NCBI GenBank assembly: GCA_015062605.1
Contig: SUUI01000009.1
Coordinates: 1 to 64,000, forward strand
Source of the DNA: Eggerthellaceae bacterium
Lineage (GTDB): Bacteria; Actinomycetota; Coriobacteriia; Coriobacteriales; Eggerthellaceae
Direction: 5' to 3'
Length of the DNA: 64,000 nt
Shown here: piece by piece, positions 1 through 64,000 of the stretch
Position numbering within the stretch: the stretch's first letter is position 1
Layout of the letters: each line of letters begins with the position of its first letter
The notes under the pieces: generated by a model
What the model was told of the DNA's origin: nothing
What the model saw: the letters and a program-made list of their open reading frames with translations, nothing else
The model's database searches: none
Program-made: the position numbers and the translations under genes

Positions 1-652
1 TCTCGATATCGCACGTGTTATTCGTCATCATGATAAGGCCGATGCCTATGATTTGCGGGATGCTCCAAGCAAGCACGATCCATAAGAACGTGCCACTAAG
101 GACATCAACGACTGCAAGCGTTATAAGACCGCCCATGACTATGCCTGAAACCGCCTCCCCGATAGGTAGGGAGGAAATTGGCGTTTTCCCTGCTGAGTAC
201 AAAACGACGATGAGTGCGCCGATCAATGCGATGGCCAAGGGAATCCATCCGGAGATCCAGATGATGTAAATGCCGAGTACGAACGCGCTCCCCAAATATC
301 CCAATGCAAGCCTGAGCGCGGACTTCGGGTCAATGTTGTTGTATAGGAGCACGGCATCGGTTGGGTCGAGGTTGTCTTCAGTTGAGTCGAGACCTTTGAC
401 GTAGTCGAAATAATCGTTGAATGTGTTAACCGATGATTGCATGAGAACGCAGATCGCAAGCAAAATTAGGCATGTGACCCATGATGGGGAAGCCCCGAGG
501 GCAACTGAGAGTGAAATGCCTATGAGGACAGGCATCACCGAAGCCGGCCACGTATGCGGTGCGGCTAATTCGATGGCCATTTTCACAGTGAGTTTCTGAA
601 ACGCCATATCGTATTGCATCTTTCTTCGTAACTTCTCGCATTCGGTTTTCAT
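1..652 (-). CDS. UbiA-family prenyltransferase, MenA-like (partial, runs off the left edge)
   Basis: I translated this frame by hand; it is open from about 652 to the window edge. It encodes a polytopic membrane protein with the first aspartate-rich UbiA motif, NDYFDYVKGLD, at about residues 79-89, and TNNTCDIE, the start of the second motif, at the edge. MenA/UbiA enzymes attach a polyprenyl chain to an aromatic acceptor in the membrane. In a menaquinone-using anaerobe the likely substrate is 1,4-dihydroxy-2-naphthoate or an equivalent ring acid. Two ATGs are possible, at 652 and 619, and neither has a strong ribosome binding site. The gene is divergent from the MFS transporter at 805. The family is clear; the exact acceptor is inferred. 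Confidence 0.85.
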   Translation of the reverse strand, partial: MKTECEKLRRKMQYDMAFQKLTVKMAIELAAPHTWPASVMPVLIGISLSVALGASPSWVTCLILLAICVLMQSSVNTFNDYFDYVKGLDSTEDNLDPTDAVLLYNNIDPKSALRLALGYLGSAFVLGIYIIWISGWIPLAIALIGALIVVLYSAGKTPISSLPIGEAVSGIVMGGLITLAVVDVLSGTFLWIVLAWSIPQIIGIGLIMMTNNTCDIE

Positions 653-804
653 TCAAGGGATATCTTACCCGAATTGACCCATGTATTCATTTTTCGCCTG
701 ATTAACGATTACAATTTGAATGTAAGATGCATTTTTAAAACTGCTTGCACATCGTGTCGACAGCTTGAATACTAATCTTTATAGAGGAATAAGAGGCAGT
801 TTAT

Positions 805-2031
805 ATGGCATTATCTGACTTCAAGGCGATGTGGTCATATTCCTACGTAGTCTTGTTTCTTTTCGAGTTCTTCGCTCAGATGGGAGCGCAGACATCGATT
901 CCCATCGTCTCGAATTATGCCATCGCGCTTGGTGCTACCGTTGCGTTAGCCGGTTTGCTTGCAAGCCTTAATTCCGTGGTAGCCCTAATCCTGCGCTTCT
1001 TCGCTGGTCCGCTCTTCAAGAGGTTCTCCATTAAAAGGTTATTCATAGCATTCTCAATAATCTTCTGCGTTTCATGTTTAGCCTGCGGATACATTCAAGA
1101 TCTAACAGTTCTAGCAATTTGCAGGATCGTCTTCGGAATCGCTTTAGTTGGTAAGACGACGTTGATCATCGTTCTCGCTGCTCAAATCCTTCCCGAGAGC
1201 ACACGCGGGCAGGGCGTTGCCTGGTTAGCTCTAACAAATGTCTTCGCAATTGCGATTTGTCCGATGGTCTGCGCATATTTAGGTCCGCGCTATGGTTGGA
1301 ATATGCTTTTCTACCTTGCCGGCGCCTTCTTCGTCCTTGCCATCATATGCAGCTTCCTTGTTAAGGAAAAACCTGTCGAAATCGATAAAACCCCAGTTCA
1401 AAAATATATTTCTGACGTTTCTACCGAAGAAATGCCTAATGAGCAAATTTCAAATAAGGCACCTAAGGAAAAGCTTACGTGGCGCTCGTTTATCTATGTA
1501 AAGAGCCTGCCTATTGGTCTTATAGGGCTCCTTGAGGCTTTCACATACGGCATGATTACTACACTTACGCTCACTGTAGGGGAGTTAAGGGGGATCGAAG
1601 AGATCTCATTGTTCTTCATTGCTTACGTTGTCGTATCGTTCGCGGCACGTCCAGTAAGTGGGAGGCTATATGACAAATACGGATTTAAACGACTCGGAGC
1701 AATATTGGCATTATTCATCGTAGCTGCGATGATCGTATTCGCATACGCATACAGTGTGATACCTATCATGATTTCCGGAGCACTGTTTGCGATTGGACAA
1801 GGGTGCCTGTGGCCATGCTTGCAAGCCGAAAGCGTTAAGGATGTTCCGGAAGAATCTTATTCGCTTTCTGCAAACACGATGCTCTTCGGTGTAGATGCAG
1901 GATGCTCGCTCGGTCCGATCGTTTGCAGTGCAATTATGGACGCGACAAGCCCAACGGTGATGTTTTGGTTTGTCGCGGGCGTAGCGATGCTATTATTCAT
2001 CGCGATCATCTGGTACAACAGAAGGAAATAA
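805..2031 (+). CDS. MFS transporter
   Basis: A 408-residue protein with about 12 hydrophobic segments and a hydrophilic central loop (about residues 190-225), the usual layout of a major facilitator. The loop 2-3 signature is degenerate in the N-terminal half (RFFAGPLFKRFSIKR, about residues 63-77) and well kept in the C-terminal half (GRLYDKYGFKR, about 287-297). These carriers move small solutes by proton symport or antiport across the cytoplasmic membrane. The substrate cannot be read from the sequence. It stands alone on the plus strand, divergent from the MenA-like gene and convergent with the BspA-like gene, only 22 bp from that stop codon. A GAGG-like ribosome binding site precedes the ATG. 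Confidence 0.85.
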   Translation: MALSDFKAMWSYSYVVLFLFEFFAQMGAQTSIPIVSNYAIALGATVALAGLLASLNSVVALILRFFAGPLFKRFSIKRLFIAFSIIFCVSCLACGYIQDLTVLAICRIVFGIALVGKTTLIIVLAAQILPESTRGQGVAWLALTNVFAIAICPMVCAYLGPRYGWNMLFYLAGAFFVLAIICSFLVKEKPVEIDKTPVQKYISDVSTEEMPNEQISNKAPKEKLTWRSFIYVKSLPIGLIGLLEAFTYGMITTLTLTVGELRGIEEISLFFIAYVVVSFAARPVSGRLYDKYGFKRLGAILALFIVAAMIVFAYAYSVIPIMISGALFAIGQGCLWPCLQAESVKDVPEESYSLSANTMLFGVDAGCSLGPIVCSAIMDATSPTVMFWFVAGVAMLLFIAIIWYNRRK

Positions 2032-2053
2032 ACCTGCGCATCCGCTACGCGGT

Positions 2054-4747
2054 CTATATTCGATGAGGGAATCCTTTTGACTTTATGCGCTTTATAGCGC
2101 AAACGATGATCGCAACACATGAGATTAATAGGGTAGAAGAGAGGAGGAGTGCGGACATGCTGCCATCTCCGGTAGCGGCGATATATGTCATGCCATTCTG
2201 CTCCCACTCTGCTGTGAACTTGTGATCACCCTCGACAATGTATTCTGCACCAGCAGCATATTCTGAGCCAATCCAACATTTAAAGGTGAAGCCATCTTTG
2301 GTTGGTGCATCGGGCAATTTGATGACATCGCCCACGTTCGCCACAATGGTTATGGTCCCGGTTTGTCCATTCAAGGTTCCGCCATCGAGGTCGAAGGATA
2401 GCGTGCCTCGCTTTTCGGCATCAAATAAGGATTCCTCAGACTCTGACTCTTTGAGCGCAAGATTATCGATGGCCTTTGAAATGGATTGCGCAATGGCATC
2501 GACATCGGTCTGCTGCAAAGCAGAAAGAGGGGAACCATTGACGAGAGTTAACACGTCATAGAGATTCGAAACGCTTTGATCAGTGTAGAGGCTCAAGTCT
2601 TTGGGGACATTCGATATCGCATCGACAACATCGGCGTAATCAGCAGTGGGAAGAACCGTCTCAGAAGCCTCACGGAGGCTTTTCACCTGCATGGTAGGTT
2701 GGGAGGAGGCATTCCACCAATCTCCATCATGCTCGGCGTTATAGCCCTTCACATAGCGTACCGTGAAATCCTTTGTCTCCCCGGAAACCGCCCATGCGAT
2801 GAATTCATCTTTCGGAAGCTGCAAGGTGAACGTGACGGATTCGAGCGTAGCATCGCTCATTCCGTCAGCTGATGATTTACCCTCCTTGAAAGTGGGGGCG
2901 GCACCTATGCCATCCTTACCTGACGCGACGGTCTCGTCATATGACCCCCATGTCATCTGGCTGTAACGCCACGCGCTGCCCAAACTCGAACGGTAGCTTA
3001 CGATCAGATAGGCATCATCGCCGGAAATGACGAGTTTGGGCTCAGAGGCTAATCCATCATGGTCGGTAAGCTTCACCATGCTAGGGAGGACATCCAATCC
3101 GATATCGTATGTACCATCGGGAAGCGAATCGTCCAAGGTGTCGAGTTCGATGCCTTCTGGATCCTCTTCTCCAGGTTCATCGCCTTCATCAGGCTCAGTT
3201 GCGTCGTCCCATGTGATGAGGAGGTCGTTGTCACCTTTATGCCAAGCATTTTTCTCGCTCTGGAATAACGTGAGGTAGATGCCGCCATCCTCGCTTACCA
3301 TCTGCTCGAATTCGGGTTTGGAGAATTCCAATTCGAATGCGTATTGCTTCGGTTCTCCCGATGCGCTCACCAAGGTGCCCTCGAAGATCATAGGATTGCC
3401 AATCAGGCTGTTTACATACTTCGTTTCGCCTTCCTTCATATCATCGGTATTGGCGAGCTTCGAAGATGGGCCGATGGCGACTTTCGTGACCTTCTGCACG
3501 AATTGGATCGATCCGTCGGTGACAAATGAGAGCGTTACGCGATCCTCGGTTACAAAAAGCTTCTGGGTTCCGTCCACGAAATGGTTGAACATGCCCAAGC
3601 TGCTTTTCAGATTAGTCAAATCATATTCGCCTGGAGCGTAATGAGATGAATCGGAAGGATCCTCTGGATCATCGGGCTCGTCCGTATCGTCGCCTTCGCT
3701 CGAAGAGATCCTCGTATACGTATCGGCTATGTTATTCGGCACATCAGCGCTGTCATATTCATTACCCGTAGATTCGGATTTCCAAATGCCCTTTGGCAAG
3801 GAACATTGCGGGGTATCTGACGCGCCATTGAACGTGAACTTGGATCCGAGCTTCACAGTCGTAAGCTTATCGCATCCGTTGAACATGTCTTCAAGGCTGC
3901 CCACTTGAGAGGTATCAGCTCCAGACAAATCGAGGTACTCTAAGGAAGAGCACCCGTTGAAATCCTTCGCCATGCTATGAACGCCCGATGTGTCCAGATA
4001 CGACAAGTCAAGAGATTTAAGGGATTTGCAGTTCTCCCAAACATGCACCATGAGGAACAGAGATGGCGTACGCCAACCTTCACCGGCCATGTTCAGAGAT
4101 TCGAGGTTCGTGCAACCCGCGAACATGAAGCAAAGCACGCCGACATGCGTTGCATCAAAATGAGAAATATCAAGCGAAGTTAAGCTCGAACAATCACGGA
4201 ACATCGAGCCGAAGTATGTTGATGAAGACGTATCGAAGGATTCGAGGTTCTTAATCGTTGAGAGGGAAGAGCATCCAGAGAACATGCTTCGCATGCTCGT
4301 GGAAGCAGAAGCATCTAGATTCTCTAAATCGATGGTCTTAAGGTTCTTGCATCCGATGAACCAGAATTGAAGAGATTCAGGCTGGATGCTTGCGAAGCTT
4401 TCATCGAAACTTACTGATTCGATGAGGGAAGCGCTCGCAAGCCATGGAGCTTTCCCGGATAGATAGGGTGTGCAGCTACCCTGGTAGTTGATCGCGCCGT
4501 CTTCATCTGACGGCGTTGCCTGGAAAACCAAACTGCCATCTTCATGAAGCACGGCATAGAAATCTGGGCTACCCGTTGCTTTCGATAGGGAGCCTTGATT
4601 GCTGGATTCTGTGTCGGCCCAAGCGAGCGTAGGGGCAAAGGATAGAAAGACAATACATGCAAAAAGAAAAGCAACTAATGTAAGAGCAAACCTATAAATA
4701 AAACAATAAGGATTCCTTAGAGTTGCTTTAAAACCACTTGCGATCAC
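2054..4747 (-). CDS. BspA-like leucine-rich-repeat surface protein
   Basis: An 897-residue secreted protein. It starts at a GTG with GGAGGG nine bases upstream. A signal peptide spans residues 1-44 (cleavage expected after AWA). Residues about 125-310 hold repeats of the DUF285/BspA type (MFSGCSSL, MFRDCSSL, MFAGCTNL). Acidic Asp/Glu/Pro linkers follow, separating two similar beta-rich domains (about 370-520 and 545-700) that weakly recall NEAT domains. Then come a FIVAR-like helical segment (about 705-770) and a Listeria-Bacteroides (InlB B-type) repeat (about 785-850). IAATG at 856-860 followed by a membrane segment and a basic tail (KRIKSK) resembles an LAXTG-type sortase signal. Family members bind host matrix or other bacteria; that role is inferred here. 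It is a single-gene unit. Confidence 0.85.
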   Translation of the reverse strand: MIASGFKATLRNPYCFIYRFALTLVAFLFACIVFLSFAPTLAWADTESSNQGSLSKATGSPDFYAVLHEDGSLVFQATPSDEDGAINYQGSCTPYLSGKAPWLASASLIESVSFDESFASIQPESLQFWFIGCKNLKTIDLENLDASASTSMRSMFSGCSSLSTIKNLESFDTSSSTYFGSMFRDCSSLTSLDISHFDATHVGVLCFMFAGCTNLESLNMAGEGWRTPSLFLMVHVWENCKSLKSLDLSYLDTSGVHSMAKDFNGCSSLEYLDLSGADTSQVGSLEDMFNGCDKLTTVKLGSKFTFNGASDTPQCSLPKGIWKSESTGNEYDSADVPNNIADTYTRISSSEGDDTDEPDDPEDPSDSSHYAPGEYDLTNLKSSLGMFNHFVDGTQKLFVTEDRVTLSFVTDGSIQFVQKVTKVAIGPSSKLANTDDMKEGETKYVNSLIGNPMIFEGTLVSASGEPKQYAFELEFSKPEFEQMVSEDGGIYLTLFQSEKNAWHKGDNDLLITWDDATEPDEGDEPGEEDPEGIELDTLDDSLPDGTYDIGLDVLPSMVKLTDHDGLASEPKLVISGDDAYLIVSYRSSLGSAWRYSQMTWGSYDETVASGKDGIGAAPTFKEGKSSADGMSDATLESVTFTLQLPKDEFIAWAVSGETKDFTVRYVKGYNAEHDGDWWNASSQPTMQVKSLREASETVLPTADYADVVDAISNVPKDLSLYTDQSVSNLYDVLTLVNGSPLSALQQTDVDAIAQSISKAIDNLALKESESEESLFDAEKRGTLSFDLDGGTLNGQTGTITIVANVGDVIKLPDAPTKDGFTFKCWIGSEYAAGAEYIVEGDHKFTAEWEQNGMTYIAATGDGSMSALLLSSTLLISCVAIIVCAIKRIKSKGFPHRI

Positions 4748-4818
4748 GTGCTAAACCCTCCGGTACTCAAACTGAAAGACCTTACGATATGTACCGTTGT
4801 TAAATTATAACGCTCACT

Positions 4819-4848
4819 TATATAGGAAATGGCATAATCCCAGTTCAA
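4819..4848 (-). promoter_or_regulatory. Putative promoter of the BspA-like gene
   Basis: On the minus strand TTGAAC (4848-4843) and TATATA (4824-4819) are separated by 18 bp, about 75 bp upstream of the GTG start. The match to a housekeeping promoter is good but found by eye only. Confidence 0.45.
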
Positions 4849-4907
4849 ATGCAGTTTTTAGGGAATCTTAAATAAATTCTAGTATATATAAATACAATAA
4901 AACAAGC

Positions 4908-4925
4908 TTCTGACCTGCGGTTTTA
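4908..4925 (+). repeat. 18-bp direct repeat, left copy
   Basis: TTCTGACCTGCGGTTTTA occurs here and again, identical and in the same orientation, at 7565-7582. The pair brackets the IS30 element and the small membrane-protein gene. It may be an intergenic repeat family or the scar of an older insertion. Confidence 0.7.
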
Positions 4926-5203
4926 AAGATTCTCTACCCGTATTAGGAGAAATTTGTCTAATCGACCAACGGAAAGAAGCAAACTAGATATAAAGAAATG
5001 GGGTAATGGGCCTTGCAGGGGGAGTTTTAAATACCATTGATCTCATAGAGCTTCGATCTAATAGAACAAAAAAGGAGAATGAATCAATCGGACGCATTTG
5101 CGTGCTGGGAATAATCTCGTTTAACTTCATGAGAGTTGAGAAACAAGTAATAGCTGAGCCAAACAAGATGTATAAAAACCCTCAACGTCGAAGAGGGAAC
5201 CAG

Positions 5204-5217
5204 CCTCCAGCGTCAAA
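5204..5217 (+). repeat. 14-bp direct repeat, left copy
   Basis: CCTCCAGCGTCAAA is repeated exactly at 6955-6968. Just inside each copy lies a 15-bp inverted arm (5222-5236 and 6937-6951, one mismatch). Together they look like a target duplication around an older small element into which the IS30 copy inserted. Confidence 0.6.
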
Positions 5218-5358
5218 GCTAAATTGACATCTGTAAAGCAATCTCTTTGCGTTTAGTCTGACAGTAAGCCAACATCCCGGCGCCGCGCATTGAACGCGCC
5301 CGACACCTGGTATATCATCTTCATCCTCTTCTCCGGGGCGGGGAGGAGGTGATTCTAC

Positions 5359-6672
5359 ATGCCCGAGAAAAAGAGAGGCCATCTGACTGCGGGCGACAGG
5401 ATGTTCATCGAGCAATGCCTCGCGAGATCCGTGCCCGTCGCCGCGATTGCGAGGAAGATCGGGGTATCGCCGAGCACGGTAGCGCGGGAGATAAGGCGCA
5501 ACAGCGTCCCCGAGAGCCCGCGCTTCTTGATGGTCAAAACGCAGAACCTGTGCGTGAACAAGGATGCATGCAAGGCGCACGGCCTCTGCCGGAACGGGTG
5601 CATGGTTGCCTGTGCGAAATGCAAGAAAAGCCTTTGCAACGGGATATGCCCGGAGTTCAGGCCCAGCCTCTGCAGCCGCCTGCGCAGAGCTCCCTACGTC
5701 TGCAACGACTGCCGCAGGCGCTATGGGTCGGGATGCGGCATGGCGCAGTCCTTCTACGACGGGCTCATGGCCAACGAGATCGCATGCGCGCGTAGGTCCG
5801 ACAGCAGGTCGGGGATCGACTGCCCGAGGGAGGATCTCGCAAAGATGGCGGCGGCGGTAAAGCCCTATCTCGCCAAGGGCCAGAGCCCCGCGGCCATATG
5901 GGCCGCAGAAGGGAGCAGGCTCCCCGTGTCGGAGAGGACCTTCTACCGCTACGTCGCCATGGGGGCGTTCGAGGACATCCTCAACATAGACCTCCCGAAG
6001 AAGGTGAGATACAAGGTCAGGAAGCGGAAGGGCGGGGAGGCCGCACCCCGGGGCGACCTCGAGGGGAGGACCTATTCTGACTTCTCCCGGCTTCCAATCG
6101 AGGAGCAGATGGGCGCCGTGGAAATGGACTGCGTCGTGTCCGCCAAGGGCTGCGAGAAGGCGATACTGACGGTCCTGTTCAGAAGGTGGTCGTTCCAAGC
6201 CATGATGCTGCTCGAGAAGCATGACCGCCGCCATGTCGCAGATGCCCTGGACATGGTCGAGAACCTCATAGGGACCAGGGAGTTCAGGCGCTGCATGGGG
6301 GTCATTCTCACCGATAGGGGGTCGGAGTTCCTGGACTGGGCGTCGATAGAGAGGTCGGCTCGCTGCAAGGGGCGCCGATGCAGCGTATTCTATTGCGATC
6401 CCATGAAATCAGGCCAGAAGGGCCGTTGCGAACGGAATCATGCGGAGCTCAGGAAGATACTCCCGAAGGGGACGAGCTTCGCAAGGCTGACGCCAAGGAT
6501 GCTCGCCGAGGCTTGCTCTCACGTCAACTCGTATCCCAGGCCCGCCCTCGGAGGGGCCGCTCCCTACAGGCTCGCCAGCTCGGTGCTGCCCGAGGCGCTC
6601 CTGGACGGACTCGGAATAGTGGAGGTGCCTCAGAGGGAAGTGGTGATGAAGCCATCACTCCTTGACCTGTGA
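5359..6672 (+). CDS. IS30-family transposase
   Basis: A 437-residue DDE transposase, complete, with a strong ribosome binding site (GGAGGAGGTGA) before the ATG. An N-terminal helix-turn-helix (about residues 10-45, with IARKIGVSPSTVAREIRR) binds the ends. A cysteine-rich stretch (about residues 58-125, many CxxC pairs) probably binds zinc. The catalytic core shows the first Asp in VEMDCV (about residue 256), the second in LTDRGSEF, and the Glu in GRCERNHAEL near residue 360. It catalyses movement of the element. The frame shows no disruption, so it may be active. Codon use is GC-rich compared with the flanking genes. A long antisense frame over it is a shadow. Confidence 0.93.
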   Translation: MPEKKRGHLTAGDRMFIEQCLARSVPVAAIARKIGVSPSTVAREIRRNSVPESPRFLMVKTQNLCVNKDACKAHGLCRNGCMVACAKCKKSLCNGICPEFRPSLCSRLRRAPYVCNDCRRRYGSGCGMAQSFYDGLMANEIACARRSDSRSGIDCPREDLAKMAAAVKPYLAKGQSPAAIWAAEGSRLPVSERTFYRYVAMGAFEDILNIDLPKKVRYKVRKRKGGEAAPRGDLEGRTYSDFSRLPIEEQMGAVEMDCVVSAKGCEKAILTVLFRRWSFQAMMLLEKHDRRHVADALDMVENLIGTREFRRCMGVILTDRGSEFLDWASIERSARCKGRRCSVFYCDPMKSGQKGRCERNHAELRKILPKGTSFARLTPRMLAEACSHVNSYPRPALGGAAPYRLASSVLPEALLDGLGIVEVPQREVVMKPSLLDL

Positions 6673-6761
6673 GGCGAATCAGGAGAATAAGACATTACAG
6701 AGAGCCCTGGAGACGGAGGACAGCGGGGGCCGGACGACCATAGCGTTCCCAACCGAAAAGG

Positions 6762-6779
6762 TTTGCATTTAGTCTGGCA
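6762..6779 (+). repeat. Extra internal copy of the IS left-end repeat
   Basis: TTTGCATTTAGTCTGGCA has the orientation of the left end but lies 90 bp after the transposase stop. With the right end at 6907 it bounds a segment of 146 bp that has the form of a miniature element, or is the stump of a second, deleted copy. Confidence 0.7.
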
Positions 6780-6954
6780 ATAGAGAGAAGTGGGCTTCTA
6801 TCAGCACGTTCTTTGCACACATATCCTTCAAATGATATGGAGAAGCACGAAGCTCTGCCAAACTAATTGCAAAGGTTTTGCGGCGGGTTTGCCAGACTAA
6901 ATGCAAAAGTTCACAAATCACACGGGGAAGTGTGCATTACAGATGACAATTAAC

Positions 6955-6968
6955 CCTCCAGCGTCAAA
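6955..6968 (+). repeat. 14-bp direct repeat, right copy
   Basis: Exact second copy of CCTCCAGCGTCAAA (first at 5204-5217), lying just outside the right inverted arm. Confidence 0.6.
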
Positions 6969-7022
6969 TAGTTTTGATAATAAATTTAATTTACATAACA
7001 TATATTATCAATATTATATTAT

Positions 7023-7532
7023 TTAACCCCAGGTAGATGAGGTGCCGCCGCTTGAGGTCCCTCCGGACGAGCCTCCCGACAATTGCATCGTGCTCATACC
7101 TTGCGTGATCATTCCCTCCAACTGCGACCAATTTGTAATTACGAAAACTGCATTTGCAATGATACATGCTGCACTTACTACCAAAGCTAAAATTGCATAC
7201 TTCCTTATATGCAGCGCCTGCACACCCAATTCATCTTTCCGCTTGGTATACGGCATCAACTTTTTAAAAGCTAAAATAGCAAAGATTAACGAAACGGTAC
7301 CTAGGAGCACTCCTCCGATTACAAGGCTTACAGGTGCACAGATACCGGCAATTTGTAGATACAACCTGATGTTCTTAAAATCTCGCATTATCTTTAGGTC
7401 GTTGATTTCTTCGTCAGTCGGCTGAGGCTCTTCGATAATATAATCAGGCATCGGCTCGAGCATATTCTCGAGATCTTGGCGATTATCCTCGCTCTTTTGA
7501 CTATAAATATCTTCTTTTTGCTTGTTATCCAT
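7023..7532 (-). CDS. Small membrane protein of unknown function
   Basis: I do not recognise this 169-residue protein. Residues 1-55 are acidic and hydrophilic. Two hydrophobic regions follow, about 57-89 (long enough for one or two spans) and 111-133, separated by a basic loop (KKLMPYTKRKD). The layout resembles DUF4190-type small membrane proteins. The last 20 residues are a glycine/serine-rich tail (GGSSGGTSSGGTSS). No catalytic motif is visible. It lies alone between the IS30 element and merR, inside the pair of 18-bp repeats, in AT-rich DNA. It may therefore be accessory. Confidence 0.6.
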   Translation of the reverse strand: MDNKQKEDIYSQKSEDNRQDLENMLEPMPDYIIEEPQPTDEEINDLKIMRDFKNIRLYLQIAGICAPVSLVIGGVLLGTVSLIFAILAFKKLMPYTKRKDELGVQALHIRKYAILALVVSAACIIANAVFVITNWSQLEGMITQGMSTMQLSGGSSGGTSSGGTSSTWG

Positions 7533-7564
7533 GTTATTCCAATCAAAATGTCAAAAAATGTGCC

Positions 7565-7582
7565 TTCTGACCTGCGGTTTTA
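7565..7582 (+). repeat. 18-bp direct repeat, right copy
   Basis: Identical to 4908-4925 (TTCTGACCTGCGGTTTTA). It lies upstream of the small membrane-protein gene, 2.66 kb from the left copy. Confidence 0.7.
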
Positions 7583-7683
7583 CGTCTGAGGCCCTGAGAG
7601 CCGTTCTAAGGCCCCGTTTTAACTTCAGACGAGTACTTAGTCGTGGAAAACGCCTCTTTTTGCTTGCTATTTCATATAGCGGC

Positions 7684-8064
7684 CTAAATTACCGTTGAAT
7701 CGGATGATTCTGGCCCATCAACTTGCTTAGAATTATTGAGTGCTTTCTCAATCATTGCTGCAGAAGCATCAATCTCTGCTTTTTTAATCTCGAGCACCTT
7801 CAAACGGTCCTTCAAAACTGCGAGGCAGTCAGGATTCAATGGCTCTTTGTTGAAGGCCTTCACGAAATACTGAATGCCTTCGATCGATAAACCGCTTTTG
7901 CGCAGCGCATCGACTAACCTGAGCTGATCAATGTCCGCATCACTGAAGATACGTGCTCCATGCAAATCCCTTTGCAGGTTCGGAAAGAATCCGCACTTAT
8001 CGTAATACCGAATGGTAAAAGCCGATATCCCACTTATCTCTTCTACTTGTGCAATTCCGTACAT
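7684..8064 (-). CDS. MerR-family transcriptional regulator
   Basis: A 126-residue regulator. Residues 1-70 form the MerR winged helix (YGIAQVEEISGISAFTIRYYDKCGFFP), including the conserved IRYYDKCG turn. A helical dimerisation segment follows, with a short polar tail and no metal-binding cysteine pair. MerR proteins twist promoters with long spacers to activate transcription. The effector is unknown; the lack of cysteines and the operator type suggest the small-molecule or aldehyde-responsive branch rather than a metal sensor. A perfect palindrome (8073-8087) sits directly upstream, consistent with autoregulation. It follows dut by 45 bp and could also be read from nrdR-dut. Confidence 0.85.
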   Translation of the reverse strand: MYGIAQVEEISGISAFTIRYYDKCGFFPNLQRDLHGARIFSDADIDQLRLVDALRKSGLSIEGIQYFVKAFNKEPLNPDCLAVLKDRLKVLEIKKAEIDASAAMIEKALNNSKQVDGPESSDSTVI

Positions 8065-8072
8065 TTTTATCC

Positions 8073-8087
8073 TTAGAGTTACTCTAA
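8073..8087. promoter_or_regulatory. Palindromic operator candidate upstream of merR
   Basis: TTAGAGTTACTCTAA is a perfect 7-1-7 palindrome lying 8 bp upstream of the merR start codon. Fourteen of its 15 bases recur at 13151-13165, upstream of the spoVS-miaB-miaA transcription unit. It resembles operators of MerR-type regulators. Confidence 0.55.
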
Positions 8088-8109
8088 CCCTAGATTTGTA
8101 TCAATTTAC

Positions 8110-8565
8110 TTATGCCCGTCCGCTGCTTCCAAAACCGCCGCTTCCCCGATCGGTCTTATCGATGCTATCTACCGGAATGAAAGAAACCAGCGGATACGGA
8201 ATGATCATCAACTGCGCAATGCGGTCGCCTTTCGAGAATTCGAAACGCTTAGTTAAATCAGTGTTGAGCAGGCTTACCATAATCTCGCCACGATATGAAC
8301 TATCGATAAGCCCAGGTGCATTCAGAACCGTAATACCGTGATGTACAGCTAAGCCGCTCCTAGGAAGTACTAATCCGGCATAACCTTCTGGAATGGCCAT
8401 GGAAAAGCCACATGGTATAAGCATGCGCATTCCCGGTTCGATAACGCCATCGCACGCAGCGCGAAGATCCGATGCTGCATCGCCATCATGCGCATACGCA
8501 GGACAATAGCTATCCGGATCATCCGATACGAAGGGCACGTCGATATGCGTAATAGCCTGGTTCAT
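8110..8565 (-). CDS. dut: dUTP diphosphatase
   Basis: A 151-residue trimeric dUTPase. It hydrolyses dUTP to dUMP and pyrophosphate, keeping uracil out of DNA and supplying thymidylate synthesis. The ordered family motifs are visible: AASDLRA (I), PRSGLAVHHGI (II), LNAPGLIDSSYRGE with the catalytic Asp (III), GDRIAQLMI (IV), and DRGSGGFGSSG at the C-terminus (V). Full length for the family. Its ATG overlaps the nrdR stop by one base, so the two are translationally coupled. Pairing with nrdR puts control of dNTP pools in one operon. Confidence 0.97.
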   Translation of the reverse strand: MNQAITHIDVPFVSDDPDSYCPAYAHDGDAASDLRAACDGVIEPGMRMLIPCGFSMAIPEGYAGLVLPRSGLAVHHGITVLNAPGLIDSSYRGEIMVSLLNTDLTKRFEFSKGDRIAQLMIIPYPLVSFIPVDSIDKTDRGSGGFGSSGRA

Positions 8566-9011
8566 TACTTGATTTCCTCAAGCGCTCGGGCGAATTCCTC
8601 GATGTTCTGGAAATCCTTATACACGCTTGCAAAGCGAACATAAGCAACATCATCGATTTCAGCGAGCTGCGAGAGAGCCATCTCACCAAGCTCAGTTGAT
8701 TTCACCTCATTACTCGAACGATTTCGAAGCTCAGCTTCGATATGGTCGATTAGGCGCTCTAAAGTTGCAGACGGAACAGGACGTTTAGCACATGCTATAA
8801 GCAAACCTCGGAACAGCTTATTGCGATCATATGCTTCTGACGAGCCGTCGGATTTGATTACGATGAGCGGTGAGTCACCGAGGCGTTCATACGTTGTAAA
8901 CCTATGGCCACATGCAAGGCATTCACGACGACGTCGAATAGAAGAACCGTCCTCTGTTGGACGAGAGTCGACAACCTTAGACTCAAGATGATTGCAAGAA
9001 GGACAACGCAT
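8565..9011 (-). CDS. nrdR: Transcriptional repressor NrdR
   Basis: A 148-residue repressor of ribonucleotide reductase genes. Residues 1-35 are a zinc ribbon (CPSC at residues 3-6 and CLACGHRF near residue 31). Residues about 46-136 are an ATP-cone that senses ATP/dATP. I chose the ATG at 9011 over the GTG at 9017 because AGGAAGTG lies at the right distance and the family starts MRCPxC. Its promoter contains a NrdR-box-like palindrome, consistent with autorepression. First gene of nrdR-dut, with merR possibly third. Confidence 0.97.
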   Translation of the reverse strand: MRCPSCNHLESKVVDSRPTEDGSSIRRRRECLACGHRFTTYERLGDSPLIVIKSDGSSEAYDRNKLFRGLLIACAKRPVPSATLERLIDHIEAELRNRSSNEVKSTELGEMALSQLAEIDDVAYVRFASVYKDFQNIEEFARALEEIK

Positions 9012-9033
9012 AGGCACTTCCTAACTCAAGAAA

Positions 9034-9061
9034 TCTATACATACTATATATAGTATATCAA
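9034..9061 (-). promoter_or_regulatory. nrdR promoter with NrdR-box-like palindrome
   Basis: On the minus strand TTGATA (9061-9056) and TATAGA (9039-9034) have a 16-bp spacer. The 16-bp perfect palindrome ATACTATATATAGTAT (9041-9056) fills the spacer. It keeps the CTATATATAG core of known NrdR boxes, so NrdR would block its own promoter. Confidence 0.6.
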
Positions 9062-9129
9062 TAATACAAAATAGCGCCTGACGTTGCTATTTAATTATTG
9101 TAAAGGTACATATTGGGTACTAAAGAAAC

Positions 9130-9169
9130 CTTAAGCCCCTCCGCGTCTCTGCATACGAAGGGGCTTAAG
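9130..9169 (-). terminator. Rho-independent terminator of the SOS small-protein gene
   Basis: An 11-bp perfect stem (CTTAAGCCCCT and its inverse) with an 18-nt loop lies about 20 bp after the stop of the small gene. It is followed on the minus strand by a T-rich stretch. Confidence 0.75.
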
Positions 9170-9190
9170 AAGAATCGAATTCCCTATTGG

Positions 9191-9472
9191 CTATGCTCCA
9201 AAGAAAGCAAAAGAAAGTGCAGTGACCATGAACACGATCGCCGTGAAAACAGCTTGAGCCGGTGTTGCTCCATTGAATGAAACGCCCTTGATGCTTTCGG
9301 TTGAGAAGCTGTGGACCATCCAATCGAATAAGGGCTGGCGTGCATGTTTGCCACGATAATACGGCTGAGGCGTGATGCAATCCTCAAACGGGATCAAAGC
9401 ACACTCATGCTCCGCGGGGATAGGCTTAAGAGCCACCGATCCTGAGATGTATTGATTAAAATTTTTCTCCAT
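9191..9472 (-). CDS. SOS-controlled small tail-anchored membrane protein (unknown)
   Basis: A 93-residue protein I cannot assign to a family. The ATG at 9472 has a good ribosome binding site (GGGGAGA); an upstream in-frame start would run through the promoter. Residues 1-68 are soluble, with one pair of cysteines and a PQPYYRGKHARQPLF segment. Residues about 69-93 form a single C-terminal hydrophobic helix ending at the stop, so it is probably tail-anchored. It is divergent from lexA. Its promoter has a LexA box filling the spacer, so it should be induced by DNA damage. In other Gram-positives the gene at this position often encodes an SOS division inhibitor (YneA, DivS, ChiZ). This protein lacks their LysM domain and reversed topology would apply. 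The role is inferred from position only. Confidence 0.75.
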   Translation of the reverse strand: MEKNFNQYISGSVALKPIPAEHECALIPFEDCITPQPYYRGKHARQPLFDWMVHSFSTESIKGVSFNGATPAQAVFTAIVFMVTALSFAFFGA

Positions 9473-9495
9473 TATTTTCTCCCCTGCTCTTGCAT

Positions 9496-9509
9496 AGAAC
9501 CTTTGTTCG
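9496..9509. promoter_or_regulatory. LexA (SOS) box within the lexA promoter
   Basis: AGAACCTTTGTTCG fills most of the 18-bp spacer between TTGCAT (9490-9495) and TATAAT (9514-9519), the plus-strand promoter of lexA. Confidence 0.8.
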
Positions 9510-9514
9510 TATAT

Positions 9515-9543
9515 ATAATAAATCGAACAAAAGTTCATGTCAA
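9515..9543 (-). promoter_or_regulatory. Promoter of the SOS small-protein gene with LexA box
   Basis: Minus strand: consensus TTGACA (9543-9538), 17-bp spacer and TATTAT (9520-9515). The spacer contains CGAACAAAAGTTCA (9524-9537), a LexA box. This is a strong promoter expected to be tightly repressed. Confidence 0.8.
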
Positions 9544-9552
9544 CAATTTTTT

Positions 9553-9566
9553 AAAACATTTGTTCG
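9553..9566. promoter_or_regulatory. Third LexA box, upstream of lexA
   Basis: AAAACATTTGTTCG is the exact reverse complement of the box in the recA promoter (17570-17583). It lies in the lexA leader, about 20 bp before the start codon. Confidence 0.75.
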
Positions 9567-9586
9567 TTTTTATTCGAGGAGCAAAC

Positions 9587-10234
9587 ATGAGCGAATCATT
9601 ATCCAAGCGTCAAAGGGCCGTGCTTGAGAGCATAGAGAAATACATTAAGGAGAATGGTTACGGGCCTACAGTTCGTGATATTTGTGCCGACCTTGGCCTG
9701 TCCTCCCCCTCAACCGTGCATGTACATCTTAATTCCTTAGAGAAGAAGGGCTATATCAAGCGCGATCCTTTGAAGTCCCGATCAATCGTCCTTGCCTATT
9801 CGACTGAGGAAGATGAATCGCCGAAAGAACAAGCACAGATCATCACGCCTTCGTTCTCAAAGCTTCTCGACCTTCCCGTTGTAGGCGATGTTGCAGCTGG
9901 TACTCCAATTCTCGCCGAACAGAACATCACGGACACGATTACTCTTCCGACCGATATCGTCGGCGACGCCGCATCCTTCTTGCTCTCGGTACGCGGTGAT
10001 TCGATGGTAGAAATCGGCATCAACGACGGTGACTATGTCGTGGTCAAGGAACAGCCAGTTGCAAACAATGGTGATATCGTTGTTGCCATTATGGATGATG
10101 GAGCTACCGTAAAACGCTTCTTCAAGGAACAAGACCATATCCGCCTGCAACCGGAGAACTCAAGCATGGATCCAATCATCACACGTGATTGTTCTATAGC
10201 CGGCAAAGTCGTTGCGGTCTTCAGAAGGCTATAA
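9587..10234 (+). CDS. lexA: SOS repressor LexA
   Basis: A 215-residue repressor and self-cleaving serine protease. The N-terminal winged helix has its recognition helix near residues 28-42 (DICADLGLSSPSTVHVHLNS). The cleavage site is Ala-Gly in DVAAGTPILA (about residues 103-104). The catalytic Ser lies in RGDSM and the catalytic Lys in GATVKRFF. On DNA damage, RecA filaments trigger self-cleavage and relieve repression. I chose the ATG at 9587, which has GAGGA upstream; in-frame codons further upstream lie inside the promoter. Its control region has three LexA boxes, so it is autoregulated. The gene is on the opposite strand to nearly everything around it and converges on miaA. Confidence 0.97.
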   Translation: MSESLSKRQRAVLESIEKYIKENGYGPTVRDICADLGLSSPSTVHVHLNSLEKKGYIKRDPLKSRSIVLAYSTEEDESPKEQAQIITPSFSKLLDLPVVGDVAAGTPILAEQNITDTITLPTDIVGDAASFLLSVRGDSMVEIGINDGDYVVVKEQPVANNGDIVVAIMDDGATVKRFFKEQDHIRLQPENSSMDPIITRDCSIAGKVVAVFRRL

Positions 10235-10257
10235 AGTCTACGAAAAAGTTTAATAAC

Positions 10258-11229
10258 CTAGCGGGACATGCCACCGTTTGCGATTTCCAAGGCTGATTGA
10301 AGTACCTTATCGGTAACACCTTCATCAGCCTTGATCCATTGTATACGCTTATCGTGCCTGAACCACGAACGCTGGCGTTTCGCATAGCGATGTGTTGCGG
10401 TCTTAATCTGGACAATCGCCTCATCAAGAGAGATATCGCCATCAAGCACAGCAACGATCTCTTTATATCCTATTGCTTGCGGTGCAGTGATTCCCGAACG
10501 AAATCCTTTTTCAAGAAGGGTTTTGACTTCTTCGATGAGGCCACTCTTTAGCATTTCATCAACGCGCTTATCAATGCGATTTCTCAATACGATAGGATCG
10601 ATATCAAGGCCTAGGAGTATTGCAGGCACGAATTGAGAGATCGAAGATAGATGTGCGCGTTGATACGCGTAGCTCTCCCCTTCCTCGTAGAGCTCAAGAG
10701 CACGAATGACTCGCCTGCTATTGTTCGGATGGACCGCCTTCGCGCTTTCAGGGTCGAGTTCATAAAGCTTCTGCCACAATGACTGCGCCCCTGACTCTTT
10801 AAGAAGTGCCATGTAGCGATCTCTGATGGGATTATCGACTTGCTCCCCAGCTGGGAACTGGTAATCGTCTATGGCTGCCCTTATATAGAAGCCTGTTCCG
10901 CCACATAGGATGCATCTAGCCCCACGTGAGTCGATCTCCTTGAAGCAATCCCTTGCATACGCCTGGAACAAAGCGGCGGAAAACGGGGCACCGGGATCGA
11001 CAATATTAAGACCATGATGAGGAACGCGCATCTCATCAGGTAAAACCTTTCCGGTTCCAATATCCATGCCACAATAGATCTGCATGGAGTCGGCACTTAT
11101 GATCTCACCATCCATGCACTCTGCGAGCTGTTGTGCGAGTTCGCTTTTTCCAGAAGCTGTCGGACCGACAACGCACACGACTGGATAGTGCAGCTGAAGC
11201 TGATATTCCAACTGTAAAGCGTCATCCAT
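10258..11229 (-). CDS. miaA: tRNA dimethylallyltransferase
   Basis: A 323-residue enzyme that transfers a dimethylallyl group from DMAPP to N6 of adenosine 37 in tRNAs reading UNN codons. The P-loop GPTASGKSELAQQL (about residues 22-35) is followed by SADSMQIYCGMDIGTGK and by the DMAPP-site region HHGLNIVDPGAPFSAALF. Near residue 170 comes the RVIRALE segment. The length is normal. It lies 30 bp after miaB, whose product adds the methylthio group to the same nucleotide, so the two act in order in one operon. Confidence 0.96.
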   Translation of the reverse strand: MDDALQLEYQLQLHYPVVCVVGPTASGKSELAQQLAECMDGEIISADSMQIYCGMDIGTGKVLPDEMRVPHHGLNIVDPGAPFSAALFQAYARDCFKEIDSRGARCILCGGTGFYIRAAIDDYQFPAGEQVDNPIRDRYMALLKESGAQSLWQKLYELDPESAKAVHPNNSRRVIRALELYEEGESYAYQRAHLSSISQFVPAILLGLDIDPIVLRNRIDKRVDEMLKSGLIEEVKTLLEKGFRSGITAPQAIGYKEIVAVLDGDISLDEAIVQIKTATHRYAKRQRSWFRHDKRIQWIKADEGVTDKVLQSALEIANGGMSR

Positions 11230-11259
11230 TCCTATAGCACATCCTTAAAGCATCGCTGC

Positions 11260-12627
11260 CTAGCGAACGCTCTTAGGGTCTGCAGTACCCGATAAATACC
11301 ACGTCTTGCAAAGGTCGACATGAACCGTAATGAATCGGCCGCATAACTCATCGATGGTCATGCCCGAAGGAATCGGAGCATGAACGGTTTGATTGCCTGG
11401 AGTTCTTCCGGAAAGCAATGAAGGATTCCTCTTGGAAACTCCCTCAACAAGGACCTCGACATCGCAGCCAAAATCAGGCTGGTTAAGCTCAAAAGCGCGT
11501 TTTTGGACTAAATCGACAAGGCGATCGAACCGATCCTGGATCTCCTCTCGGCTTGCATTTTGCTCATATGTTGCAGCAGGGGTGCCGTTACGTTTGGAAT
11601 AAATAAACGTGAACACCTGCTTGTAACCTATATCGCTGACAAGCCTGTACGTATCGAGGAAATCCTCTTCCGTTTCTCCCGGAAAACCGACGATGATGTC
11701 GGTCGAAAGAGCTATGTTTGGTACGACTTCACGGAGTTTTCTTACAAGCTCGCGATAATGCTCGTGTGTATAATGCCTGTTCATAGCCTTAAGAATGGTA
11801 TTTGAACCGCTTTGAACCGGAAGATGGAGCGCCGGCATGAGCGCATCGATCTTTCCAAAAGACTCGATGACTTCATCGGTTAAGTCCTTCGGGTGGCTTG
11901 TTGCGAAACGGAGGCGCTCAATTCCCGTATCAGCGACGCGCTGAAGCACCTCAGCAAATCGTGGAGAGCCGTATAGATCGCGCCCATAGGAATTCACGTT
12001 TTGACCAAGCAGCGTGATCTCCTTAACGCCATCATCAACATATCTTTTCGCCTCAGAAACAATATCCTCGATGGTTCTTGATTTCTCACGACCGCGAACG
12101 TATGGAACAATGCAATACGTGCAGAAGTTGTTGCAACCGATCATTATCGGCAGCCATGCTGCCCAGGCATGCTCGCGCCTTTGCGGAAGGTCGGTTGGGA
12201 AGCTATTGGATGCATCCTCGATCTCGCATTGCGCCTTGCTGTCATCAATCGCCTTATACAGAAGTGCAGGAAGCGAATGGATGTTATGTGTGCCGAATAC
12301 CACGGAAACATGAGGCATTTGCTTTATGAGGCGTTCTCCATCACGCTGTCCGATACAACCGCCTATGGCAATCAAGCGCTTGGAAACAGGTGCATTCTCC
12401 CTAAGCGGGATGTTCTTTATAGATGCGACTTGACCGTAAAGACGGGTGTCAGCGGCTTCACGGACGCAGCATGTCATGAACACGACGATGTCGGCTTCTT
12501 CGACAGTCTCAACCTGCACAGCGCCAAGAGACTCCAGCATCCCATGGACGCGTTCAGAGTCGTGTTTATTCATTTGGCAGCCGAAGGTATGGATGCAAAA
12601 TGCAAACCCCGTGAAATCGATGTGCAT
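11260..12627 (-). CDS. miaB: tRNA-2-methylthio-N6-dimethylallyladenosine synthase
   Basis: A 455-residue radical SAM methylthiotransferase that converts i6A37 to ms2i6A37 in tRNA. It has the N-terminal UPF0004 domain with its own cluster cysteines (TFGCQMN, FMTCCVREAA, IGGCIGQ). The radical SAM motif CNNFCTYC (about residues 157-164) binds a second 4Fe-4S cluster. A C-terminal TRAM domain follows. The ATG at 12627 is preferred; a TTG two codons earlier is possible. It starts 12 bp after spoVS and precedes miaA. Confidence 0.96.
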   Translation of the reverse strand: MHIDFTGFAFCIHTFGCQMNKHDSERVHGMLESLGAVQVETVEEADIVVFMTCCVREAADTRLYGQVASIKNIPLRENAPVSKRLIAIGGCIGQRDGERLIKQMPHVSVVFGTHNIHSLPALLYKAIDDSKAQCEIEDASNSFPTDLPQRREHAWAAWLPIMIGCNNFCTYCIVPYVRGREKSRTIEDIVSEAKRYVDDGVKEITLLGQNVNSYGRDLYGSPRFAEVLQRVADTGIERLRFATSHPKDLTDEVIESFGKIDALMPALHLPVQSGSNTILKAMNRHYTHEHYRELVRKLREVVPNIALSTDIIVGFPGETEEDFLDTYRLVSDIGYKQVFTFIYSKRNGTPAATYEQNASREEIQDRFDRLVDLVQKRAFELNQPDFGCDVEVLVEGVSKRNPSLLSGRTPGNQTVHAPIPSGMTIDELCGRFITVHVDLCKTWYLSGTADPKSVR

Positions 12628-12639
12628 GTTCAATCAGCT

Positions 12640-12990
12640 CTAATCGGCAGTGCTGCGGGAAGCAGACTGCAACGATTCATCAATGGGGACACCATGCGAA
12701 TAGCGCGGCTCAACAGAAAAACGGATGGCCGTACGGTATTCACCATCAATGACGATATCAGCAAATGAAGGTGCACACACGAGCTCTATGCCGATTGGAG
12801 AAAGAAATCCGCGAGAAATAGCAATGGCTTTCACAGCCTGGTTAACAGCACCTGCACCGACCGCTTGGATTTCAACGAAAACGCCATCCTTAATCATGCC
12901 GGCGATTGCGCCTGCTACGGAAGCGGGAGAAGATTTAGAGGAAACTTTCAGACAACCAGCAGTCTGTCTTGGATCGGTTGGCGAAGACAC
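12640..12990 (-). CDS. spoVS: SpoVS-like nucleic-acid-binding protein
   Basis: A 116-residue protein with the compact Alba-like SpoVS fold over residues 13-95: LKVSSKSSPASVAGAIAG, then IQAVGAGAVNQAVKA, then DIVIDGEYRTAIRFSVEP. SpoVS affects septation and spore coat assembly in Bacillus, but homologues are common in bacteria that do not sporulate, where the role is unknown. The short N- and C-terminal extensions are polar. The start is a GTG with AGAGGT upstream. First gene of the spoVS-miaB-miaA unit. Nearness to rny and recA recalls the conserved ymdA(rny)-ymdB-spoVS neighbourhood of Firmicutes. Confidence 0.9.
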   Translation of the reverse strand: MSSPTDPRQTAGCLKVSSKSSPASVAGAIAGMIKDGVFVEIQAVGAGAVNQAVKAIAISRGFLSPIGIELVCAPSFADIVIDGEYRTAIRFSVEPRYSHGVPIDESLQSASRSTAD

Positions 12991-13067
12991 TATGAACCTC
13001 TTCTATTCGGTGCAACAACTAAACATAAATGATTCTGCATATAACGCGTTCGTAGAAGAACTTCCCT

Positions 13068-13096
13068 ATTGTATACACAAAGTACCTTAAGGGCAA
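13068..13096 (-). promoter_or_regulatory. Putative promoter of spoVS-miaB-miaA
   Basis: Minus strand TTGCCC (13096-13091), 17-bp spacer, TACAAT (13073-13068), about 80 bp upstream of the spoVS GTG. Found by eye. Confidence 0.5.
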
Positions 13097-13150
13097 ACAT
13101 CGCTTTCGTTGTGATTGAGCAAAAGGGCTGATGTACGCTGGTAAATGACC

Positions 13151-13165
13151 TTAGAGTTACTCTAG
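13151..13165. promoter_or_regulatory. Second copy of the MerR-type palindrome
   Basis: TTAGAGTTACTCTAG matches the palindrome before merR (8073-8087) in 14 of 15 bases, and the 16 minus-strand bases TAGAGTAACTCTAAGG are identical at both. It overlaps the stop codon of the GHKL gene and lies about 55 bp upstream of the spoVS promoter. Confidence 0.45.
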
Positions 13166-14269
13166 GAGTTGTAAAGGGATATCGATAGAAAGTTTTCCAT
13201 TGCGCTGTTGGGTTGAGATTTTAACCTCACCATCAAGATAATACTTCTCGGCAATTTCGGAAAACGCGTTCGAGGTGTTCGCAACTATCTTCGAGATGTC
13301 CTTCGGGGCGATATGGGGAATGTCGGAGGCCTTGCGTTTAAGGCTCTCCCTCTCCCCTTTTGCATTCTTGGCGCGCAACCCTCTTTCCGTCTCATCGCCC
13401 TCTTCCAATGCATGGGCGATCTTAAGTAATAGCGGTTCGACGGGCTTGATCTTCCCGCCTAAGATGCGACGTGCTGTCCTCTCGGAGAGTTCGAGGCCAA
13501 GCGAGCAGGCAACTTCAGCGAATTCCCTCGGATCATCCGTGCTCGACAAAAGCAAGGTGACCGAGAGATCATTTTCATCGGTAGAGAAGATGGCTTGCGA
13601 GGATTGAACGAAGGATTGGCCGCCCCAATACAGAGTCGAGGCTATCTCGCCAGGGCTGCCAAAGAATAGCTGGACCTTGGATTTCTGCTCGATGGCGAAT
13701 TCGCACATGGTGCGGATGATGTTCTTCGGGCCGCGCAACGAGATGGTTTGCTGCTCGGTATGCAGGAACTTCGGGAACGTCGATTGGTCGGTCTTCTCCG
13801 TAAGTTTCGAAGTGTCGGATTTAACGACCATGGCGCAACCCAATCCCGGTGAGGAATGAGTGACATAGGCCTCTTTCGCATTTGTCTTTACGGAATATAA
13901 GGCCATGCCACGGCCATGGACGCCCCATGAGTCCGTGATCATCGTTTCAAGCTTCGATGTAACGCGTGGCTCGAAGATGAGCTCATGCATATGGGACGGA
14001 ATACCCTCTCCATCATCGATGACCGTTAAGGTTCGAATACCACTCTCTTTCGAACTTGCAACGTATATCGATCGCGCATGAGCGTCGCGCGAGTTGCGAA
14101 GTAACTCAATGACGATATCCTCAGTACACCGTATGTCCTGTGCCGCTTGACGACGTTGAGCTTCATCGGTGCGTAAACGTACGAAGCCATCCCCAAGGTC
14201 CTCTTCGACCCGGAGATGGCTATCCGTACACGTAGCCTCTATGAATGACTGAAGCTCTAGGTCAGCCAT
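13157..14269 (-). CDS. GHKL-type ATPase of unknown function
   Basis: A 370-residue protein with a Bergerat ATP-binding fold over about residues 40-150. The N-box is ELLRNSRDAHA, the G1 box DDGEGIP and the G2 box HGRGMALYSVK, as in MutL, Hsp90 and histidine kinases. No phospho-acceptor histidine domain, sensor region or membrane segment is visible, so it is not a classical sensor kinase. The remaining residues hold a helical, charged region (about 285-330). It follows rny by 11 bp and is almost certainly co-transcribed. MutL- or MORC-like conformational switching in RNA or DNA metabolism is possible, but I know of no characterised homologue. Its stop lies inside a regulatory palindrome. Confidence 0.75.
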   Translation of the reverse strand: MADLELQSFIEATCTDSHLRVEEDLGDGFVRLRTDEAQRRQAAQDIRCTEDIVIELLRNSRDAHARSIYVASSKESGIRTLTVIDDGEGIPSHMHELIFEPRVTSKLETMITDSWGVHGRGMALYSVKTNAKEAYVTHSSPGLGCAMVVKSDTSKLTEKTDQSTFPKFLHTEQQTISLRGPKNIIRTMCEFAIEQKSKVQLFFGSPGEIASTLYWGGQSFVQSSQAIFSTDENDLSVTLLLSSTDDPREFAEVACSLGLELSERTARRILGGKIKPVEPLLLKIAHALEEGDETERGLRAKNAKGERESLKRKASDIPHIAPKDISKIVANTSNAFSEIAEKYYLDGEVKISTQQRNGKLSIDIPLQLLE

Positions 14270-14280
14270 GTTCTATTGTC

Positions 14281-15813
14281 CTATCTAGCGTAGTCGATTG
14301 CACGGCTTTCGCGAATTACGACAACCTTCACTTGGCCCGGATATTGCATTTCACTCTCGATTTGATGCGCAATATCATGCGCAAGAACCGTTGTGGTCGC
14401 TTCATCAACAACCTCAGGAGTCACCATAACGCGTACCTCACGGCCAGCTTGGATGGCGTACGTACGCTCAACGCCCTTATAGGAATTCGCAATCTCCTCG
14501 AGCTTCTCAAGGCGCTTGATGTACGCATCGAGCGTTTCCTTGCGAGCGCCAGGACGAGCGGCAGACACAGCATCGGCAGCTTGGACTAAAACATCGATGA
14601 CGCTGTTGGGATCGACGTCGTTATGATGGGCCTCGATGGCATGGACGATCTCGGGTCTCTCCCCGAAACGACGCGCAAGATCAGCACCAATAACCGCATG
14701 GCTGCCATCGACTTCATGATCGACAGCCTTACCAAGATCATGCAAAAGTCCGGCACGCTTTGCGGGAATGGGATCGAGACCTAACTCGGCAGCCATGACG
14801 CCAGCAAGATAAGCGACCTCGAGAGAATGGTTCAGGACGTTCTGACCATACGATGTGCGGTAGAGCAAGCGACCAAGGGTATGCACGAGCTCGGGGTGCA
14901 AATCGTGGATCCCCGCATCGAAAGTCGCCTTCTCGCCTGCATCTTGGATGCATTGGTTCACAAAGGCCTCAGCCTTGCCATACATCTCCTCGATGCGTGC
15001 AGGATGGATACGACCATCTGCGATGAGATTCTCCATGGTAACTCGACCGATTTCGCGACGAACAGGATCGAAGCACGAGATCGTAACGCACTCTGGCGTA
15101 TCATCGATGATGAGATTGGTGCCGGTCAACTGCTCGAAGGAACGGATATTACGACCCTCACGTCCAATGATGCGACCCTTAAGATCATCCGATGGGATGT
15201 GGATTGTGGATACCGTGACTTCAGATGAATGATCAGCTGCAACACGCTGAATGGCAAGCGATAAGATCTCGCGGGACTTCTTGTCAGCTTCGGCCTTAGT
15301 ACGAGCCTCGGATTCCCTGATTATGGCAGCAGATTTATGAGCAACCTGATCCTTCAAGGAACGAAGAAGCTCTTCTTTCGCCTGTTCGGAGGTCATGCCT
15401 GCAACATGCTCGAGCTTAGCTGAAACTTCTTTCTCAGCAGCTGCGATATTGCGTTCACGACGATCGAGCTGACCTTGCTGCGAGGATAGCTGATGTTCGC
15501 GTGCATCAAGTGCCTCGGCGCGTTTATCAATAGATTCCTCGCGTTGCGCCAAGCGATTCTCAGATGCCCTGATCTCTCGTTGACGTTCCTTGTTCTCAGC
15601 TTCAGCCTCTTGTCTGAGTTTCAAGGCTGCATCTTTGGCCTCGATGATAGCTTCACGTTTGGTCGTCTCAGCAAGGCTCTTCGCTTCGGAGACGAGCTTT
15701 TCGGCTTCTTCAGCAGCATGCTTTGTTGATGCATTGACGACGAATCTAGAAATAACATAACCGAGGATAATGCCTACGACGACTCCGATTATGATGTAAA
15801 CAACTGTCGGCAT
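14281..15813 (-). CDS. rny: Ribonuclease Y
   Basis: A 510-residue membrane-anchored endoribonuclease that starts mRNA decay. Residues 1-24 are a transmembrane helix. A long charged coiled coil follows (about 25-190). A KH domain (about 200-265) contains [15 protein letters not shown]. The HD domain (about 325-420) shows [12 protein letters not shown] with its metal-binding His-Asp. Length and order match the family. It is probably the main mRNA decay enzyme here together with RNase J and PNPase, both in this window. It leads a two-gene unit with the GHKL ATPase. Confidence 0.97.
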
Positions 15814-15854
15814 TTCTCACCCTTTCATTAAAACAATCCCAAATAAAACAAAAA

Positions 15855-15870
15855 CTGCATTGATATGCAG
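15855..15870 (-). terminator. Terminator-like hairpin between recX and rny
   Basis: On the minus strand CTGCAT-atca-ATGCAG is followed at once by TTTTTGTTTTATTT. The stem is only 6 bp. It could end the recA-recX transcript or act in the rny leader, because the candidate rny promoter is upstream of it. Confidence 0.5.
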
Positions 15871-15896
15871 CAGGATGACCCCACGTGGTCTCACTA

Positions 15897-15926
15897 TTCA
15901 TATTGATTTTTATAAATATATATCAA
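15897..15926 (-). promoter_or_regulatory. Putative rny promoter
   Basis: Minus strand TTGATA (15926-15921), 18-bp spacer, TATGAA (15902-15897), about 85 bp before the rny start. Moderate match. Confidence 0.4.
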
Positions 15927-15969
15927 TGCCACAATGGCACGTATCATCACTGCTAGTTACATGATAAGG

Positions 15970-16437
15970 CTATAGGGCGTTTTGTTCAAGCCATCGCCTT
16001 GATGCGGCATAGGCAATATTCGGAGAATATCCATTTCTCAAAAGCTTCGAATAAGCACCCCGGAACAGATTCCTGCTTCGCGGCGGCTTTCTTGCAAGAA
16101 GACTTACAGCCAGGGAAATCTGATCTTCGCTATCCATATCCAGTAATTCACTGATGCTATCATCCTTGAAATCATTAATGTGGATGTTCATCTTCGAAAG
16201 GTCGCGGGCGATTCCATCCATTCCTTTCCCCGAACGGGTTTTAGATTCGACATAGAGCCTGGCGTAGCGCGCATCATCAATAAAGCCATACTCTTTAGCC
16301 CGATCAACTGCATCGTTAATCGGGCCTAAAGAATAACCGGCACGCGTAAGCTTTGCGCGAATGTTGGCTTCGGATTGATCGCCCGCATTCAGGATGCGCA
16401 CAATGCGCCTGAAAGCATCGTCGGAAGTATCTTTCAT
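15970..16437 (-). CDS. recX: Regulatory protein RecX
   Basis: A 155-residue all-helical protein that binds RecA filaments and limits their activity. It shows the tandem three-helix RecX repeats, including EANIRAKLTRAGYS near residue 20, AKEYGFIDDARYARLYVES near 47-65 and GIARDLSKMNI near 76-86. The length is typical. It starts 28 bp after recA ends, the usual recA-recX operon, so it should be induced with recA in the SOS response. Confidence 0.93.
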   Translation of the reverse strand: MKDTSDDAFRRIVRILNAGDQSEANIRAKLTRAGYSLGPINDAVDRAKEYGFIDDARYARLYVESKTRSGKGMDGIARDLSKMNIHINDFKDDSISELLDMDSEDQISLAVSLLARKPPRSRNLFRGAYSKLLRNGYSPNIAYAASRRWLEQNAL

Positions 16438-16465
16438 CGTCTACGAAGCCCTATCGGATGAGTTC

Positions 16466-17524
16466 TTATCGTTTCTTCGATGGCTTGGATACCGCGCGTA
16501 CTTTCGCAGCTTCCTCCGGAGTGCGCTCGACTATGGGGATGTTGAACGCCTCGCGGACCTTAAGCTCGATTTCCTCACGTATGGAAGGATTCTCGCGAAG
16601 CAGCTGCTTCGCAGCCTCGCGACCTTGGCCCAATCGCTCTTCGCCATAGGTATACCAAGCGCCGCTCTTCCTGCATACGCCGCAATCAACGGCCATATCG
16701 ATGATGCAGCCTTCACGGGAAACGCCTTCGCCGTACATCAGATCGAACTCTGCCTGGCGGAACGGTGGAGAGACCTTGTTCTTGACGACCTTGGCACGTA
16801 CGCGATTGCCGATGACCTCGCCGTCCTTCTTGATCGAATCTATGCGGCGGATATCAATACGGACGCTGGAGAAGAACTTCAACGCGCGACCGCCTGTCGT
16901 AGTTTCGGGATTGCCGAACATGACGCCTATCTTCTCGCGGAGCTGATTGATGAAGATGCATGTCGTATTTGACTTCGAAAGGGAGCCAGCGAGCTTGCGC
17001 AGGGCTTGGGACATAAGACGTGCCTGCAAACCGACTGTCGAATCACCTATCTCGCCTTCGATTTCGGCACGGGGAACCAAAGCGGCAACCGAGTCAATGA
17101 CGACGACATCGATTGCACCCGAGCGAACGAGCATATCGCAGATCTCGAGAGCTTGTTCACCGGTATCCGGCTGGGAGATTAGCAACTCATCGATGTCGAC
17201 ACCGAGACGGGCTGCATAGACGGGATCAAGCGCATGCTCGGCATCGATGAACGCTGCGATACCTCCCATAGCCTGCGCTTCGGCTGTGATCTGAAGGGCA
17301 AGCGTGGTCTTACCGCTCGACTCAGGACCATAGATCTCAACGATACGGCCGCGCGGAACTCCACCGATGCCCAAGGCCATATCGAGCGGCAAAGCGCCAG
17401 TCGGAATGACGCCGATGCTCAAGTCAACTCCCCCATCTCCGAGCTTCATAATGGAACCGTGACCAAACTTCGCCTCGATTTGATCGGTGGTGAGTTTGAG
17501 CATCTTTGCCTTGTCTTCTTTCAT
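16466..17524 (-). CDS. recA: Recombinase RecA
   Basis: A 352-residue recombinase that forms filaments on single-stranded DNA, exchanges strands and stimulates LexA self-cleavage. The Walker A motif GPESSGKT lies near residue 65. Walker B (VVIDSVAAL) is near 140, and loops L1/L2 follow with GNPETTTGG in L2. The C-terminal region is basic (KPSKKR) rather than acidic. I chose the ATG at 17524 because AGGTGATC directly before it matches the 16S tail; the ATG at 17563 would lie at the transcript start. Transcribed from a consensus promoter with an SOS box, followed by recX. Confidence 0.98.
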
Positions 17525-17563
17525 GATCACCTGATTTCTCGCGCGTTTGAGTTTTGCAAGCAA

Positions 17564-17592
17564 ATTATACGAACAAATGTTTTATTTGTCAA
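17564..17592 (-). promoter_or_regulatory. recA promoter with LexA (SOS) box
   Basis: Minus strand: TTGACA (17592-17587), exactly 17-bp spacer, TATAAT (17569-17564). The spacer contains the SOS box CGAACAAATGTTTT (plus-strand 17570-17583), identical to the one at 9553-9566. Both hexamers are perfect consensus. Confidence 0.9.
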
Positions 17593-17754
17593 TATAGATA
17601 GATATATTAGTTCGCATTTCCTCCATGATTCACCAGCAAGGTATCGAAAGGTTCTTTGGCAGCTATCGCATATAGGAAAACCCTGAAATGCACATGCAAA
17701 TATACGCCTCGTTGCGGCCTGAGAGGTTATGGAATGGTGGTTTTGCAGTTATCG

Positions 17755-18912
17755 TCAGGCGCGCTGAATTGCATCGCGCAAGGCGGTTAGTGCCTCATTG
17801 ACCGTCTGCAAACGAACCGCTTCACGATCGCCTGAGAACTCGAACAACTTCGTCTCGGCACCGTACAGATCGCTTATGCCCATCCATACCGTTCCAACGG
17901 GCTTTCCAGGTTCAGCCCCGCCGGGACCGGCGATTCCAGTTACGGATACGGCGATGTCAGCGTTCGAATGCGCAAGCGCCCCTAATGCCATCTGCTCAGC
18001 GACCTCTGCGCTTACAGCTCCGTACGAGGTGAGCGTTTGATTGTCTACGCCAAGGAGCTCGTGCTTCATCTGATCGGTATACGTGATGAATCCACCGCTT
18101 ACGACATCGGAACTACCGGCGATAGCGGTGAGGTACGAGGCGATCAAGCCTCCAGTCAGGCTCTCAGCGGTAGCGATATGGAGGTTTCTATCTCTGGCGA
18201 GGGAAAGCACCTCGCTGGCAAGCGCATTGAGAGACACAGCGTCGATCTTAACGATTTGCTCTTCGAAGGCATCCTCATCCTGTTCGTCGTCATCGGGACC
18301 GAAGCCCAGAAGCGAGCTTGCCTTCAATAGGTAATCCATCATGGAGATGATAGTGAGGGCAACCGCGATGATCATGACGCCCCACGAGAACCACACGACC
18401 GCGCCGTGCATGCTCGCAGGCAGATTCGCAATCAGCGAATCCTTGAGGATGAACAAGAGGATGGCGATGATCTGGAAGACGGTCTTCGCCTTCCCGTACC
18501 AGCTCGCCGCAATGACGGTACCTTGCGAAGCAGCGATCATGCGCATGCCGGAAACGATGAACTCACGGCATAAGATGACGATGACGACCCATGAAGGCAG
18601 AACCTGAAGCTCAACGAGGGCAATCAAAGCCGATGCGGTTAAAATCTTATCTGCAATCGGGTCGATGAACTTACCGAACGTCGTTACTTCGTTTCGACTT
18701 CGGGCAAGATATCCGTCGACGCTGTCCGTTGCCGCCAATATGCCGAAGACGATTGCGGCGATCCAAGGCTTGAGAGCCTCAAAATACGGAGGCTCGGTGA
18801 ACATCTCGGGCCAATCTGCGAGGATGACGATGATGAATACGGGCACCCCGCAGATGCGAAGCACCGTTACGATGTTCGCCGGAGTCCACAGTTTTTCTTG
18901 TCTCTTCGTCAC
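17755..18912 (-). CDS. PgsA-CinA fusion: phosphatidylglycerophosphate synthase and NMN amidase
   Basis: A 385-residue fusion of two enzymes. Residues 1-205 are a polytopic CDP-alcohol phosphatidyltransferase of the PgsA type. Its signature DSVDGYLARSRNEVTTFGKF continues to IDPIAD (about residues 62-87), giving phosphatidylglycerophosphate from CDP-diacylglycerol and glycerol-3-phosphate. An acidic linker (DDDEQDEDAFEE, about 208-219) joins it to a CinA C-terminal domain (about 230-383) with TAESLTGGLI and GIAGPGGAEPGKPVGTVW. That domain hydrolyses nicotinamide mononucleotide to nicotinate mononucleotide for NAD recycling. The two genes are commonly neighbours (pgsA-cinA-recA) and here are one frame. 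GTG start, 1 bp after the rimO stop. The amidase would sit at the membrane. Confidence 0.93.
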   Translation of the reverse strand: MTKRQEKLWTPANIVTVLRICGVPVFIIVILADWPEMFTEPPYFEALKPWIAAIVFGILAATDSVDGYLARSRNEVTTFGKFIDPIADKILTASALIALVELQVLPSWVVIVILCREFIVSGMRMIAASQGTVIAASWYGKAKTVFQIIAILLFILKDSLIANLPASMHGAVVWFSWGVMIIAVALTIISMMDYLLKASSLLGFGPDDDEQDEDAFEEQIVKIDAVSLNALASEVLSLARDRNLHIATAESLTGGLIASYLTAIAGSSDVVSGGFITYTDQMKHELLGVDNQTLTSYGAVSAEVAEQMALGALAHSNADIAVSVTGIAGPGGAEPGKPVGTVWMGISDLYGAETKLFEFSGDREAVRLQTVNEALTALRDAIQRA

Positions 18913-18913
18913 G

Positions 18914-20266
18914 TTACACGACCTCCCCTTCTAACTCGTAGAATAGGGAATCAATCAGCCTCACAGATACAATATCACCTATTTCACCAGAATCAACATA
19001 TACTGAGCCATCAACTTCGGGTGCTTGGAAATAAGCTCTGCCGAAGAGCTGCCCATCTTCCTCCGCGCCCTCGATGAGAACATCGAGGACTTGCCCTACA
19101 CGATTCGCGGTACGAGCCGTGGAAATAGAATCTGCGAGATCGCGGATTGCCTGGGCGCGGGCGACTTTAGTATCCTCATCTACCTGATCGGGCAGCGTTG
19201 CGGCGCGCGTCCCATCTTCCTGGGAATACGCGAAAACGCCGACATAGTCGAACTCGGCTTCTTCGATGAAATCGAGGAGTTCGCTGAATTGCGCGTCGGT
19301 CTCTCCCGGGAAACCGGCGATGATGGTCGTCCGGATGGCTGCATCGGGAACTTGCTTGCGAATCTTTTCGATCAGGGAGAGGAATTCGTTCGCGCTCCCA
19401 TGGCGATTCATTGCCTTCAAGACCTCGGGCACGCAATGCTGCATAGGGATATCGAAGTAGCTGCAAACATTATCATGGGATGCAACTGCGTGAAGGTATG
19501 CATCGGTCACGCCATCAGGTTCGAGGTACATGACCCTGAATAGCGCTTCCGGATAGTCTTCGGAAAGATGGCTGACGAGCCAAGCGAGATCCCTGCCTCC
19601 GGAAAGATCTGAACCCCAAATGCCGGTATCCTGCGCGATAAGCACCATTTCACGGGCACCGCTATCAAAAGCGTCATCCACATCCGCGCATATCTCCTCA
19701 TAAGTAAAGCTGTGGAATCTACCACGAATATAAGGTATGGCGCAGAACGAACAGAACCGATTGCATCCATCGGCGATTTTAATATATGCGCTCGCTGGAC
19801 CTTCAGAAAGCGGAGGTAACATGCTCGATGCGGAAATACCTTTGCTCTCTCCAAAAGGGGCTTTAGAGGGCTTTATATGCCCTGTTAGAAGCTTTTCGAC
19901 AACGTCAACGATATTATTTTCCTCGTTGCATGGAACAAAGGCATCGGCTTCGGGCAATGCATCGTTCAACTCTACGCCGTATCGGGAAGGCATGCAGCCT
20001 GCGACGACAATCTTCCCGCCATGCTCAACAAAGCGATCAAGGGAAGAAATCTCGAGGATGAGATCGATGTTCTCCTCAACGGCTGCTTGAAGAAAAGAGC
20101 ATGTATTCACAATGGCGATATCAGATTCTTCGACATCGTCGATGAATGCGAAGCCCGCATTCTCCAAGTTTTTTCGCATGGATAAACTATCGACCTCATT
20201 TTTGGGGCAACCCATGGTAATGAGGGAAATGTATGCGCGTGGTTGTATTTGCGGAACATTAATCAT
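18914..20266 (-). CDS. rimO: Ribosomal protein S12 methylthiotransferase RimO
   Basis: A 450-residue radical SAM enzyme of the MiaB family that methylthiolates an aspartate of ribosomal protein S12. The N-terminal domain has MGCPKNEVDS and cluster cysteines in VNTCSF and VAGCMPS. The radical SAM motif is CNRFCSFC followed by AIPYIRGRFHS, the RimO-type version rather than that of MiaB (REKSR). A C-terminal TRAM domain ends in LFYELEGE. It lies 13 bp after yajQ and 1 bp before the PgsA-CinA gene. Confidence 0.95.
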   Translation of the reverse strand: MINVPQIQPRAYISLITMGCPKNEVDSLSMRKNLENAGFAFIDDVEESDIAIVNTCSFLQAAVEENIDLILEISSLDRFVEHGGKIVVAGCMPSRYGVELNDALPEADAFVPCNEENNIVDVVEKLLTGHIKPSKAPFGESKGISASSMLPPLSEGPASAYIKIADGCNRFCSFCAIPYIRGRFHSFTYEEICADVDDAFDSGAREMVLIAQDTGIWGSDLSGGRDLAWLVSHLSEDYPEALFRVMYLEPDGVTDAYLHAVASHDNVCSYFDIPMQHCVPEVLKAMNRHGSANEFLSLIEKIRKQVPDAAIRTTIIAGFPGETDAQFSELLDFIEEAEFDYVGVFAYSQEDGTRAATLPDQVDEDTKVARAQAIRDLADSISTARTANRVGQVLDVLIEGAEEDGQLFGRAYFQAPEVDGSVYVDSGEIGDIVSVRLIDSLFYELEGEVV

Positions 20267-20279
20267 CTGAATAGCCTGA

Positions 20280-20777
20280 TTATCGATAATTCACGTATTG
20301 CAAAGGTTGACCGTAATCCTTTTCCTTAAGAAATCCGATGACATCCTGAAGTGTATCGCGCGAGGCACTTGAGACGCGAAGCTTGTCGCCTTCGATCTGA
20401 ACCTTCACCTTAAGCTTAAGGGCCTTGATGTCCTTATTGATCTTGCCTGCAGTATCTTTATCGATGCCGGATACAAGCGTTGCAACCTGGCGAACCTTTG
20501 CGCCCGCTGCAGGAATCGCATCTCCCCACTTCACAGCTTTAAGATCGATTCCACGCTTCACAAGTTTCGTAGACAAAACATCGATGATCTGCTTCGCGGT
20601 GAATTCGCTTGGAGCGAGGATCGTAATCGTAAGCGCGCCCTTGTCAAGCGCGATTGAAGATCCTGTGTTCTTAAGATCGTACCGATTGGCTATCTCCTTC
20701 TTTGTTTGTTGGAAGGCGTTGTCCACCTCTTGCACGTCGATGCTTGATACCACATCGAAGCTTTGCTCTTTAGCCAT
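20280..20777 (-). CDS. yajQ: YajQ-family nucleotide-binding protein
   Basis: A 165-residue protein of the UPF0234/YajQ family. It starts with SFDVVSSIDVQEVDNAFQ and ends DYGQPLQYVNYR, both typical. The fold is two ferredoxin-like domains. Members bind nucleic acids or nucleotides, and some bind cyclic di-GMP and act as transcription co-regulators. The cellular role here is unknown. It is downstream of rodZ and followed at 13 bp by rimO. Confidence 0.92.
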   Translation of the reverse strand: MAKEQSFDVVSSIDVQEVDNAFQQTKKEIANRYDLKNTGSSIALDKGALTITILAPSEFTAKQIIDVLSTKLVKRGIDLKAVKWGDAIPAAGAKVRQVATLVSGIDKDTAGKINKDIKALKLKVKVQIEGDKLRVSSASRDTLQDVIGFLKEKDYGQPLQYVNYR

Positions 20778-20924
20778 GCTTACACCTCATTTCAAAAACC
20801 GAAGAATCGTTGTACATAAACATAATATCAAGTTAGATAGCATATACATGATACGTTCGACTCCGCACCTAAAAATGCGTAGTAAAGAGCGTTATATCAA
20901 AGACGTTGCCAAAAGACTTGCGAA

Positions 20925-22136
20925 TCAGTTCCTCTTAACCGTTACCGATTGGGAGTTAGACTCAGTCTGAGTATTCTGCGTGGTTGCAGCAGAAGTCTCC
21001 TCAGGTTTATTGAGGTTCGCTTCCTTCCAAGCCTCAAGCATAGCTGGGAAATCAACAGTGCACTCGTAAAGCCATGATGTATTTTCGGACTGAACGAGAT
21101 CAACGGTATTCCCGTCTACTCTGACCGTGATTCCGTCGGGATTAGTCGTTACAAAACGCAGAGTACCCGTTACTTCAAATGAATCATGCGTCGGGCCATC
21201 GAGCGTATCAGCTTCGGAAGGCGTTTCTGCCCCATCAAGGTATAACTCATAATAGACGGATTCCCCTTCAGGAACTTGATACGAAAACGTAGCTGCAGAC
21301 GGAGCAATGGGGGTAGGCTTCGCATTGGGATCAACGGTGCTTCCAGAATTAACTTTCTCAGGATCGTTTAATCCCGAGATGGGAGCGTTGGAGACATCGA
21401 CATCGGTATCTTGCTTCTGGCACGACATGACACCAAAAGCAATAGCAATGATGAGAACGATGACGATACCAGCGATGATGAATGGTTTCTTCGAACGGCG
21501 ATACTGCAAAGATCCACCCGTATAGAGATTCACGGAACGAGTAGAACTCCCTCTTCTCGAGGAGCGACCATCGCGTGATGATGAAGATGCACTTGCCCTG
21601 CGAGACGAAGAGGAAGAGTAGTCGTCATCATAAAGGGATGCGTCGTATGAACGCGAACGCCTACTCCGCGATGGAACGGGAGCGGGGTAGTCGTCGTGCG
21701 CACTGTAAAGCGTCCTACCCAAACGTTCGCTCGATCGGCTTGCAGCCTCGTAGCGACTTTGAACGGATGAGCGCACTTCGGATGCCGACGTGTAAGGACG
21801 CGTATCATACTCGGATGTATCGGTTCGATTGACTATACGCTCATTGATGCGATTGAACCTGTCCATTTCAGAGCGCGTCTTGCTCAGATTCTTGCCATAA
21901 GCCTCATCGAGATACAAAGACGTTACCAATTCGGGGTCAACGCCGACAATGCGAGCGTACGACGAAATCATATTCTTGGTATACGCTTTAGGCGGTATGC
22001 GGGAGAAGTCCTCACGCTCGATCGCCTCGATGATATCGGAACGCACACGCAGACGAGACGCTATATCGTCAACTTGATACCCGCTATCGAGACGGGCGCT
22101 GCGTAAGATCGCTCCAAAGCCGTTGCGTGTAGCCAA
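20925..22136 (-). CDS. rodZ: RodZ-like cytoskeletal/HTH membrane protein
   Basis: A 403-residue single-pass protein. Residues 1-80 form the HTH_25 domain (ILRSARLDSGYQVDDIASRL), which in RodZ binds MreB. A low-complexity serine/arginine/tyrosine linker covers about residues 95-215. A membrane helix (FIIAGIVIVLIIAIAF) follows near 222-237. The periplasmic part has a beta-rich DUF4115 domain (about 285-365). RodZ helps set rod shape. In Coriobacteriia the partner is unclear, because I see no mreB in this window. It follows ftsK. Confidence 0.88.
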   Translation of the reverse strand: MATRNGFGAILRSARLDSGYQVDDIASRLRVRSDIIEAIEREDFSRIPPKAYTKNMISSYARIVGVDPELVTSLYLDEAYGKNLSKTRSEMDRFNRINERIVNRTDTSEYDTRPYTSASEVRSSVQSRYEAASRSSERLGRTLYSAHDDYPAPVPSRSRRSRSYDASLYDDDYSSSSSRRASASSSSRDGRSSRRGSSTRSVNLYTGGSLQYRRSKKPFIIAGIVIVLIIAIAFGVMSCQKQDTDVDVSNAPISGLNDPEKVNSGSTVDPNAKPTPIAPSAATFSYQVPEGESVYYELYLDGAETPSEADTLDGPTHDSFEVTGTLRFVTTNPDGITVRVDGNTVDLVQSENTSWLYECTVDFPAMLEAWKEANLNKPEETSAATTQNTQTESNSQSVTVKRN

Positions 22137-22172
22137 GGCAAACCCCTTGCGTGTTACGACAAATTAAAAGGG

Positions 22173-24851
22173 TCATTCGTTCATTTCGAATGCTTTCAAG
22201 GACTCAAGTTCAAGCTCATCGACGAGAACCTCGCGCGGCTTGCTACCGTTTGCAGGTCCGACAATGCCCTTCTCCTCGAGCATGTCCATTATACGACCTG
22301 CGCGCGAATAGCCAACCTTCAAACGCCTCTGAATGTTCGAAGTTGACCCAAACTTCGCAGAAACTACGATATCTGCTGCTTCCCACAGGAGCGGATCATC
22401 ATCTGAACCGCTGCCGCCGGAGCCATCAGGCTGCGAAGCGCCAAGCGTAATGAGATTGGTTTTGAGGATCTCGGAATGGTATTCGGGCTCCCCTTGCTCT
22501 TTCAGGAAATCGACAACGGCGTTGATCTCGTCTTCGGAAACGAAGCATCCTTGGATGCGCTGCGGTTTCGCAAGCTCGGGTTTGCTAAGCAATAGATCGC
22601 CCAATCCGATGAGGTTCTCAGCCCCAGGAGTGTCGAGGATGACACGCGAGTCGATGCCAGAGGCGACATTGAATGCTATGCGGTTCGTGATGTTCGCCTT
22701 GATAAGGCCAGTTACAACGTTCGCACTCGGGCGCTGTGTTGCAACGATGAGATGGATGCCCGCAGCACGGGCGAGTTGGGCTATGCGGCTGATCGAGAAC
22801 TCGACTTCCTTGCCGACGTTCATCATAAGGTCGGCAAGCTCGTCAATGACGATGACGATGTATGGGAGTTCGGCGGCTTCTTCGTCTTCGAGCTGCCCTG
22901 ACTGCACCTTGGCGTTGTATTGACCGATATTGCGTGCTCCAGCCTTGCTGAAAACTTTCAGACGACGCTCCATCTCGGCAACGCCCCAAGAAAGCGTGCT
23001 CGCCGCTTCCTTCGCTTCGGTGACAACGGGAACGTACAGATGAGGTATTCCGTTATACGGCGTGAACTCAACTCGCTTGGGATCGATGAGGATAAAGCGA
23101 ACTTCGGCGGGAGTCGCACGCATCAATATAGACATGATCATTGCATTGATTGAAACGGATTTACCAGAACCGGTTGTACCGCCAATGAGAAGATGGGGCA
23201 TCTTGGCAAGGTCGCTGATGATCGAGTTGCCCTCAACGTCCTTACCGATTGCTATCTGAAGTGGACCAGGCTTCGCGTCGGGAAGCACATCGCCCAGTAA
23301 AACGTTCTGACGTTGCCTATTCGGAACTTCAATGCCGACGTAATTCGTTCCAGGGATCGGAGCGAAGATACGTACGCCTGTCGTTGCCAAAGCAAGCGCG
23401 ATGTCATCATTTAACGCGGTAACCCTGCTGACGCGGACACCTGCAGGAAGATCCACTTTGAAAAGCGTGACGGTCGGACCAGCTATCCAACCGACAACCT
23501 CGGCATTGATATTGAAATCCTGAAGGGTTTGCTGCAGTGCGGAAGCTGTGCTTTGCAAATCGCCCACAGTGGCTTTAGCGCGCTTCGGAGATCTTGAGAC
23601 TTCCAAGAAATCCATCGGGGGCAGCTCGAATCCCTCTTGGGGATGCGGCTGAGCGATGGGATCGCTTTTCTTCGATGAACGCTTCTTGGTCGTCTGCTTT
23701 GCAGCGCTGCTTGATTTTCCATCATCGGCTTTCGCATGCTTGCCGAGCGCTTCAGAATCTGCCTGAGAGCCAAGTTTGCGCGTTAATGAAGCATCTGCAT
23801 CAGAAACTCCAGCAATCGGATCGAGGTTCCTGGTGCGCCTCGGAAGCACACGTGTCGCTGCTTGATCAGTGCCATCTGCACCCTGTAAGAAAGTTGGCAT
23901 GGCAGGCATATCGGAATCAGGAGCATCAAACGCGAATCTTCCGCTACCCTTTCCTGAAGCAGAGACGGGAATCAGATTATCGTCTTGTTTTGATGGCGTA
24001 GCGCCCTTCGATTTTCCCTTCCCGGCATCCAATAGCTGGGTCTGGGCATTTGAGTCAACGCTTTTGGCACCACGCTTTTTAGCAAGCACTTTCGTTTCGG
24101 ACTCTTCGACTCCAGCTGCTACGCCATCAGAAGCGTTCTGACCCTTTTCATCGATATTTGATTTGCGATTCTTGAAGAACCGGCCCGAGTGAAGCTCAGG
24201 ATGCTCCGCCCTTTCCGCACGGATCTTCTTGATCTTCTCAACGAAGCGCGAGAGCGATACGCCGATTATTGCAAAGCCAGCGATAACAACACCTACCATG
24301 ATGATGACGCTGATGACTTTTCCGAATAGATTCAATCCCGCATACGCCACACCGGCTCCGACGTAACCCCCGCGGATAGAAAGCATATGCTGATCAAAAA
24401 GAATGGTGGCAGAGCCGCTTTCGCCATCGGGTGTGAATAAGGCCAAAAGAACCAGAATGGCAAAAAAGATCATGCTCAAGCCGACTACGACACGCGCGGG
24501 AACACGTTGGTTCTCGGGACGAACGATGACACTAATGCCTATAGCTGCTAAGAAAAGCGGTAAAACGAACACGCCGATGCCGATGCCGAGGCGAAGGTAA
24601 TGAGACACGAATCCTGTCACAACCGCGGAACTTGGAAGAATCGCAGTGATGAAGAGGATGACCGCCAATACGATAAAAACGATGCCGACGATATCGCGAC
24701 GTGCATGGTCATCGATTAAGCGCTCATGAGCGACGGGTGCTTTCGTATTCCTCGTAGAACGTGTGGCAGGTTTTCCTTGCTTGGCGCTTGAGGAACGGCT
24801 CTTTGAGCTTGAAGAGGATTTGGAGGATGAGGATGAGGTTCTACGAGGCAA
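22173..24851 (-). CDS. ftsK: DNA translocase FtsK/SpoIIIE
   Basis: An 892-residue DNA pump that clears chromosomes through the closing septum. Four membrane helices lie between about residues 55 and 200. A variable, charged linker runs to about 400. The RecA-like motor has Walker A GGTTGSGKSVS (about residue 555) and Walker B IVIVIDELADLM. The C-terminal winged-helix gamma domain (about 810-870, IQRRLKVGYSRAGRIMDMLEEK) would read orienting DNA sequences. An N-terminal lysine/serine-rich stretch precedes the first helix. It lies between rnj and rodZ. Confidence 0.97.
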   Translation of the reverse strand: MPRRTSSSSSKSSSSSKSRSSSAKQGKPATRSTRNTKAPVAHERLIDDHARRDIVGIVFIVLAVILFITAILPSSAVVTGFVSHYLRLGIGIGVFVLPLFLAAIGISVIVRPENQRVPARVVVGLSMIFFAILVLLALFTPDGESGSATILFDQHMLSIRGGYVGAGVAYAGLNLFGKVISVIIMVGVVIAGFAIIGVSLSRFVEKIKKIRAERAEHPELHSGRFFKNRKSNIDEKGQNASDGVAAGVEESETKVLAKKRGAKSVDSNAQTQLLDAGKGKSKGATPSKQDDNLIPVSASGKGSGRFAFDAPDSDMPAMPTFLQGADGTDQAATRVLPRRTRNLDPIAGVSDADASLTRKLGSQADSEALGKHAKADDGKSSSAAKQTTKKRSSKKSDPIAQPHPQEGFELPPMDFLEVSRSPKRAKATVGDLQSTASALQQTLQDFNINAEVVGWIAGPTVTLFKVDLPAGVRVSRVTALNDDIALALATTGVRIFAPIPGTNYVGIEVPNRQRQNVLLGDVLPDAKPGPLQIAIGKDVEGNSIISDLAKMPHLLIGGTTGSGKSVSINAMIMSILMRATPAEVRFILIDPKRVEFTPYNGIPHLYVPVVTEAKEAASTLSWGVAEMERRLKVFSKAGARNIGQYNAKVQSGQLEDEEAAELPYIVIVIDELADLMMNVGKEVEFSISRIAQLARAAGIHLIVATQRPSANVVTGLIKANITNRIAFNVASGIDSRVILDTPGAENLIGLGDLLLSKPELAKPQRIQGCFVSEDEINAVVDFLKEQGEPEYHSEILKTNLITLGASQPDGSGGSGSDDDPLLWEAADIVVSAKFGSTSNIQRRLKVGYSRAGRIMDMLEEKGIVGPANGSKPREVLVDELELESLKAFEMNE

Positions 24852-24940
24852 GCTCGACTCCTTTTATGCTGCGTTGAAACTACGTTATTGCTGGTGGATG
24901 ACGTATGCCTTCCTCACGTCTTCCAAATCTATATTATACC

Positions 24941-26773
24941 TCAAACTTCAATAAGATTCACAATCACCATAGGTCTCTGCTTAGTACGCTCCCACAATAA
25001 CGAAAGCAGAGCATCTTTGCCGTTCTTCCTGAGCGATTTCATATCTGTGTCCTTCGAAATCGCGCGCCTCAATGCGTTGTAAACGCATTTCTTAAGCTCT
25101 TCTTGGAGATAGACATCATCCCCACCGGAGATTCCGCGTAAAGAAACCATGATTTCACCAGCGATGTCACGATTCTTGCAATCAACGGCAGCGCTCAAGA
25201 CGGCGATACCCTGTGAGCCGAGTTTGCCGCGCTCATCGAGGACGTCTTGCGAAGTATCGCCCACAGATAGACCATCTACGAGAACAATACCTGATTGCAC
25301 CGGAGAACCGTAATCGATGCTCCCATGCGTCATCTCGAGCACTTCCCCGTTCTCGCAAATGAAGATATTCTTCTGATCGACACCGGTAGCCTGAGCTAAG
25401 TCAGCATGTGCTCGGAGATGCATCGCTTCGCCATGAACCGGCATAAAGGCCTTCGGGCCGACGATGGACAAAATGAGTTTAAGTTCCTCAGCACCCGCAT
25501 GTCCTGACACATGGACCATAGCGCGCGATTTGTCATACACATCAGCACCGATTTTCGCGAGGGTGTTGATAACACGTATAACGGCCATTTCGTTACCAGG
25601 TACAGGTGTAGCGGAGATGATGACCGTATCGCCTTCTTCGATATCGATCGTTCGATGCTCTCCATTCGCGATACGAGTGAGAGCACTCAATGGCTCACCT
25701 TGACTGCCTGTGCACATAACGACAATCCGGTCGTGCGGCATTGTTTTGAGATCGTATGCGTCTACGAGATGCTCATCCCCAACATGCAGATAACCCAAAC
25801 GGCGCGCGATATCGAGGTTTTGAATCATGGAACGACCCGTCACAACGATCTTTCGGTCGCATGCGATAGCTGCATCGCAGATTTGCTGCAAGCGATGAAT
25901 GTGGCTCGCGAAAGAAGCGACAATGACGCGACCTGTTGCTCTCGACATAATCCTTTCGAGTACCTTGCCAACTTCGGCTTCAGAAGGTGTGAACGTCTTG
26001 ACCATCGCATTGGTTGAATCGCTCATCATCAAATCGACGCCCATCTTACCGAATCTGCTCAGCGCACCGAAATCGGTTGTAACACCATCAATAGGCGTTT
26101 GATCGAGCTTGGAGTCACCGGTATGAAGTACGTTTCCGGCAGGGCTTTCGATGAATGCACCGACGGCACCCGGAATCGAATGATTCACGGCAAAGAAATG
26201 CACCTTGAAGTAGCCAAGCTCGATTGTGTCTCCTGCCCTTACTTCGACAAGCTTCGCATTCGAGATTTTATGCTCCTCGAGCTTACCTTCGATGAGGCCA
26301 AGCGTAAGCTTGGTGGCATAAATGGGGACTTGGACATCGAGGTCCTTGAGCAAATACGGCAAAGACCCCGTATGGTCTTCATGACCATGCGTGATGAAGA
26401 TGCCCTTTAGCTTATCAACGTTCTCCAACACGTACGTGTAATCGGGAAGGATGAGATCGATGCCAGGATGATCGTCATCGGGAAACATGATGCCCGCATC
26501 ATCGACGACCATGCAATCCTTGTACTCGAAGACGGTCATGTTCTTGCCGATGGCATCAAGGCCACCAAGCGGGATGATGCGCAAAGGTGCGTTGTCCGCC
26601 TTGGGCTTCTTGGCAGTTGATTTCTTTGGGGCTTTCTTCCCACGCAAAGTTGAACCGAGAGCAAAAGGCTTATCAGCAGGAGCTTTAGACGCGTCCATAG
26701 AAGTGTTGTCTGCAGAACCCGTTTGCTTTGCAGCAACATATGCACCATTGCGGCGCTTAGATTTTGAACTCAT
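24941..26773 (-). CDS. rnj: Ribonuclease J
   Basis: A 610-residue metallo-beta-lactamase/beta-CASP RNase with endo- and 5'-exonuclease activity in RNA maturation and decay. The metal-binding motif is THGHEDHTGSLPYLL (about residues 126-140). The PLGGLDAIGKNMTV strand precedes it. Later motifs include TGSQGEP and SGHAGAEEL. An extra N-terminal region of about 60 residues rich in Ala, Lys and Ser (KKAPKKSTAKKPKA), seen in actinobacterial RNase J, probably binds RNA. It lies between dapA and ftsK. Confidence 0.96.
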   Translation of the reverse strand: MSSKSKRRNGAYVAAKQTGSADNTSMDASKAPADKPFALGSTLRGKKAPKKSTAKKPKADNAPLRIIPLGGLDAIGKNMTVFEYKDCMVVDDAGIMFPDDDHPGIDLILPDYTYVLENVDKLKGIFITHGHEDHTGSLPYLLKDLDVQVPIYATKLTLGLIEGKLEEHKISNAKLVEVRAGDTIELGYFKVHFFAVNHSIPGAVGAFIESPAGNVLHTGDSKLDQTPIDGVTTDFGALSRFGKMGVDLMMSDSTNAMVKTFTPSEAEVGKVLERIMSRATGRVIVASFASHIHRLQQICDAAIACDRKIVVTGRSMIQNLDIARRLGYLHVGDEHLVDAYDLKTMPHDRIVVMCTGSQGEPLSALTRIANGEHRTIDIEEGDTVIISATPVPGNEMAVIRVINTLAKIGADVYDKSRAMVHVSGHAGAEELKLILSIVGPKAFMPVHGEAMHLRAHADLAQATGVDQKNIFICENGEVLEMTHGSIDYGSPVQSGIVLVDGLSVGDTSQDVLDERGKLGSQGIAVLSAAVDCKNRDIAGEIMVSLRGISGGDDVYLQEELKKCVYNALRRAISKDTDMKSLRKNGKDALLSLLWERTKQRPMVIVNLIEV

Positions 26774-26791
26774 GCGAATCCTTTACATGAA

Positions 26792-26810
26792 GCCTCGCAC
26801 ATGGCGAGGC
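26792..26810 (-). terminator. Hairpin between dapA and rnj
   Basis: A 7-bp stem (GCCTCGC/GCGAGGC, 5-nt loop) lies just after the dapA stop. There is no clear T-run, so it may slow rather than end transcription. Confidence 0.3.
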
Positions 26811-26816
26811 CGAATA

Positions 26817-27722
26817 TTACAGTACGCCGACCTCGCGCATGACATCGGCAAGATGATCGATTTGCGCAGGTGTTGCATCAACGAGAGGGAGACGCACGCC
26901 ACCAACGTTGAAACCGACGAGCGCAAGCGCTGCTTTGACGAGAATCGGGTTCGATGTATCGAACAGGCCCGTCATCAAAGGCATCAAACGCTCATTCGCC
27001 ACTTGGGCATTCTCCCAATCCTTTGCCGCGCACAAATCGACGATCTCTTTCATGCGGGCAGGAGCGACATTGGCAATCGTTGAGATGACGCCGACGCCGC
27101 CGAGCTTCATGATGTCCATCGTCGCTGAATCGTCGCCGGAATAGACGCAGAAACCTTCAGGGGCTTTCTCGCAAATCTCGGCGATTTGATCGAGCTTGCC
27201 TGACGCTTCTTTGACAGCAACGATATTGTCGAAATCATTAGCAAGGCGAAGCGTGGTTTCTGCTTGCATATTCACCACGCAGCGACCCGGGATGTTGTAC
27301 AGGATGATGGGAAGCTCAACACCCTTGGCGATAGTTGCGAAATGCTGGTACATGCCCTCTTGGGGAGGTTTGTTGTAATATGGAACGACGCACATATAGC
27401 CACTGATGCCGAGATCGGCAACGCGTTGCGCGAAAATCACGGAATGCTCAGTGCAGTTATCGCCTACGTTCGCGATAACAGGAATACGCCCGTCAATAGC
27501 TTCGATAACCGCCTTGAACAAATCTGTCTTCTCTGCATAGGATGCAGTCGGGCACTCGCCCGTTGTACCCATGATGATGAGAGAATCGCTGCCGCCTTCC
27601 ATAAGGCGCACGGCAAGTTCTTGAGCACGATCGTAATCAACGGAGCGATCTTCCTTGAAAGGCGTGATCATCGCAGGGATCATGCGGCCGAATACTGGTT
27701 GTGTTGCTCCCGAAGTTGTCAT
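26817..27722 (-). CDS. dapA: 4-hydroxy-tetrahydrodipicolinate synthase
   Basis: A 301-residue TIM-barrel aldolase that condenses pyruvate with aspartate semialdehyde, the first step towards diaminopimelate and lysine. The signature GTTGECPTA (about residues 49-57) and the strand YNIPGRCVVN (Tyr near 138) are present. The Schiff-base lysine lies in IVAVKEASG (about 165). The ATG at 27722 is preceded by AGAGGTG; a GTG three codons upstream lacks such support. It follows dapB, which catalyses the next step. Confidence 0.96.
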   Translation of the reverse strand: MTTSGATQPVFGRMIPAMITPFKEDRSVDYDRAQELAVRLMEGGSDSLIIMGTTGECPTASYAEKTDLFKAVIEAIDGRIPVIANVGDNCTEHSVIFAQRVADLGISGYMCVVPYYNKPPQEGMYQHFATIAKGVELPIILYNIPGRCVVNMQAETTLRLANDFDNIVAVKEASGKLDQIAEICEKAPEGFCVYSGDDSATMDIMKLGGVGVISTIANVAPARMKEIVDLCAAKDWENAQVANERLMPLMTGLFDTSNPILVKAALALVGFNVGGVRLPLVDATPAQIDHLADVMREVGVL

Positions 27723-27800
27723 AGATAACACCTCTTTCGCTACTACGTTTCTATTGCGTGCTTTTCTGTAGCATACACCATTAATGCAAGATGTAAGCTC

Positions 27801-28568
27801 TTACAGGAAATTCTCCAAACCAACGATTAGACCATCGCGGTCAACAACCTTGCGGATGGCGAGCATAACGCCAGGCATATAGGATTGCCTATCCCAAGAA
27901 TCGTGTTTGATCGTAAGCGTTTGGCCCATCGACCCGAAGATGACCTCTTGAGTTGCGACGAAGCCGTCAGAACGAATCGAATGAACGGGGACACCATCGA
28001 CAAGCGCGCCTCTGGCGCCATCGGCACCCTCAATCTCGGTTTCCTTCCCTGGAGCGGCGCTTACACGGCCATCACGTGCTTCGCAAATTATGGATGCCGT
28101 ACGCACGGCTGTGCCTGAGGGTGCGTCCTTCTTGCTTGCATGATGGAACTCAAGAACTTCAGCCTCAGGAAACAGAGCTGCAGCCATCTTGGAGAATTGC
28201 ATCATCAACACAGCCCCCGTTGTGAAATTCGGGGCATGGAACAAACATGTTCCGTCTGGGGCAAGCGAAGCAAGCTCACTCAATTTGTCTTCGGTAAGTC
28301 CCGTGGTGCCGACTACACAATCAACACCCGCGGGAAGCGCCACACGCAACGTGGACTCGACAACGCTCGGTGCTGTGAAATCGACAAGGACATCGAAATC
28401 CTCATTCTCAAGCGCCTCAGCAATCGACGGATATGCCGGAAATCCGATATCGGAAGGGGCATATGGATCAATGCCGCATACCAATTGCATATCAGGTTGG
28501 GCTTGAACCGTCTTAACGACAGTAGAACCCATCTTCCCAGCACATCCGCATACTGCAACCTTAATCAT
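27801..28568 (-). CDS. dapB: 4-hydroxy-tetrahydrodipicolinate reductase
   Basis: A 255-residue NAD(P)H-dependent reductase, the second step of the lysine/diaminopimelate branch. It has the Rossmann motif VAVCGCAGKMGS at the N-terminus, the VVGTTGL turn near residue 85, and the family signature EFHHASKKDAPSGTA with the catalytic His-His and Lys near 142-155. The ATG at 28568 has GAGGGGG upstream. It is transcribed with dapA, 78 bp upstream of it. Confidence 0.96.
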   Translation of the reverse strand: MIKVAVCGCAGKMGSTVVKTVQAQPDMQLVCGIDPYAPSDIGFPAYPSIAEALENEDFDVLVDFTAPSVVESTLRVALPAGVDCVVGTTGLTEDKLSELASLAPDGTCLFHAPNFTTGAVLMMQFSKMAAALFPEAEVLEFHHASKKDAPSGTAVRTASIICEARDGRVSAAPGKETEIEGADGARGALVDGVPVHSIRSDGFVATQEVIFGSMGQTLTIKHDSWDRQSYMPGVMLAIRKVVDRDGLIVGLENFL

Positions 28569-28632
28569 CACATACCCCCTCATCAGTTAACGTTTCCACA
28601 CAAAGTATGTGCTTCAATAGTATCCTTTTCTC

Positions 28633-30840
28633 CTACGATTCGTGGCGGCGACGTGGCGTGCGGCCGTTTCCGGCTCCGCGATTGCGGTTCCCGCCATTAT
28701 TGCGGCGGTCGTCTGCACCACCGCGCGGGCGGCGTGCATCTCCACTGCCAGCAGGAGCATCCGGCTTGTTCGGACGATCGAGGGAGATCTTGCCATTTGC
28801 ATCAACATCGATGACCTTGACCTCTATGACGTCACCGAGATTCAGGACGTCTTCAACGCGACCGACACGACCATTGGCCATACGGCTGATGTGCAAAAGA
28901 CCGTCTTTACTTGCGGTAAGCTTGATGAACGCACCGAAATCCTTGATGCCGACGACCTCACCGTTGTAAATCTCGCCGACCTCGGGCTCCTTGACGATAT
29001 CGAGGATCATTCTCTTCGCTGCTTCACCCGCAGGACCTTCGATAGCCGCGATGTGGATGGTGCCATCCTCTAGGATCTCTATTTGAGCACCGGTCTCATC
29101 CTGGATGCCGCGTACAACCTTGCCACCCGTACCGATGACCTCGCGGATCTTGTCAACCGGGATGTGGATGGTCTCAATACGCGGAGCGGTATCACGAAGC
29201 TCAGGACGAGGCTCTGGGATCTGCTCGAGCATGGCTTTCAAGATGAAAGCACGCCCTTCCTTCGCCTGAGCAAGCGCACGAGCGAGGATCTCGACGGAAA
29301 GACCACGCGCCTTATTGTCCATCTGGAGCGCGGTGATTCCATTCTCGGTACCGCAAACCTTGAAATCCATGTCACCGAGGAAGTCCTCGAGACCTTGGAT
29401 ATCAGAGAGAATGACGGTCTTGTCGCCTTCCTTGATTAGGCCCATTGCGATACCCGAGACGGGATGGGAAATCGGAACGCCAGCATCCATCAATGCAAGC
29501 GTAGAGGCACACGTGGATGCCATGGAAGACGAGCCATTGGACTCGAGAACCTCCGAAACCACGCGGATGGCGTAAGGGAAGTCATCCTCTAATGGGATGA
29601 CGGGACGAAGCGCCTTCTCAGCAAGTGCACCATGCCCGACCTCGCGGCGCTTCGGAGCACCCATGCGACCGGTCTCACCCGTGCAATACGGCGGGAAATT
29701 ATACTGATGCATGTAACGCTTGCCCTCGGCAGGGTCGATGGTATCGAGTCGCTGCCATTCGTTGAGCATACCGAGTGTGCAGATGCTCATAACCTGGGTT
29801 TGACCACGCTGGAACAAACCAGAACCATGGACGCGCGGCAGATAGCCCGGAACGATATACAGAGGACGGATCTCATCGGTAGCGCGACCGTCTACGCGCT
29901 CGCCCGTCTCGATGACCATCTTGCGCATAGCATGCTTCTCAAGTGACTTGAGCTCGGCAGCGATATCGCTTCCCCACATGGAGAGTTCCTCATCGGTGAA
30001 CTCGGCTTGCTTGATGGCAGCCTTAAGCTCCTCAACCTTCAAAAGACGCGCTTGCTTGTCCGCGTCTTTAAGGGCTTCCGCCATCTTGTTATAGTAAGGG
30101 TTAATGCGCTCAGCGATGCTCGGGTCGGCCATATGGAGATCGTATGCGAGAGGTTCGGGATTAACCTTAGCGATGAACTCAGCTTGTTTCTCGCAGAATG
30201 CAGCGATAGCTTCTTGGCCGAACGTCATTGCAGCAAGCATATCGTCCTCGGAAACCTCTTTGGCTCCCGCCTCAACCATTGAGATGTAATCAGCTGTGCC
30301 CGCAATGGTAAGTTCGAGGTCGGATTGCTCCTGCTCTTCGAATGTCGGATTTACGATGAACTCGCCGGTTTCGGTATTGCGAGCGATGCGTACGCACGCA
30401 GCAGGGCCATCGAAAGGTGCGCCGCCTGCCAAAAGAGCAGCGGAAGCGCCCATGATGCAAATGGTGTCTGGCTGGTTAACCTGATCACACACGAAGGTGG
30501 TCGCAACGACATGCACTTCGCGCTTGAAACCATCTGGGAATCCGGTGCGGATTGGACGGTCGATCATGCGAGCTGTGAGCGTGCCTTTTTCGGAAGGACG
30601 TGCTTCACGCTTCAGATAGCCGCCAGGGATGCGACCGACGGCGTACATCTTCTCGATGAAGTCGACGGTTAACGGGAAGAAGTCGTAGTTCTTCTCTTCC
30701 TTCGAAACGACTGCGGTCACCAGCACCGAGGTTTCGCCTTGAGAGACGAGTACCGCCCCGGTAGCCTGCTTTGCAAGCTCGCCGGTTTCAAATCGATATT
30801 GTTTGCCGTACAGTTCGAAGGATTCAACGATTTTTGCCAT
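28633..30840 (-). CDS. pnp: Polyribonucleotide nucleotidyltransferase (PNPase)
   Basis: A 735-residue phosphorolytic 3'-5' exoribonuclease. Two RNase PH domains (about residues 1-235 and 315-545) flank a helical domain. A KH domain (about 560-615, IREVIGTGGKVVRGIQ) and an S1 domain (about 620-690, GEIYNGEVVGIKDFGAFIKL) follow. The C-terminal tail (about 695-735) is rich in Arg, Gly and Asn (RPRGGADDRRNNGG), an RNA-binding type of disorder. The ATG at 30840 is preferred over a TTG two codons earlier. It follows rpsO, the classical rpsO-pnp arrangement, with a terminator-like hairpin between them. Confidence 0.97.
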   Translation of the reverse strand: MAKIVESFELYGKQYRFETGELAKQATGAVLVSQGETSVLVTAVVSKEEKNYDFFPLTVDFIEKMYAVGRIPGGYLKREARPSEKGTLTARMIDRPIRTGFPDGFKREVHVVATTFVCDQVNQPDTICIMGASAALLAGGAPFDGPAACVRIARNTETGEFIVNPTFEEQEQSDLELTIAGTADYISMVEAGAKEVSEDDMLAAMTFGQEAIAAFCEKQAEFIAKVNPEPLAYDLHMADPSIAERINPYYNKMAEALKDADKQARLLKVEELKAAIKQAEFTDEELSMWGSDIAAELKSLEKHAMRKMVIETGERVDGRATDEIRPLYIVPGYLPRVHGSGLFQRGQTQVMSICTLGMLNEWQRLDTIDPAEGKRYMHQYNFPPYCTGETGRMGAPKRREVGHGALAEKALRPVIPLEDDFPYAIRVVSEVLESNGSSSMASTCASTLALMDAGVPISHPVSGIAMGLIKEGDKTVILSDIQGLEDFLGDMDFKVCGTENGITALQMDNKARGLSVEILARALAQAKEGRAFILKAMLEQIPEPRPELRDTAPRIETIHIPVDKIREVIGTGGKVVRGIQDETGAQIEILEDGTIHIAAIEGPAGEAAKRMILDIVKEPEVGEIYNGEVVGIKDFGAFIKLTASKDGLLHISRMANGRVGRVEDVLNLGDVIEVKVIDVDANGKISLDRPNKPDAPAGSGDARRPRGGADDRRNNGGNRNRGAGNGRTPRRRHES

Positions 30841-30983
30841 GCTCAATTCTTTCTCTTCTTCGCAAGCGCCCTATTGCGCTTGGACTTCTTCGGATAGCGC
30901 TACTCGTTCTTCGCGGAATCCTCGAGCAAAAACGCCTTTACGTTTTCGACCGATATCGCATGCTTGCTAAAGCCTGCGAAAAC

Positions 30984-31007
30984 AAAGACCCGCAACCGCG
31001 GGCCTTT
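30984..31007 (-). terminator. Hairpin between rpsO and pnp
   Basis: A stem AAAGaCCCGC / GCGGGcCTTT with a 4-nt loop lies 12 bp after the rpsO stop and is followed by TTTG-TTTT-like bases on the minus strand. It probably ends most rpsO transcripts and limits read-through into pnp. Confidence 0.65.
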
Positions 31008-31019
31008 GCATTAAACAGA

Positions 31020-31307
31020 TTAGATGTTGTCGCGGATGCCGAGTTTCTTGATCAAGGTACGATACTCTTCGATATCGTTGGCCTTGATGTGCTTCAACAG
31101 ACCGCGGCGCTTACCAATAAGCATCATGAGGCCACGACGGGTATGGTTATCCTTCTTGTGAACCTTGAGATGCTCGGTGAGATTACGGATGCGCTCGGAG
31201 AGGATTGCAACCTGGACCTCAGCGCTGCCGGAGTCCTTCTCGTTTTTCCCGAACTCCTTGATGAGTTCGGCCGTGCGCTCCTTGGAGATGCTCAGCTTAT
31301 CTGCCAT
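31020..31307 (-). CDS. rpsO: 30S ribosomal protein S15
   Basis: A 95-residue ribosomal protein that binds the central domain of 16S rRNA. The family signature is clear: [29 protein letters not shown] (about residues 43-71), and it ends KKLGIRDNI. It is about six residues longer than usual at the N-terminus. The ATG at 31307 is preferred, with GGTGG upstream. It precedes pnp. The 5' region (31308-31420) contains two hairpins that could serve S15 autoregulation. Confidence 0.97.
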
Positions 31308-31420
31308 GGTATATACCACCTTTCTTCATGTGCACGCATGCACAAACGTTTCGCGACGTATAATCTATCGCCGCACCGTACTACTCGTTTCGCTGAGTAG
31401 GCAAGCAGTGGATGCATGCT
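31308..31420 (-). promoter_or_regulatory. Structured leader of rpsO
   Basis: Two hairpins lie here: CTACTC/GAGTAG around an 8-nt loop (31380-31399) and GTGCA/TGCAC (31330-31343). S15 often regulates its own translation through such leaders in many bacterial groups. I could not fix the promoter. The assignment is inferred from position and pairing only. Confidence 0.35.
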
Positions 31421-31502
31421 AACTAAGTGAAACGTTGCCGTGCAATTAACACAGCCTTATTATTTTATCTATTCCCTAATCGGATTACAAGGAAAAATTC
31501 CA

Positions 31503-31793
31503 TTACGGTCTTAAGCCTTTGCTGTTATTCTTCAGCACGAATGGAGGCACGCCGGCTTGACAAGCACGCATACCCTTGATGAATTGATCGGCACATGATG
31601 TTTGTTTACGACCGCAGGTATTCCCTTCCCAATACGATGCAAGCTCATCGACCGTCCTACCTTCGGAGATCTTCGCGATGGCCTTAAGGTTTCCGTTGCA
31701 ACCGCCATTGAACTTGACGTTGTGAACGACATCACCATCAAGCTCGAAGTCTACCCAGTATGGGCAACAATCTTCCAAACGATAACGATACAT
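31503..31793 (-). CDS. TSCPD-domain protein of unknown function
   Basis: A 96-residue protein matching the small TIGR03905/TSCPD family: VHNVKFNGGCNGNLKAI (about residues 22-38), then GRTVDELASYWEGNTCG, then TSCADQFIKGM. The conserved cysteines suggest metal or cluster binding. The TSCPD domain is also found at the C-terminus of class II ribonucleotide reductases, but this stand-alone form has no known function. The ribosome binding site AGGAGG is strong. It follows recO by 42 bp. Confidence 0.85.
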   Translation of the reverse strand: MYRYRLEDCCPYWVDFELDGDVVHNVKFNGGCNGNLKAIAKISEGRTVDELASYWEGNTCGRKQTSCADQFIKGMRACQAGVPPFVLKNNSKGLRP

Positions 31794-31835
31794 GCTTCCT
31801 CCTTCTAAAGCCTCATGGCAATTGTCTCATGCTTA

Positions 31836-32612
31836 TCATGTCGAAGCGCAGGTAAATAGGAAATTCAGGGATTTCAGGTTGATGGAGAAATGCGTACGCG
31901 CCCAAGTCTGGCAAAACCGAAGCAACGCGAACGAAACATCATCATCCACCACGAAATCATCGATCTGCTCTAATGTAGCGTGCAGAAGGCTATGCGCCCA
32001 TGAAAGCATCGGTGCAGGTACGATGACCGTATCCGATCCTGCATGGCATGCATCACACACTACTCCACCTTCGATGTAGCTGATATGCATCATGCGATCG
32101 GTATTTTCAAGATAGCCGGTTGTATCTTCTCCACATGACACGCAATGAGCAAGCGAGGGGCGAACACCAGCATACGAGAGGGCCTTAAGAAGAAATGCGG
32201 CGGTCAGCTGAATGGCTTTCCGTGCATCCGATGCACTCATATGCGTGAACGTGGCCTGCGCAAGAGCAAAGAGCATGGGGCTCTTCAAGCCGAGTTGGGA
32301 GACCCTGTCGAGGAATTCCACGCATGAGCTTGCGCAGGCGGTGTGCTCAAGGCTTATGCGCAAAGGGTCGAAACCCTCCACAAGGCGAGCTTCCTTGACG
32401 ATGTCGAGATTACGCCCCTTTGCAAGAAGTAGATCGTCGATACTGAATAGCTCGAGCCTCGATGCGAACGAACTCGTTGGTTTTCGCGCCCCCTTCGCAA
32501 CGGCACGGATCTGGGAGCCATCCTCAGCAAGAAACGTGCAAATCAAATCGCTCTCGTTAAGCTTCGTCTTTCGCAAAACCAAAGCACGGATCGAATAAGT
32601 CGCCTGGGCCAC
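31836..32612 (-). CDS. recO: DNA repair protein RecO
   Basis: A 258-residue mediator of RecFOR-type recombinational repair that helps RecA load on SSB-coated DNA. The N-terminal OB fold covers about residues 1-80 (YSIRALVLRKTKLNESDLI). A helical domain follows, with a zinc site near residues 163-200 (CVSCGEDTTGY and VVCDACHAG). Length and order match the family. GTG start with AGGCGG upstream, 9 bp after the zinc-ribbon/PASTA gene. Downstream of era, as in many bacteria. Confidence 0.95.
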   Translation of the reverse strand: MAQATYSIRALVLRKTKLNESDLICTFLAEDGSQIRAVAKGARKPTSSFASRLELFSIDDLLLAKGRNLDIVKEARLVEGFDPLRISLEHTACASSCVEFLDRVSQLGLKSPMLFALAQATFTHMSASDARKAIQLTAAFLLKALSYAGVRPSLAHCVSCGEDTTGYLENTDRMMHISYIEGGVVCDACHAGSDTVIVPAPMLSWAHSLLHATLEQIDDFVVDDDVSFALLRFCQTWARTHFSINLKSLNFLFTCAST

Positions 32613-32621
32613 GCTTACCGC

Positions 32622-34070
32622 CTAATTGAGCGTGTAATTGTTGCTTGCATCGAAATGCGCCGACCCGGATATGGTCTTCGTCGAACCATAGACCGTTTCT
32701 CCATCAAGGACGGTGAACGCCTGACCGGTGACCGTAAAGTTCACAACATCGTTTCCAGCATATTCAATCGAATCGACCGAATGGATGTAATAGCTCGTTC
32801 CGCCGATATAGGCAGTTGCGCCATCATAGAGAACGCCACGCATGATGTCAGTCAATTCATGAGCACGGGATTTCGTAACGCGAATCGTGACTGTACTTTC
32901 GGATGGATACTTGCTATCCGCCTCGGGAGAGGTGGAAACAACTTGGCCTTCTGGTGCACCCTCCGTATAGTCGTATTCAATTGATACGTAATATCCGGCA
33001 TCCTGCACGGCAGCGATGGCAGACTGTTCGTCCATGCCGACGACATTAGGTACGGTATAGGGCTCCGCTACGGTAACAGTAACAGGAGTCGCACCTTTAA
33101 CCTTCGTCCCGGCCTCAGGAGAGATAGATAGGACCTTCCCCTCATCGTCGTTCGATTTCACCTTCTGGTATGTGACGTTTTCATAGCCGGATTCGGAAAG
33201 GAGTTTCTTGGCTTCCTCTTCGGATTTTCCGACGACGTCGGGAATGGTACGCGGTGTAGCAACATGGATGACAACCTCCCCGCCTTTGCGTGCCCTATCG
33301 CCGCTCTTCGGATCGCTTAAAATGACCTTTCCTTCGGTATCGTCAGATTTCACTTGCATGGAACGGACGGAAAAGCCCTTTTCCTGCAAAACGTTCAATG
33401 CTTCCGACTCGTTCATGCCGACAACGTTCGGCACACGGATGCCTCCCCATAATTCGAAGAAATAGGTAACACCGGCTATTGCTCCAGCCAGAACGATGAT
33501 AGCTAAAAGAATGAAAAGGCCCTTACGACGCGGACGCGAGGTCGTCGGTTCAGAACCTGGCTCCGGAGCACTGTAAATCTCAGAATCAGCAACGCCCGAA
33601 TCAGGATCGTCGAAAACCACGGGCATCTGCAACGTTGCATCGACGTTCCAAGCGCCTCTCTGCTCATAAGAATCGTCCGAAGGCAGTTCCTGGGTTGTTG
33701 CAGTAGCGGAAGGATGCGAAACATCGTATGGGTCGGGTATGTAAGAAAGCGCATCATTGCCGCCATGGTCGGATCGAAATCCATCAGAGAATGCAGCGGC
33801 ATGCGGAGCGGCATAGTCAATAGACTCGGTCGGATAATCGGATATAGGATCGTCCATCAAGCTCGCGGCAGCTGTAGCCGCAGCATGCTTGGCCGTACGA
33901 AGCGATTTGACGCGAGGAAGCGAAGCGGTGGGAACCTCGGCTACTGGGCGGGCTATTTCGGACGGATCGGGAAGATCGACACGAGATGCGTGCGGATCGA
34001 GCGGCAGGCCGCATTCATTGCAGAACTTCGCTCCATCTGGGTTGGGATTCAAGCAATTCGGACAGATCAT
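32622..34070 (-). CDS. Zinc-ribbon membrane protein with three PASTA domains
   Basis: A 482-residue protein. It begins with a zinc ribbon (CPNCLNPNPDGAKFCNECG, residues 3-21). A low-complexity cytoplasmic region (about 30-180) precedes one membrane helix (about 184-206). Three PASTA repeats follow outside (about 212-280, 281-345, 346-410), each starting with a variant of VPNVVGMNESEA. A C-terminal beta-rich domain has no name I recognise. PASTA domains bind muropeptides or beta-lactams, usually on PknB-type kinases. Here the kinase is absent and a zinc ribbon takes its place, so this may be a cell-wall sensor or scaffold. It lies between era and recO. Confidence 0.85.
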   Translation of the reverse strand: MICPNCLNPNPDGAKFCNECGLPLDPHASRVDLPDPSEIARPVAEVPTASLPRVKSLRTAKHAAATAAASLMDDPISDYPTESIDYAAPHAAAFSDGFRSDHGGNDALSYIPDPYDVSHPSATATTQELPSDDSYEQRGAWNVDATLQMPVVFDDPDSGVADSEIYSAPEPGSEPTTSRPRRKGLFILLAIIVLAGAIAGVTYFFELWGGIRVPNVVGMNESEALNVLQEKGFSVRSMQVKSDDTEGKVILSDPKSGDRARKGGEVVIHVATPRTIPDVVGKSEEEAKKLLSESGYENVTYQKVKSNDDEGKVLSISPEAGTKVKGATPVTVTVAEPYTVPNVVGMDEQSAIAAVQDAGYYVSIEYDYTEGAPEGQVVSTSPEADSKYPSESTVTIRVTKSRAHELTDIMRGVLYDGATAYIGGTSYYIHSVDSIEYAGNDVVNFTVTGQAFTVLDGETVYGSTKTISGSAHFDASNNYTLN

Positions 34071-34167
34071 GGCTGCGTTTCCTTTGTGCGTTTGATGTGT
34101 CGTTATAGCGCTATTTCACTTTGCAGATATTGTACCGCACTTCAACGTTATCGCATTCGTTAAGGAC

Positions 34168-35121
34168 CTACTTCATCAATGCTTCACCATAACCGAATCT
34201 GCGGATCTGATTCGCATCTCGACGCCAGTTCTTGCGCACCTTGACCGAAAGGTCCAAATAAACCTTACACCCAAGTAACTGCTCAAGATCTGCCCGCGCT
34301 TGCGTACCGATCTTCTTTATAGCAGCGCCCTTTTTCCCGATGATGATGCCTTTCTGGCTTTCTCGCTCCACGTAGACGTTGGCATATATGTGCTCGATGC
34401 CCTTTGCATCATCGTATTCCATATCTTCAACCTGCACCCCAATGGCATGAGGGATCTCGTCTTCGAAATGAAGCAGGATCTTCTCGCGGATGAATTCAGC
34501 TATGATCACCTCAATCGGTTGGTCGGTATCCATGTCCTTAGGAAACCATGCAGGTCCTTCGGGAAGGAAGAACACGACCTCTTCAAGGAAAGCATCAAGG
34601 TTATATCCGCTTACCGAAGAGCATGCTACCATCGCGTCCCATGCGCAAAGCGATTCAGCAGCTTGGGCCTGGGCAGCAATCTGGTCAGAAGTTGCGATAT
34701 CGGTTTTCGTAAGGACGCAGATGCGCTTTGCACGGACGTCTTTCAACTGGGCAGCAACCCACTCGTCTCCCCTGCCAATCGGAGCAGATGAATCGATAAG
34801 CATGGCAACGACGTCAACGTCCTCGAGTGCCTTTATGGCTGAAACGTTGAGTTGTTCTCCCAGCGCATCATGTGGCTTATGCAGGCCAGGAGTGTCGACA
34901 AGTATCACCTGATAGTCGTCGGAGGTTATGATGCCGCGAAAGCGATGCCTCGTCGTCTGCGCTGTATCCGAGGTGATAGCGATCTTCTTGCCCACGAGCG
35001 CATTGAGAAGAGTCGACTTACCGGCATTCGGGCGTCCGATCAGCGTAACGAAACCTGATTTATACCCTTCTTTGAATGCAGGATACGAGCTGTTGTTTGC
35101 GAAATACTCGTCCAAATCCAT
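34168..35121 (-). CDS. era: GTPase Era
   Basis: A 317-residue GTPase needed for maturation of 16S rRNA and the 30S subunit. G1 is GRPNAGKST (about residues 28-36), G3 DTPGLHKP and G4 TKTD. The C-terminal KH domain includes GIIIGKKGAAIKKIG (about 255-269) and binds the 3' end of 16S rRNA. It has a short N-terminal extension of about 20 residues. It follows dgkA and ybeY, the common ybeY-dgkA-era order. Confidence 0.97.
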   Translation of the reverse strand: MDLDEYFANNSSYPAFKEGYKSGFVTLIGRPNAGKSTLLNALVGKKIAITSDTAQTTRHRFRGIITSDDYQVILVDTPGLHKPHDALGEQLNVSAIKALEDVDVVAMLIDSSAPIGRGDEWVAAQLKDVRAKRICVLTKTDIATSDQIAAQAQAAESLCAWDAMVACSSVSGYNLDAFLEEVVFFLPEGPAWFPKDMDTDQPIEVIIAEFIREKILLHFEDEIPHAIGVQVEDMEYDDAKGIEHIYANVYVERESQKGIIIGKKGAAIKKIGTQARADLEQLLGCKVYLDLSVKVRKNWRRDANQIRRFGYGEALMK

Positions 35122-35147
35122 AAGCTTACTCCGTTACCCGTCCAACT

Positions 35148-35549
35148 CTAAAGCAATGATATAAGCCGACACAACGCAGGGATGTATATGATGGCGGCCA
35201 CAACAAGCGAGCCTATCGCGCAGATAAGCACCGCACCTGCAGAGCAATCCTTCGCTCGTTTTGCAAGCTCATGGTATTCAGGAGATACGAGATCGACGAG
35301 AGCTTCAAGTGCTGTATTGAGCACTTCAAGAGAAAGCACGAGGCAAATACAGAGTATGACTGCAAGCCATGAAGCAGCATCGATGCGCAACGCAAAACCG
35401 AGAACGACCGCAGCAATGGCGAAGCATAGATGTATTCGCATGTTGCGCTCGTCGAACGCGTTTCTCACACCCTGCAAAGCACAAGCGAACGAACGTGCAA
35501 GCGTCTGGGATTTGCCTTGCTTATGTTCTTTATGCTCTGCGGTGCTCAA
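35148..35549 (-). CDS. dgkA: Diacylglycerol/undecaprenol kinase
   Basis: A 133-residue membrane kinase of the DgkA family. In Gram-positive lineages it phosphorylates undecaprenol for cell-wall lipid recycling. The family motif is EVLNTALEALVDLVSPEYHELAKRAKD (about residues 76-102) and three membrane helices are visible. I chose a TTG start at 35549 because AGGTGGAG lies 8 bp upstream and TTGA overlaps the ybeY stop. An in-frame ATG at 35573 would overlap ybeY by 28 bp. The start is therefore inferred. Confidence 0.9.
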   Translation of the reverse strand: MSTAEHKEHKQGKSQTLARSFACALQGVRNAFDERNMRIHLCFAIAAVVLGFALRIDAASWLAVILCICLVLSLEVLNTALEALVDLVSPEYHELAKRAKDCSAGAVLICAIGSLVVAAIIYIPALCRLISLL

Positions 35550-36025
35550 CGGATAAACTCCACCTGGAACCATTCGCTTAGAAGCTCTTTCTCGCGAGCC
35601 TCCATGACTTCGGCTTCATCGTCGGTCATATGGTCGTAGCCGCACAGATGTAAAAGCCCATGCGTGAGAAGAAGCGAGAGCTCTTGGATAAAGGTGTTGC
35701 CATATTCCGCGCACTGCGATTCGGCAACGTCAGGTGCGATGACGATATCTCCAAGCTCATAAACGGAATCGCCTTCCATGTTGATTTCTGAAAAACCGCC
35801 ATCATCCTCTGCACCGTCGCACTCGAACGAAAGCACATCGGTCGGCCCGACGATGCCACGGTATTCCTCGTTGAGCTCTGCGATGCGCTCGTTATCGACG
35901 AAGCTTATCGAAACCTCAGTGTTTACCGGACAACCCTCGTGCTCAAGGACGAACAATGCAAGCTCTCCAAGCGCAAGCTGTGCAAGATCGCCTTCGCGGT
36001 ATTCATAGTTGAATTGGATATCCAT
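35546..36025 (-). CDS. ybeY: Endoribonuclease YbeY
   Basis: A 159-residue metal-dependent RNase involved in 16S rRNA 3' maturation and ribosome quality control. The zinc-binding signature HGLLHLCGYDH (about residues 122-132) carries the three histidines. The upstream TDVLSFECDG segment is also typical. It is coupled to dgkA by overlapping stop and start codons. It follows mtaB by 43 bp. Confidence 0.96.
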   Translation of the reverse strand: MDIQFNYEYREGDLAQLALGELALFVLEHEGCPVNTEVSISFVDNERIAELNEEYRGIVGPTDVLSFECDGAEDDGGFSEINMEGDSVYELGDIVIAPDVAESQCAEYGNTFIQELSLLLTHGLLHLCGYDHMTDDEAEVMEAREKELLSEWFQVEFIR

Positions 36026-36068
36026 ACGCGCCTCTCAGTTAAATCTCGAACCTATTGCGTTTCCACGC

Positions 36069-37307
36069 TCATAGTACCACGCACGAACCTCGTTCGATGC
36101 GAGCGCGCACCATGGACCCTAAAGGAACATTTCTGCTCACTTTAACCTCGTGATAACTCTCAGTAAGCCCGCGCCCAGCTCGTTCGACAATGACAAGCTC
36201 TTCATCCCCGAAACGGCCGTCCACGTCCTGCTCGCGCAATTCATCCGAAAGAACCCTCAAAACCGCACTTCGTACGCGCTTTGTATCGGAATCGATCTGA
36301 TCGGGGCGTATAGCAGCGGGAGTACCCTTACGGCGCGAATACGGAAATACGTGAATCTTCGAGAATCTGCATGCGCGTGCAAGCTCAAGTGTTTGTGTGA
36401 AATCTTGATCTGTCTCTCCAGGGAAACCGACGATGATATCAGTTGAAATCGAAATCTTTGGAACATGCGCATAGAGCCTACCGATGAGATCGAGATACTC
36501 ACGCGCATCGTAAGGTCGTGACATTTCGGAAAGAACTTTTGACGAGCCCGATTGAACCGGAATGTGAAGATGACGGCAAACCCTACCTTCAGACGATGCC
36601 AGAAGCTCGATAAACGCATCATCGATATCGCATGGCTCGATGCTCGATAACCTTAACCGCATCGCAGGAATTCCCCGCTCATCAACCGCATCGGTTGCTC
36701 TGAGCACCTCGGAAACAAGATCGGTGATACCCATTTCGCCATCACGATACGATCCTAGGTTGATACCAGCGAATACAAGCTCACGAACACCTGCTTCCAT
36801 GTACCTGCGAGCTTCGTCGATGACGGCGAAAGAAGGCTTGCTCCAAATCTTCCCACGCGCCGTATGGACGATGCAGTATGTGCACGCATTAGCGCAGCCG
36901 TCCTGAACCTTTATGCCGACACGAGTTCGGAAGCGCTCCCCCACGCGTAAGGCATCGCTTGCCGAAGAAGGTTTTGAAGGGAGTATCTTCTCGATGTGCG
37001 ATTCGAGATTGGGCTTCGATACGATGACGATCCTCGGATCGATTGCGGCGAGTTCATCTGAGTCGATAGCAGCTGCGCATCCTGTGACGATGATTGTCGC
37101 TTCGTCATTGGAACGTAGGGCCTGACGAATCGCTTTACGTGTTTTCTTCTGAGCCTCTCCCGTTACCGTGCACGTATTGACAACGATGATGTCAGCGTCT
37201 TCCTCTCTGTCAGCAATCCATTGGGAACGCTGGGCCAAAGCAAGTAGCGAGTCGGATTCAACACGATTAACCTTGCAACCGAGATTGACTACGTAAAGGC
37301 CGCTCAT
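36069..37307 (-). CDS. mtaB: tRNA (N6-threonylcarbamoyladenosine(37)-C2)-methylthiotransferase
   Basis: A 412-residue radical SAM enzyme that converts t6A37 to ms2t6A37 in tRNA for ANN codons. It is the third MiaB-family member in the window. It has NLGCKVNRVESD at the N-terminus, VNTCTVTGEA, VTGCAA, and the radical SAM motif CANACTYCIVHTARG (about residues 140-154). The C-terminal TRAM region appears shortened. The NLGCKVN/ANACTYC pattern separates it from MiaB and RimO. Its ATG overlaps the rsmE stop, so the two are coupled. Confidence 0.94.
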   Translation of the reverse strand: MSGLYVVNLGCKVNRVESDSLLALAQRSQWIADREEDADIIVVNTCTVTGEAQKKTRKAIRQALRSNDEATIIVTGCAAAIDSDELAAIDPRIVIVSKPNLESHIEKILPSKPSSASDALRVGERFRTRVGIKVQDGCANACTYCIVHTARGKIWSKPSFAVIDEARRYMEAGVRELVFAGINLGSYRDGEMGITDLVSEVLRATDAVDERGIPAMRLRLSSIEPCDIDDAFIELLASSEGRVCRHLHIPVQSGSSKVLSEMSRPYDAREYLDLIGRLYAHVPKISISTDIIVGFPGETDQDFTQTLELARACRFSKIHVFPYSRRKGTPAAIRPDQIDSDTKRVRSAVLRVLSDELREQDVDGRFGDEELVIVERAGRGLTESYHEVKVSRNVPLGSMVRARIERGSCVVL

Positions 37308-38095
37308 CAGCGTGTTCCGCCTAATTGGCCAAGTTCGTACAATGCGAGTGCCGGGGCAACGATGCCGGCGGTTTCAGTACGAAGGATGCTCGAACCCAAG
37401 CTGATGACGTGGGATGCCTCATTAGACGAGCGCAGGATATCGACCTCTGTGGGCTCCAAACCTCCTTCTGGACCAACTACGATGATCAGAGGTGATTCTT
37501 TCATGAAACTAGAACAATCCATACCAAGAAGCGCATTATGCAGCGTCTGAGTAAAGTCAGCTTCTTCCCAACAAATAAGTATGCCGTTTGCATGAACCGC
37601 CCATTCTGCGAGCTGGACGGTATCCATCACGGGAAGGATCGAAGGGATGCTTTGCTGACCTGACTGCATCGCTGCGCTTTTCAAGATCGCCTGCCAACGC
37701 TCGCGTTTCGATTGCTCTTTCGAAGCAGCGATTCTCACAACGCTTCGCTTCGATGCATATGGGATAAACGCTGATACGCCAAGTTCTGTAGCATGACGAA
37801 TTACGAGCTCGAATCTATCGGCCTTCGCAAGACCTTGCGCTAGAACGACATAGGGACGTGCAGCTACCGAATCGACATGCAAGGCGATGCGCACAATGGG
37901 AAGCTTTCCTTCGAATCCAACGATAGCGCATTCGAAATAATCCCCTTGCGCATCGATTACCGCAATATGCTCTTCTTCCTTTAGTCTTAGCACGGAAACA
38001 TGCTTGGCATCGTCATCCGCCAATTGGAGTACGAACGTCTCATCAGTCTCGTTAGAGAGGACCTGCTTTTCAAGGAAAAACCGCGTCAGAGACAC
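37307..38095 (-). CDS. rsmE: 16S rRNA (uracil(1498)-N3)-methyltransferase
   Basis: A 262-residue SPOUT methyltransferase that methylates U1498 of 16S rRNA. The N-terminal PUA-like part holds DAKHVSVLRLKEEEHIAV. The knotted C-terminal part shows IVVGPEGGLEPTEVD (about residues 198-212) and SLGSSILRTETAGI (about 230-243), the family signatures for S-adenosylmethionine binding. It lies between dnaJ and mtaB, a common arrangement. Confidence 0.95.
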   Translation of the reverse strand: MSLTRFFLEKQVLSNETDETFVLQLADDDAKHVSVLRLKEEEHIAVIDAQGDYFECAIVGFEGKLPIVRIALHVDSVAARPYVVLAQGLAKADRFELVIRHATELGVSAFIPYASKRSVVRIAASKEQSKRERWQAILKSAAMQSGQQSIPSILPVMDTVQLAEWAVHANGILICWEEADFTQTLHNALLGMDCSSFMKESPLIIVVGPEGGLEPTEVDILRSSNEASHVISLGSSILRTETAGIVAPALALYELGQLGGTR

Positions 38096-38103
38096 ATAGA
38101 CTC

Positions 38104-39222
38104 CTAAATGAAGACGTCGCGAAGCTTTTGGAGAGGCGAACGAGGTGCAGCGACCTCCTCGCCCATATCTTCAGCAAGCTGTTCGAGCAATTCGCGTTGA
38201 TGCTTGGTTACCTTCTTCGGCACAAGAACGTTGACATGCACAAGCATGTCGCCACGGCTCGACGAGCGAAGCTTCGGCATGCCGAAGCCCCTGGTTTTAA
38301 CAACCTGCTCGTTCTGACATCCTTCAGGAATGCGCACCTTCACTTTCTCGTCAGGCAGGATACCGTCAACTTCGATCTCGGCGCCCAAGGTTGCCTGGAT
38401 GATCGAGATGTTGACGCGTGCATGCAGATGATCGCCGTCACGTTCGAAGAACTCATGCGGCAAAACACGGCACGTGACGATCAAGTCTCCCGAGCGCGCA
38501 CCGTTCATACCCGCTTCGCCGAAACCCGAAATACGCAATTGCTGGCCATCCCGAATACCTGCGGGAATATCCACTGAGACGCGTTGGCGATCGGGAACGC
38601 GACCTTGACCATCGCATTCAGGGCACGGATTCTCAATACTCGTGCCTGTGCCGTGACATGTTTGACACGTGCTCGCGGCTTGCATGTCACCCAAGAAAGT
38701 ATGCTGTACCGATATAACGCGACCGGTTCCATTGCAGGTCGGGCAAGTGACTTCCTTACCTCCTTCGCCAAGACCCGTTCCATCGCAATCCGAGCATGGT
38801 GCGAGCCTGTCGTATACGACCTCCTTCTTAACGCCCAATGCGGCCTCTTGAAGGGTAATGCGAATGCCGATGCCCATATCACGCCCATCACGACGAACGC
38901 CCGGGCTTGCAGCTGCACCGCCGAAGAAGGAACTGAAGATATCGCCCATGCCGCCAAACATGTCTTCAAAATCAACGTAACCGCCATAGGGCGAACTGCC
39001 GGCGGCACCGGGAATCGTACCGAAGCGATCATATTGCATGCGCTTATTCGGATCCGAAAGGACGTCATATGCCTCGTTTAGCTCCTTAAAGCGCTCCTCC
39101 GCATCCGGAGCCTTATTCACATCGGGATGCAATTCGCGCGCTTTGCGGCGGAAAGCTTTCTTTATCTCGTCGTCTGAAGCGCCTTTCGTAACGCCGAGCA
39201 CCTCGTACAAATCCTGCGCCAT
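38104..39222 (-). CDS. dnaJ: Chaperone protein DnaJ
   Basis: A 372-residue Hsp40 co-chaperone that stimulates DnaK. The J-domain (residues 1-67) carries HPD in [10 protein letters not shown] short glycine/phenylalanine region follows. Four CxxCxGxG zinc repeats span about 140-215 ([32 protein letters not shown]). The C-terminal substrate-binding domains are full length. It follows hrcA by 81 bp and so is probably controlled by the CIRCE element. There is no grpE or dnaK in the window, so another DnaJ may exist elsewhere. Confidence 0.97.
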
Positions 39223-39303
39223 ACTATCGAATTCCTTCTTTCATAATGCCCGCCATTTTCTGGCATCTGCGTAAGGCAGGCAATCGGGTCATTTCTTGAA
39301 ATC

Positions 39304-40314
39304 CTATAACTCCTCAAGCACCGAGCTTGCCACCCGGACGGCGTTGATGACCTTCGAGTAGTCCATTCGTGTTGGACCGATGACAGCGATGATGCCTGCA
39401 GAAGGCCCACGACCGTATTGGCTTGCGACGACCGATGCGCCCGACAAGCCTAAAGCGGCGTTCTCGCGACCTATTCGCACAAGCGGATCCTCGTCAGTGA
39501 CGGCAACCTCATCGAACAGCTCCATGAGTATCGCATCATCCTCAAGCACTTGGATAATCGGCATGAAAGCCTGAGAGTTCGAAAACTCCGGCTTGCTAAG
39601 CAAGGAGGCCAGGCCTATACGACGCGAGTGTGAAAGACCTGATTCACGTAAGCACGCTGAAACGCCATCGAGGATGGAGCGGATAGAGGGATTCGAGAGC
39701 GCCGGGATCGTCGATGCGGCGAGATCGGATTCCGCCTCCTGGATCGTGCGACCCAAGTACGTATCGTTCAAGAAATTCTGGATGCGCGCCAAATCATCCG
39801 AATGGATAGGATCGTCAAGGATGATGTGATGATTGAACACTTGCCCATCCTCGGTAACAAGAACGACGAGAGCATGATACGGCGTAAGTGACACCAATGA
39901 AATCTGCTTGATGGAAAGCGACAATACCGATGGCGCTACAACGATGCTCATGCAATCCGTCAGCCTTGCAAGTGCAACGGATGTTTGCTTGACAAGGCTA
40001 TCGATCTCGCTTGCATATTGGCGCATCTGCTCGATCTCAGAAGCGAAGCTGTCTTGGTCGATGGACGATTCCGTCTCCAACAGATGATCGACGAATGCAC
40101 GATACCCAAAATCAGTGGGAACACGACCTGCGGACGTATGCGGCTGAGAGATATACCCGTCATCCTCCAATACGGAAAGCTCGTTTCGGATCGTTGCGGA
40201 GCTCACGCCAAGCTGATAATTCTCGGTCAAAGTCCGAGAACCCACGGGAAGCGCACGAGCAACATATTCTTCTATAAGTGCTGCCAAAACACGCTGGCGC
40301 CTATCCGATAGCAC
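39304..40314 (-). CDS. hrcA: Heat-inducible transcription repressor HrcA
   Basis: A 336-residue repressor of heat-shock genes that binds CIRCE. The N-terminal winged helix (about residues 1-75, RRQRVLAALIEEYVARALPVGSRTL, then GVSSATIRNELSVLEDDGY) and the GAF-like C-terminal domain are both present. It ends with AVIGPTRMDYSKVINAV, typical of the family. The GTG at 40314 is preferred, with GGAGG six bases upstream; a nearby ATG is out of frame. A CIRCE element lies 47 bp upstream of the start, so the gene is autoregulated. Confidence 0.97.
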   Translation of the reverse strand: MLSDRRQRVLAALIEEYVARALPVGSRTLTENYQLGVSSATIRNELSVLEDDGYISQPHTSAGRVPTDFGYRAFVDHLLETESSIDQDSFASEIEQMRQYASEIDSLVKQTSVALARLTDCMSIVVAPSVLSLSIKQISLVSLTPYHALVVLVTEDGQVFNHHIILDDPIHSDDLARIQNFLNDTYLGRTIQEAESDLAASTIPALSNPSIRSILDGVSACLRESGLSHSRRIGLASLLSKPEFSNSQAFMPIIQVLEDDAILMELFDEVAVTDEDPLVRIGRENAALGLSGASVVASQYGRGPSAGIIAVIGPTRMDYSKVINAVRVASSVLEEL

Positions 40315-40360
40315 GTCATGCCTCCTTCTTGCGACGCGAAACTAAAAAGCCGCGACCATT

Positions 40361-40387
40361 TTAGCAGCCTCGAAGCACGAGTGCTAA
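40361..40387. promoter_or_regulatory. CIRCE operator of hrcA-dnaJ
   Basis: TTAGCAGCC, nine bases, GAGTGCTAA. The right arm is perfect; the left arm differs from the consensus TTAGCACTC at its last three positions by two bases. It lies between hemW and hrcA, where an HrcA-controlled promoter is expected. Confidence 0.85.
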
Positions 40388-40449
40388 GCAAGTACCATTT
40401 CTCTACGCAAGCGGCACATTATAGGAATATGGTTATTAAGAAAAAGGCA

Positions 40450-41559
40450 TCAGGGGGCAAGGTCGTAAATACGCCCATAAAGCTCATTGCCACACAGCCA
40501 GCCCTTATGCGTAGGACGATATCTCCCCTCTTCGCGGACGATAAGGCCATCTGCGCACAATTCATCCAAGGTAGCCTGCAATGCGGGAAGAAAGACGGAG
40601 GCCTTTGCGACGTCCTCAACTGATACGCCCTTTGCCAATCGCATGCCAAGCATGATGTCTTCGGCGACCATTTGGCTCTTGTTCAAATCGTCAAGCACTA
40701 TGCCGTCTCGGATGCGTCCACGACGCTCGTTGTTTTGAGTCATGGTGGTTGCGGAACGCCCTAAGCCAAGGTACGGGACACCAGTCCAGTACGCCACGTT
40801 ATGCGCGCTCTCATAACCGGGTAGCGCGTAGTTAGCGACCTCATAACGCGAAAAACCCGCTTTCACAAGGATGTGCTCGGCGCGTTCCATATGCAGAGCC
40901 TGCTCATCTTCATCGGGCTCGGGGAATTCGCCAGCTAATACCATGTTATTTAAAAGCGTATGCGGCTCGATGGTCAAAGGATACATGCTCACATGCTTGA
41001 CACCGCAAGATGCTGCTGTTGCAAGGCTATCCTCCAACGAGGCGATGCTTTGACCAGGAATGCCGCACATCAGATCTATGCTGACATTCTCGAAACGATG
41101 CTGCGCACAATCAATCGCTCTTTTTGCTTCAGATGAGGAATGGGATCTGCCCAAGATCTTGAGCACCTCGTCATCGAAGCTCTGTACGCCAATGGATAAA
41201 CGATTAACACCGAGTGCCCAGATATCTTTGATGATGGACTCATTGATGCTCTCCGGGTTCGCTTCCATCGTGAACTCGCGCACGTTCTCCAAACGGACCG
41301 AAACCGAGATCATATACAGAAGCTTCGTCAGCCGTGAGCTCCCGATGAAACTCGGCGTTCCTCCGCCAATGTAGATAGTCTCGATTTGCGCAAGCTCTCC
41401 CTCATTCGCCTTACGGCGAATCTGGATGCATAGATCATCGATGTACTCGTCGATGGCGGGATCTTCATGTGGGATTGCCGATGAATCGAAATCGCAGTAG
41501 AAGCAACGTTTAACGCAAAACGGGATATGCAGATACAAAGCCTTATAGGGATCGTGCAT
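40450..41559 (-). CDS. hemW: Heme chaperone HemW (radical SAM)
   Basis: A 369-residue radical SAM protein of the HemW/HemN-like family that binds and inserts heme rather than oxidising coproporphyrinogen. The motif CVKRCFYCDF (about residues 15-24) has the CxxxCxxC spacing. YIGGGTPSFI and GIPGQSIASLEDSL are also family marks. The HemN-type extra cysteine after the cluster motif is absent, which favours HemW. The ATG at 41559 has a perfect GAGGAGG and overlaps the end of dus by 17 bp. A longer frame upstream runs inside dus and is not used. Confidence 0.92.
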   Translation of the reverse strand: MHDPYKALYLHIPFCVKRCFYCDFDSSAIPHEDPAIDEYIDDLCIQIRRKANEGELAQIETIYIGGGTPSFIGSSRLTKLLYMISVSVRLENVREFTMEANPESINESIIKDIWALGVNRLSIGVQSFDDEVLKILGRSHSSSEAKRAIDCAQHRFENVSIDLMCGIPGQSIASLEDSLATAASCGVKHVSMYPLTIEPHTLLNNMVLAGEFPEPDEDEQALHMERAEHILVKAGFSRYEVANYALPGYESAHNVAYWTGVPYLGLGRSATTMTQNNERRGRIRDGIVLDDLNKSQMVAEDIMLGMRLAKGVSVEDVAKASVFLPALQATLDELCADGLIVREEGRYRPTHKGWLCGNELYGRIYDLAP

Positions 41560-42517
41560 CGATTTCCTCCTCAAGCTTTCCGAAGACCTTATCGAAATCC
41601 TCGACCGTATCGCATTCATCGAGTTCGCGGCGCACAGCCGAAGCACCGGGAAGACCAGCCATATACCACATGGCATGCTTGCGCATGCGAACGATATGCG
41701 TTCCTTCGCACACGGAGAGAAGATGCGCATGGCGACGCGCCATGGCAATCCGCTCGAGAGCGCTCGGGGGCTCAGGCGCATCCTTGCCACTCAAAACAGC
41801 TTTGATTTGCGTGAATATCCAAGGGTTTCCGCGAGCAGCACGTGCAACCATAACGGCATCGCACGACGTCTGCTCGATCATGGATAACGCATCATGAGCG
41901 CTTTTGATATCGCCATTCCCGATAACAGGTATCTCAAGCGCTTCCTTGACTCTCTCGATGCATCCCCAGTCTGCGGTCCCGTGATACATCTGTGCGGCGA
42001 ATCGGCCATGTACAGCACAGGCGCTTGCGCCCGCCTCCTGCATCCTCAGTCCAAAATCGACCGCACTTTCCTGATCTTGAGCGACTCCTCGACGGAATTT
42101 AACGGTTACGGGATGCGCTATGGCTCGCGAGACGGATTTCACGATATCGAAAGCAACATCGGGGTCTTTCATCAAAGCGGAACCCTCACCCTTTTTGATG
42201 ATCTTACGAACGGGACAACCCATGTTGATATCGATATACGCAAGATGATCCGACAATTCCTCCTCGACACGTGCGGCCTCTCGAGCGAGCACCCTGGGAT
42301 CATGTCCGAAAAGCTGAACCGCAACATGAGTCTCGTTAGATGCTAGATTGAGCAATCGGAAAGTACGTTCGTTGTCATAGGCCAGCCCTTGCGCGGAAAT
42401 CATCTCGGTATAAGTGAGATCAGCACCCGCTTCAAGGCACAGAAAACGAAACACCTCATCTCCCACACCTGCCATGGGACCTAAGATGACTTGATGGTTT
42501 CTAAAGAAATCGTACAC
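41543..42517 (-). CDS. dus: tRNA-dihydrouridine synthase
   Basis: A 324-residue FMN enzyme that reduces uridine to dihydrouridine in the tRNA D-loop. The barrel signature GPMAGVGDEVFRFLC is near the start. IDINMGCPVRKIIKKGEGSA (about residues 96-115) contains the catalytic cysteine. VHGRFAAQMYHG and IGNGDIKSA follow. It is closest to the DusB type, but the exact uridine target cannot be read from sequence. It directly follows lepA (adjacent stop and start). Confidence 0.94.
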   Translation of the reverse strand: MYDFFRNHQVILGPMAGVGDEVFRFLCLEAGADLTYTEMISAQGLAYDNERTFRLLNLASNETHVAVQLFGHDPRVLAREAARVEEELSDHLAYIDINMGCPVRKIIKKGEGSALMKDPDVAFDIVKSVSRAIAHPVTVKFRRGVAQDQESAVDFGLRMQEAGASACAVHGRFAAQMYHGTADWGCIERVKEALEIPVIGNGDIKSAHDALSMIEQTSCDAVMVARAARGNPWIFTQIKAVLSGKDAPEPPSALERIAMARRHAHLLSVCEGTHIVRMRKHAMWYMAGLPGASAVRRELDECDTVEDFDKVFGKLEEEIDARSL

Positions 42518-44323
42518 TTAGCCGTCGACCTTCAAAAGGGCCATGAATGCTTCTTGCGGAACCTCGACATTGCCAATCGCTTTCATGCGCTTTTTACCTT
42601 CGCGCTGTTTCTCGAGAAGCTTGCGTTTGCGGCTTATGTCACCACCATAGCATTTTGCCAGAACGTCCTTGCGCTTCGCCTTCACTGTCGTCCGGGCGAG
42701 CACGCGATTGCCAATGGCAGCCTGGATGGGCACCTCGAACAACTGCCGAGGGATAATCTCCTTCAACTTTATTGCTAGCTGATTGCCCCGCTCGTACGCC
42801 TTGTCCTTATGCACGATGAACGACAAGGCATCGACGGGTTTGCCAGAGAGAAGGATATCGAGTTTCACAAGATCGGCGTACCTGTACTCGTTGAACTCGT
42901 AGTCGAGGCTCGCGTATCCCTTCGTCGATGACTTGAGCCTGTCGAAATAATCCATAATGAGTTCAGAAAGTGGAATGTCCCATTGCATTTCAACTGTTGT
43001 CGGAGATAGATAGTTCATCCCCACAAACGAGCCACGACGAGCGATGGTTAAGTCCATGACAGCACCGACGTAATCAGGAGGAACGAGGATCTTCGCCTTA
43101 AGATACGGTTCCTCGATATGATCGATTTCCGCAGGATCGGGCATTTCCTGGGGAGAGTGGACGGAAACCATCGTACCGTTACGCTTGAAGATGTGATACT
43201 CGACCGAAGGGGCTGTAGCAAGAAGGTCGAGATTGAATTCGCGCTCTAGGCGTTCCTTGATGACTTCCATATGAAGCAAGCCTAAGAATCCAACACGGAA
43301 TCCGAAGCCAAGCGCATGTGATTTCTCGGGCTCCCATATAAGCGCAGGATCGTTGAGCGAGAGCTTCTCGAGCGCCTCTTTGAGGGGTTCGTACTGATCG
43401 CCATCAATTGGAAACAGGCCTGTAAACACCATGGGTTTGACTTCTCGGTATCCTGGCAAAGGCTCGACATCCATCGCATCGGCTGATGTGATGGTATCGC
43501 CGACTTTCACTTGGCTGACATCCTTAAGCCCGGTTACGAGATATCCAACCTCCCCGACACCAAGCTCGCTCGATGGCACTTCGCTAGGACGGCGCGTACC
43601 TACATCTTCCACCAAAGCGATCGTGCCCGTGGCAAGCATGCGGATGCGCTCGCCCTTATGGATCGAACCGTCGACGATACGTATCAGTGCGACGACCCCG
43701 CGATATGGATCGAAATACGAATCGAAAATCAAGGCTTTAAGCGGACCGTCCGCATTCCCTTCAGGAGCGGGAATCGCGTACACAATCGACTCTAAGAGCT
43801 CATGGATCCCCTCGCCCGTTTTACCTGAAGCGAGAACGGCATCATCAGCTGGAAGCGCTAGAGCCTCTTCGATATCCTCTCGCGTCCGCTCGGGATCGGA
43901 AGCTGGAAGATCGATCTTGTTAATAAGCGGTATGACTTCAAGGTTCGCATTCATAGCCAGCATGGCGTTTGCAACAGTTTGCGCTTCAACACCCTGTGTT
44001 GAATCAACGACAAGCACCGCTCCCTCGCATGCGGCGAGGCTGCGCGAAACCTCGTAGGTGAAGTCGACATGGCCTGGAGTATCAATTAAGTTGAAGTAAT
44101 AGGTCTCACCGTCATCTGCCGTGTAATCAACGCGAACAGCCTGGCTTTTAATGGTGATGCCGCGTTCGCGTTCGATGTCCATAGAGTCGAGCAATTGCTC
44201 CTTCATGTCTCGAGCGGCAACGGTACCGGTAAGCTCGAGGATTCGATCCGAAATTGTCGACTTCCCATGGTCGATATGGGCGATGATGGAAAAATTCCTA
44301 ATATGTTCACGATCGATGTTCAT
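42518..44323 (-). CDS. lepA: Elongation factor 4
   Basis: A 601-residue translational GTPase that acts on stalled or back-translocated ribosomes and aids 30S biogenesis. G1 is [10 protein letters not shown] (about residues 14-23), G3 DTPGH and G4 NKID. The EF-G-like domains follow, and the C-terminal domain unique to LepA ends with [26 protein letters not shown]. The length is normal. It leads the lepA-dus-hemW run. Confidence 0.97.
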
Positions 44324-44408
44324 ACCGTAAAACTCGTATCGACCTTTCTATTAAACCGATGAAACACGCCTAAATCATTGTAACGCGCTTCGCGCTATGC
44401 ATACGGAA

Positions 44409-44431
44409 AAAGGCTCCGTAGAGGAGCCTTT
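44409..44431 (-). terminator. Rho-independent terminator of rpsT
   Basis: A perfect 9-bp stem (AAAGGCTCC/GGAGCCTTT) with a 5-nt loop lies about 85 bp after the rpsT stop and reads into TTTTT on the minus strand. Confidence 0.8.
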
Positions 44432-44516
44432 CACCGTCTTGACATGCGGACAGACCCGCTGGTGTTTTTCGTAGGTGCGAGTATAGCACACCCTACGCTA
44501 TGCGCAAAGAAGCGAG

Positions 44517-45008
44517 TTACTCAGCTGCTTCCTCTTCAGCAGCGGCCTTGGCAGCCTCAGCGGCTTCCTTTGCCTTACGCTTAGCAGCGGCGGCCTCGTC
44601 CTTCAAGGTCTTCGCACGATTGATAGCCTTCTGCTCGCTTTTCTCGGCCATAGCCTGCTTGCGGGCGGCACGAGCGTCAGCCTTCTTCGAACCCTTCTTC
44701 GGCTCCTTCTTCGGGGCGGGAACATATGCTTCGCGAATCTCGTCAGTAACGACGGTATTCGCAAGCTTCATGATACCGCTCTTTCGATTCGCAGCCTGGT
44801 TCTTATGGATAACGCCCTTGGATGCTGCACGGTCCAAAAGACGGCATGCCTTCAAAGCTGCCGCATATGCCTCTGCGCCGTTCTCGGCGGCTACAGCGTC
44901 CTTGACGCGACGAGTTGCGGTCTTCAGCTCGGACTTAACCATGCGGTTGCGCATACGGGACTTCTCGTTGGTGATGTTGCGCTTCTTTTGGCTCTTAATG
45001 TTCGCCAT
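44517..45008 (-). CDS. rpsT: 30S ribosomal protein S20 with a long charged C-terminal tail
   Basis: Residues 1-90 are a normal S20: [21 protein letters not shown] at the start, then ATRRVKDAV, and [25 protein letters not shown] (about residues 57-81). S20 binds the 5' domain of 16S rRNA. The usual length is about 85-90, but here the frame continues to 163. The extra 70 residues are almost only Lys, Ala, Glu and Arg ([18 protein letters not shown], later EEEAAE at the end). It is probably a helical or disordered tail: first basic, then acidic. The start has GGAGG upstream. A terminator follows and a long structured leader precedes it. Confidence 0.95.
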
Positions 45009-45261
45009 GTTCTTTCCTCCAAATCAAATAATCGAACTGTTTGTTTGTTTCAACGAAGCATAAGAAAAGGCGCCTTCGGTGTGGCGCCTTACAGGACAGT
45101 TGAACAAGCGAAAAGTGCACAGCATGCAAGCATGCGAAGCTATGCGCTTGAGCAAGGCGGGATTTTCCTGCTCGAACCTTTCGGTTGTCCAGCTGATGCC
45201 CCCAATAAAGCAGCCACGTCTGCGGGCGGAAATAATTCCGAATGCATCGCTGAGTCAGCGA
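45009..45261 (-). promoter_or_regulatory. Structured leader of rpsT (candidate r-protein leader)
   Basis: From a candidate start near 45261 the transcript would run about 250 nt before the rpsT ATG. Read in the RNA direction it contains: CGGAA/TTCCG (45227-45240), AACC-GAAA-GGTT with a GNRA loop (45175-45186), a GAGCA/TGCTC stem (45150-45173), a GCATG/CATGC stem (45123-45136), and a terminator-like hairpin (45067-45090). Dense local pairing in a non-coding region suggests a regulatory RNA, possibly bound by S20. Confidence 0.45.
45067..45090 (-). terminator. Intrinsic terminator or attenuator upstream of rpsT
   Basis: Perfect 8-bp stem AAGGCGCC/GGCGCCTT with an 8-nt loop, followed by TTTTC on the minus strand, 58 bp before the rpsT start. 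It lies after holA, so it may end that transcript. It also lies inside the rpsT leader, where it could attenuate. Confidence 0.75.
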
Positions 45262-45267
45262 TTGGAG

Positions 45268-45297
45268 ATTGTAGCAGATATCATCGGCGCTGGGCAA
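45268..45297 (-). promoter_or_regulatory. Putative rpsT promoter
   Basis: Minus strand TTGCCC (45297-45292), 18-bp spacer, TACAAT (45273-45268), directly after the holA stop. Found by eye. Confidence 0.45.
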
Positions 45298-45301
45298 ACA
45301 A

Positions 45302-46273
45302 TTATTTTGAAACGACACTCAATAGCCATTGAACGAAGGTTGCATGAGGCGGAGAACCGCTTTTCATGGCCTTTTCGGCATCGCATGATGCCATAAGGGC
45401 ATGTCGTAATTCCTCGCCTGAATAGTTATGCGAATAACGCACATGATCGCGTACGCGCCATGAAGGAAGATGGAGCGTATCCGCGAGGGAATGCACCGCC
45501 CCGCGTTGCTCTAATGCCTTAGCGCACATGAGTTCACGAATACGTGTCGTGCACTGATTCAGCAAAGTGTATTCGGATGCAGAATCGAGACGCCCAAGCA
45601 CCTCCATGCACGCTTTCACGTCGCGGCGTGAAAGCGCATCTGAAAGATCCCACGGCTTTGCCTCTGCGCGCCTCTCGACTAATGATTCAACGATCTGATC
45701 GTCGATTGCACCGCCTCCCACATGCGCTAAAGCAAGTTTTTGGACTTCAGCATCGAGGGCAACCGTGTTTTCGCCGATAAGCTCGATGAGTTTTTGAGCT
45801 GCGGCATAAGTGAGAGAAACACCGTGCTGTTTCCCCATGGCAACGACGGTCCTAGGAAGTTCGGCACGCTTCAAGGGGGCGCAATCGATGATCGCATTCT
45901 TTCCAAGCGCACCGGTAGCCTTGTACAGCCGGGAGCTTTTCGGAAGCTTCGCCGCAACCAACGCAAGCACGGTTGTCGGAGCGGGATCTGCCAGATAATC
46001 GACGATTTGCTCGCTATCAGCTTTCTTAAGGGATTCGACATCGGTTACGACGACGAGGCGGACATCGCTTAAAAACGGCAGCGTATTGCATGCGCTGACG
46101 ATTTCTGCGCCTGAAACGTTAATGCCTGAGAACGAATCTGAGTTGAATGACAAATCGCCGAGTTTCTCGACACGGGCGCGCAGCCGTTTCAATACGGCTT
46201 GGCGTTTGAGCTCGTCCTCGCCATTGATCAGATATGCGGCAAGCAATGCATTTTTATCTTCGGAAGCTGTCAT
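45302..46273 (-). CDS. holA: DNA polymerase III subunit delta
   Basis: A 323-residue clamp-loader subunit. It opens the sliding clamp for loading at primed sites. The pattern fits the family: YLINGEDELKRQAVLKRL at the start (about residues 13-30), VRLVVVTDVESLKKAD near 70, LPRTVVAMGKQHGVSLTYAA near 140-165, and the C-terminal helical collar LLNQCTTRIRELM. No ATPase motif, as expected for delta. It lies upstream of rpsT, a common pairing, without the usual comEC next to it. Confidence 0.93.
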   Translation of the reverse strand: MTASEDKNALLAAYLINGEDELKRQAVLKRLRARVEKLGDLSFNSDSFSGINVSGAEIVSACNTLPFLSDVRLVVVTDVESLKKADSEQIVDYLADPAPTTVLALVAAKLPKSSRLYKATGALGKNAIIDCAPLKRAELPRTVVAMGKQHGVSLTYAAAQKLIELIGENTVALDAEVQKLALAHVGGGAIDDQIVESLVERRAEAKPWDLSDALSRRDVKACMEVLGRLDSASEYTLLNQCTTRIRELMCAKALEQRGAVHSLADTLHLPSWRVRDHVRYSHNYSGEELRHALMASCDAEKAMKSGSPPHATFVQWLLSVVSK

Positions 46274-46320
46274 ATGCTTATTCTACCTGACAGGCGAAAT
46301 GATGGGCTCGTAAACGAAAA

Positions 46321-47547
46321 CTACTTCGAACGCTTATACGAAGGGCATGTGTAACGATGGGACTCAGCAGAAGCGACAAGTTCATTGACCCATTCATCAA
46401 TCGGGAATGCGCTCTCCGCTTCCTCGACATCGCTGATCTTAGCATGCGTTTCCGGGCTTCGAGGCATAAACAAGGTACAGCAATCAGGTGCATCGATCGA
46501 TGAGATATCGTAAGTACCGAGTTGTTGGGCCATGGAGATGATTTCGAGCTTGTCGGTACCGATAAGCGGTCTGAACACGGGAAGGGAAACGGCATCTTCA
46601 ACGGCACGGATATTATCGAGGGTTTGCGAAGCAACCTGACCTAAGCTTTCGCCGGTGACAAGTGCTTTTGCCCCTTCGATGCGTGCTAAGCGCTCTGCAA
46701 CCCGAAACATCAGCCGTCGGTACAAGATGATGCGCAACGCGGGCGGAGCAGTGAGAGCGATTTCGCGCTGATAATCGCCTAGCGGCACAACGTAGACCCT
46801 CGCAATGCATCCGCTTCTCTCTAATACATGAGCTATGTCATCGACGAGATACTCGCTGGTATCAGCTGTTTGAGGACGACCTGAGAAATGCACCCCGACA
46901 CATTCTGCGCCTCGGCGTGCGATGCGCCATAATGCAACAGGAGAATCGATGCCCGAAGAAAGCAGGCACACCACCCTCCCCGAACTTCCGACAGGCAACC
47001 CTCCGATACCGGTAACGCTCGCAGCGTACACATAACAGGCATTTTGTACAACCTCGACACCCACTGTGGCATCCGGTTCTTTCATCTTTACAGAGAGTTC
47101 GGGATACGCATCGCAGAGTACCGCGCCGATTACGCGATTCATCTCCATTGAGTCTATTGGAAAATCCGTATGGTTACGACGCGCTGATACTTTAAACGTC
47201 TTTACATCGGAAACATCACATGCATCCCTCAAGGCCCATATTGCAGCCTCCCCCATCGTATTGATCTCCCGCTCGCATTTATACCCGCAGGAAACGCGCG
47301 CAACGCCTGGCACCACACGTGCGCGTTCCACAAGCGCAAGCGCCGTTGCGTAATCAGTCCCCTCTTTCAAGAAAATGCAGAGACGGCCAGAAATACGATG
47401 GATGGTTACGATAGGGAAATCACGAAAGAGCGCTTCGAGATTACGCAACAGGCGCATCTCGAAGACTGCTCGATTATGGCCTTTAAGACCGATTTCGTGA
47501 TAATGAATCAAACAGATTCGCTGGAAAGGGGCACTAATCTCATCCAT
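46321..47547 (-). CDS. thiI: tRNA 4-thiouridine synthase ThiI
   Basis: A 408-residue enzyme that adenylates and thiolates U8 of tRNA and can supply sulfur for thiamine. The N-terminal ferredoxin-like and THUMP domains cover about residues 1-165. The PP-loop is SSGIDSPVALWRIARRG (about 192-208). VTGESLGQVASQTLDNI and the C-terminal DCCTLFMPRSPETHA follow. No rhodanese extension is present, so it must take sulfur directly from a partner protein. It precedes holA and follows rpoZ. Confidence 0.95.
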   Translation of the reverse strand: MDEISAPFQRICLIHYHEIGLKGHNRAVFEMRLLRNLEALFRDFPIVTIHRISGRLCIFLKEGTDYATALALVERARVVPGVARVSCGYKCEREINTMGEAAIWALRDACDVSDVKTFKVSARRNHTDFPIDSMEMNRVIGAVLCDAYPELSVKMKEPDATVGVEVVQNACYVYAASVTGIGGLPVGSSGRVVCLLSSGIDSPVALWRIARRGAECVGVHFSGRPQTADTSEYLVDDIAHVLERSGCIARVYVVPLGDYQREIALTAPPALRIILYRRLMFRVAERLARIEGAKALVTGESLGQVASQTLDNIRAVEDAVSLPVFRPLIGTDKLEIISMAQQLGTYDISSIDAPDCCTLFMPRSPETHAKISDVEEAESAFPIDEWVNELVASAESHRYTCPSYKRSK

Positions 47548-47568
47548 GCCAACCTCCCAGGAAATAGC

Positions 47569-47829
47569 CTAGTGATGCTTGATGTCGATGGAATCGGAAT
47601 CGACGCCGACTTCTTGACGGGCGATCTCGGAGAAAGCGATGGAAAGCGGCTTCTTATCAGCTGCTTTAGCGATTTCAACTGCCGTCTGCAGCTGAATAGC
47701 GCGATCACGCTGCCCGCGCATCATGTCGCTGATGTCATGCGCACGCTTCGCAGCTACGGTGCACAGCAGGAAACGGTCATTGTCGGTCTGCTCAAGCAGT
47801 GTGTCGATCTTCGGTTCGATGATACTCAT
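47569..47829 (-). CDS. rpoZ: DNA-directed RNA polymerase subunit omega
   Basis: An 86-residue omega subunit. It holds the beta' subunit and helps assemble RNA polymerase. The core pattern is IDTLLEQTDNDRFLLCTVAAKRAHDI (about residues 8-33), then KPLSIAFSEIARQEVGV. It follows gmk by 13 bp in the common gmk-rpoZ pair. Confidence 0.92.
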   Translation of the reverse strand: MSIIEPKIDTLLEQTDNDRFLLCTVAAKRAHDISDMMRGQRDRAIQLQTAVEIAKAADKKPLSIAFSEIARQEVGVDSDSIDIKHH

Positions 47830-47842
47830 GTATTAAACTTCC

Positions 47843-48409
47843 TTATTCGCTTGTGGCCTGCGCGTTCACATATGCAACCAGTTCGGCACGCGCGAGTTCC
47901 AAATCGTCATTTACCAACCTATAATCATACTCCATTTTTCGCGAAAGCTCCAGTTTTGCGACTTCAAGTCGGCGGGCGATATCTTCATCGCTTTCGGTGC
48001 CACGGGCAATAAGCCGCGCTTTAAGCTCTTCCATAGAGGGCGGCTCAATGAAGACCAGGTGTGCTTCAGGCATCTTCTCACGAACCTGAAATGCGCCTTG
48101 CGTCTCGATCTCCAAGACCACCTGCTTGCCTGCCGCGATCTTCTCCTCAACGGTCGAGCGCGGCGTGCCATAGTAGTTTCTGTTGTACTCTGCCCACTCC
48201 AATAGTTGATCGTCGGCGACCATCTGCTCAAAGCATTCCCGTGTCACGAAATGATAATGAACGCCGTCAACCTCGCCCTTGCGCGGGGATCGCGTCGTTG
48301 CCGAGATGGAGACCCACGCATCGGGAACATCGCGCAAAAGCAGAGCCACCAGCGTGCCCTTACCAGCACCTGATGGCCCCGAGATGACAAATAAATTGCC
48401 GTGCCGCAT
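47843..48409 (-). CDS. gmk: Guanylate kinase
   Basis: A 188-residue kinase that converts GMP to GDP with ATP. P-loop GPSGAGKGT (about residues 11-19). The GMP-binding motif TTRSPRKGEVDGVHYHFV (about 38-55) is typical, as are EYNRNYYGTPRSTVEE and the lid region. Normal length. Order mihF-gmk-rpoZ, with 8 bp between mihF and gmk, as in Actinobacteria. Confidence 0.97.
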   Translation of the reverse strand: MRHGNLFVISGPSGAGKGTLVALLLRDVPDAWVSISATTRSPRKGEVDGVHYHFVTRECFEQMVADDQLLEWAEYNRNYYGTPRSTVEEKIAAGKQVVLEIETQGAFQVREKMPEAHLVFIEPPSMEELKARLIARGTESDEDIARRLEVAKLELSRKMEYDYRLVNDDLELARAELVAYVNAQATSE

Positions 48410-48417
48410 AGGCTTTC

Positions 48418-48732
48418 CTACTTCTTGCTCAAACGCTCCAGCAAAGCAGCGTACTGACGCTCACCCAGACCGCGCAGACGACGGCTTTCGGCAATCTGAA
48501 GCTCAGCCATGATCTTGGCGGCCTTTGCCTTGCCGAAACCAGGAAGCGTCTCGATAAGGGTTGCAACCTTCATACGACCAACAATAGGGTCGTCCTTCAT
48601 TTCTAAGACCTTTTCAAGGGTCAGTTCTCCACTCTTAAGACTCTCACGAACAGCAGCGCGCTTAATGCGGGCGGCCTTGGCCTTTTCGAGGGCTGCAGCG
48701 CGCTCGTTCTTGGTTAGTTTTGGGATAGCCAT
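48418..48732 (-). CDS. mihF: Actinobacterial integration host factor
   Basis: A 104-residue nucleoid protein of the mIHF family, which is restricted to Actinobacteria and unrelated to enterobacterial IHF. Residues about 5-45 are basic helices (LTKNERAAALEKAKAARIKRAAVRE). Residues about 50-104 hold the helix-two-turn-helix fold (GRMKVATLIETLPGFGKAKA, then ESRRLRGLGERQYAALLERL). It bends DNA and affects global transcription. The ATG at 48732 has AAAGGAG upstream. First gene of mihF-gmk-rpoZ. It is the best lineage marker in the window. Confidence 0.95.
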   Translation of the reverse strand: MAIPKLTKNERAAALEKAKAARIKRAAVRESLKSGELTLEKVLEMKDDPIVGRMKVATLIETLPGFGKAKAAKIMAELQIAESRRLRGLGERQYAALLERLSKK

Positions 48733-49076
48733 GATAACGATTCTCCTTTTTGTCGATGGCGCCCTTTCCATCTAGGCGCCGCCGTTTAATAAACGCGTAT
48801 GGTCGCTTGTCACGCCTCGCACTAAGCCCCTCTGCGACACATAACTAGATACACGTGCCATACAAATCCAGCGTGTATGAAGTCTACACCAGAAGAATCG
48901 CTTTCTCAATGTAAAAAAGCCAATAAATCACGAGAAACGATGAAAAAGGACAGTTGCGCAGATCTTGTCAGCCAAATGTGAAGAATACTGTGCCCAAATG
49001 TGCGCAACATATGGATTAGACCGTTCAATAACACTTGTCTGGAAGTTCACCTAGTGAAATATCAGGCGCTTATAAA
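48733..49076. other. Intergenic region between mihF and the pyr operon
   Basis: No gene is supported. It contains the mihF promoter and leader on the minus strand. Two direct repeats CCAAATGTG (48972-48980 and 48994-49002) lie between two 8-bp inverted arms (GTTGCGCA at 48953-48960, TGCGCAAC at 49001-49008). The palindrome TTCACCTAGTGAA (49046-49058) lies near the pyrF stop. I see no clear terminator for the pyr operon. Confidence 0.6.
48881..48909 (-). promoter_or_regulatory. Putative mihF promoter
   Basis: Minus strand TTGAGA (48909-48904), 17-bp spacer ending in an extended TG, TAGACT (48886-48881), giving a leader of about 140 nt. Confidence 0.5.
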
Positions 49077-49802
49077 CTAGCTTTCATGGACGATGCGCTC
49101 AAACGCTGCGCGCTTGTCTTGCGCTTGGGTGATAGGCCTGCCCACAACGATGTGGGATGCACCCTCACCGAACGCGAAAGACGGTGTCGCAACGCGCTTC
49201 TGATCATCGCTTACAGACGAGGCAAGACGTACGCCGGGCGTAACAACAAGACCTGAAGGCCCGAGGACGTTACGTAGAGCACGCGCTTCGTGAGGAGAGC
49301 ACACCACCCCATCGAGATCTGCCTGCGCAACGCAAGCACCTAGAAGCTCAACCTGTTCGAAACTTGCGCGCTCGATACCGATTTGGCGCAATCCGGCATC
49401 ATCGAAACTCGTTAGGACGGTGACACCGATGACAGATGGCTTTTCGATACGATAGCGGGAAACTGCATCGGATGCACCTTCCATGGCAGCTCGCATCATC
49501 TCGATACCGCCTGACGCATGCACGGTCAGCATGTCGGCGCCACTTGAAACGGCAGCGCACGTGGCTCCACGCACTTGATGGGGGATGTCGTAAAGCTTCA
49601 GATCCAAAAACACCTTGAATCCGAGATCTTTCAGCTCCTTGACGATACGTGGTCCGCACGCATAATACAATGTCATGCCAACTTTTACCCATGTTGCCAG
49701 ACCAGAAAGTTCATTAGCTATGCCGATCGCTTCATCATGGTCGCAATCGAGAGCGACGATGATGCGCTCGTTTATCGGAATCTGCTTGAAATCGTCTACC
49801 AT
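49077..49802 (-). CDS. pyrF: Orotidine 5'-phosphate decarboxylase
   Basis: A 241-residue TIM-barrel enzyme, the last step to UMP. The strand IIVALDCD begins the barrel, and VFLDLKLYDIPHQV (about residues 57-70) has the catalytic Asp-Lys-Asp set. TPGVRL and IVVGRPITQA bind phosphate. The ATG at 49802 with AGTAGGTG upstream overlaps the pyrD stop by 7 bp; a longer frame upstream lies inside pyrD. Last gene of the operon. Confidence 0.96.
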   Translation of the reverse strand: MVDDFKQIPINERIIVALDCDHDEAIGIANELSGLATWVKVGMTLYYACGPRIVKELKDLGFKVFLDLKLYDIPHQVRGATCAAVSSGADMLTVHASGGIEMMRAAMEGASDAVSRYRIEKPSVIGVTVLTSFDDAGLRQIGIERASFEQVELLGACVAQADLDGVVCSPHEARALRNVLGPSGLVVTPGVRLASSVSDDQKRVATPSFAFGEGASHIVVGRPITQAQDKRAAFERIVHES

Positions 49803-50719
49803 TCCAATGCACCTACTAATTCGTTCACATCGCTTACACCCTGATCCGCGCAATAACGTTCGATCCCTTCGATGACTTGCAACGTCACACAGGGATCTAT
49901 GAAATTCGCGGTCCCGACCGAGACGGCACGTGCACCTGCAAGCAGAAACTCAACGGCATCAAGACCTGACCTGATTCCGCCCATTCCGATAATCGGGATA
50001 TCAACGGCCTTGTAACATTGCCATACCATGCCAAGCGCAATGGGCTTGATTGCCGGACCGGACAAGCCACCGATGCCACGAGCCAGAATCGAGCGGCGCG
50101 TATTAGCATCGATTGCCATACCGCATACGGTATTAATCAACGATACGGCATCGGCGCCCGCATCTTGCACCGCCTTGGCTATGAGAGTGATGTCGGTAAC
50201 ATTGGGGGTAAGCTTTGCTATAAGCGGACGATTCGTGTGACTCCTGCACGCGGATATGACTTCGCTAGCAAGCGCGGGATCGGCTCCGAAGCTCATGCCA
50301 CCGCCATCGACATTCGGGCAAGAGATATTGACTTCATAAGCATCAAGCGAAGCGTTCTCAAGCCGCTCGATAACTTGCGCGTATTCGTCGACACTGTGCC
50401 CGGCGACGTTGACGATGATCGTCGCACCTTGTTCATTTAGCCAAGGAAGGTCCTCTTCCATCAGGTGCTCTACACCTGGGTTCTGCAAACCAATGGAATT
50501 GAGCATACCACTCGGTGTCTCCGCGATGCGCGTACCATCATTACCAGGCCAGCCGTGAAGAGAGACCCCTTTCGTCGTCACAGCACCTAGCTTGGAAACA
50601 TCTACGAAATCCGAGTATTCCCTACCAGCTGCGAAAGTACCGCTACCTACGGTTACCGGATTCTTCATGTGCAGGCCGGCGACATCGACTTGTAAGGAAA
50701 CCTGACCCATCTCTACCAT
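49796..50719 (-). CDS. pyrD: Dihydroorotate dehydrogenase (class 1B, catalytic subunit)
   Basis: A 307-residue FMN enzyme that oxidises dihydroorotate to orotate. NPVTVGSGTFAAG is near the N-terminus and NISCPNVDGGG near residue 130 carries the class 1B catalytic cysteine. LINTVCGMAID and GMGGIRSGLDAVEF follow. The neighbour pyrK supplies the iron-sulfur/FAD electron branch, so the pair uses NAD+. The ATG at 50719 overlaps the pyrK stop by 7 bp. Confidence 0.96.
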   Translation of the reverse strand: MVEMGQVSLQVDVAGLHMKNPVTVGSGTFAAGREYSDFVDVSKLGAVTTKGVSLHGWPGNDGTRIAETPSGMLNSIGLQNPGVEHLMEEDLPWLNEQGATIIVNVAGHSVDEYAQVIERLENASLDAYEVNISCPNVDGGGMSFGADPALASEVISACRSHTNRPLIAKLTPNVTDITLIAKAVQDAGADAVSLINTVCGMAIDANTRRSILARGIGGLSGPAIKPIALGMVWQCYKAVDIPIIGMGGIRSGLDAVEFLLAGARAVSVGTANFIDPCVTLQVIEGIERYCADQGVSDVNELVGALEW

Positions 50720-51504
50720 TTCACCTCATTAGCATCGAACACAGGACCGTCAACGCACGAACGCTTCTTGCCATCCGTTGTGTCTAATACACATGAAAGG
50801 CATGCTCCGATTCCGCATGCCATCCTTCTCTCCATTGAGACTTCGCACGGTATGCCCTTCTCGCGGCAGAAACCTGCAGCGATTCTCATGACCGGGTACG
50901 GTCCACAGACCGCGCAATAATCGAAAGGCTCCCCTGCCGCCTTCGCAGCATCGACTGCTTCAAGCGCCGCATCCGTGCAGAATCCCGCAAAGCCATAGCT
51001 ACCATCATCGGTTGCACATGTGACATTAACGCCTAATTCAAGATAGGGCTTTTCAAAGACGAGCTCTGCATGGGTTTGCGCGCCTAAGACAACCGTGACA
51101 TCCATGCCGCTGTTCAGACCTCGCTTAGCGAGTTCGTACACGGGGGCAGCACCTACACCTGCACCGATGATGAGCACGCGCCTCGCCTCATTCGGCAAAC
51201 GCCAGCCGTTGCCGATGGGGCCTATGATGTCGACGGTATCGCCGCATGCAAGCTCGGTCATGCGGCGCGTCCCCTCTCCCACCACACGATAAACTATACG
51301 GATCACCTGGGCATCTGAATCAGCTTGGAATACCGAGAAAGGTCGCCTTAGAATATGCTCCCCAAATTCAGGAATACGCAGGTGGACGAACTGCCCAGGT
51401 TTAACCAAGCGGGCGATGTCCTTCGCTGACAGCTCGATGCGCCACGTTGTTTCCGAAAGCTGTTCGTGGCTAAGAATCTCACATTCGCGTTGCAGGATGG
51501 CCAC
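50713..51504 (-). CDS. pyrK: Dihydroorotate dehydrogenase electron transfer subunit
   Basis: A 263-residue iron-sulfur flavoprotein that passes electrons from PyrD to NAD+. The FAD-binding part has RRPFSVF (about residues 53-59). The NAD-binding part has IGAGVGAAPVYELAK. The C-terminal 2Fe-2S site shows the cysteine spacing in MACGIGACLSCVLD plus a later Cys in RSCVDGP. The start is a GTG at 51504 sharing one base with the pyrC stop; the longer frame upstream lies within pyrC. Confidence 0.94.
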   Translation of the reverse strand: MAILQRECEILSHEQLSETTWRIELSAKDIARLVKPGQFVHLRIPEFGEHILRRPFSVFQADSDAQVIRIVYRVVGEGTRRMTELACGDTVDIIGPIGNGWRLPNEARRVLIIGAGVGAAPVYELAKRGLNSGMDVTVVLGAQTHAELVFEKPYLELGVNVTCATDDGSYGFAGFCTDAALEAVDAAKAAGEPFDYCAVCGPYPVMRIAAGFCREKGIPCEVSMERRMACGIGACLSCVLDTTDGKKRSCVDGPVFDANEVKW

Positions 51505-52817
51505 TACGCATCGACTCCTTTTCCAAGCTCTGTGACAGCTCCATCGAGAAGCGTTGCGATTCCTCCGACATACACGTCTCTTGCCCGGCCGGTAAGCTCG
51601 CATCCGATAAACCCGCTGTTGCAAGACTTCGACTCGAACTCTTCCTTCGTAACCGTCCATACGATATCTGGATCGGTAATAGTTATATCTGCAGGATAGC
51701 CGGGTTCGAGCATTACGGGAGGTTGATGGAGGATTTTGCGCGGGTTGACGGCAAGGAGCTCCACCAAACGCTCCCAGGTAATCACGCCTGGCTTGATGAG
51801 GTTCGTGATATAGAGCGCAAGCGAGGTCTCAATACCCGTCATGCCAAACGGTGCCTCTTCGAACTCGAGATCTTTCTCGAAATCCGCGTGAGGCGCATGA
51901 TCAGTCACAAGCGCATCGACGGTGCCATCGACAACGGCATCAATGAGTGCCAAAGCGTCCTCCTTGGAACGAAGCGGAGGATTCACTTTCAGGAAGGTGT
52001 TATACGAATCGTCGATATCGGTTTCATCCAAGAAGAGATGATGCGGGGTGACTTCACACGTCACCGGAAGCCCATTCGCCTTCGCTTGTCGGATGAGTTC
52101 TATGCCATGAGCCGTTGTCACATGCTGAACGTGATATTGGCAACCGGTAAGACGACATAGCTCGATATCACGCGAAATCTGGATTTCCTCGCCTTGCGCA
52201 GGCCAACCAGCAAGGCCAAGCAATGTGCTAACCTTGCCCTCGTTTATCTGTCCTGAACCAACAAGGGATTCATCTTGGCAATGGCTCATGACGGGACAAT
52301 CGAATTGACTTGCATACTCCATCACGCGACGCATCATCGAAGCATCCTGGACACCACGGCCATCATCAGTGAATGCAACAGCACCATGATGTGCCATGTC
52401 ACCCATCTCGGCAAGAATCTCGCCTTTAAGCCCCTTTGTGCACGCGCCGCTCGGAAGCACGCGACAATGCCCCGCCTCGCGAGATCGACGCAAAATAAAT
52501 TCGATGACGCTTGCCGAATCGGTAACGGGATCAGTGTTGGGCATCGAGCAAACGGCAACCATACCGCCATGCGCGGCTGCCCTCGTTCCGCTTTCGATAT
52601 CCTCTTTATATTCATAGCCTGGTTCGCGCAAATGCACATGGATATCTACGAATCCCGGCGTTGCAATGCAACCAGAAAGGTCGCGAACCTCGCAACCGTC
52701 TTCAGAAAGGTCCTTGCCCACCTCTGCAATCAGACCGTCCTCTATGCGGATATCCAAGACCTCATGCAGGTCAATTTGCCCATCTATCGCCAGCACATTC
52801 TTCAAAAGCAGGCTCAT
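51504..52817 (-). CDS. pyrC: Dihydroorotase
   Basis: A 437-residue amidohydrolase that cyclises carbamoyl aspartate to dihydroorotate. The metal-binding motif DIHVHLREPGYEYKEDI (about residues 58-74) and a second conserved block, TDHAPHADFEK (about 304-314), mark class I dihydroorotases. Further metal ligands lie in CQDES and YHVQHVTTAHG. The bridging lysine found in some classes is not evident. Its ATG overlaps the pyrB stop (ATGA). Confidence 0.95.
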   Translation of the reverse strand: MSLLLKNVLAIDGQIDLHEVLDIRIEDGLIAEVGKDLSEDGCEVRDLSGCIATPGFVDIHVHLREPGYEYKEDIESGTRAAAHGGMVAVCSMPNTDPVTDSASVIEFILRRSREAGHCRVLPSGACTKGLKGEILAEMGDMAHHGAVAFTDDGRGVQDASMMRRVMEYASQFDCPVMSHCQDESLVGSGQINEGKVSTLLGLAGWPAQGEEIQISRDIELCRLTGCQYHVQHVTTAHGIELIRQAKANGLPVTCEVTPHHLFLDETDIDDSYNTFLKVNPPLRSKEDALALIDAVVDGTVDALVTDHAPHADFEKDLEFEEAPFGMTGIETSLALYITNLIKPGVITWERLVELLAVNPRKILHQPPVMLEPGYPADITITDPDIVWTVTKEEFESKSCNSGFIGCELTGRARDVYVGGIATLLDGAVTELGKGVDA

Positions 52818-53746
52818 TGCTCGTTACCTCCTAACAAAAGATACAGCGCCGCCATTCTTACAAGCACGCCAGCATACACTTGGTCGAGGATGACGGAACG
52901 TGCGGGATTGTCAGCCATGTAGCTATCGAGTTCGACACCGCGGTTTATAGGTCCCGGATGGCAGATTATTGCTTCGGGTTTCATAAGCGCATCGCGCGCT
53001 TTAGTAAGGCCGAACAGCATGTGGTACTCGCGCAAGCTCGGGAACGGAGCGCCCTCGAGACGCTCGCGCTGGATGCGGAGCATGTATACCACATCCAAAC
53101 TTGGCAGTACCTCGTCGAGTTTTGATGAGACCTCGTCGACCCCGAGCACTTCGGGGTTTAGGGGAATGAGCGTCGGCGGAGCTATGATCGTGACATGCGC
53201 CCCGAGCGTTTTCAGAGAGGGAATGAGAGATCCGCAAACGCGGGAGTGCGAGATATCGCCGACGATGCCGACGCGCAACCCTTCGATATGACCGAATTGT
53301 TGCCAGATGCTATATAGGTCTAGCAAAGCCTGCGTTGGATGCTGGTGCTTTCCGTCGCCCGCATCGATAACATGCGCATCGACCGTATCCGCGATCTTAC
53401 GCGGCACCCCTGCATGCTTGTCACGCACGACGATCATATCGATCTTGTAGGAACAGAGCGTCTCGACCGTGTCGGTTAAACTCTCACCCTTTACCGATGA
53501 GGTTGATGATCCCCCGAAGTTCAGCACATCGCATGAAAGGCGCTTCTCTGCAATTTCGAACGAAGAGCGCGTGCGCGTCGAGGGTTCGTTGAACATGTTG
53601 ACGACTGTGAAGCCCTTTAAAGTGGGGACCTTCTTGATACGGCGCTCATTGATCTGCTTGAAGCGCTGTGCCGTTTCAAGCAAAAGCATGATGTCGTCAG
53701 CAGAATATTCGCGAATATCGATGAGGTGTTTATGGTTGAATGCCAT
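52814..53746 (-). CDS. pyrB: Aspartate carbamoyltransferase
   Basis: A 310-residue catalytic subunit that joins carbamoyl phosphate and aspartate. The carbamoyl-phosphate signature FNEPSTRTRSSFE (about residues 51-63) and the aspartate-binding HPGPINRGVE (about 262-271) are clear. HPTQALLDLYSI lies in between. I see no pyrI, so it is probably an unregulated trimer. The ATG at 53746 lies 5 bp after the pyrR stop. Confidence 0.96.
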   Translation of the reverse strand: MAFNHKHLIDIREYSADDIMLLLETAQRFKQINERRIKKVPTLKGFTVVNMFNEPSTRTRSSFEIAEKRLSCDVLNFGGSSTSSVKGESLTDTVETLCSYKIDMIVVRDKHAGVPRKIADTVDAHVIDAGDGKHQHPTQALLDLYSIWQQFGHIEGLRVGIVGDISHSRVCGSLIPSLKTLGAHVTIIAPPTLIPLNPEVLGVDEVSSKLDEVLPSLDVVYMLRIQRERLEGAPFPSLREYHMLFGLTKARDALMKPEAIICHPGPINRGVELDSYMADNPARSVILDQVYAGVLVRMAALYLLLGGNEQ

Positions 53747-53751
53747 CGTTA

Positions 53752-54348
53752 TCACTCACCGCCTTTCTGCGGGAGCGGCGCGGATCCCGGGCGTGAGCCG
53801 GGCGCGATGTCGAATATCGCCATCGCCGTAATGCCATCGATTTCCTCGAGGTACAGACGCACGTTCTCACTCGACGATGACGGAATGTTCTTGCCAACGT
53901 AATCGGCCCTGATGGGAAGCTCACGATGCCCGCGATCGGCAAGCACGGCAAGTTGCACGCATGCGGGTCGCCCGATGTCCATGAGAGCATCGAGTGCCGC
54001 GCGGATCGTTCGTCCGGTGTAGAGCACATCGTCGACGAGCACCACATGCAAACCGTCGATATCGAAGGGTATGTCGGTGTTAAGAAGCTCGGGACTGATA
54101 TACGTTGCGAAATCATCGCGATAGAAACTGATGTCGAGTTTGCCTAAAGGCACCTCGATGCCCTCGATGTCGCGGATGATGTCACGCAGGCGCATGGCGA
54201 GCGTATCTCCACGTGTGACGATCCCGACGAGCGCCACATCGCTGGCACCCTTGTTCGCCTCGAGAATCTGATGGGCTATGCGAGTCAATGCCCGATCGAC
54301 CTCGGAAGCATCCATACATATCGATTTCGCTTGGGAAATGTCGACCAT
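53752..54348 (-). CDS. pyrR: Bifunctional pyr regulator / uracil phosphoribosyltransferase PyrR
   Basis: A 198-residue RNA-binding regulator of the pyr operon that may also have uracil phosphoribosyltransferase activity. The PRPP motif [19 protein letters not shown] (about residues 101-119) and the N-terminal [10 protein letters not shown] are typical. In the family, PyrR with UMP binds a loop in pyr mRNA; such a loop is present in the leader. The tail of about 15 residues after IFDIAPG is an extension. Its ribosome binding site lies in a hairpin. First gene of pyrR-B-C-K-D-F. Confidence 0.96.
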
Positions 54349-54370
54349 GTACGCTCCTTTCGATGCGTAC
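54349..54370 (-). promoter_or_regulatory. Hairpin enclosing the pyrR ribosome binding site
   Basis: On the mRNA, GTACGC and GCGTAC form a 6-bp stem around a loop containing AAAGGA, directly before the ATG. It would hide the Shine-Dalgarno sequence, as expected for translational control. Confidence 0.6.
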
Positions 54371-54451
54371 AGCGAGCCGACCTGCGATGTGCGACGGGGG
54401 CTTTACCCTTCGCACCAAGATGCGCACGGGAATATGCGCGAACTCAAAATT

Positions 54452-54473
54452 GCCTTGTCGGTCTCTCTGTACC
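54452..54473 (-). promoter_or_regulatory. PyrR-binding loop in the pyr leader
   Basis: The mRNA reads ACAGAGAGACC, then GACAAGG, which matches the conserved PyrR-binding loop (AGAGAG core with a downstream AAGG). It lies about 20 nt after the likely transcription start. The extended -10 box TGaTACAAT is at 54492-54499 on the minus strand. Confidence 0.7.
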
Positions 54474-54602
54474 GCTTTTAAAGACAAGCGCATTGTATCA
54501 TCAAACCACAACAACTGACGACGCGAAGTGAATGGACGCTCTCCAAATCGGTGGTAATCGGGGTTTTACGTGTATCCTGCATTCTCACATGGCGTAAAAA
54601 GG

Positions 54603-54614
54603 GTACAATTGTAC
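54603..54614. promoter_or_regulatory. Palindrome in the promoter region of the Y-family polymerase gene
   Basis: GTACAATTGTAC is a perfect 12-bp palindrome about 45 bp upstream of the start codon. It overlaps a possible -10 element (TACAAT). It is not a LexA box like those at lexA and recA. Confidence 0.35.
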
Positions 54615-54657
54615 TAGTTTTCAACGAGACGAAGCCAACATCCTATTGATAGAGCAT

Positions 54658-55962
54658 ATGCGTTACTACCTTTGCATAGATTTGAAGAGTTTTTACGCCT
54701 CGGTCGAATGCGTTGAGCGCGGACTCGATCCTTTCACGACCAATCTGGTCGTTGCAGACCCAACGCGATCTGATAAAACCATCTGCCTCGCCATCACGCC
54801 AGCCATGAAGGAGCTTGGCGTTCATAACCGCTGCCGCGTATTCGAAATCCCACCTGGAATCGATTACATCATGGCACCGCCTCATCTTTCTCACTACATG
54901 GAAGTCTCTGCGCAGATCTATTCGGTATACCTTCGATATATAAGCGCCGAGGATATGCATGTGTACTCCATCGATGAGTGCTTCATCGATGCAACGCCAT
55001 ATTTGGAGCTTTACCACACCACCCCAAAACAGCTCGCCATCATGCTCATGGATGCCGTCTTCGCTGAGACAGGCATCTGTGCTACGGCGGGGATAGGCAC
55101 AAACCTGTTTTTAGCGAAAGTTGCCCTTGACATCACCGCAAAGCATGTCGAGGATCACATCGGATTCCTCGATCAAGAAGCTTTCGAACGCGAGATTCTC
55201 CCCCATCGTCCCATTACCGATATCTGGAACGTCGGACCGGGCATTGCAAGACGGCTGGCAAAATATGGCGTGTACGACCTCGCAGGCGTAGCCGCCATGG
55301 AAGAGCGCACGCTGTACAAGGAATTCGGCGTCAACGCTGAATACCTCATCGACCATGCGCACGGTTACGAGCCTTGCACCATAAAGCAGATCCATGAGTA
55401 CGTTCCTGAAACTAATTCGCTTTGCAACGGACAGGTGCTTTTCAGCGATTACACATATGATGAGGCGCGCATCATCATAAAGGAAATGGTCGATGCCCTC
55501 ATTCTAGACCTTGTCGATAAGCACCTAGTCACTGAATCCATTGCCCTATCGATCGGTTACGGGAAAGGCGAAGACGATGATGACCCCTCTCCTGCATACG
55601 ATCCTTTCACGCGAAAGCGCAATAATGCATATTTCGATAACGCCACCCGCAAGCTTAACTGCCGAACAGCTTCGCGAACCATTCTTATGGACGAGTTTCT
55701 TTCCCTCTTCGATGAAATCTGTGCGAAGGATCGACTCATCCGCCGGATGAACATAGGATTCGGTTCGATCGTTCCTGAGGAATACGCAACGTGCGACTTA
55801 TTCACCAGCTATGAGGACCTTGCGCACGAAAAAGAGCTCCAAGATGCGATCATCTCGGTTAAGAAGCGCTTCGGCAAGAATGCGGTGTTCAAGGGCATAA
55901 GCCTTAAGGATAAAGCAACGGGGCGGCAGAGAAACAGGCAGGTTGGTGGTCACAATGCCTAA
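54658..55962 (+). CDS. Y-family DNA polymerase (UvrX/DinB-like)
   Basis: A 434-residue translesion polymerase. CIDLKSFYASVE (residues 6-17) holds the first metal-binding Asp and YSIDECFID (about 103-111) the second Asp and Glu. Helix-hairpin-helix features follow (DIWNVGPGIARRLAKYGV, about 190-207), then a little-finger domain (about 255-375). FTTNLVVADPTRSDKTICLA in the fingers is the UvrX-like form rather than classical DinB. The ATG at 54658 is chosen; a TTG four codons upstream is possible. It overlaps the downstream YolD-like gene. I find no SOS box like that of recA. It is one of few plus-strand genes and may be accessory. Confidence 0.92.
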   Translation: MRYYLCIDLKSFYASVECVERGLDPFTTNLVVADPTRSDKTICLAITPAMKELGVHNRCRVFEIPPGIDYIMAPPHLSHYMEVSAQIYSVYLRYISAEDMHVYSIDECFIDATPYLELYHTTPKQLAIMLMDAVFAETGICATAGIGTNLFLAKVALDITAKHVEDHIGFLDQEAFEREILPHRPITDIWNVGPGIARRLAKYGVYDLAGVAAMEERTLYKEFGVNAEYLIDHAHGYEPCTIKQIHEYVPETNSLCNGQVLFSDYTYDEARIIIKEMVDALILDLVDKHLVTESIALSIGYGKGEDDDDPSPAYDPFTRKRNNAYFDNATRKLNCRTASRTILMDEFLSLFDEICAKDRLIRRMNIGFGSIVPEEYATCDLFTSYEDLAHEKELQDAIISVKKRFGKNAVFKGISLKDKATGRQRNRQVGGHNA

Positions 55963-56332
55963 CGCGACGCACAAGCCATGGCATACGTTGGAAGAGGAAG
56001 CCTCCCTTCCCGCGAGCAGAGCGGACCTTAACCGTGCACGCCAGTTCATGCCTTTCGCAAGCTTAAAAGGCTTCTTCTCGATAGTACGAGATAGAGAAAA
56101 GCTAGTCACTCCCCGTCGGGAACTGCAGGAAGATGATCTCTCTTCCCTGAATAAAACGCTCTCGTCCATCCGAAAGAATGACATGGTTCGAGTTCGATAC
56201 TACGATGTGGACGCATATCACACAATCCAGGGCCTTGTTACGCGTATAGAGCCTCATATGCAGATCATCACTGTCGTAAAGACGAGCATTTCCTTCTCTG
56301 ACCTTGATTCCATTGAAATCGTCAAGGGATAA
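55955..56332 (+). CDS. YolD-like protein
   Basis: A 125-residue protein whose C-terminal half matches the YolD-like family: ARQFMPFASLKGF (about residues 28-40), then a helical segment with LSSLNKTLSSIRKNDMVRVRYY, then TIQGLVTRIEPHMQIITV. In Bacillus, yolD-like genes sit beside UvrX/UmuC-like Y-family polymerases and are thought to act as UmuD-like partners. Here its ATG overlaps the polymerase stop by 8 bp, so the two are translationally coupled. The N-terminal 25 residues are unlike the family. A strong terminator follows. Confidence 0.82.
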   Translation: MPNATHKPWHTLEEEASLPASRADLNRARQFMPFASLKGFFSIVRDREKLVTPRRELQEDDLSSLNKTLSSIRKNDMVRVRYYDVDAYHTIQGLVTRIEPHMQIITVVKTSISFSDLDSIEIVKG

Positions 56333-56343
56333 AAGGATATGAA

Positions 56344-56371
56344 AAGCACCTATGATTGCTCATAGGTGCTT
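56344..56371. terminator. Bidirectional rho-independent terminator
   Basis: A perfect 12-bp stem (AAGCACCTATGA and its inverse) with a TTGC loop lies between the convergent YolD-like and acyl-CoA ligase genes. TTTTT follows on the plus strand and TTTTC on the minus strand. Confidence 0.9.
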
Positions 56372-56406
56372 AGGTTTTTCGAATGATTGGATTATGCGAA
56401 CTAAAG

Positions 56407-58086
56407 CTATTCGCTGATGCCATCCTCCATGCGGATCTCCTTGCGCTTGATCTTCCCGCCGATTGTCTTAGGAAGCTCATCGACATACTCAACGATGCGC
56501 GGGTATTTGTATGGAGCCGTCTCCTTCTTCACGAAAGTCTGCAATTCCTTCGTAAGCTCGGGAGAGGGCTCGTAACCTGAGGCCAGAACGACCGTTGCCT
56601 TCACGACCAGACCACGTATGGGATCGGGTGCTGCCGTAACAGCGCACTCGATGACGGCATCATGCTTCACGAGCGCGCTTTCAACCTCGAATGGGCTGAT
56701 GCGATAGCCAGAACACTTGATGACATCGTCGTTGCGACCCACAAAGCTTACATAGCCTTGGCTGTCGCGCCATGCCATGTCATGCAAGTTGTAGTACTCG
56801 CCTCCGACAGTCTCCTCGGTTGCTTCGGGCATACCATAATAGCCCACGAACAAACCAGGCGGATAAGCCTCTTTCAGACCAGTGATGCAGATGGCGCCCT
56901 CTTCGCCATCCTCAACCTCAAATCCGTCATCATCGAGCAACTTGATGTTGAGAAGCGGACTTGGCTTGCCCATGGAACCCGGCTTGGGCTCAATCCATGG
57001 GTAGGTTGCAACGAGCACGGGTCCCTCGGTTTGACCGAAACCTTCGCGGATCTTCTTGCCTGTGAGTTTCTCCCATTTGATGGTAACCTCGGCATTCAGC
57101 GGCTCCCCAGCTGTAGCGAAGTTCTGGATGCTCGAAAGGTCGTAAGCTGCCACATCTTCCTGAAGCATGAAGCGGTACATGGTAGGTGGTGCACAGAAGG
57201 TGGTGAGCTTGTAATCTTGCATCTTCTGAAGAAGCTTCGTCGGGACGAACTTATCCATGTCGTAGCAGAAGATGGTCGCGCCAGCGATCCACTGTCCATA
57301 AATCTTGCCCCAGCCGAATTTCGCCCAACCGCTATCGGTAACGCTCATGTGCAGGCAGTTCTCACGCACCTGCTGCCAATACTTGGCCGTTAGGATATGC
57401 CCGAGCGGATGCGCGAAATTATGCATGACAGGCTTAGGATTGCCCGTAGTGCCACTCGTGAAATAAATGAGCATGATGTCTTTGCTCGTGGTGGCATCGA
57501 GTGCTCCAGCTGAGGGACGCTTGTATGTATCGGGTTCGTCAGCAATCAGCTGATCGAACGACAGCCACCCCTCGCGCTCGCCCGCCGCTATAACCTTGTT
57601 CTGGATACTCGGTGAATCGGGCAGCGCGCCCTCCACCTGCGTATTCACGTACTCGTCGCACACGCATACCATCATCTTGACCTGGCACGCATTCGCGCGA
57701 TACACAATGTCATGTGTCGTGAGCTGCAACGATGCGGGAATAACGATCGCGCCCAGCTTGCACAGCGCGCTCGCGATCACCCAGTATTCCCAACGGCGGC
57801 GCATGATGCACATGACGACATCGCCCTTACCGATGCCGAGCTTAGAAAACGCATTGGCAGTCTTGTTGGAGAGACGGCTGATATCAGTGAACGTGAATAG
57901 ACGCTCCTCGCCTTCATCATTGCACCATAAAAGCGCAGGCTTTTCCGGTTCTGCGCTCGCCCATTCATCTACAACGTCGTAACCGAAGTTGAAATCATTT
58001 GGCACGTTGATTTTGAAGTTCGCGTAAAAGTCCTCGTAACTATCGAACTCGATTCGCGGACAATATTTCTTAAGGATGTGGTCCAT
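56407..58086 (-). CDS. AMP-forming acyl-CoA ligase
   Basis: A 559-residue member of the acetyl-CoA synthetase superfamily. It activates a carboxylic acid with ATP and CoA through an acyl-adenylate. The phosphate loop YFTSGTTGNPKPVMHN (about residues 206-221), EGFGQTEGP (about 357-365), GRNDDVIKCSGYRISPFE (about 449-466) and the catalytic lysine in PKTIGGKIKRKEIR near the end are all present. The substrate is not certain; related enzymes use acetate, branched-chain, aryl or medium-chain acids. Last gene of the oxidoreductase cluster, 18 bp after the XRE-cupin gene. Confidence 0.92.
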   Translation of the reverse strand: MDHILKKYCPRIEFDSYEDFYANFKINVPNDFNFGYDVVDEWASAEPEKPALLWCNDEGEERLFTFTDISRLSNKTANAFSKLGIGKGDVVMCIMRRRWEYWVIASALCKLGAIVIPASLQLTTHDIVYRANACQVKMMVCVCDEYVNTQVEGALPDSPSIQNKVIAAGEREGWLSFDQLIADEPDTYKRPSAGALDATTSKDIMLIYFTSGTTGNPKPVMHNFAHPLGHILTAKYWQQVRENCLHMSVTDSGWAKFGWGKIYGQWIAGATIFCYDMDKFVPTKLLQKMQDYKLTTFCAPPTMYRFMLQEDVAAYDLSSIQNFATAGEPLNAEVTIKWEKLTGKKIREGFGQTEGPVLVATYPWIEPKPGSMGKPSPLLNIKLLDDDGFEVEDGEEGAICITGLKEAYPPGLFVGYYGMPEATEETVGGEYYNLHDMAWRDSQGYVSFVGRNDDVIKCSGYRISPFEVESALVKHDAVIECAVTAAPDPIRGLVVKATVVLASGYEPSPELTKELQTFVKKETAPYKYPRIVEYVDELPKTIGGKIKRKEIRMEDGISE

Positions 58087-58104
58087 ATTCGATGATCCTT
58101 CGAA

Positions 58105-58656
58105 TCACTCCGCGATAACGGTCACGAACTTGGCAGGAACATCCCCGCCGCAACGTTGTCCATGAGGCAGACTTGGGTTGAAATAGATGCTATCGCCTGC
58201 ATGCAATTCGAATTCCTTGTCGCACCAACTAACGACGACACAACCCTCCAACACAAGGTTGAATTCCTGACCGGTATGCGACACCATCTTGGCCGGTTCA
58301 TCACTCGGGTCGAGCACGACGAGCAGAGGCTGCATGATCTTGCCGGAAAAACGCCAGGCAAGATCTTGGTAATAATAGCCAGGATAGCGATCAACTTCGC
58401 GCCCTTGGCCTGCACGCACGACTTGATACGTATCGAGCTTTGCAGCCGAACCGGTCAGAATCTCGGTGAATTCGACACCGAATTCATTCGCCATATGGTA
58501 AATAGCGGAAATCGGAACATCCTCGCCCGTTTCCTCCCACTTCTCATATGTCGCCACATTAACGTTTAAGCTCTCTGCCATTTCCTCGATCGTGACATCG
58601 CATGCCTCACGCAATCCCTTGATACGCTCTCCGATCTCTGCAAGCTCGTTAACCAT
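58105..58656 (-). CDS. XRE-family regulator with C-terminal cupin domain
   Basis: A 183-residue regulator. Residues 5-65 are an XRE helix-turn-helix (IKGLREACDVTIEEMAESLNVNVATYEKW). Residues about 110-180 are a small cupin barrel (HTGQEFNLVLEGCVVV, then LHAGDSIYFNPSLPHGQRC) that should bind a small ligand or metal. Such regulators are commonly found with acyl-CoA ligases and 2-oxoacid oxidoreductases. Its start overlaps the gamma-subunit stop by one base, so it is part of the operon and probably controls it in response to a pathway acid or acyl compound. Confidence 0.9.
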   Translation of the reverse strand: MVNELAEIGERIKGLREACDVTIEEMAESLNVNVATYEKWEETGEDVPISAIYHMANEFGVEFTEILTGSAAKLDTYQVVRAGQGREVDRYPGYYYQDLAWRFSGKIMQPLLVVLDPSDEPAKMVSHTGQEFNLVLEGCVVVSWCDKEFELHAGDSIYFNPSLPHGQRCGGDVPAKFVTVIAE

Positions 58657-59192
58657 TAGGCGTTCATCCCCAATTCAAGTGCTTTCTTATTCATCTCGAT
58701 CATCGCAGCGCGTTTAGGCGGAACGCAATGGTCGATTGCCGCATCGAGCGTCTCGCGCTCGCAGAAGCCCGTTTTCTCGAACAGCTTGCCGACCATGACG
58801 ATGTTGCCGAGACCCTTGAGCCCAGCGGCCTCGGCGATCTGTTGCGCGTCGACCATGCATAAAGTAACGTCATCGCGTTCCTTGATCGTTGGAACCAAAG
58901 TGGTATCTGCGATAATCAGGCCACCAGGCACGACAGCATCGACGAATTTATCGAACGAAGGCTGGTTCATGGCGATCAGGACGTCGGGATCTAAAACAAG
59001 CGGCGAGCCGATCGGGTCATCGGAAAGGCACACGCTGCAGTTAGCGGTACCACCGCGCATCTCGGGTCCATAGGAAGGCAGCCACGAAAGCTCGCGATCC
59101 TCGATAAGGCCTGCCGTTGCGATGACCTTGCCGGCGAACAGCACGCCCTGGCCACCGAATCCTGCAAGAACGACTCTCAGTTCACGGCTCAT
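58656..59192 (-). CDS. 2-oxoacid:ferredoxin oxidoreductase, gamma subunit
   Basis: A 178-residue subunit that binds CoA. It carries GFGGQGVLFAGKVIATAG (about residues 11-28) and SYGPEMRGGTANCSV (about 40-54), the family marks. With the alpha, beta and delta (ferredoxin) products upstream it forms a four-subunit complex. The substrate may be branched-chain (VOR), 2-oxoglutarate (KOR) or aryl 2-oxoacids; sequence alone does not decide. It overlaps the beta-subunit gene by 4 bp. Confidence 0.92.
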   Translation of the reverse strand: MSRELRVVLAGFGGQGVLFAGKVIATAGLIEDRELSWLPSYGPEMRGGTANCSVCLSDDPIGSPLVLDPDVLIAMNQPSFDKFVDAVVPGGLIIADTTLVPTIKERDDVTLCMVDAQQIAEAAGLKGLGNIVMVGKLFEKTGFCERETLDAAIDHCVPPKRAAMIEMNKKALELGMNA

Positions 59193-60019
59193 TGCGCACC
59201 CCCTCCCGTCACAAGCGGACAGTCGGCTGCGCGCGCATATGCCGCTTCTGCCGCATTCGCATAACCTTCGGCAACGACATCCCTATACACGCCGAGCGGG
59301 TAATACGGAAGCATGTTGGTGCGCATCCACTCGAAAGCAGCCTGCGGAGTCATGCCCCAGTTGGTCGGGCAGGTCGCGACCACTTCAACGAACGAATACC
59401 CGATGCCATCAATCTGATACTGGAAGGCCTTCTTGATAGCCTTCTTTGCCTTACGTACGTTTGCAGGGGTATCGCAGCAAACACGCTCGATGTATGCAGG
59501 ACCGTCGAGCGTGCTTAGAAGCTCGCAAACGCGGACGGGATAGCCCGCCGTGGAAACATCACGACCATAGGGACTCGTTTGCGTGACCTGGTTAGGAAGG
59601 CTTGTAGGAGCCATCTGGCCGCCCGTCATACCGTAAATCGCATTGTTGATGAAGATTATGGTGATATGCTCGCCACGCGTTGCAGCATGGACGGTTTCGG
59701 CCATGCCGATACTGGCGAGGTCACCATCGCCTTGGTAAGCGAAAACGATGTTGTCGGGATTGGTGCGCTTCGCACCGGTGGCAACCGCCGGAGCGCGACC
59801 ATGGGCCGCTTCGATCATATCGCAACCGAAGAATTTATACGACATGACAGAGCAGCCAACGGGGGCGACGCCGATGGTCTTGCCTTCGATATCAAGCTCA
59901 TCGAGAGTTTCGGCAACTAAGCGGTTCACGATACCGTGAACGCACCCAGGACAGTAATTCGTCACAACGGGAAGCAGTGCATGCGGGCGCTGGAAGACGA
60001 TCTTGGTTTCCTTTTCCAT
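59189..60019 (-). CDS. 2-oxoacid:ferredoxin oxidoreductase, beta (TPP-binding) subunit
   Basis: A 276-residue thiamine-diphosphate subunit. The TPP motif runs from GDGDLASIG (about residues 96-104) to the NN of IFINNAIYGMTGGQMAPTS. CPGCVHGIVNRL (about 19-30) contributes cluster or cofactor contacts. It decarboxylates the 2-oxoacid to a hydroxyalkyl-TPP and passes electrons on. It overlaps the gamma gene and lies 3 bp after the alpha gene. Confidence 0.93.
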   Translation of the reverse strand: MEKETKIVFQRPHALLPVVTNYCPGCVHGIVNRLVAETLDELDIEGKTIGVAPVGCSVMSYKFFGCDMIEAAHGRAPAVATGAKRTNPDNIVFAYQGDGDLASIGMAETVHAATRGEHITIIFINNAIYGMTGGQMAPTSLPNQVTQTSPYGRDVSTAGYPVRVCELLSTLDGPAYIERVCCDTPANVRKAKKAIKKAFQYQIDGIGYSFVEVVATCPTNWGMTPQAAFEWMRTNMLPYYPLGVYRDVVAEGYANAAEAAYARAADCPLVTGGGAQ

Positions 60020-60022
60020 GAC

Positions 60023-61087
<1,065 letters not shown>

Positions 61088-61093
61088 GTCAGA

Positions 61094-61300
61094 TCACCTC
61101 TCTACCGTAATGGCCACATCCGGGCACATGGTCGCACAAGATGCGCACCCTATGCAGGATTCCATGTCGATGCAATGCGCTGGATGATAACCCTTAGGCG
61201 TGATGTGAGACATGTCCAGCTCCAAAATGGAGCGAGGGCATGCATCGACACATAGGCCGCACCCTTTGCAAAAGCCTTCATCAACGGTGATTTTGGCCAT
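61094..61300 (-). CDS. 2-oxoacid:ferredoxin oxidoreductase delta subunit (2[4Fe-4S] ferredoxin)
   Basis: A 68-residue ferredoxin with two 4Fe-4S motifs, CKGCGLCVDACP (about residues 10-21) and CIGCASCATMCP (about 48-59). It carries electrons from the TPP centre to soluble ferredoxin. The ATG at 61300 has AAGAGGTG upstream and the family starts at this point; an earlier in-frame start is less likely. Confidence 0.93.
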   Translation of the reverse strand: MAKITVDEGFCKGCGLCVDACPRSILELDMSHITPKGYHPAHCIDMESCIGCASCATMCPDVAITVER

Positions 61301-61368
61301 ACTGCACCTCTTTCTACTCTCCAACGACGCTCATGGATGCTTCCTTTTACGCTTGACGTGCGAAAAGG

Positions 61369-62088
61369 TCACTCCCATGGCGTTTTAACATATATTGATA
61401 CAGGATAAATGTTTCCGTGCGCGCTATCCGCAAAAACACCGTTAACGTCCTCATTTGCCAACGTCTTGGGAATGCACGTGCACACGCATGGCAAATCAAC
61501 TTCCAACGCAACCCTATTACCGAAATCGATCTGCGCTAAAAGCGACTCGGATGTCGTGCTCTGCTTCAGATGTGAATTGTTCGCAACACAACTAGCCGAA
61601 AGCCCGCTTGAAGCTTCGATCTCGCGAAGGATCGTAGCAGCATCCCCGACGGTCTGCGTGAGATTGCGGTATGCATTCACGACGACGATCATCGTATACG
61701 GAGCTTGGCGGATGGCAGCCGAGAAGCGTCCAAGAGCCCCCGCGCCCACATCATCGCCGCCCGCATCGATGATGGTGATGGACTCCCCTTTTTGCGCATG
61801 CTCGATAGCTGAGAGCACACGCGGCGAAAGGCTCGGAACATCAACGCTCGACCCTGCTAAGACTGGTGCCACGAGCTCTATTCCGGTATCGTCCAAAAGC
61901 TTCCCATAATCGCTGCTGCGAAAATATGGATTGACGATATCCAAGTCTACGAGCGTGACCTTATGACCCGCTTTCGCGGTATCGATGGCAAGATTGAGTG
62001 CGAAATTCGTCTTGCCCACACCATAATGCCCGCAAACGATGACGAGTCGTTCGGCCTTGAACGGAACAGCCTCACTGAGCGTCAGCAT
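61369..62088 (-). CDS. MinD/ParA-like P-loop ATPase in the oxidoreductase cluster
   Basis: A 239-residue protein with the deviant Walker A motif CGHYGVGKTNFALNLA (about residues 19-34), switch I-like DLDIVNPYFRSSDYG (about 48-62) and Walker B ITIIDAGGDDVGAGALG (about 105-121). This is a SIMIBI-class ATPase such as MinD, ParA or CooC. It lacks a CxxC cluster site of the ApbC type, although it has VCTCIPK near residue 205. Its tight fit between the second ligase gene (3 bp) and the ferredoxin gene suggests a maturation or cofactor-loading role for the oxidoreductase. That is inference; I know of no characterised homologue. Confidence 0.8.
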   Translation of the reverse strand: MLTLSEAVPFKAERLVIVCGHYGVGKTNFALNLAIDTAKAGHKVTLVDLDIVNPYFRSSDYGKLLDDTGIELVAPVLAGSSVDVPSLSPRVLSAIEHAQKGESITIIDAGGDDVGAGALGRFSAAIRQAPYTMIVVVNAYRNLTQTVGDAATILREIEASSGLSASCVANNSHLKQSTTSESLLAQIDFGNRVALEVDLPCVCTCIPKTLANEDVNGVFADSAHGNIYPVSIYVKTPWE

Positions 62089-62091
62089 AAT

Positions 62092-63849
62092 CTACTCCTG
62101 CTTATTCGCCTCACGGATTGCAGCGCGACGGATCTTGCCGTTGACGGTCTTCGGGAGCTCGTCGACATAATCGATAACTCGCGGATACTTATACGGAGCT
62201 GTCTTTTTCTTCACCCACTGCTGAAGCTCTACCGTCAATGACTCGCTCGGCTTAAACCCACCGGAAAGCACGATGGTTGCCTTCACAGCCATACCGCGCA
62301 ATGGATCCGGCACGCCGGTCACCGCACATTCTGCAACAGCCTCATGCTCTAATAACACGCTCTCGATCTCGAAGGGACCGATACGATAACCGCTCGACTT
62401 GATAACATCGTCGTTGCGACCCACGTACCAGTAATAACCATCCTCGTCAGCCCACGCGACATCGCCCGTATGGTACCAACCATCATGGATGGCCTCCGCG
62501 GTCTTCTCCGGATTGCGATAATACTCCATCATGATACCTGGAGGATTCATACTCACATCGATGCAAACTTCACCTGATTCGCCAGTCTTGCACTCGGTAC
62601 CATCAGTACGCATAAGGATCATGCGATACAAAGGCACAGGTTTGCCCATCGAACCCGGGCGCGGCGTGGAGTTACGAAGGTTTGCGATGGTAAGCGGCGT
62701 CTCCGTTTGCCCGAAACCCTCATAGATAGTAAGGCCCGTATGCTCTTTCCAGAAGTAGAACAAATCGGGATTGAGAGCCTCGCCTGCGGTCGTGCAATAC
62801 TCAAGCGAGCTTAAGTCGAATGCTTCAACATCCAGTTGCGAGATCATACGATACATGGTCGGCGGCGCGCAGAAGGTCGTGATCTTATAGCGACCAATCA
62901 TTTCGAGGATCTCAGCTGCGTTGAATCGATCGAAGTCGTATGTGAATACGCCAGCCTGCATCGTCCACTGGCCATAGAGCTTGCCCCAAACAGCCTTGCC
63001 CCAACCGGTATCAGCAATTGTGAAATGAAGGCCATCGGGCCTAACATTGTGCCATGGCTTCGCGGTGACGAGATGCGCAAGCGCATAGCGCGAATCGTGG
63101 AGGACCATCTTGGGATTGCCCGATGTACCACTTGAGAAATACATGAGCATCGGATCGGTAGCAATCGTTAAGCGACGCTCGAAATCAGAAGATGCGGCGC
63201 ACACTTCCGCATTGAAGTCAATCCAGCCTTCGCGCTCGACACGAGCAGCGCAAACCATCTCGGGCCCGCTTAATGCTGGACCAAGAAGCTCACCTTCAGG
63301 GATTATCGGCTTCCCATCCTCATCAAAGGGCGTCAATCCTCCGCCAGCTCCGTTCACGATGAACAGCTTCTCGACAGTCGGGCACTTCCCCACGACCGCA
63401 TCGCAGACATCGGCGATATAGCCGATCGACGTGCAGACAATGGCCTTGACGCTTGCGGACGTCAGACGATATTCGAGGTCATGCTCTTTAAGCATGAATG
63501 TCGCAGGCACCATAACGGCCCCGAGCTTCGTTAGGGCGATGGCCGTGAACCAGAACTGGTAATGGCGGCGTAAGATTACCATGACCATATCGCCTTTGCC
63601 GATGCCGTGGGCCGCAAAGACATTCGCTGCCTTATCAGACCAGTACTTCATATCGGCGAACGTGAAAGTATGGGTCTCGCCTTCGGGATTCACCCACTCC
63701 ATTGCACGGCGATTCGGCTCGGATAACGCGATTTCATCAACGATGTCGTATCCGAAATTGTAGTTCTCAGGACACGCGATCTCGATTTTGCCTATCTCGC
63801 CGTCCTCGTTGAGGGTTTCAGTTATATAACGCTCATTCAAAGGTTCCAT
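62092..63849 (-). CDS. AMP-forming acyl-CoA ligase (first gene of the cluster)
   Basis: A 585-residue paralogue of the ligase at 56407. The phosphate loop YFSSGTSGNPKMVLHD, EGFGQTETP, GRNDDVIKSSGYRIGPFE and PKTVNGKIRRAAIR match in order. An inserted segment of about 25 residues (GGGLTPFDEDGKPIIPEG, near residue 185) is absent from the other copy. Two such ligases in one operon suggest two acids. The start is uncertain: ATGs at 63849 and 63861 share one AAGGAG, and neither spacing is ideal. It leads the cluster; a large hairpin lies about 75 bp upstream. Confidence 0.9.
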   Translation of the reverse strand: MEPLNERYITETLNEDGEIGKIEIACPENYNFGYDIVDEIALSEPNRRAMEWVNPEGETHTFTFADMKYWSDKAANVFAAHGIGKGDMVMVILRRHYQFWFTAIALTKLGAVMVPATFMLKEHDLEYRLTSASVKAIVCTSIGYIADVCDAVVGKCPTVEKLFIVNGAGGGLTPFDEDGKPIIPEGELLGPALSGPEMVCAARVEREGWIDFNAEVCAASSDFERRLTIATDPMLMYFSSGTSGNPKMVLHDSRYALAHLVTAKPWHNVRPDGLHFTIADTGWGKAVWGKLYGQWTMQAGVFTYDFDRFNAAEILEMIGRYKITTFCAPPTMYRMISQLDVEAFDLSSLEYCTTAGEALNPDLFYFWKEHTGLTIYEGFGQTETPLTIANLRNSTPRPGSMGKPVPLYRMILMRTDGTECKTGESGEVCIDVSMNPPGIMMEYYRNPEKTAEAIHDGWYHTGDVAWADEDGYYWYVGRNDDVIKSSGYRIGPFEIESVLLEHEAVAECAVTGVPDPLRGMAVKATIVLSGGFKPSESLTVELQQWVKKKTAPYKYPRVIDYVDELPKTVNGKIRRAAIREANKQE

Positions 63850-63922
63850 AATAAGATACATGCTCCTTCGCATACGTGCCCGCACGGCAGGCACACCATG
63901 GATAATCTGAGAACTGATTTTC

Positions 63923-63958
63923 GGCGCGAATCCCCCGACAAACCAAGGGGATTGCGCC
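63923..63958. repeat. Large inverted repeat upstream of the acyl-CoA ligase gene
   Basis: GGCGCgAATCCCC (63923-63935) and GGGGATTGCGCC (63947-63958) form a 12-bp stem with one bulged base and an 11-nt loop. No T-run follows on either strand, so it is more likely an operator or leader hairpin than a terminator. Confidence 0.5.
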
Positions 63959-63970
63959 TAGATAATCGAT

Positions 63971-63982
63971 CCCTCGCGAGGG
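63971..63982. repeat. 12-bp palindrome near the right edge
   Basis: CCCTCGCGAGGG is a perfect palindrome 120 bp upstream of the ligase gene. It could be an operator for the XRE-cupin regulator; no second copy is seen in the window. Confidence 0.3.
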
Positions 63983-64000
63983 CGCATGACTATAGCGATG

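Follow-up and report, generated by a model that had tools for sequence, protein, structure and literature searches.

A GHKL ATPase gene directly behind rny in Coriobacteriia and other Actinomycetota is a candidate ATP-dependent helper of RNase Y

A gene encoding a stand-alone GHKL ATPase directly follows rny, the gene for RNase Y, in Coriobacteriia and in a large part of the phylum Actinomycetota. Its product has the fold and the motifs of the GHKL superfamily, and, with the exception of a single incomplete assembly, the gene is present only where rny is found. RNase Y initiates mRNA decay in many bacteria, and its best-studied specificity factor is the Y-complex, a system of the Bacillota. 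Encoded in this position, the GHKL protein is a strong candidate for a factor that uses ATP to assist in RNA decay, and a role in this process is likely. We hold it to be an even call that the protein is a dedicated ATP-dependent accessory factor of RNase Y, whose ATP state gates or steers cleavage. The gene lies in the window, that is the whole stretch of 64,000 nucleotides analyzed here from a contig of an Eggerthellaceae bacterium. A first-pass annotation of this DNA had suggested that the product may switch conformation with ATP, either in RNA decay or in DNA repair. The same annotation knew of no described RNase Y partner of this type, and within the partial literature that we searched we found no such partner and no paper that joins 'RNase Y' with 'GHKL'.

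The GHKL gene and its surroundings

The genes and sites around the GHKL gene, all on the minus strand, are the following.

11260..12633, minus: miaB-like gene, conserved end of the gene block (open reading frame list; position kept in relatives)
12640..12990, minus: SpoVS-family gene (Alba-like fold), next downstream of the GHKL gene (Pfam SpoVS, 1.3e-34)
13157..14269, minus: GHKL ATPase gene, 370 aa, single-copy, conserved neighbor of rny (open reading frame list; homologues adjoining rny)
13898..13924, minus: G2 or ATP-lid box GVHGRGMAL, residues 116-124 (sequence and 81-sequence alignment)
13949..13966, minus: RVTSKL motif (residues 102-107), equivalent to TSK(I/L) of MutL (MutL alignment and 81-sequence alignment)
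14000..14017, minus: G1 box DDGEGI, residues 85-90 (sequence and 81-sequence alignment)
14081..14113, minus: N box VIELLRNSRDA (residues 53-63), in which Glu55 is of the catalytic type and Asn59 of the Mg-binding type (MutL alignment)
14279..14282, minus: Shine-Dalgarno-like AGGA, 9 nt 5' of the ATG and overlapping the rny stop codon (read from the sequence)
14281..15813, minus: rny, RNase Y, 510 aa, with KH and HD domains (TIGR03319, 1.3e-214, over cut-off)
15970..17563, minus: recX and recA, conserved genes upstream of rny (open reading frame list; kept in relatives)

The GHKL frame opens with an ATG at 14269 on the minus strand, and its coordinates remain as first annotated. It had been placed 11 bp after rny; the gap from the rny stop codon (14281-14283) to the ATG is exactly 11 nt, and the TIGR03319 match identifies the upstream gene as RNase Y. 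On the minus strand the junction reads TAG GACAATAGAAC ATG, and no promoter- or terminator-like site was found in this interval on the strand of the two genes. Strong purifying selection on the frame (dN 0.047 and dS 0.605 against a congener) indicates that it is a real gene.

Further upstream, the interval between recX and rny contains a terminator-like hairpin followed by a T tract (GCTGCATATCAATGCAGTTTTTGTTTTA; 15871-15854, minus strand), roughly 40 nt upstream of the start codon of rny. This hairpin could terminate recA-recX or act as an attenuator within the leader of rny. Just 5' of recA we also observed a perfect match to a sigma-70-type promoter (12/12, 17-nt spacer; 17592-17564, minus strand).

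Two Pfam families, HATPase_c (1.1e-8) and HATPase_c_3 (2.9e-8), match the GHKL protein over their cut-offs, and both are matched by all 31 family members of alignment A1. Among 81 aligned sequences, E55 and N59 of the N box are invariant, and the N box (ELLRN), G1 (DDGEGIP), TSKL and G2 (HGRGMAL) vary little or not at all, which bears out the clear N, G1 and G2 boxes of a Bergerat fold reported in the first-pass annotation. Together with the superposition of the predicted structure on known GHKL cores (Z 11-14), these matches place the protein in the GHKL (Bergerat-fold) superfamily. The Pfam scan returned nothing other than generic ATPase domain families, there is no NCBIfam equivalog, and the defense-system library did not match.

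Linkage to rny and distribution

We detected GHKL relatives in 96 of 100 related genomes sampled at the level of the order and in 196 of 199 across the class; a profile search over the phylum found them in 97 of 246 sampled genomes. With few exceptions there is one copy per genome. A scan of GTDB contigs returned 472 relatives, the best 80 of which come from Eggerthellaceae, other Coriobacteriia or uncultured bacteria. Among the matches listed, the closest named relatives are Eggerthellaceae, with 92% identity to a MAG, while homologues in Eggerthella, Gordonibacter, Paraeggerthella, Slackia and Adlercreutzia share about 45-50% identity with the protein. In one family (f40) the protein is divergent and shorter (about 310 aa), its boxes are partly degenerate, and one member has Gln in place of the catalytic-type Glu (E55 position).

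In all 164 genomes where both genes could be located, the GHKL gene follows rny immediately and in the same orientation. This adjacency, which the first-pass annotation had named as a check, holds both within the order (96/96) and outside the class (68/68). The median spacing, measured from the end of the matched residues with the paired coordinates of the GHKL and RNase Y matches, is 22 nt in the order sample and 43.5 nt outside the class. In one family the two genes share 4 nt, and such an ATGA overlap is a classic sign of translational coupling. The wider gene order is recA-recX-rny-GHKL-spoVS-miaB. Both recX and spoVS vary among relatives, and the rny-GHKL pair persists even without spoVS or without recX, with miaB next; where the GHKL gene is missing, miaB often lies directly after rny. 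In other classes of the phylum the same block includes, before miaB, a PHP protein (L164:3564-4397, L165:3882-4718, L137:4990-5829 and L143:4685-5527) closest to RNase RNM and to 3',5'-nucleoside bisphosphate phosphatase, with scores below the cut-offs. SpoVS belongs to the Alba superfamily and has an Alba-like fold (PMC11621453). Taken together, RNase Y, the SpoVS/Alba-like protein, MiaB and the PHP protein point to an RNA function for the genes around the GHKL gene.

The occurrence of the GHKL gene depends on that of rny. In the phylum sample it is found in 96 of 177 genomes with rny and in one of 69 without (P-value 2e-17, Fisher test, not corrected for phylogeny), and this one exception is a truncated hit in an assembly that is 79% complete. 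A GHKL ATPase co-encoded with rny wherever it is found is a direct candidate for energy-dependent control of RNA decay. Such control would be relevant to gut Coriobacteriia (Eggerthella, Gordonibacter, Adlercreutzia and others) as well as to deeper Actinomycetota.

Because the recA-rny-miaB block is conserved as a whole, linkage by itself does not set rny fully apart from other possible partners. The main rival explanation is that the protein is a MutL- or MORC-like accessory of DNA repair or recombination within the recA-recX-rny block, serving RecA or DNA rather than RNA. Its closest motifs and structures are indeed those of MutL and topoisomerase VI-B, and the block has recA and recX on its upstream side. 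Moreover, the evolutionary rate of the GHKL gene follows recA slightly better than rny: the mirror-tree partial correlations (rny 0.12, recA 0.20, miaB 0.19) showed no co-evolution specific to rny. However, recA is near-universal, yet the GHKL gene is essentially confined to genomes with rny, and the terminator-like hairpin separates recX from rny. Within Coriobacteriales, MutL was over cut-off in none of the 60 relatives checked and MutS was found in none of 31, so the resemblance to MutL does not mean mismatch repair. Since the protein also lacks both a nuclease and an S5 domain, we consider a DNA-repair role unlikely.

One Eggerthellaceae genus, represented by two genomes (G009, or L051, and G054, or L053), has cleanly lost the GHKL gene and kept rny. 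In both genomes there is no GHKL gene between rny and spoVS, and recX is not detectable beside recA. The latter observation also fits a partner in DNA repair. The divergence of RNase Y in this genus is not significant (+1.2 SD), which, together with the loss itself, indicates that the GHKL protein is not essential to RNase Y. When RNase Y residues were compared between genomes with and without the GHKL gene, only weak and conservative differences tracked its presence (uncorrected for phylogeny or multiple testing). Among them, D194 of genomes with the gene is E in most genomes without it and in both genomes that lost it, again uncorrected for phylogeny and multiple testing.

Predicted structure and proposed action

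We built an AlphaFold2 model on the 81-sequence alignment (mean pLDDT 89.3) and discarded a single-sequence model (pLDDT 40). In the model, a short N-terminal helix and a hairpin precede the GHKL core, and helices with a final two-strand hairpin follow from about residue 206. The core superposes best on ADP-bound B. subtilis MutL (Z 14.2, rmsd 3.2 over 150 residues, VIA-align), followed by MLH1, topoisomerase VI-B and GyrB. Two features lie behind the core.

13160..13654, minus: C-terminal module (residues 206-370), helical with a beta hairpin at its end, replacing the S5 transducer (model and Pfam scan)
13460..13531, minus: helix pair LG-L-S-RT-RIL, residues 247-270, helix-turn-helix-like (model and family comparison)

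Neither a DHp domain of the histidine-kinase type nor an S5 transducer is present in the model, and the MutL nuclease is absent as well. With Pfam otherwise unmatched, the absence of a histidine phospho-acceptor, a sensor and a MutL endonuclease part, noted at first pass, thus stands, and the structure prediction proposed there as a check returned neither a plain histidine kinase nor an anti-sigma factor. A remnant or variant of either class could account for the HATPase_c matches and for weak kinase matches. We consider it very improbable, as the protein has no DHp domain and no conserved phospho-acceptor His, the anti-sigma HATPase family does not match, the GHL-type Glu of the N box is invariant in the 81 aligned sequences, and the C-terminal module, about 165 residues long, is conserved. 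A sensor histidine kinase was rejected because the N box has no more than about 50 residues before it, HisKA does not match and no invariant His occurs in that part, and an RsbW/SpoIIAB anti-sigma kinase because none of 31 members matched HATPase_c_2 and the 370-aa protein carries the conserved C-terminal module.

Pfam gave no significant match to the C-terminal module, and residues 296-318 of the model are of low confidence. Its helix-turn-helix-like segment, G-L-[IV]-S-R[ST/N]-RI[IL]-G-I-P, is conserved in all lineages, including the divergent short f40 family. This conservation, and in one member a LacI/Xre hint short of significance (LacI E 0.11), would suit a nucleotide-sensing regulator that combines a GHKL sensor with a DNA-binding module and controls transcription of the rny block or of other genes. 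No member scanned matched any helix-turn-helix family significantly, though, and we found no known GHKL one-component regulator with such an architecture; this reading appears rather improbable. Even less probable is a factor that remodels or assembles proteins in the manner of Hsp90, acting on RNase Y or on an RNA-decay complex at the membrane. The GHKL fold, the presence of TRAP1 among the structural matches and the obligate pairing with the gene of a membrane enzyme are in its favor, but the 370 aa leave out the Hsp90 middle and C-terminal domains, and in many genomes RNase Y works without the GHKL protein.

For an accessory factor of RNase Y, we propose the following mode of action. By analogy with the biochemistry of MutL and GyrB, binding of ATP would close the GHKL cores into a dimeric clamp. 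The C-terminal helical module may then contact RNase Y, RNA or both, and the ATP state would gate or steer where and when the membrane-bound RNase Y cuts. The job may resemble that of the B. subtilis Y-complex (YlbF/YmcA/YaaT), of which only the YaaT-type (PSP1) protein is kept here. A broader proposal, that a GHKL clamp with its own C-terminal RNA- or RNase-binding module constitutes a novel type of RNase Y control powered by ATP, ancestral in part of Actinomycetota and coupling the specificity of RNase Y to ATP state, is one that we advance tentatively, as somewhat short of an even chance.

Comparison with known systems

The specificity factors of RNase Y that form the Y-complex are YlbF/RicF, YmcA/RicA and YaaT/RicT (PMC10470536, PMC13230545), and in B. 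subtilis YaaT (RicT) binds RNase Y only if YlbF and YmcA are present (PMC10470536). The role proposed for the GHKL protein, modulation of RNase Y, would be analogous. In sequence and fold, however, the Y-complex is unrelated to the GHKL protein. Its components contain Fe-S clusters and do not belong to the GHKL ATPases, and the Pfam scan found neither a Com_YlbF nor a PSP1 domain in the GHKL protein. Unlike the three-part complex of B. subtilis, the relatives keep a YaaT-type PSP1 protein (28/31) without Com_YlbF partners (0/31). Over the phylum, YlbF occurs in 3 of 246 genomes, too few to judge mutual exclusion with the GHKL gene. About 80 genomes of the phylum have rny without the GHKL gene, and nearly all of them are without YlbF too; the GHKL protein is therefore not a simple substitute for YlbF or the Y-complex.

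Among GHKL ATPases, the N-terminal domain of MutL shares the most recognizable motifs: its KELVENSLDA resembles IELLRNSRDA of the GHKL protein, DDG/DNG-G and TSK(I/L) are common to both, and HGRGMALYS aligns with RG-ALYS of MutL (G-RG-AL-S). The GHKL protein nevertheless scores 40.1 bits against a cut-off of 180 for TIGR00585, and is predicted to have only helices and a two-strand hairpin after residue 205, in place of an S5 transducer. It ends at 370 aa with no match in Pfam to a C-terminal dimerization or endonuclease domain, and its gene sits with rny in genomes without MutS. Canonical MutL-type mismatch repair was disfavored on the absence of MutS and MutL from the relatives checked. The ATPase domains of topoisomerase VI-B and GyrB share the core fold (Z 12-13); they differ from the GHKL protein, which lacks the transducer and has no topoisomerase partner gene nearby.

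Prokaryotic MORC and paraMORC proteins are likewise GHKL ATPases distinct from MutL, gyrase and kinases; they contain an S5 domain and are patchy, mobile and found alongside restriction-modification genes (PMC2292703). The GHKL protein, in contrast, has no S5-like part in the model and is the product of a vertically kept core gene, whose neighbors are recA, rny, spoVS and miaB rather than restriction-modification genes. An architecture with neither S5 transducer nor kinase domain makes this family informative on the reuse of the GHKL fold.
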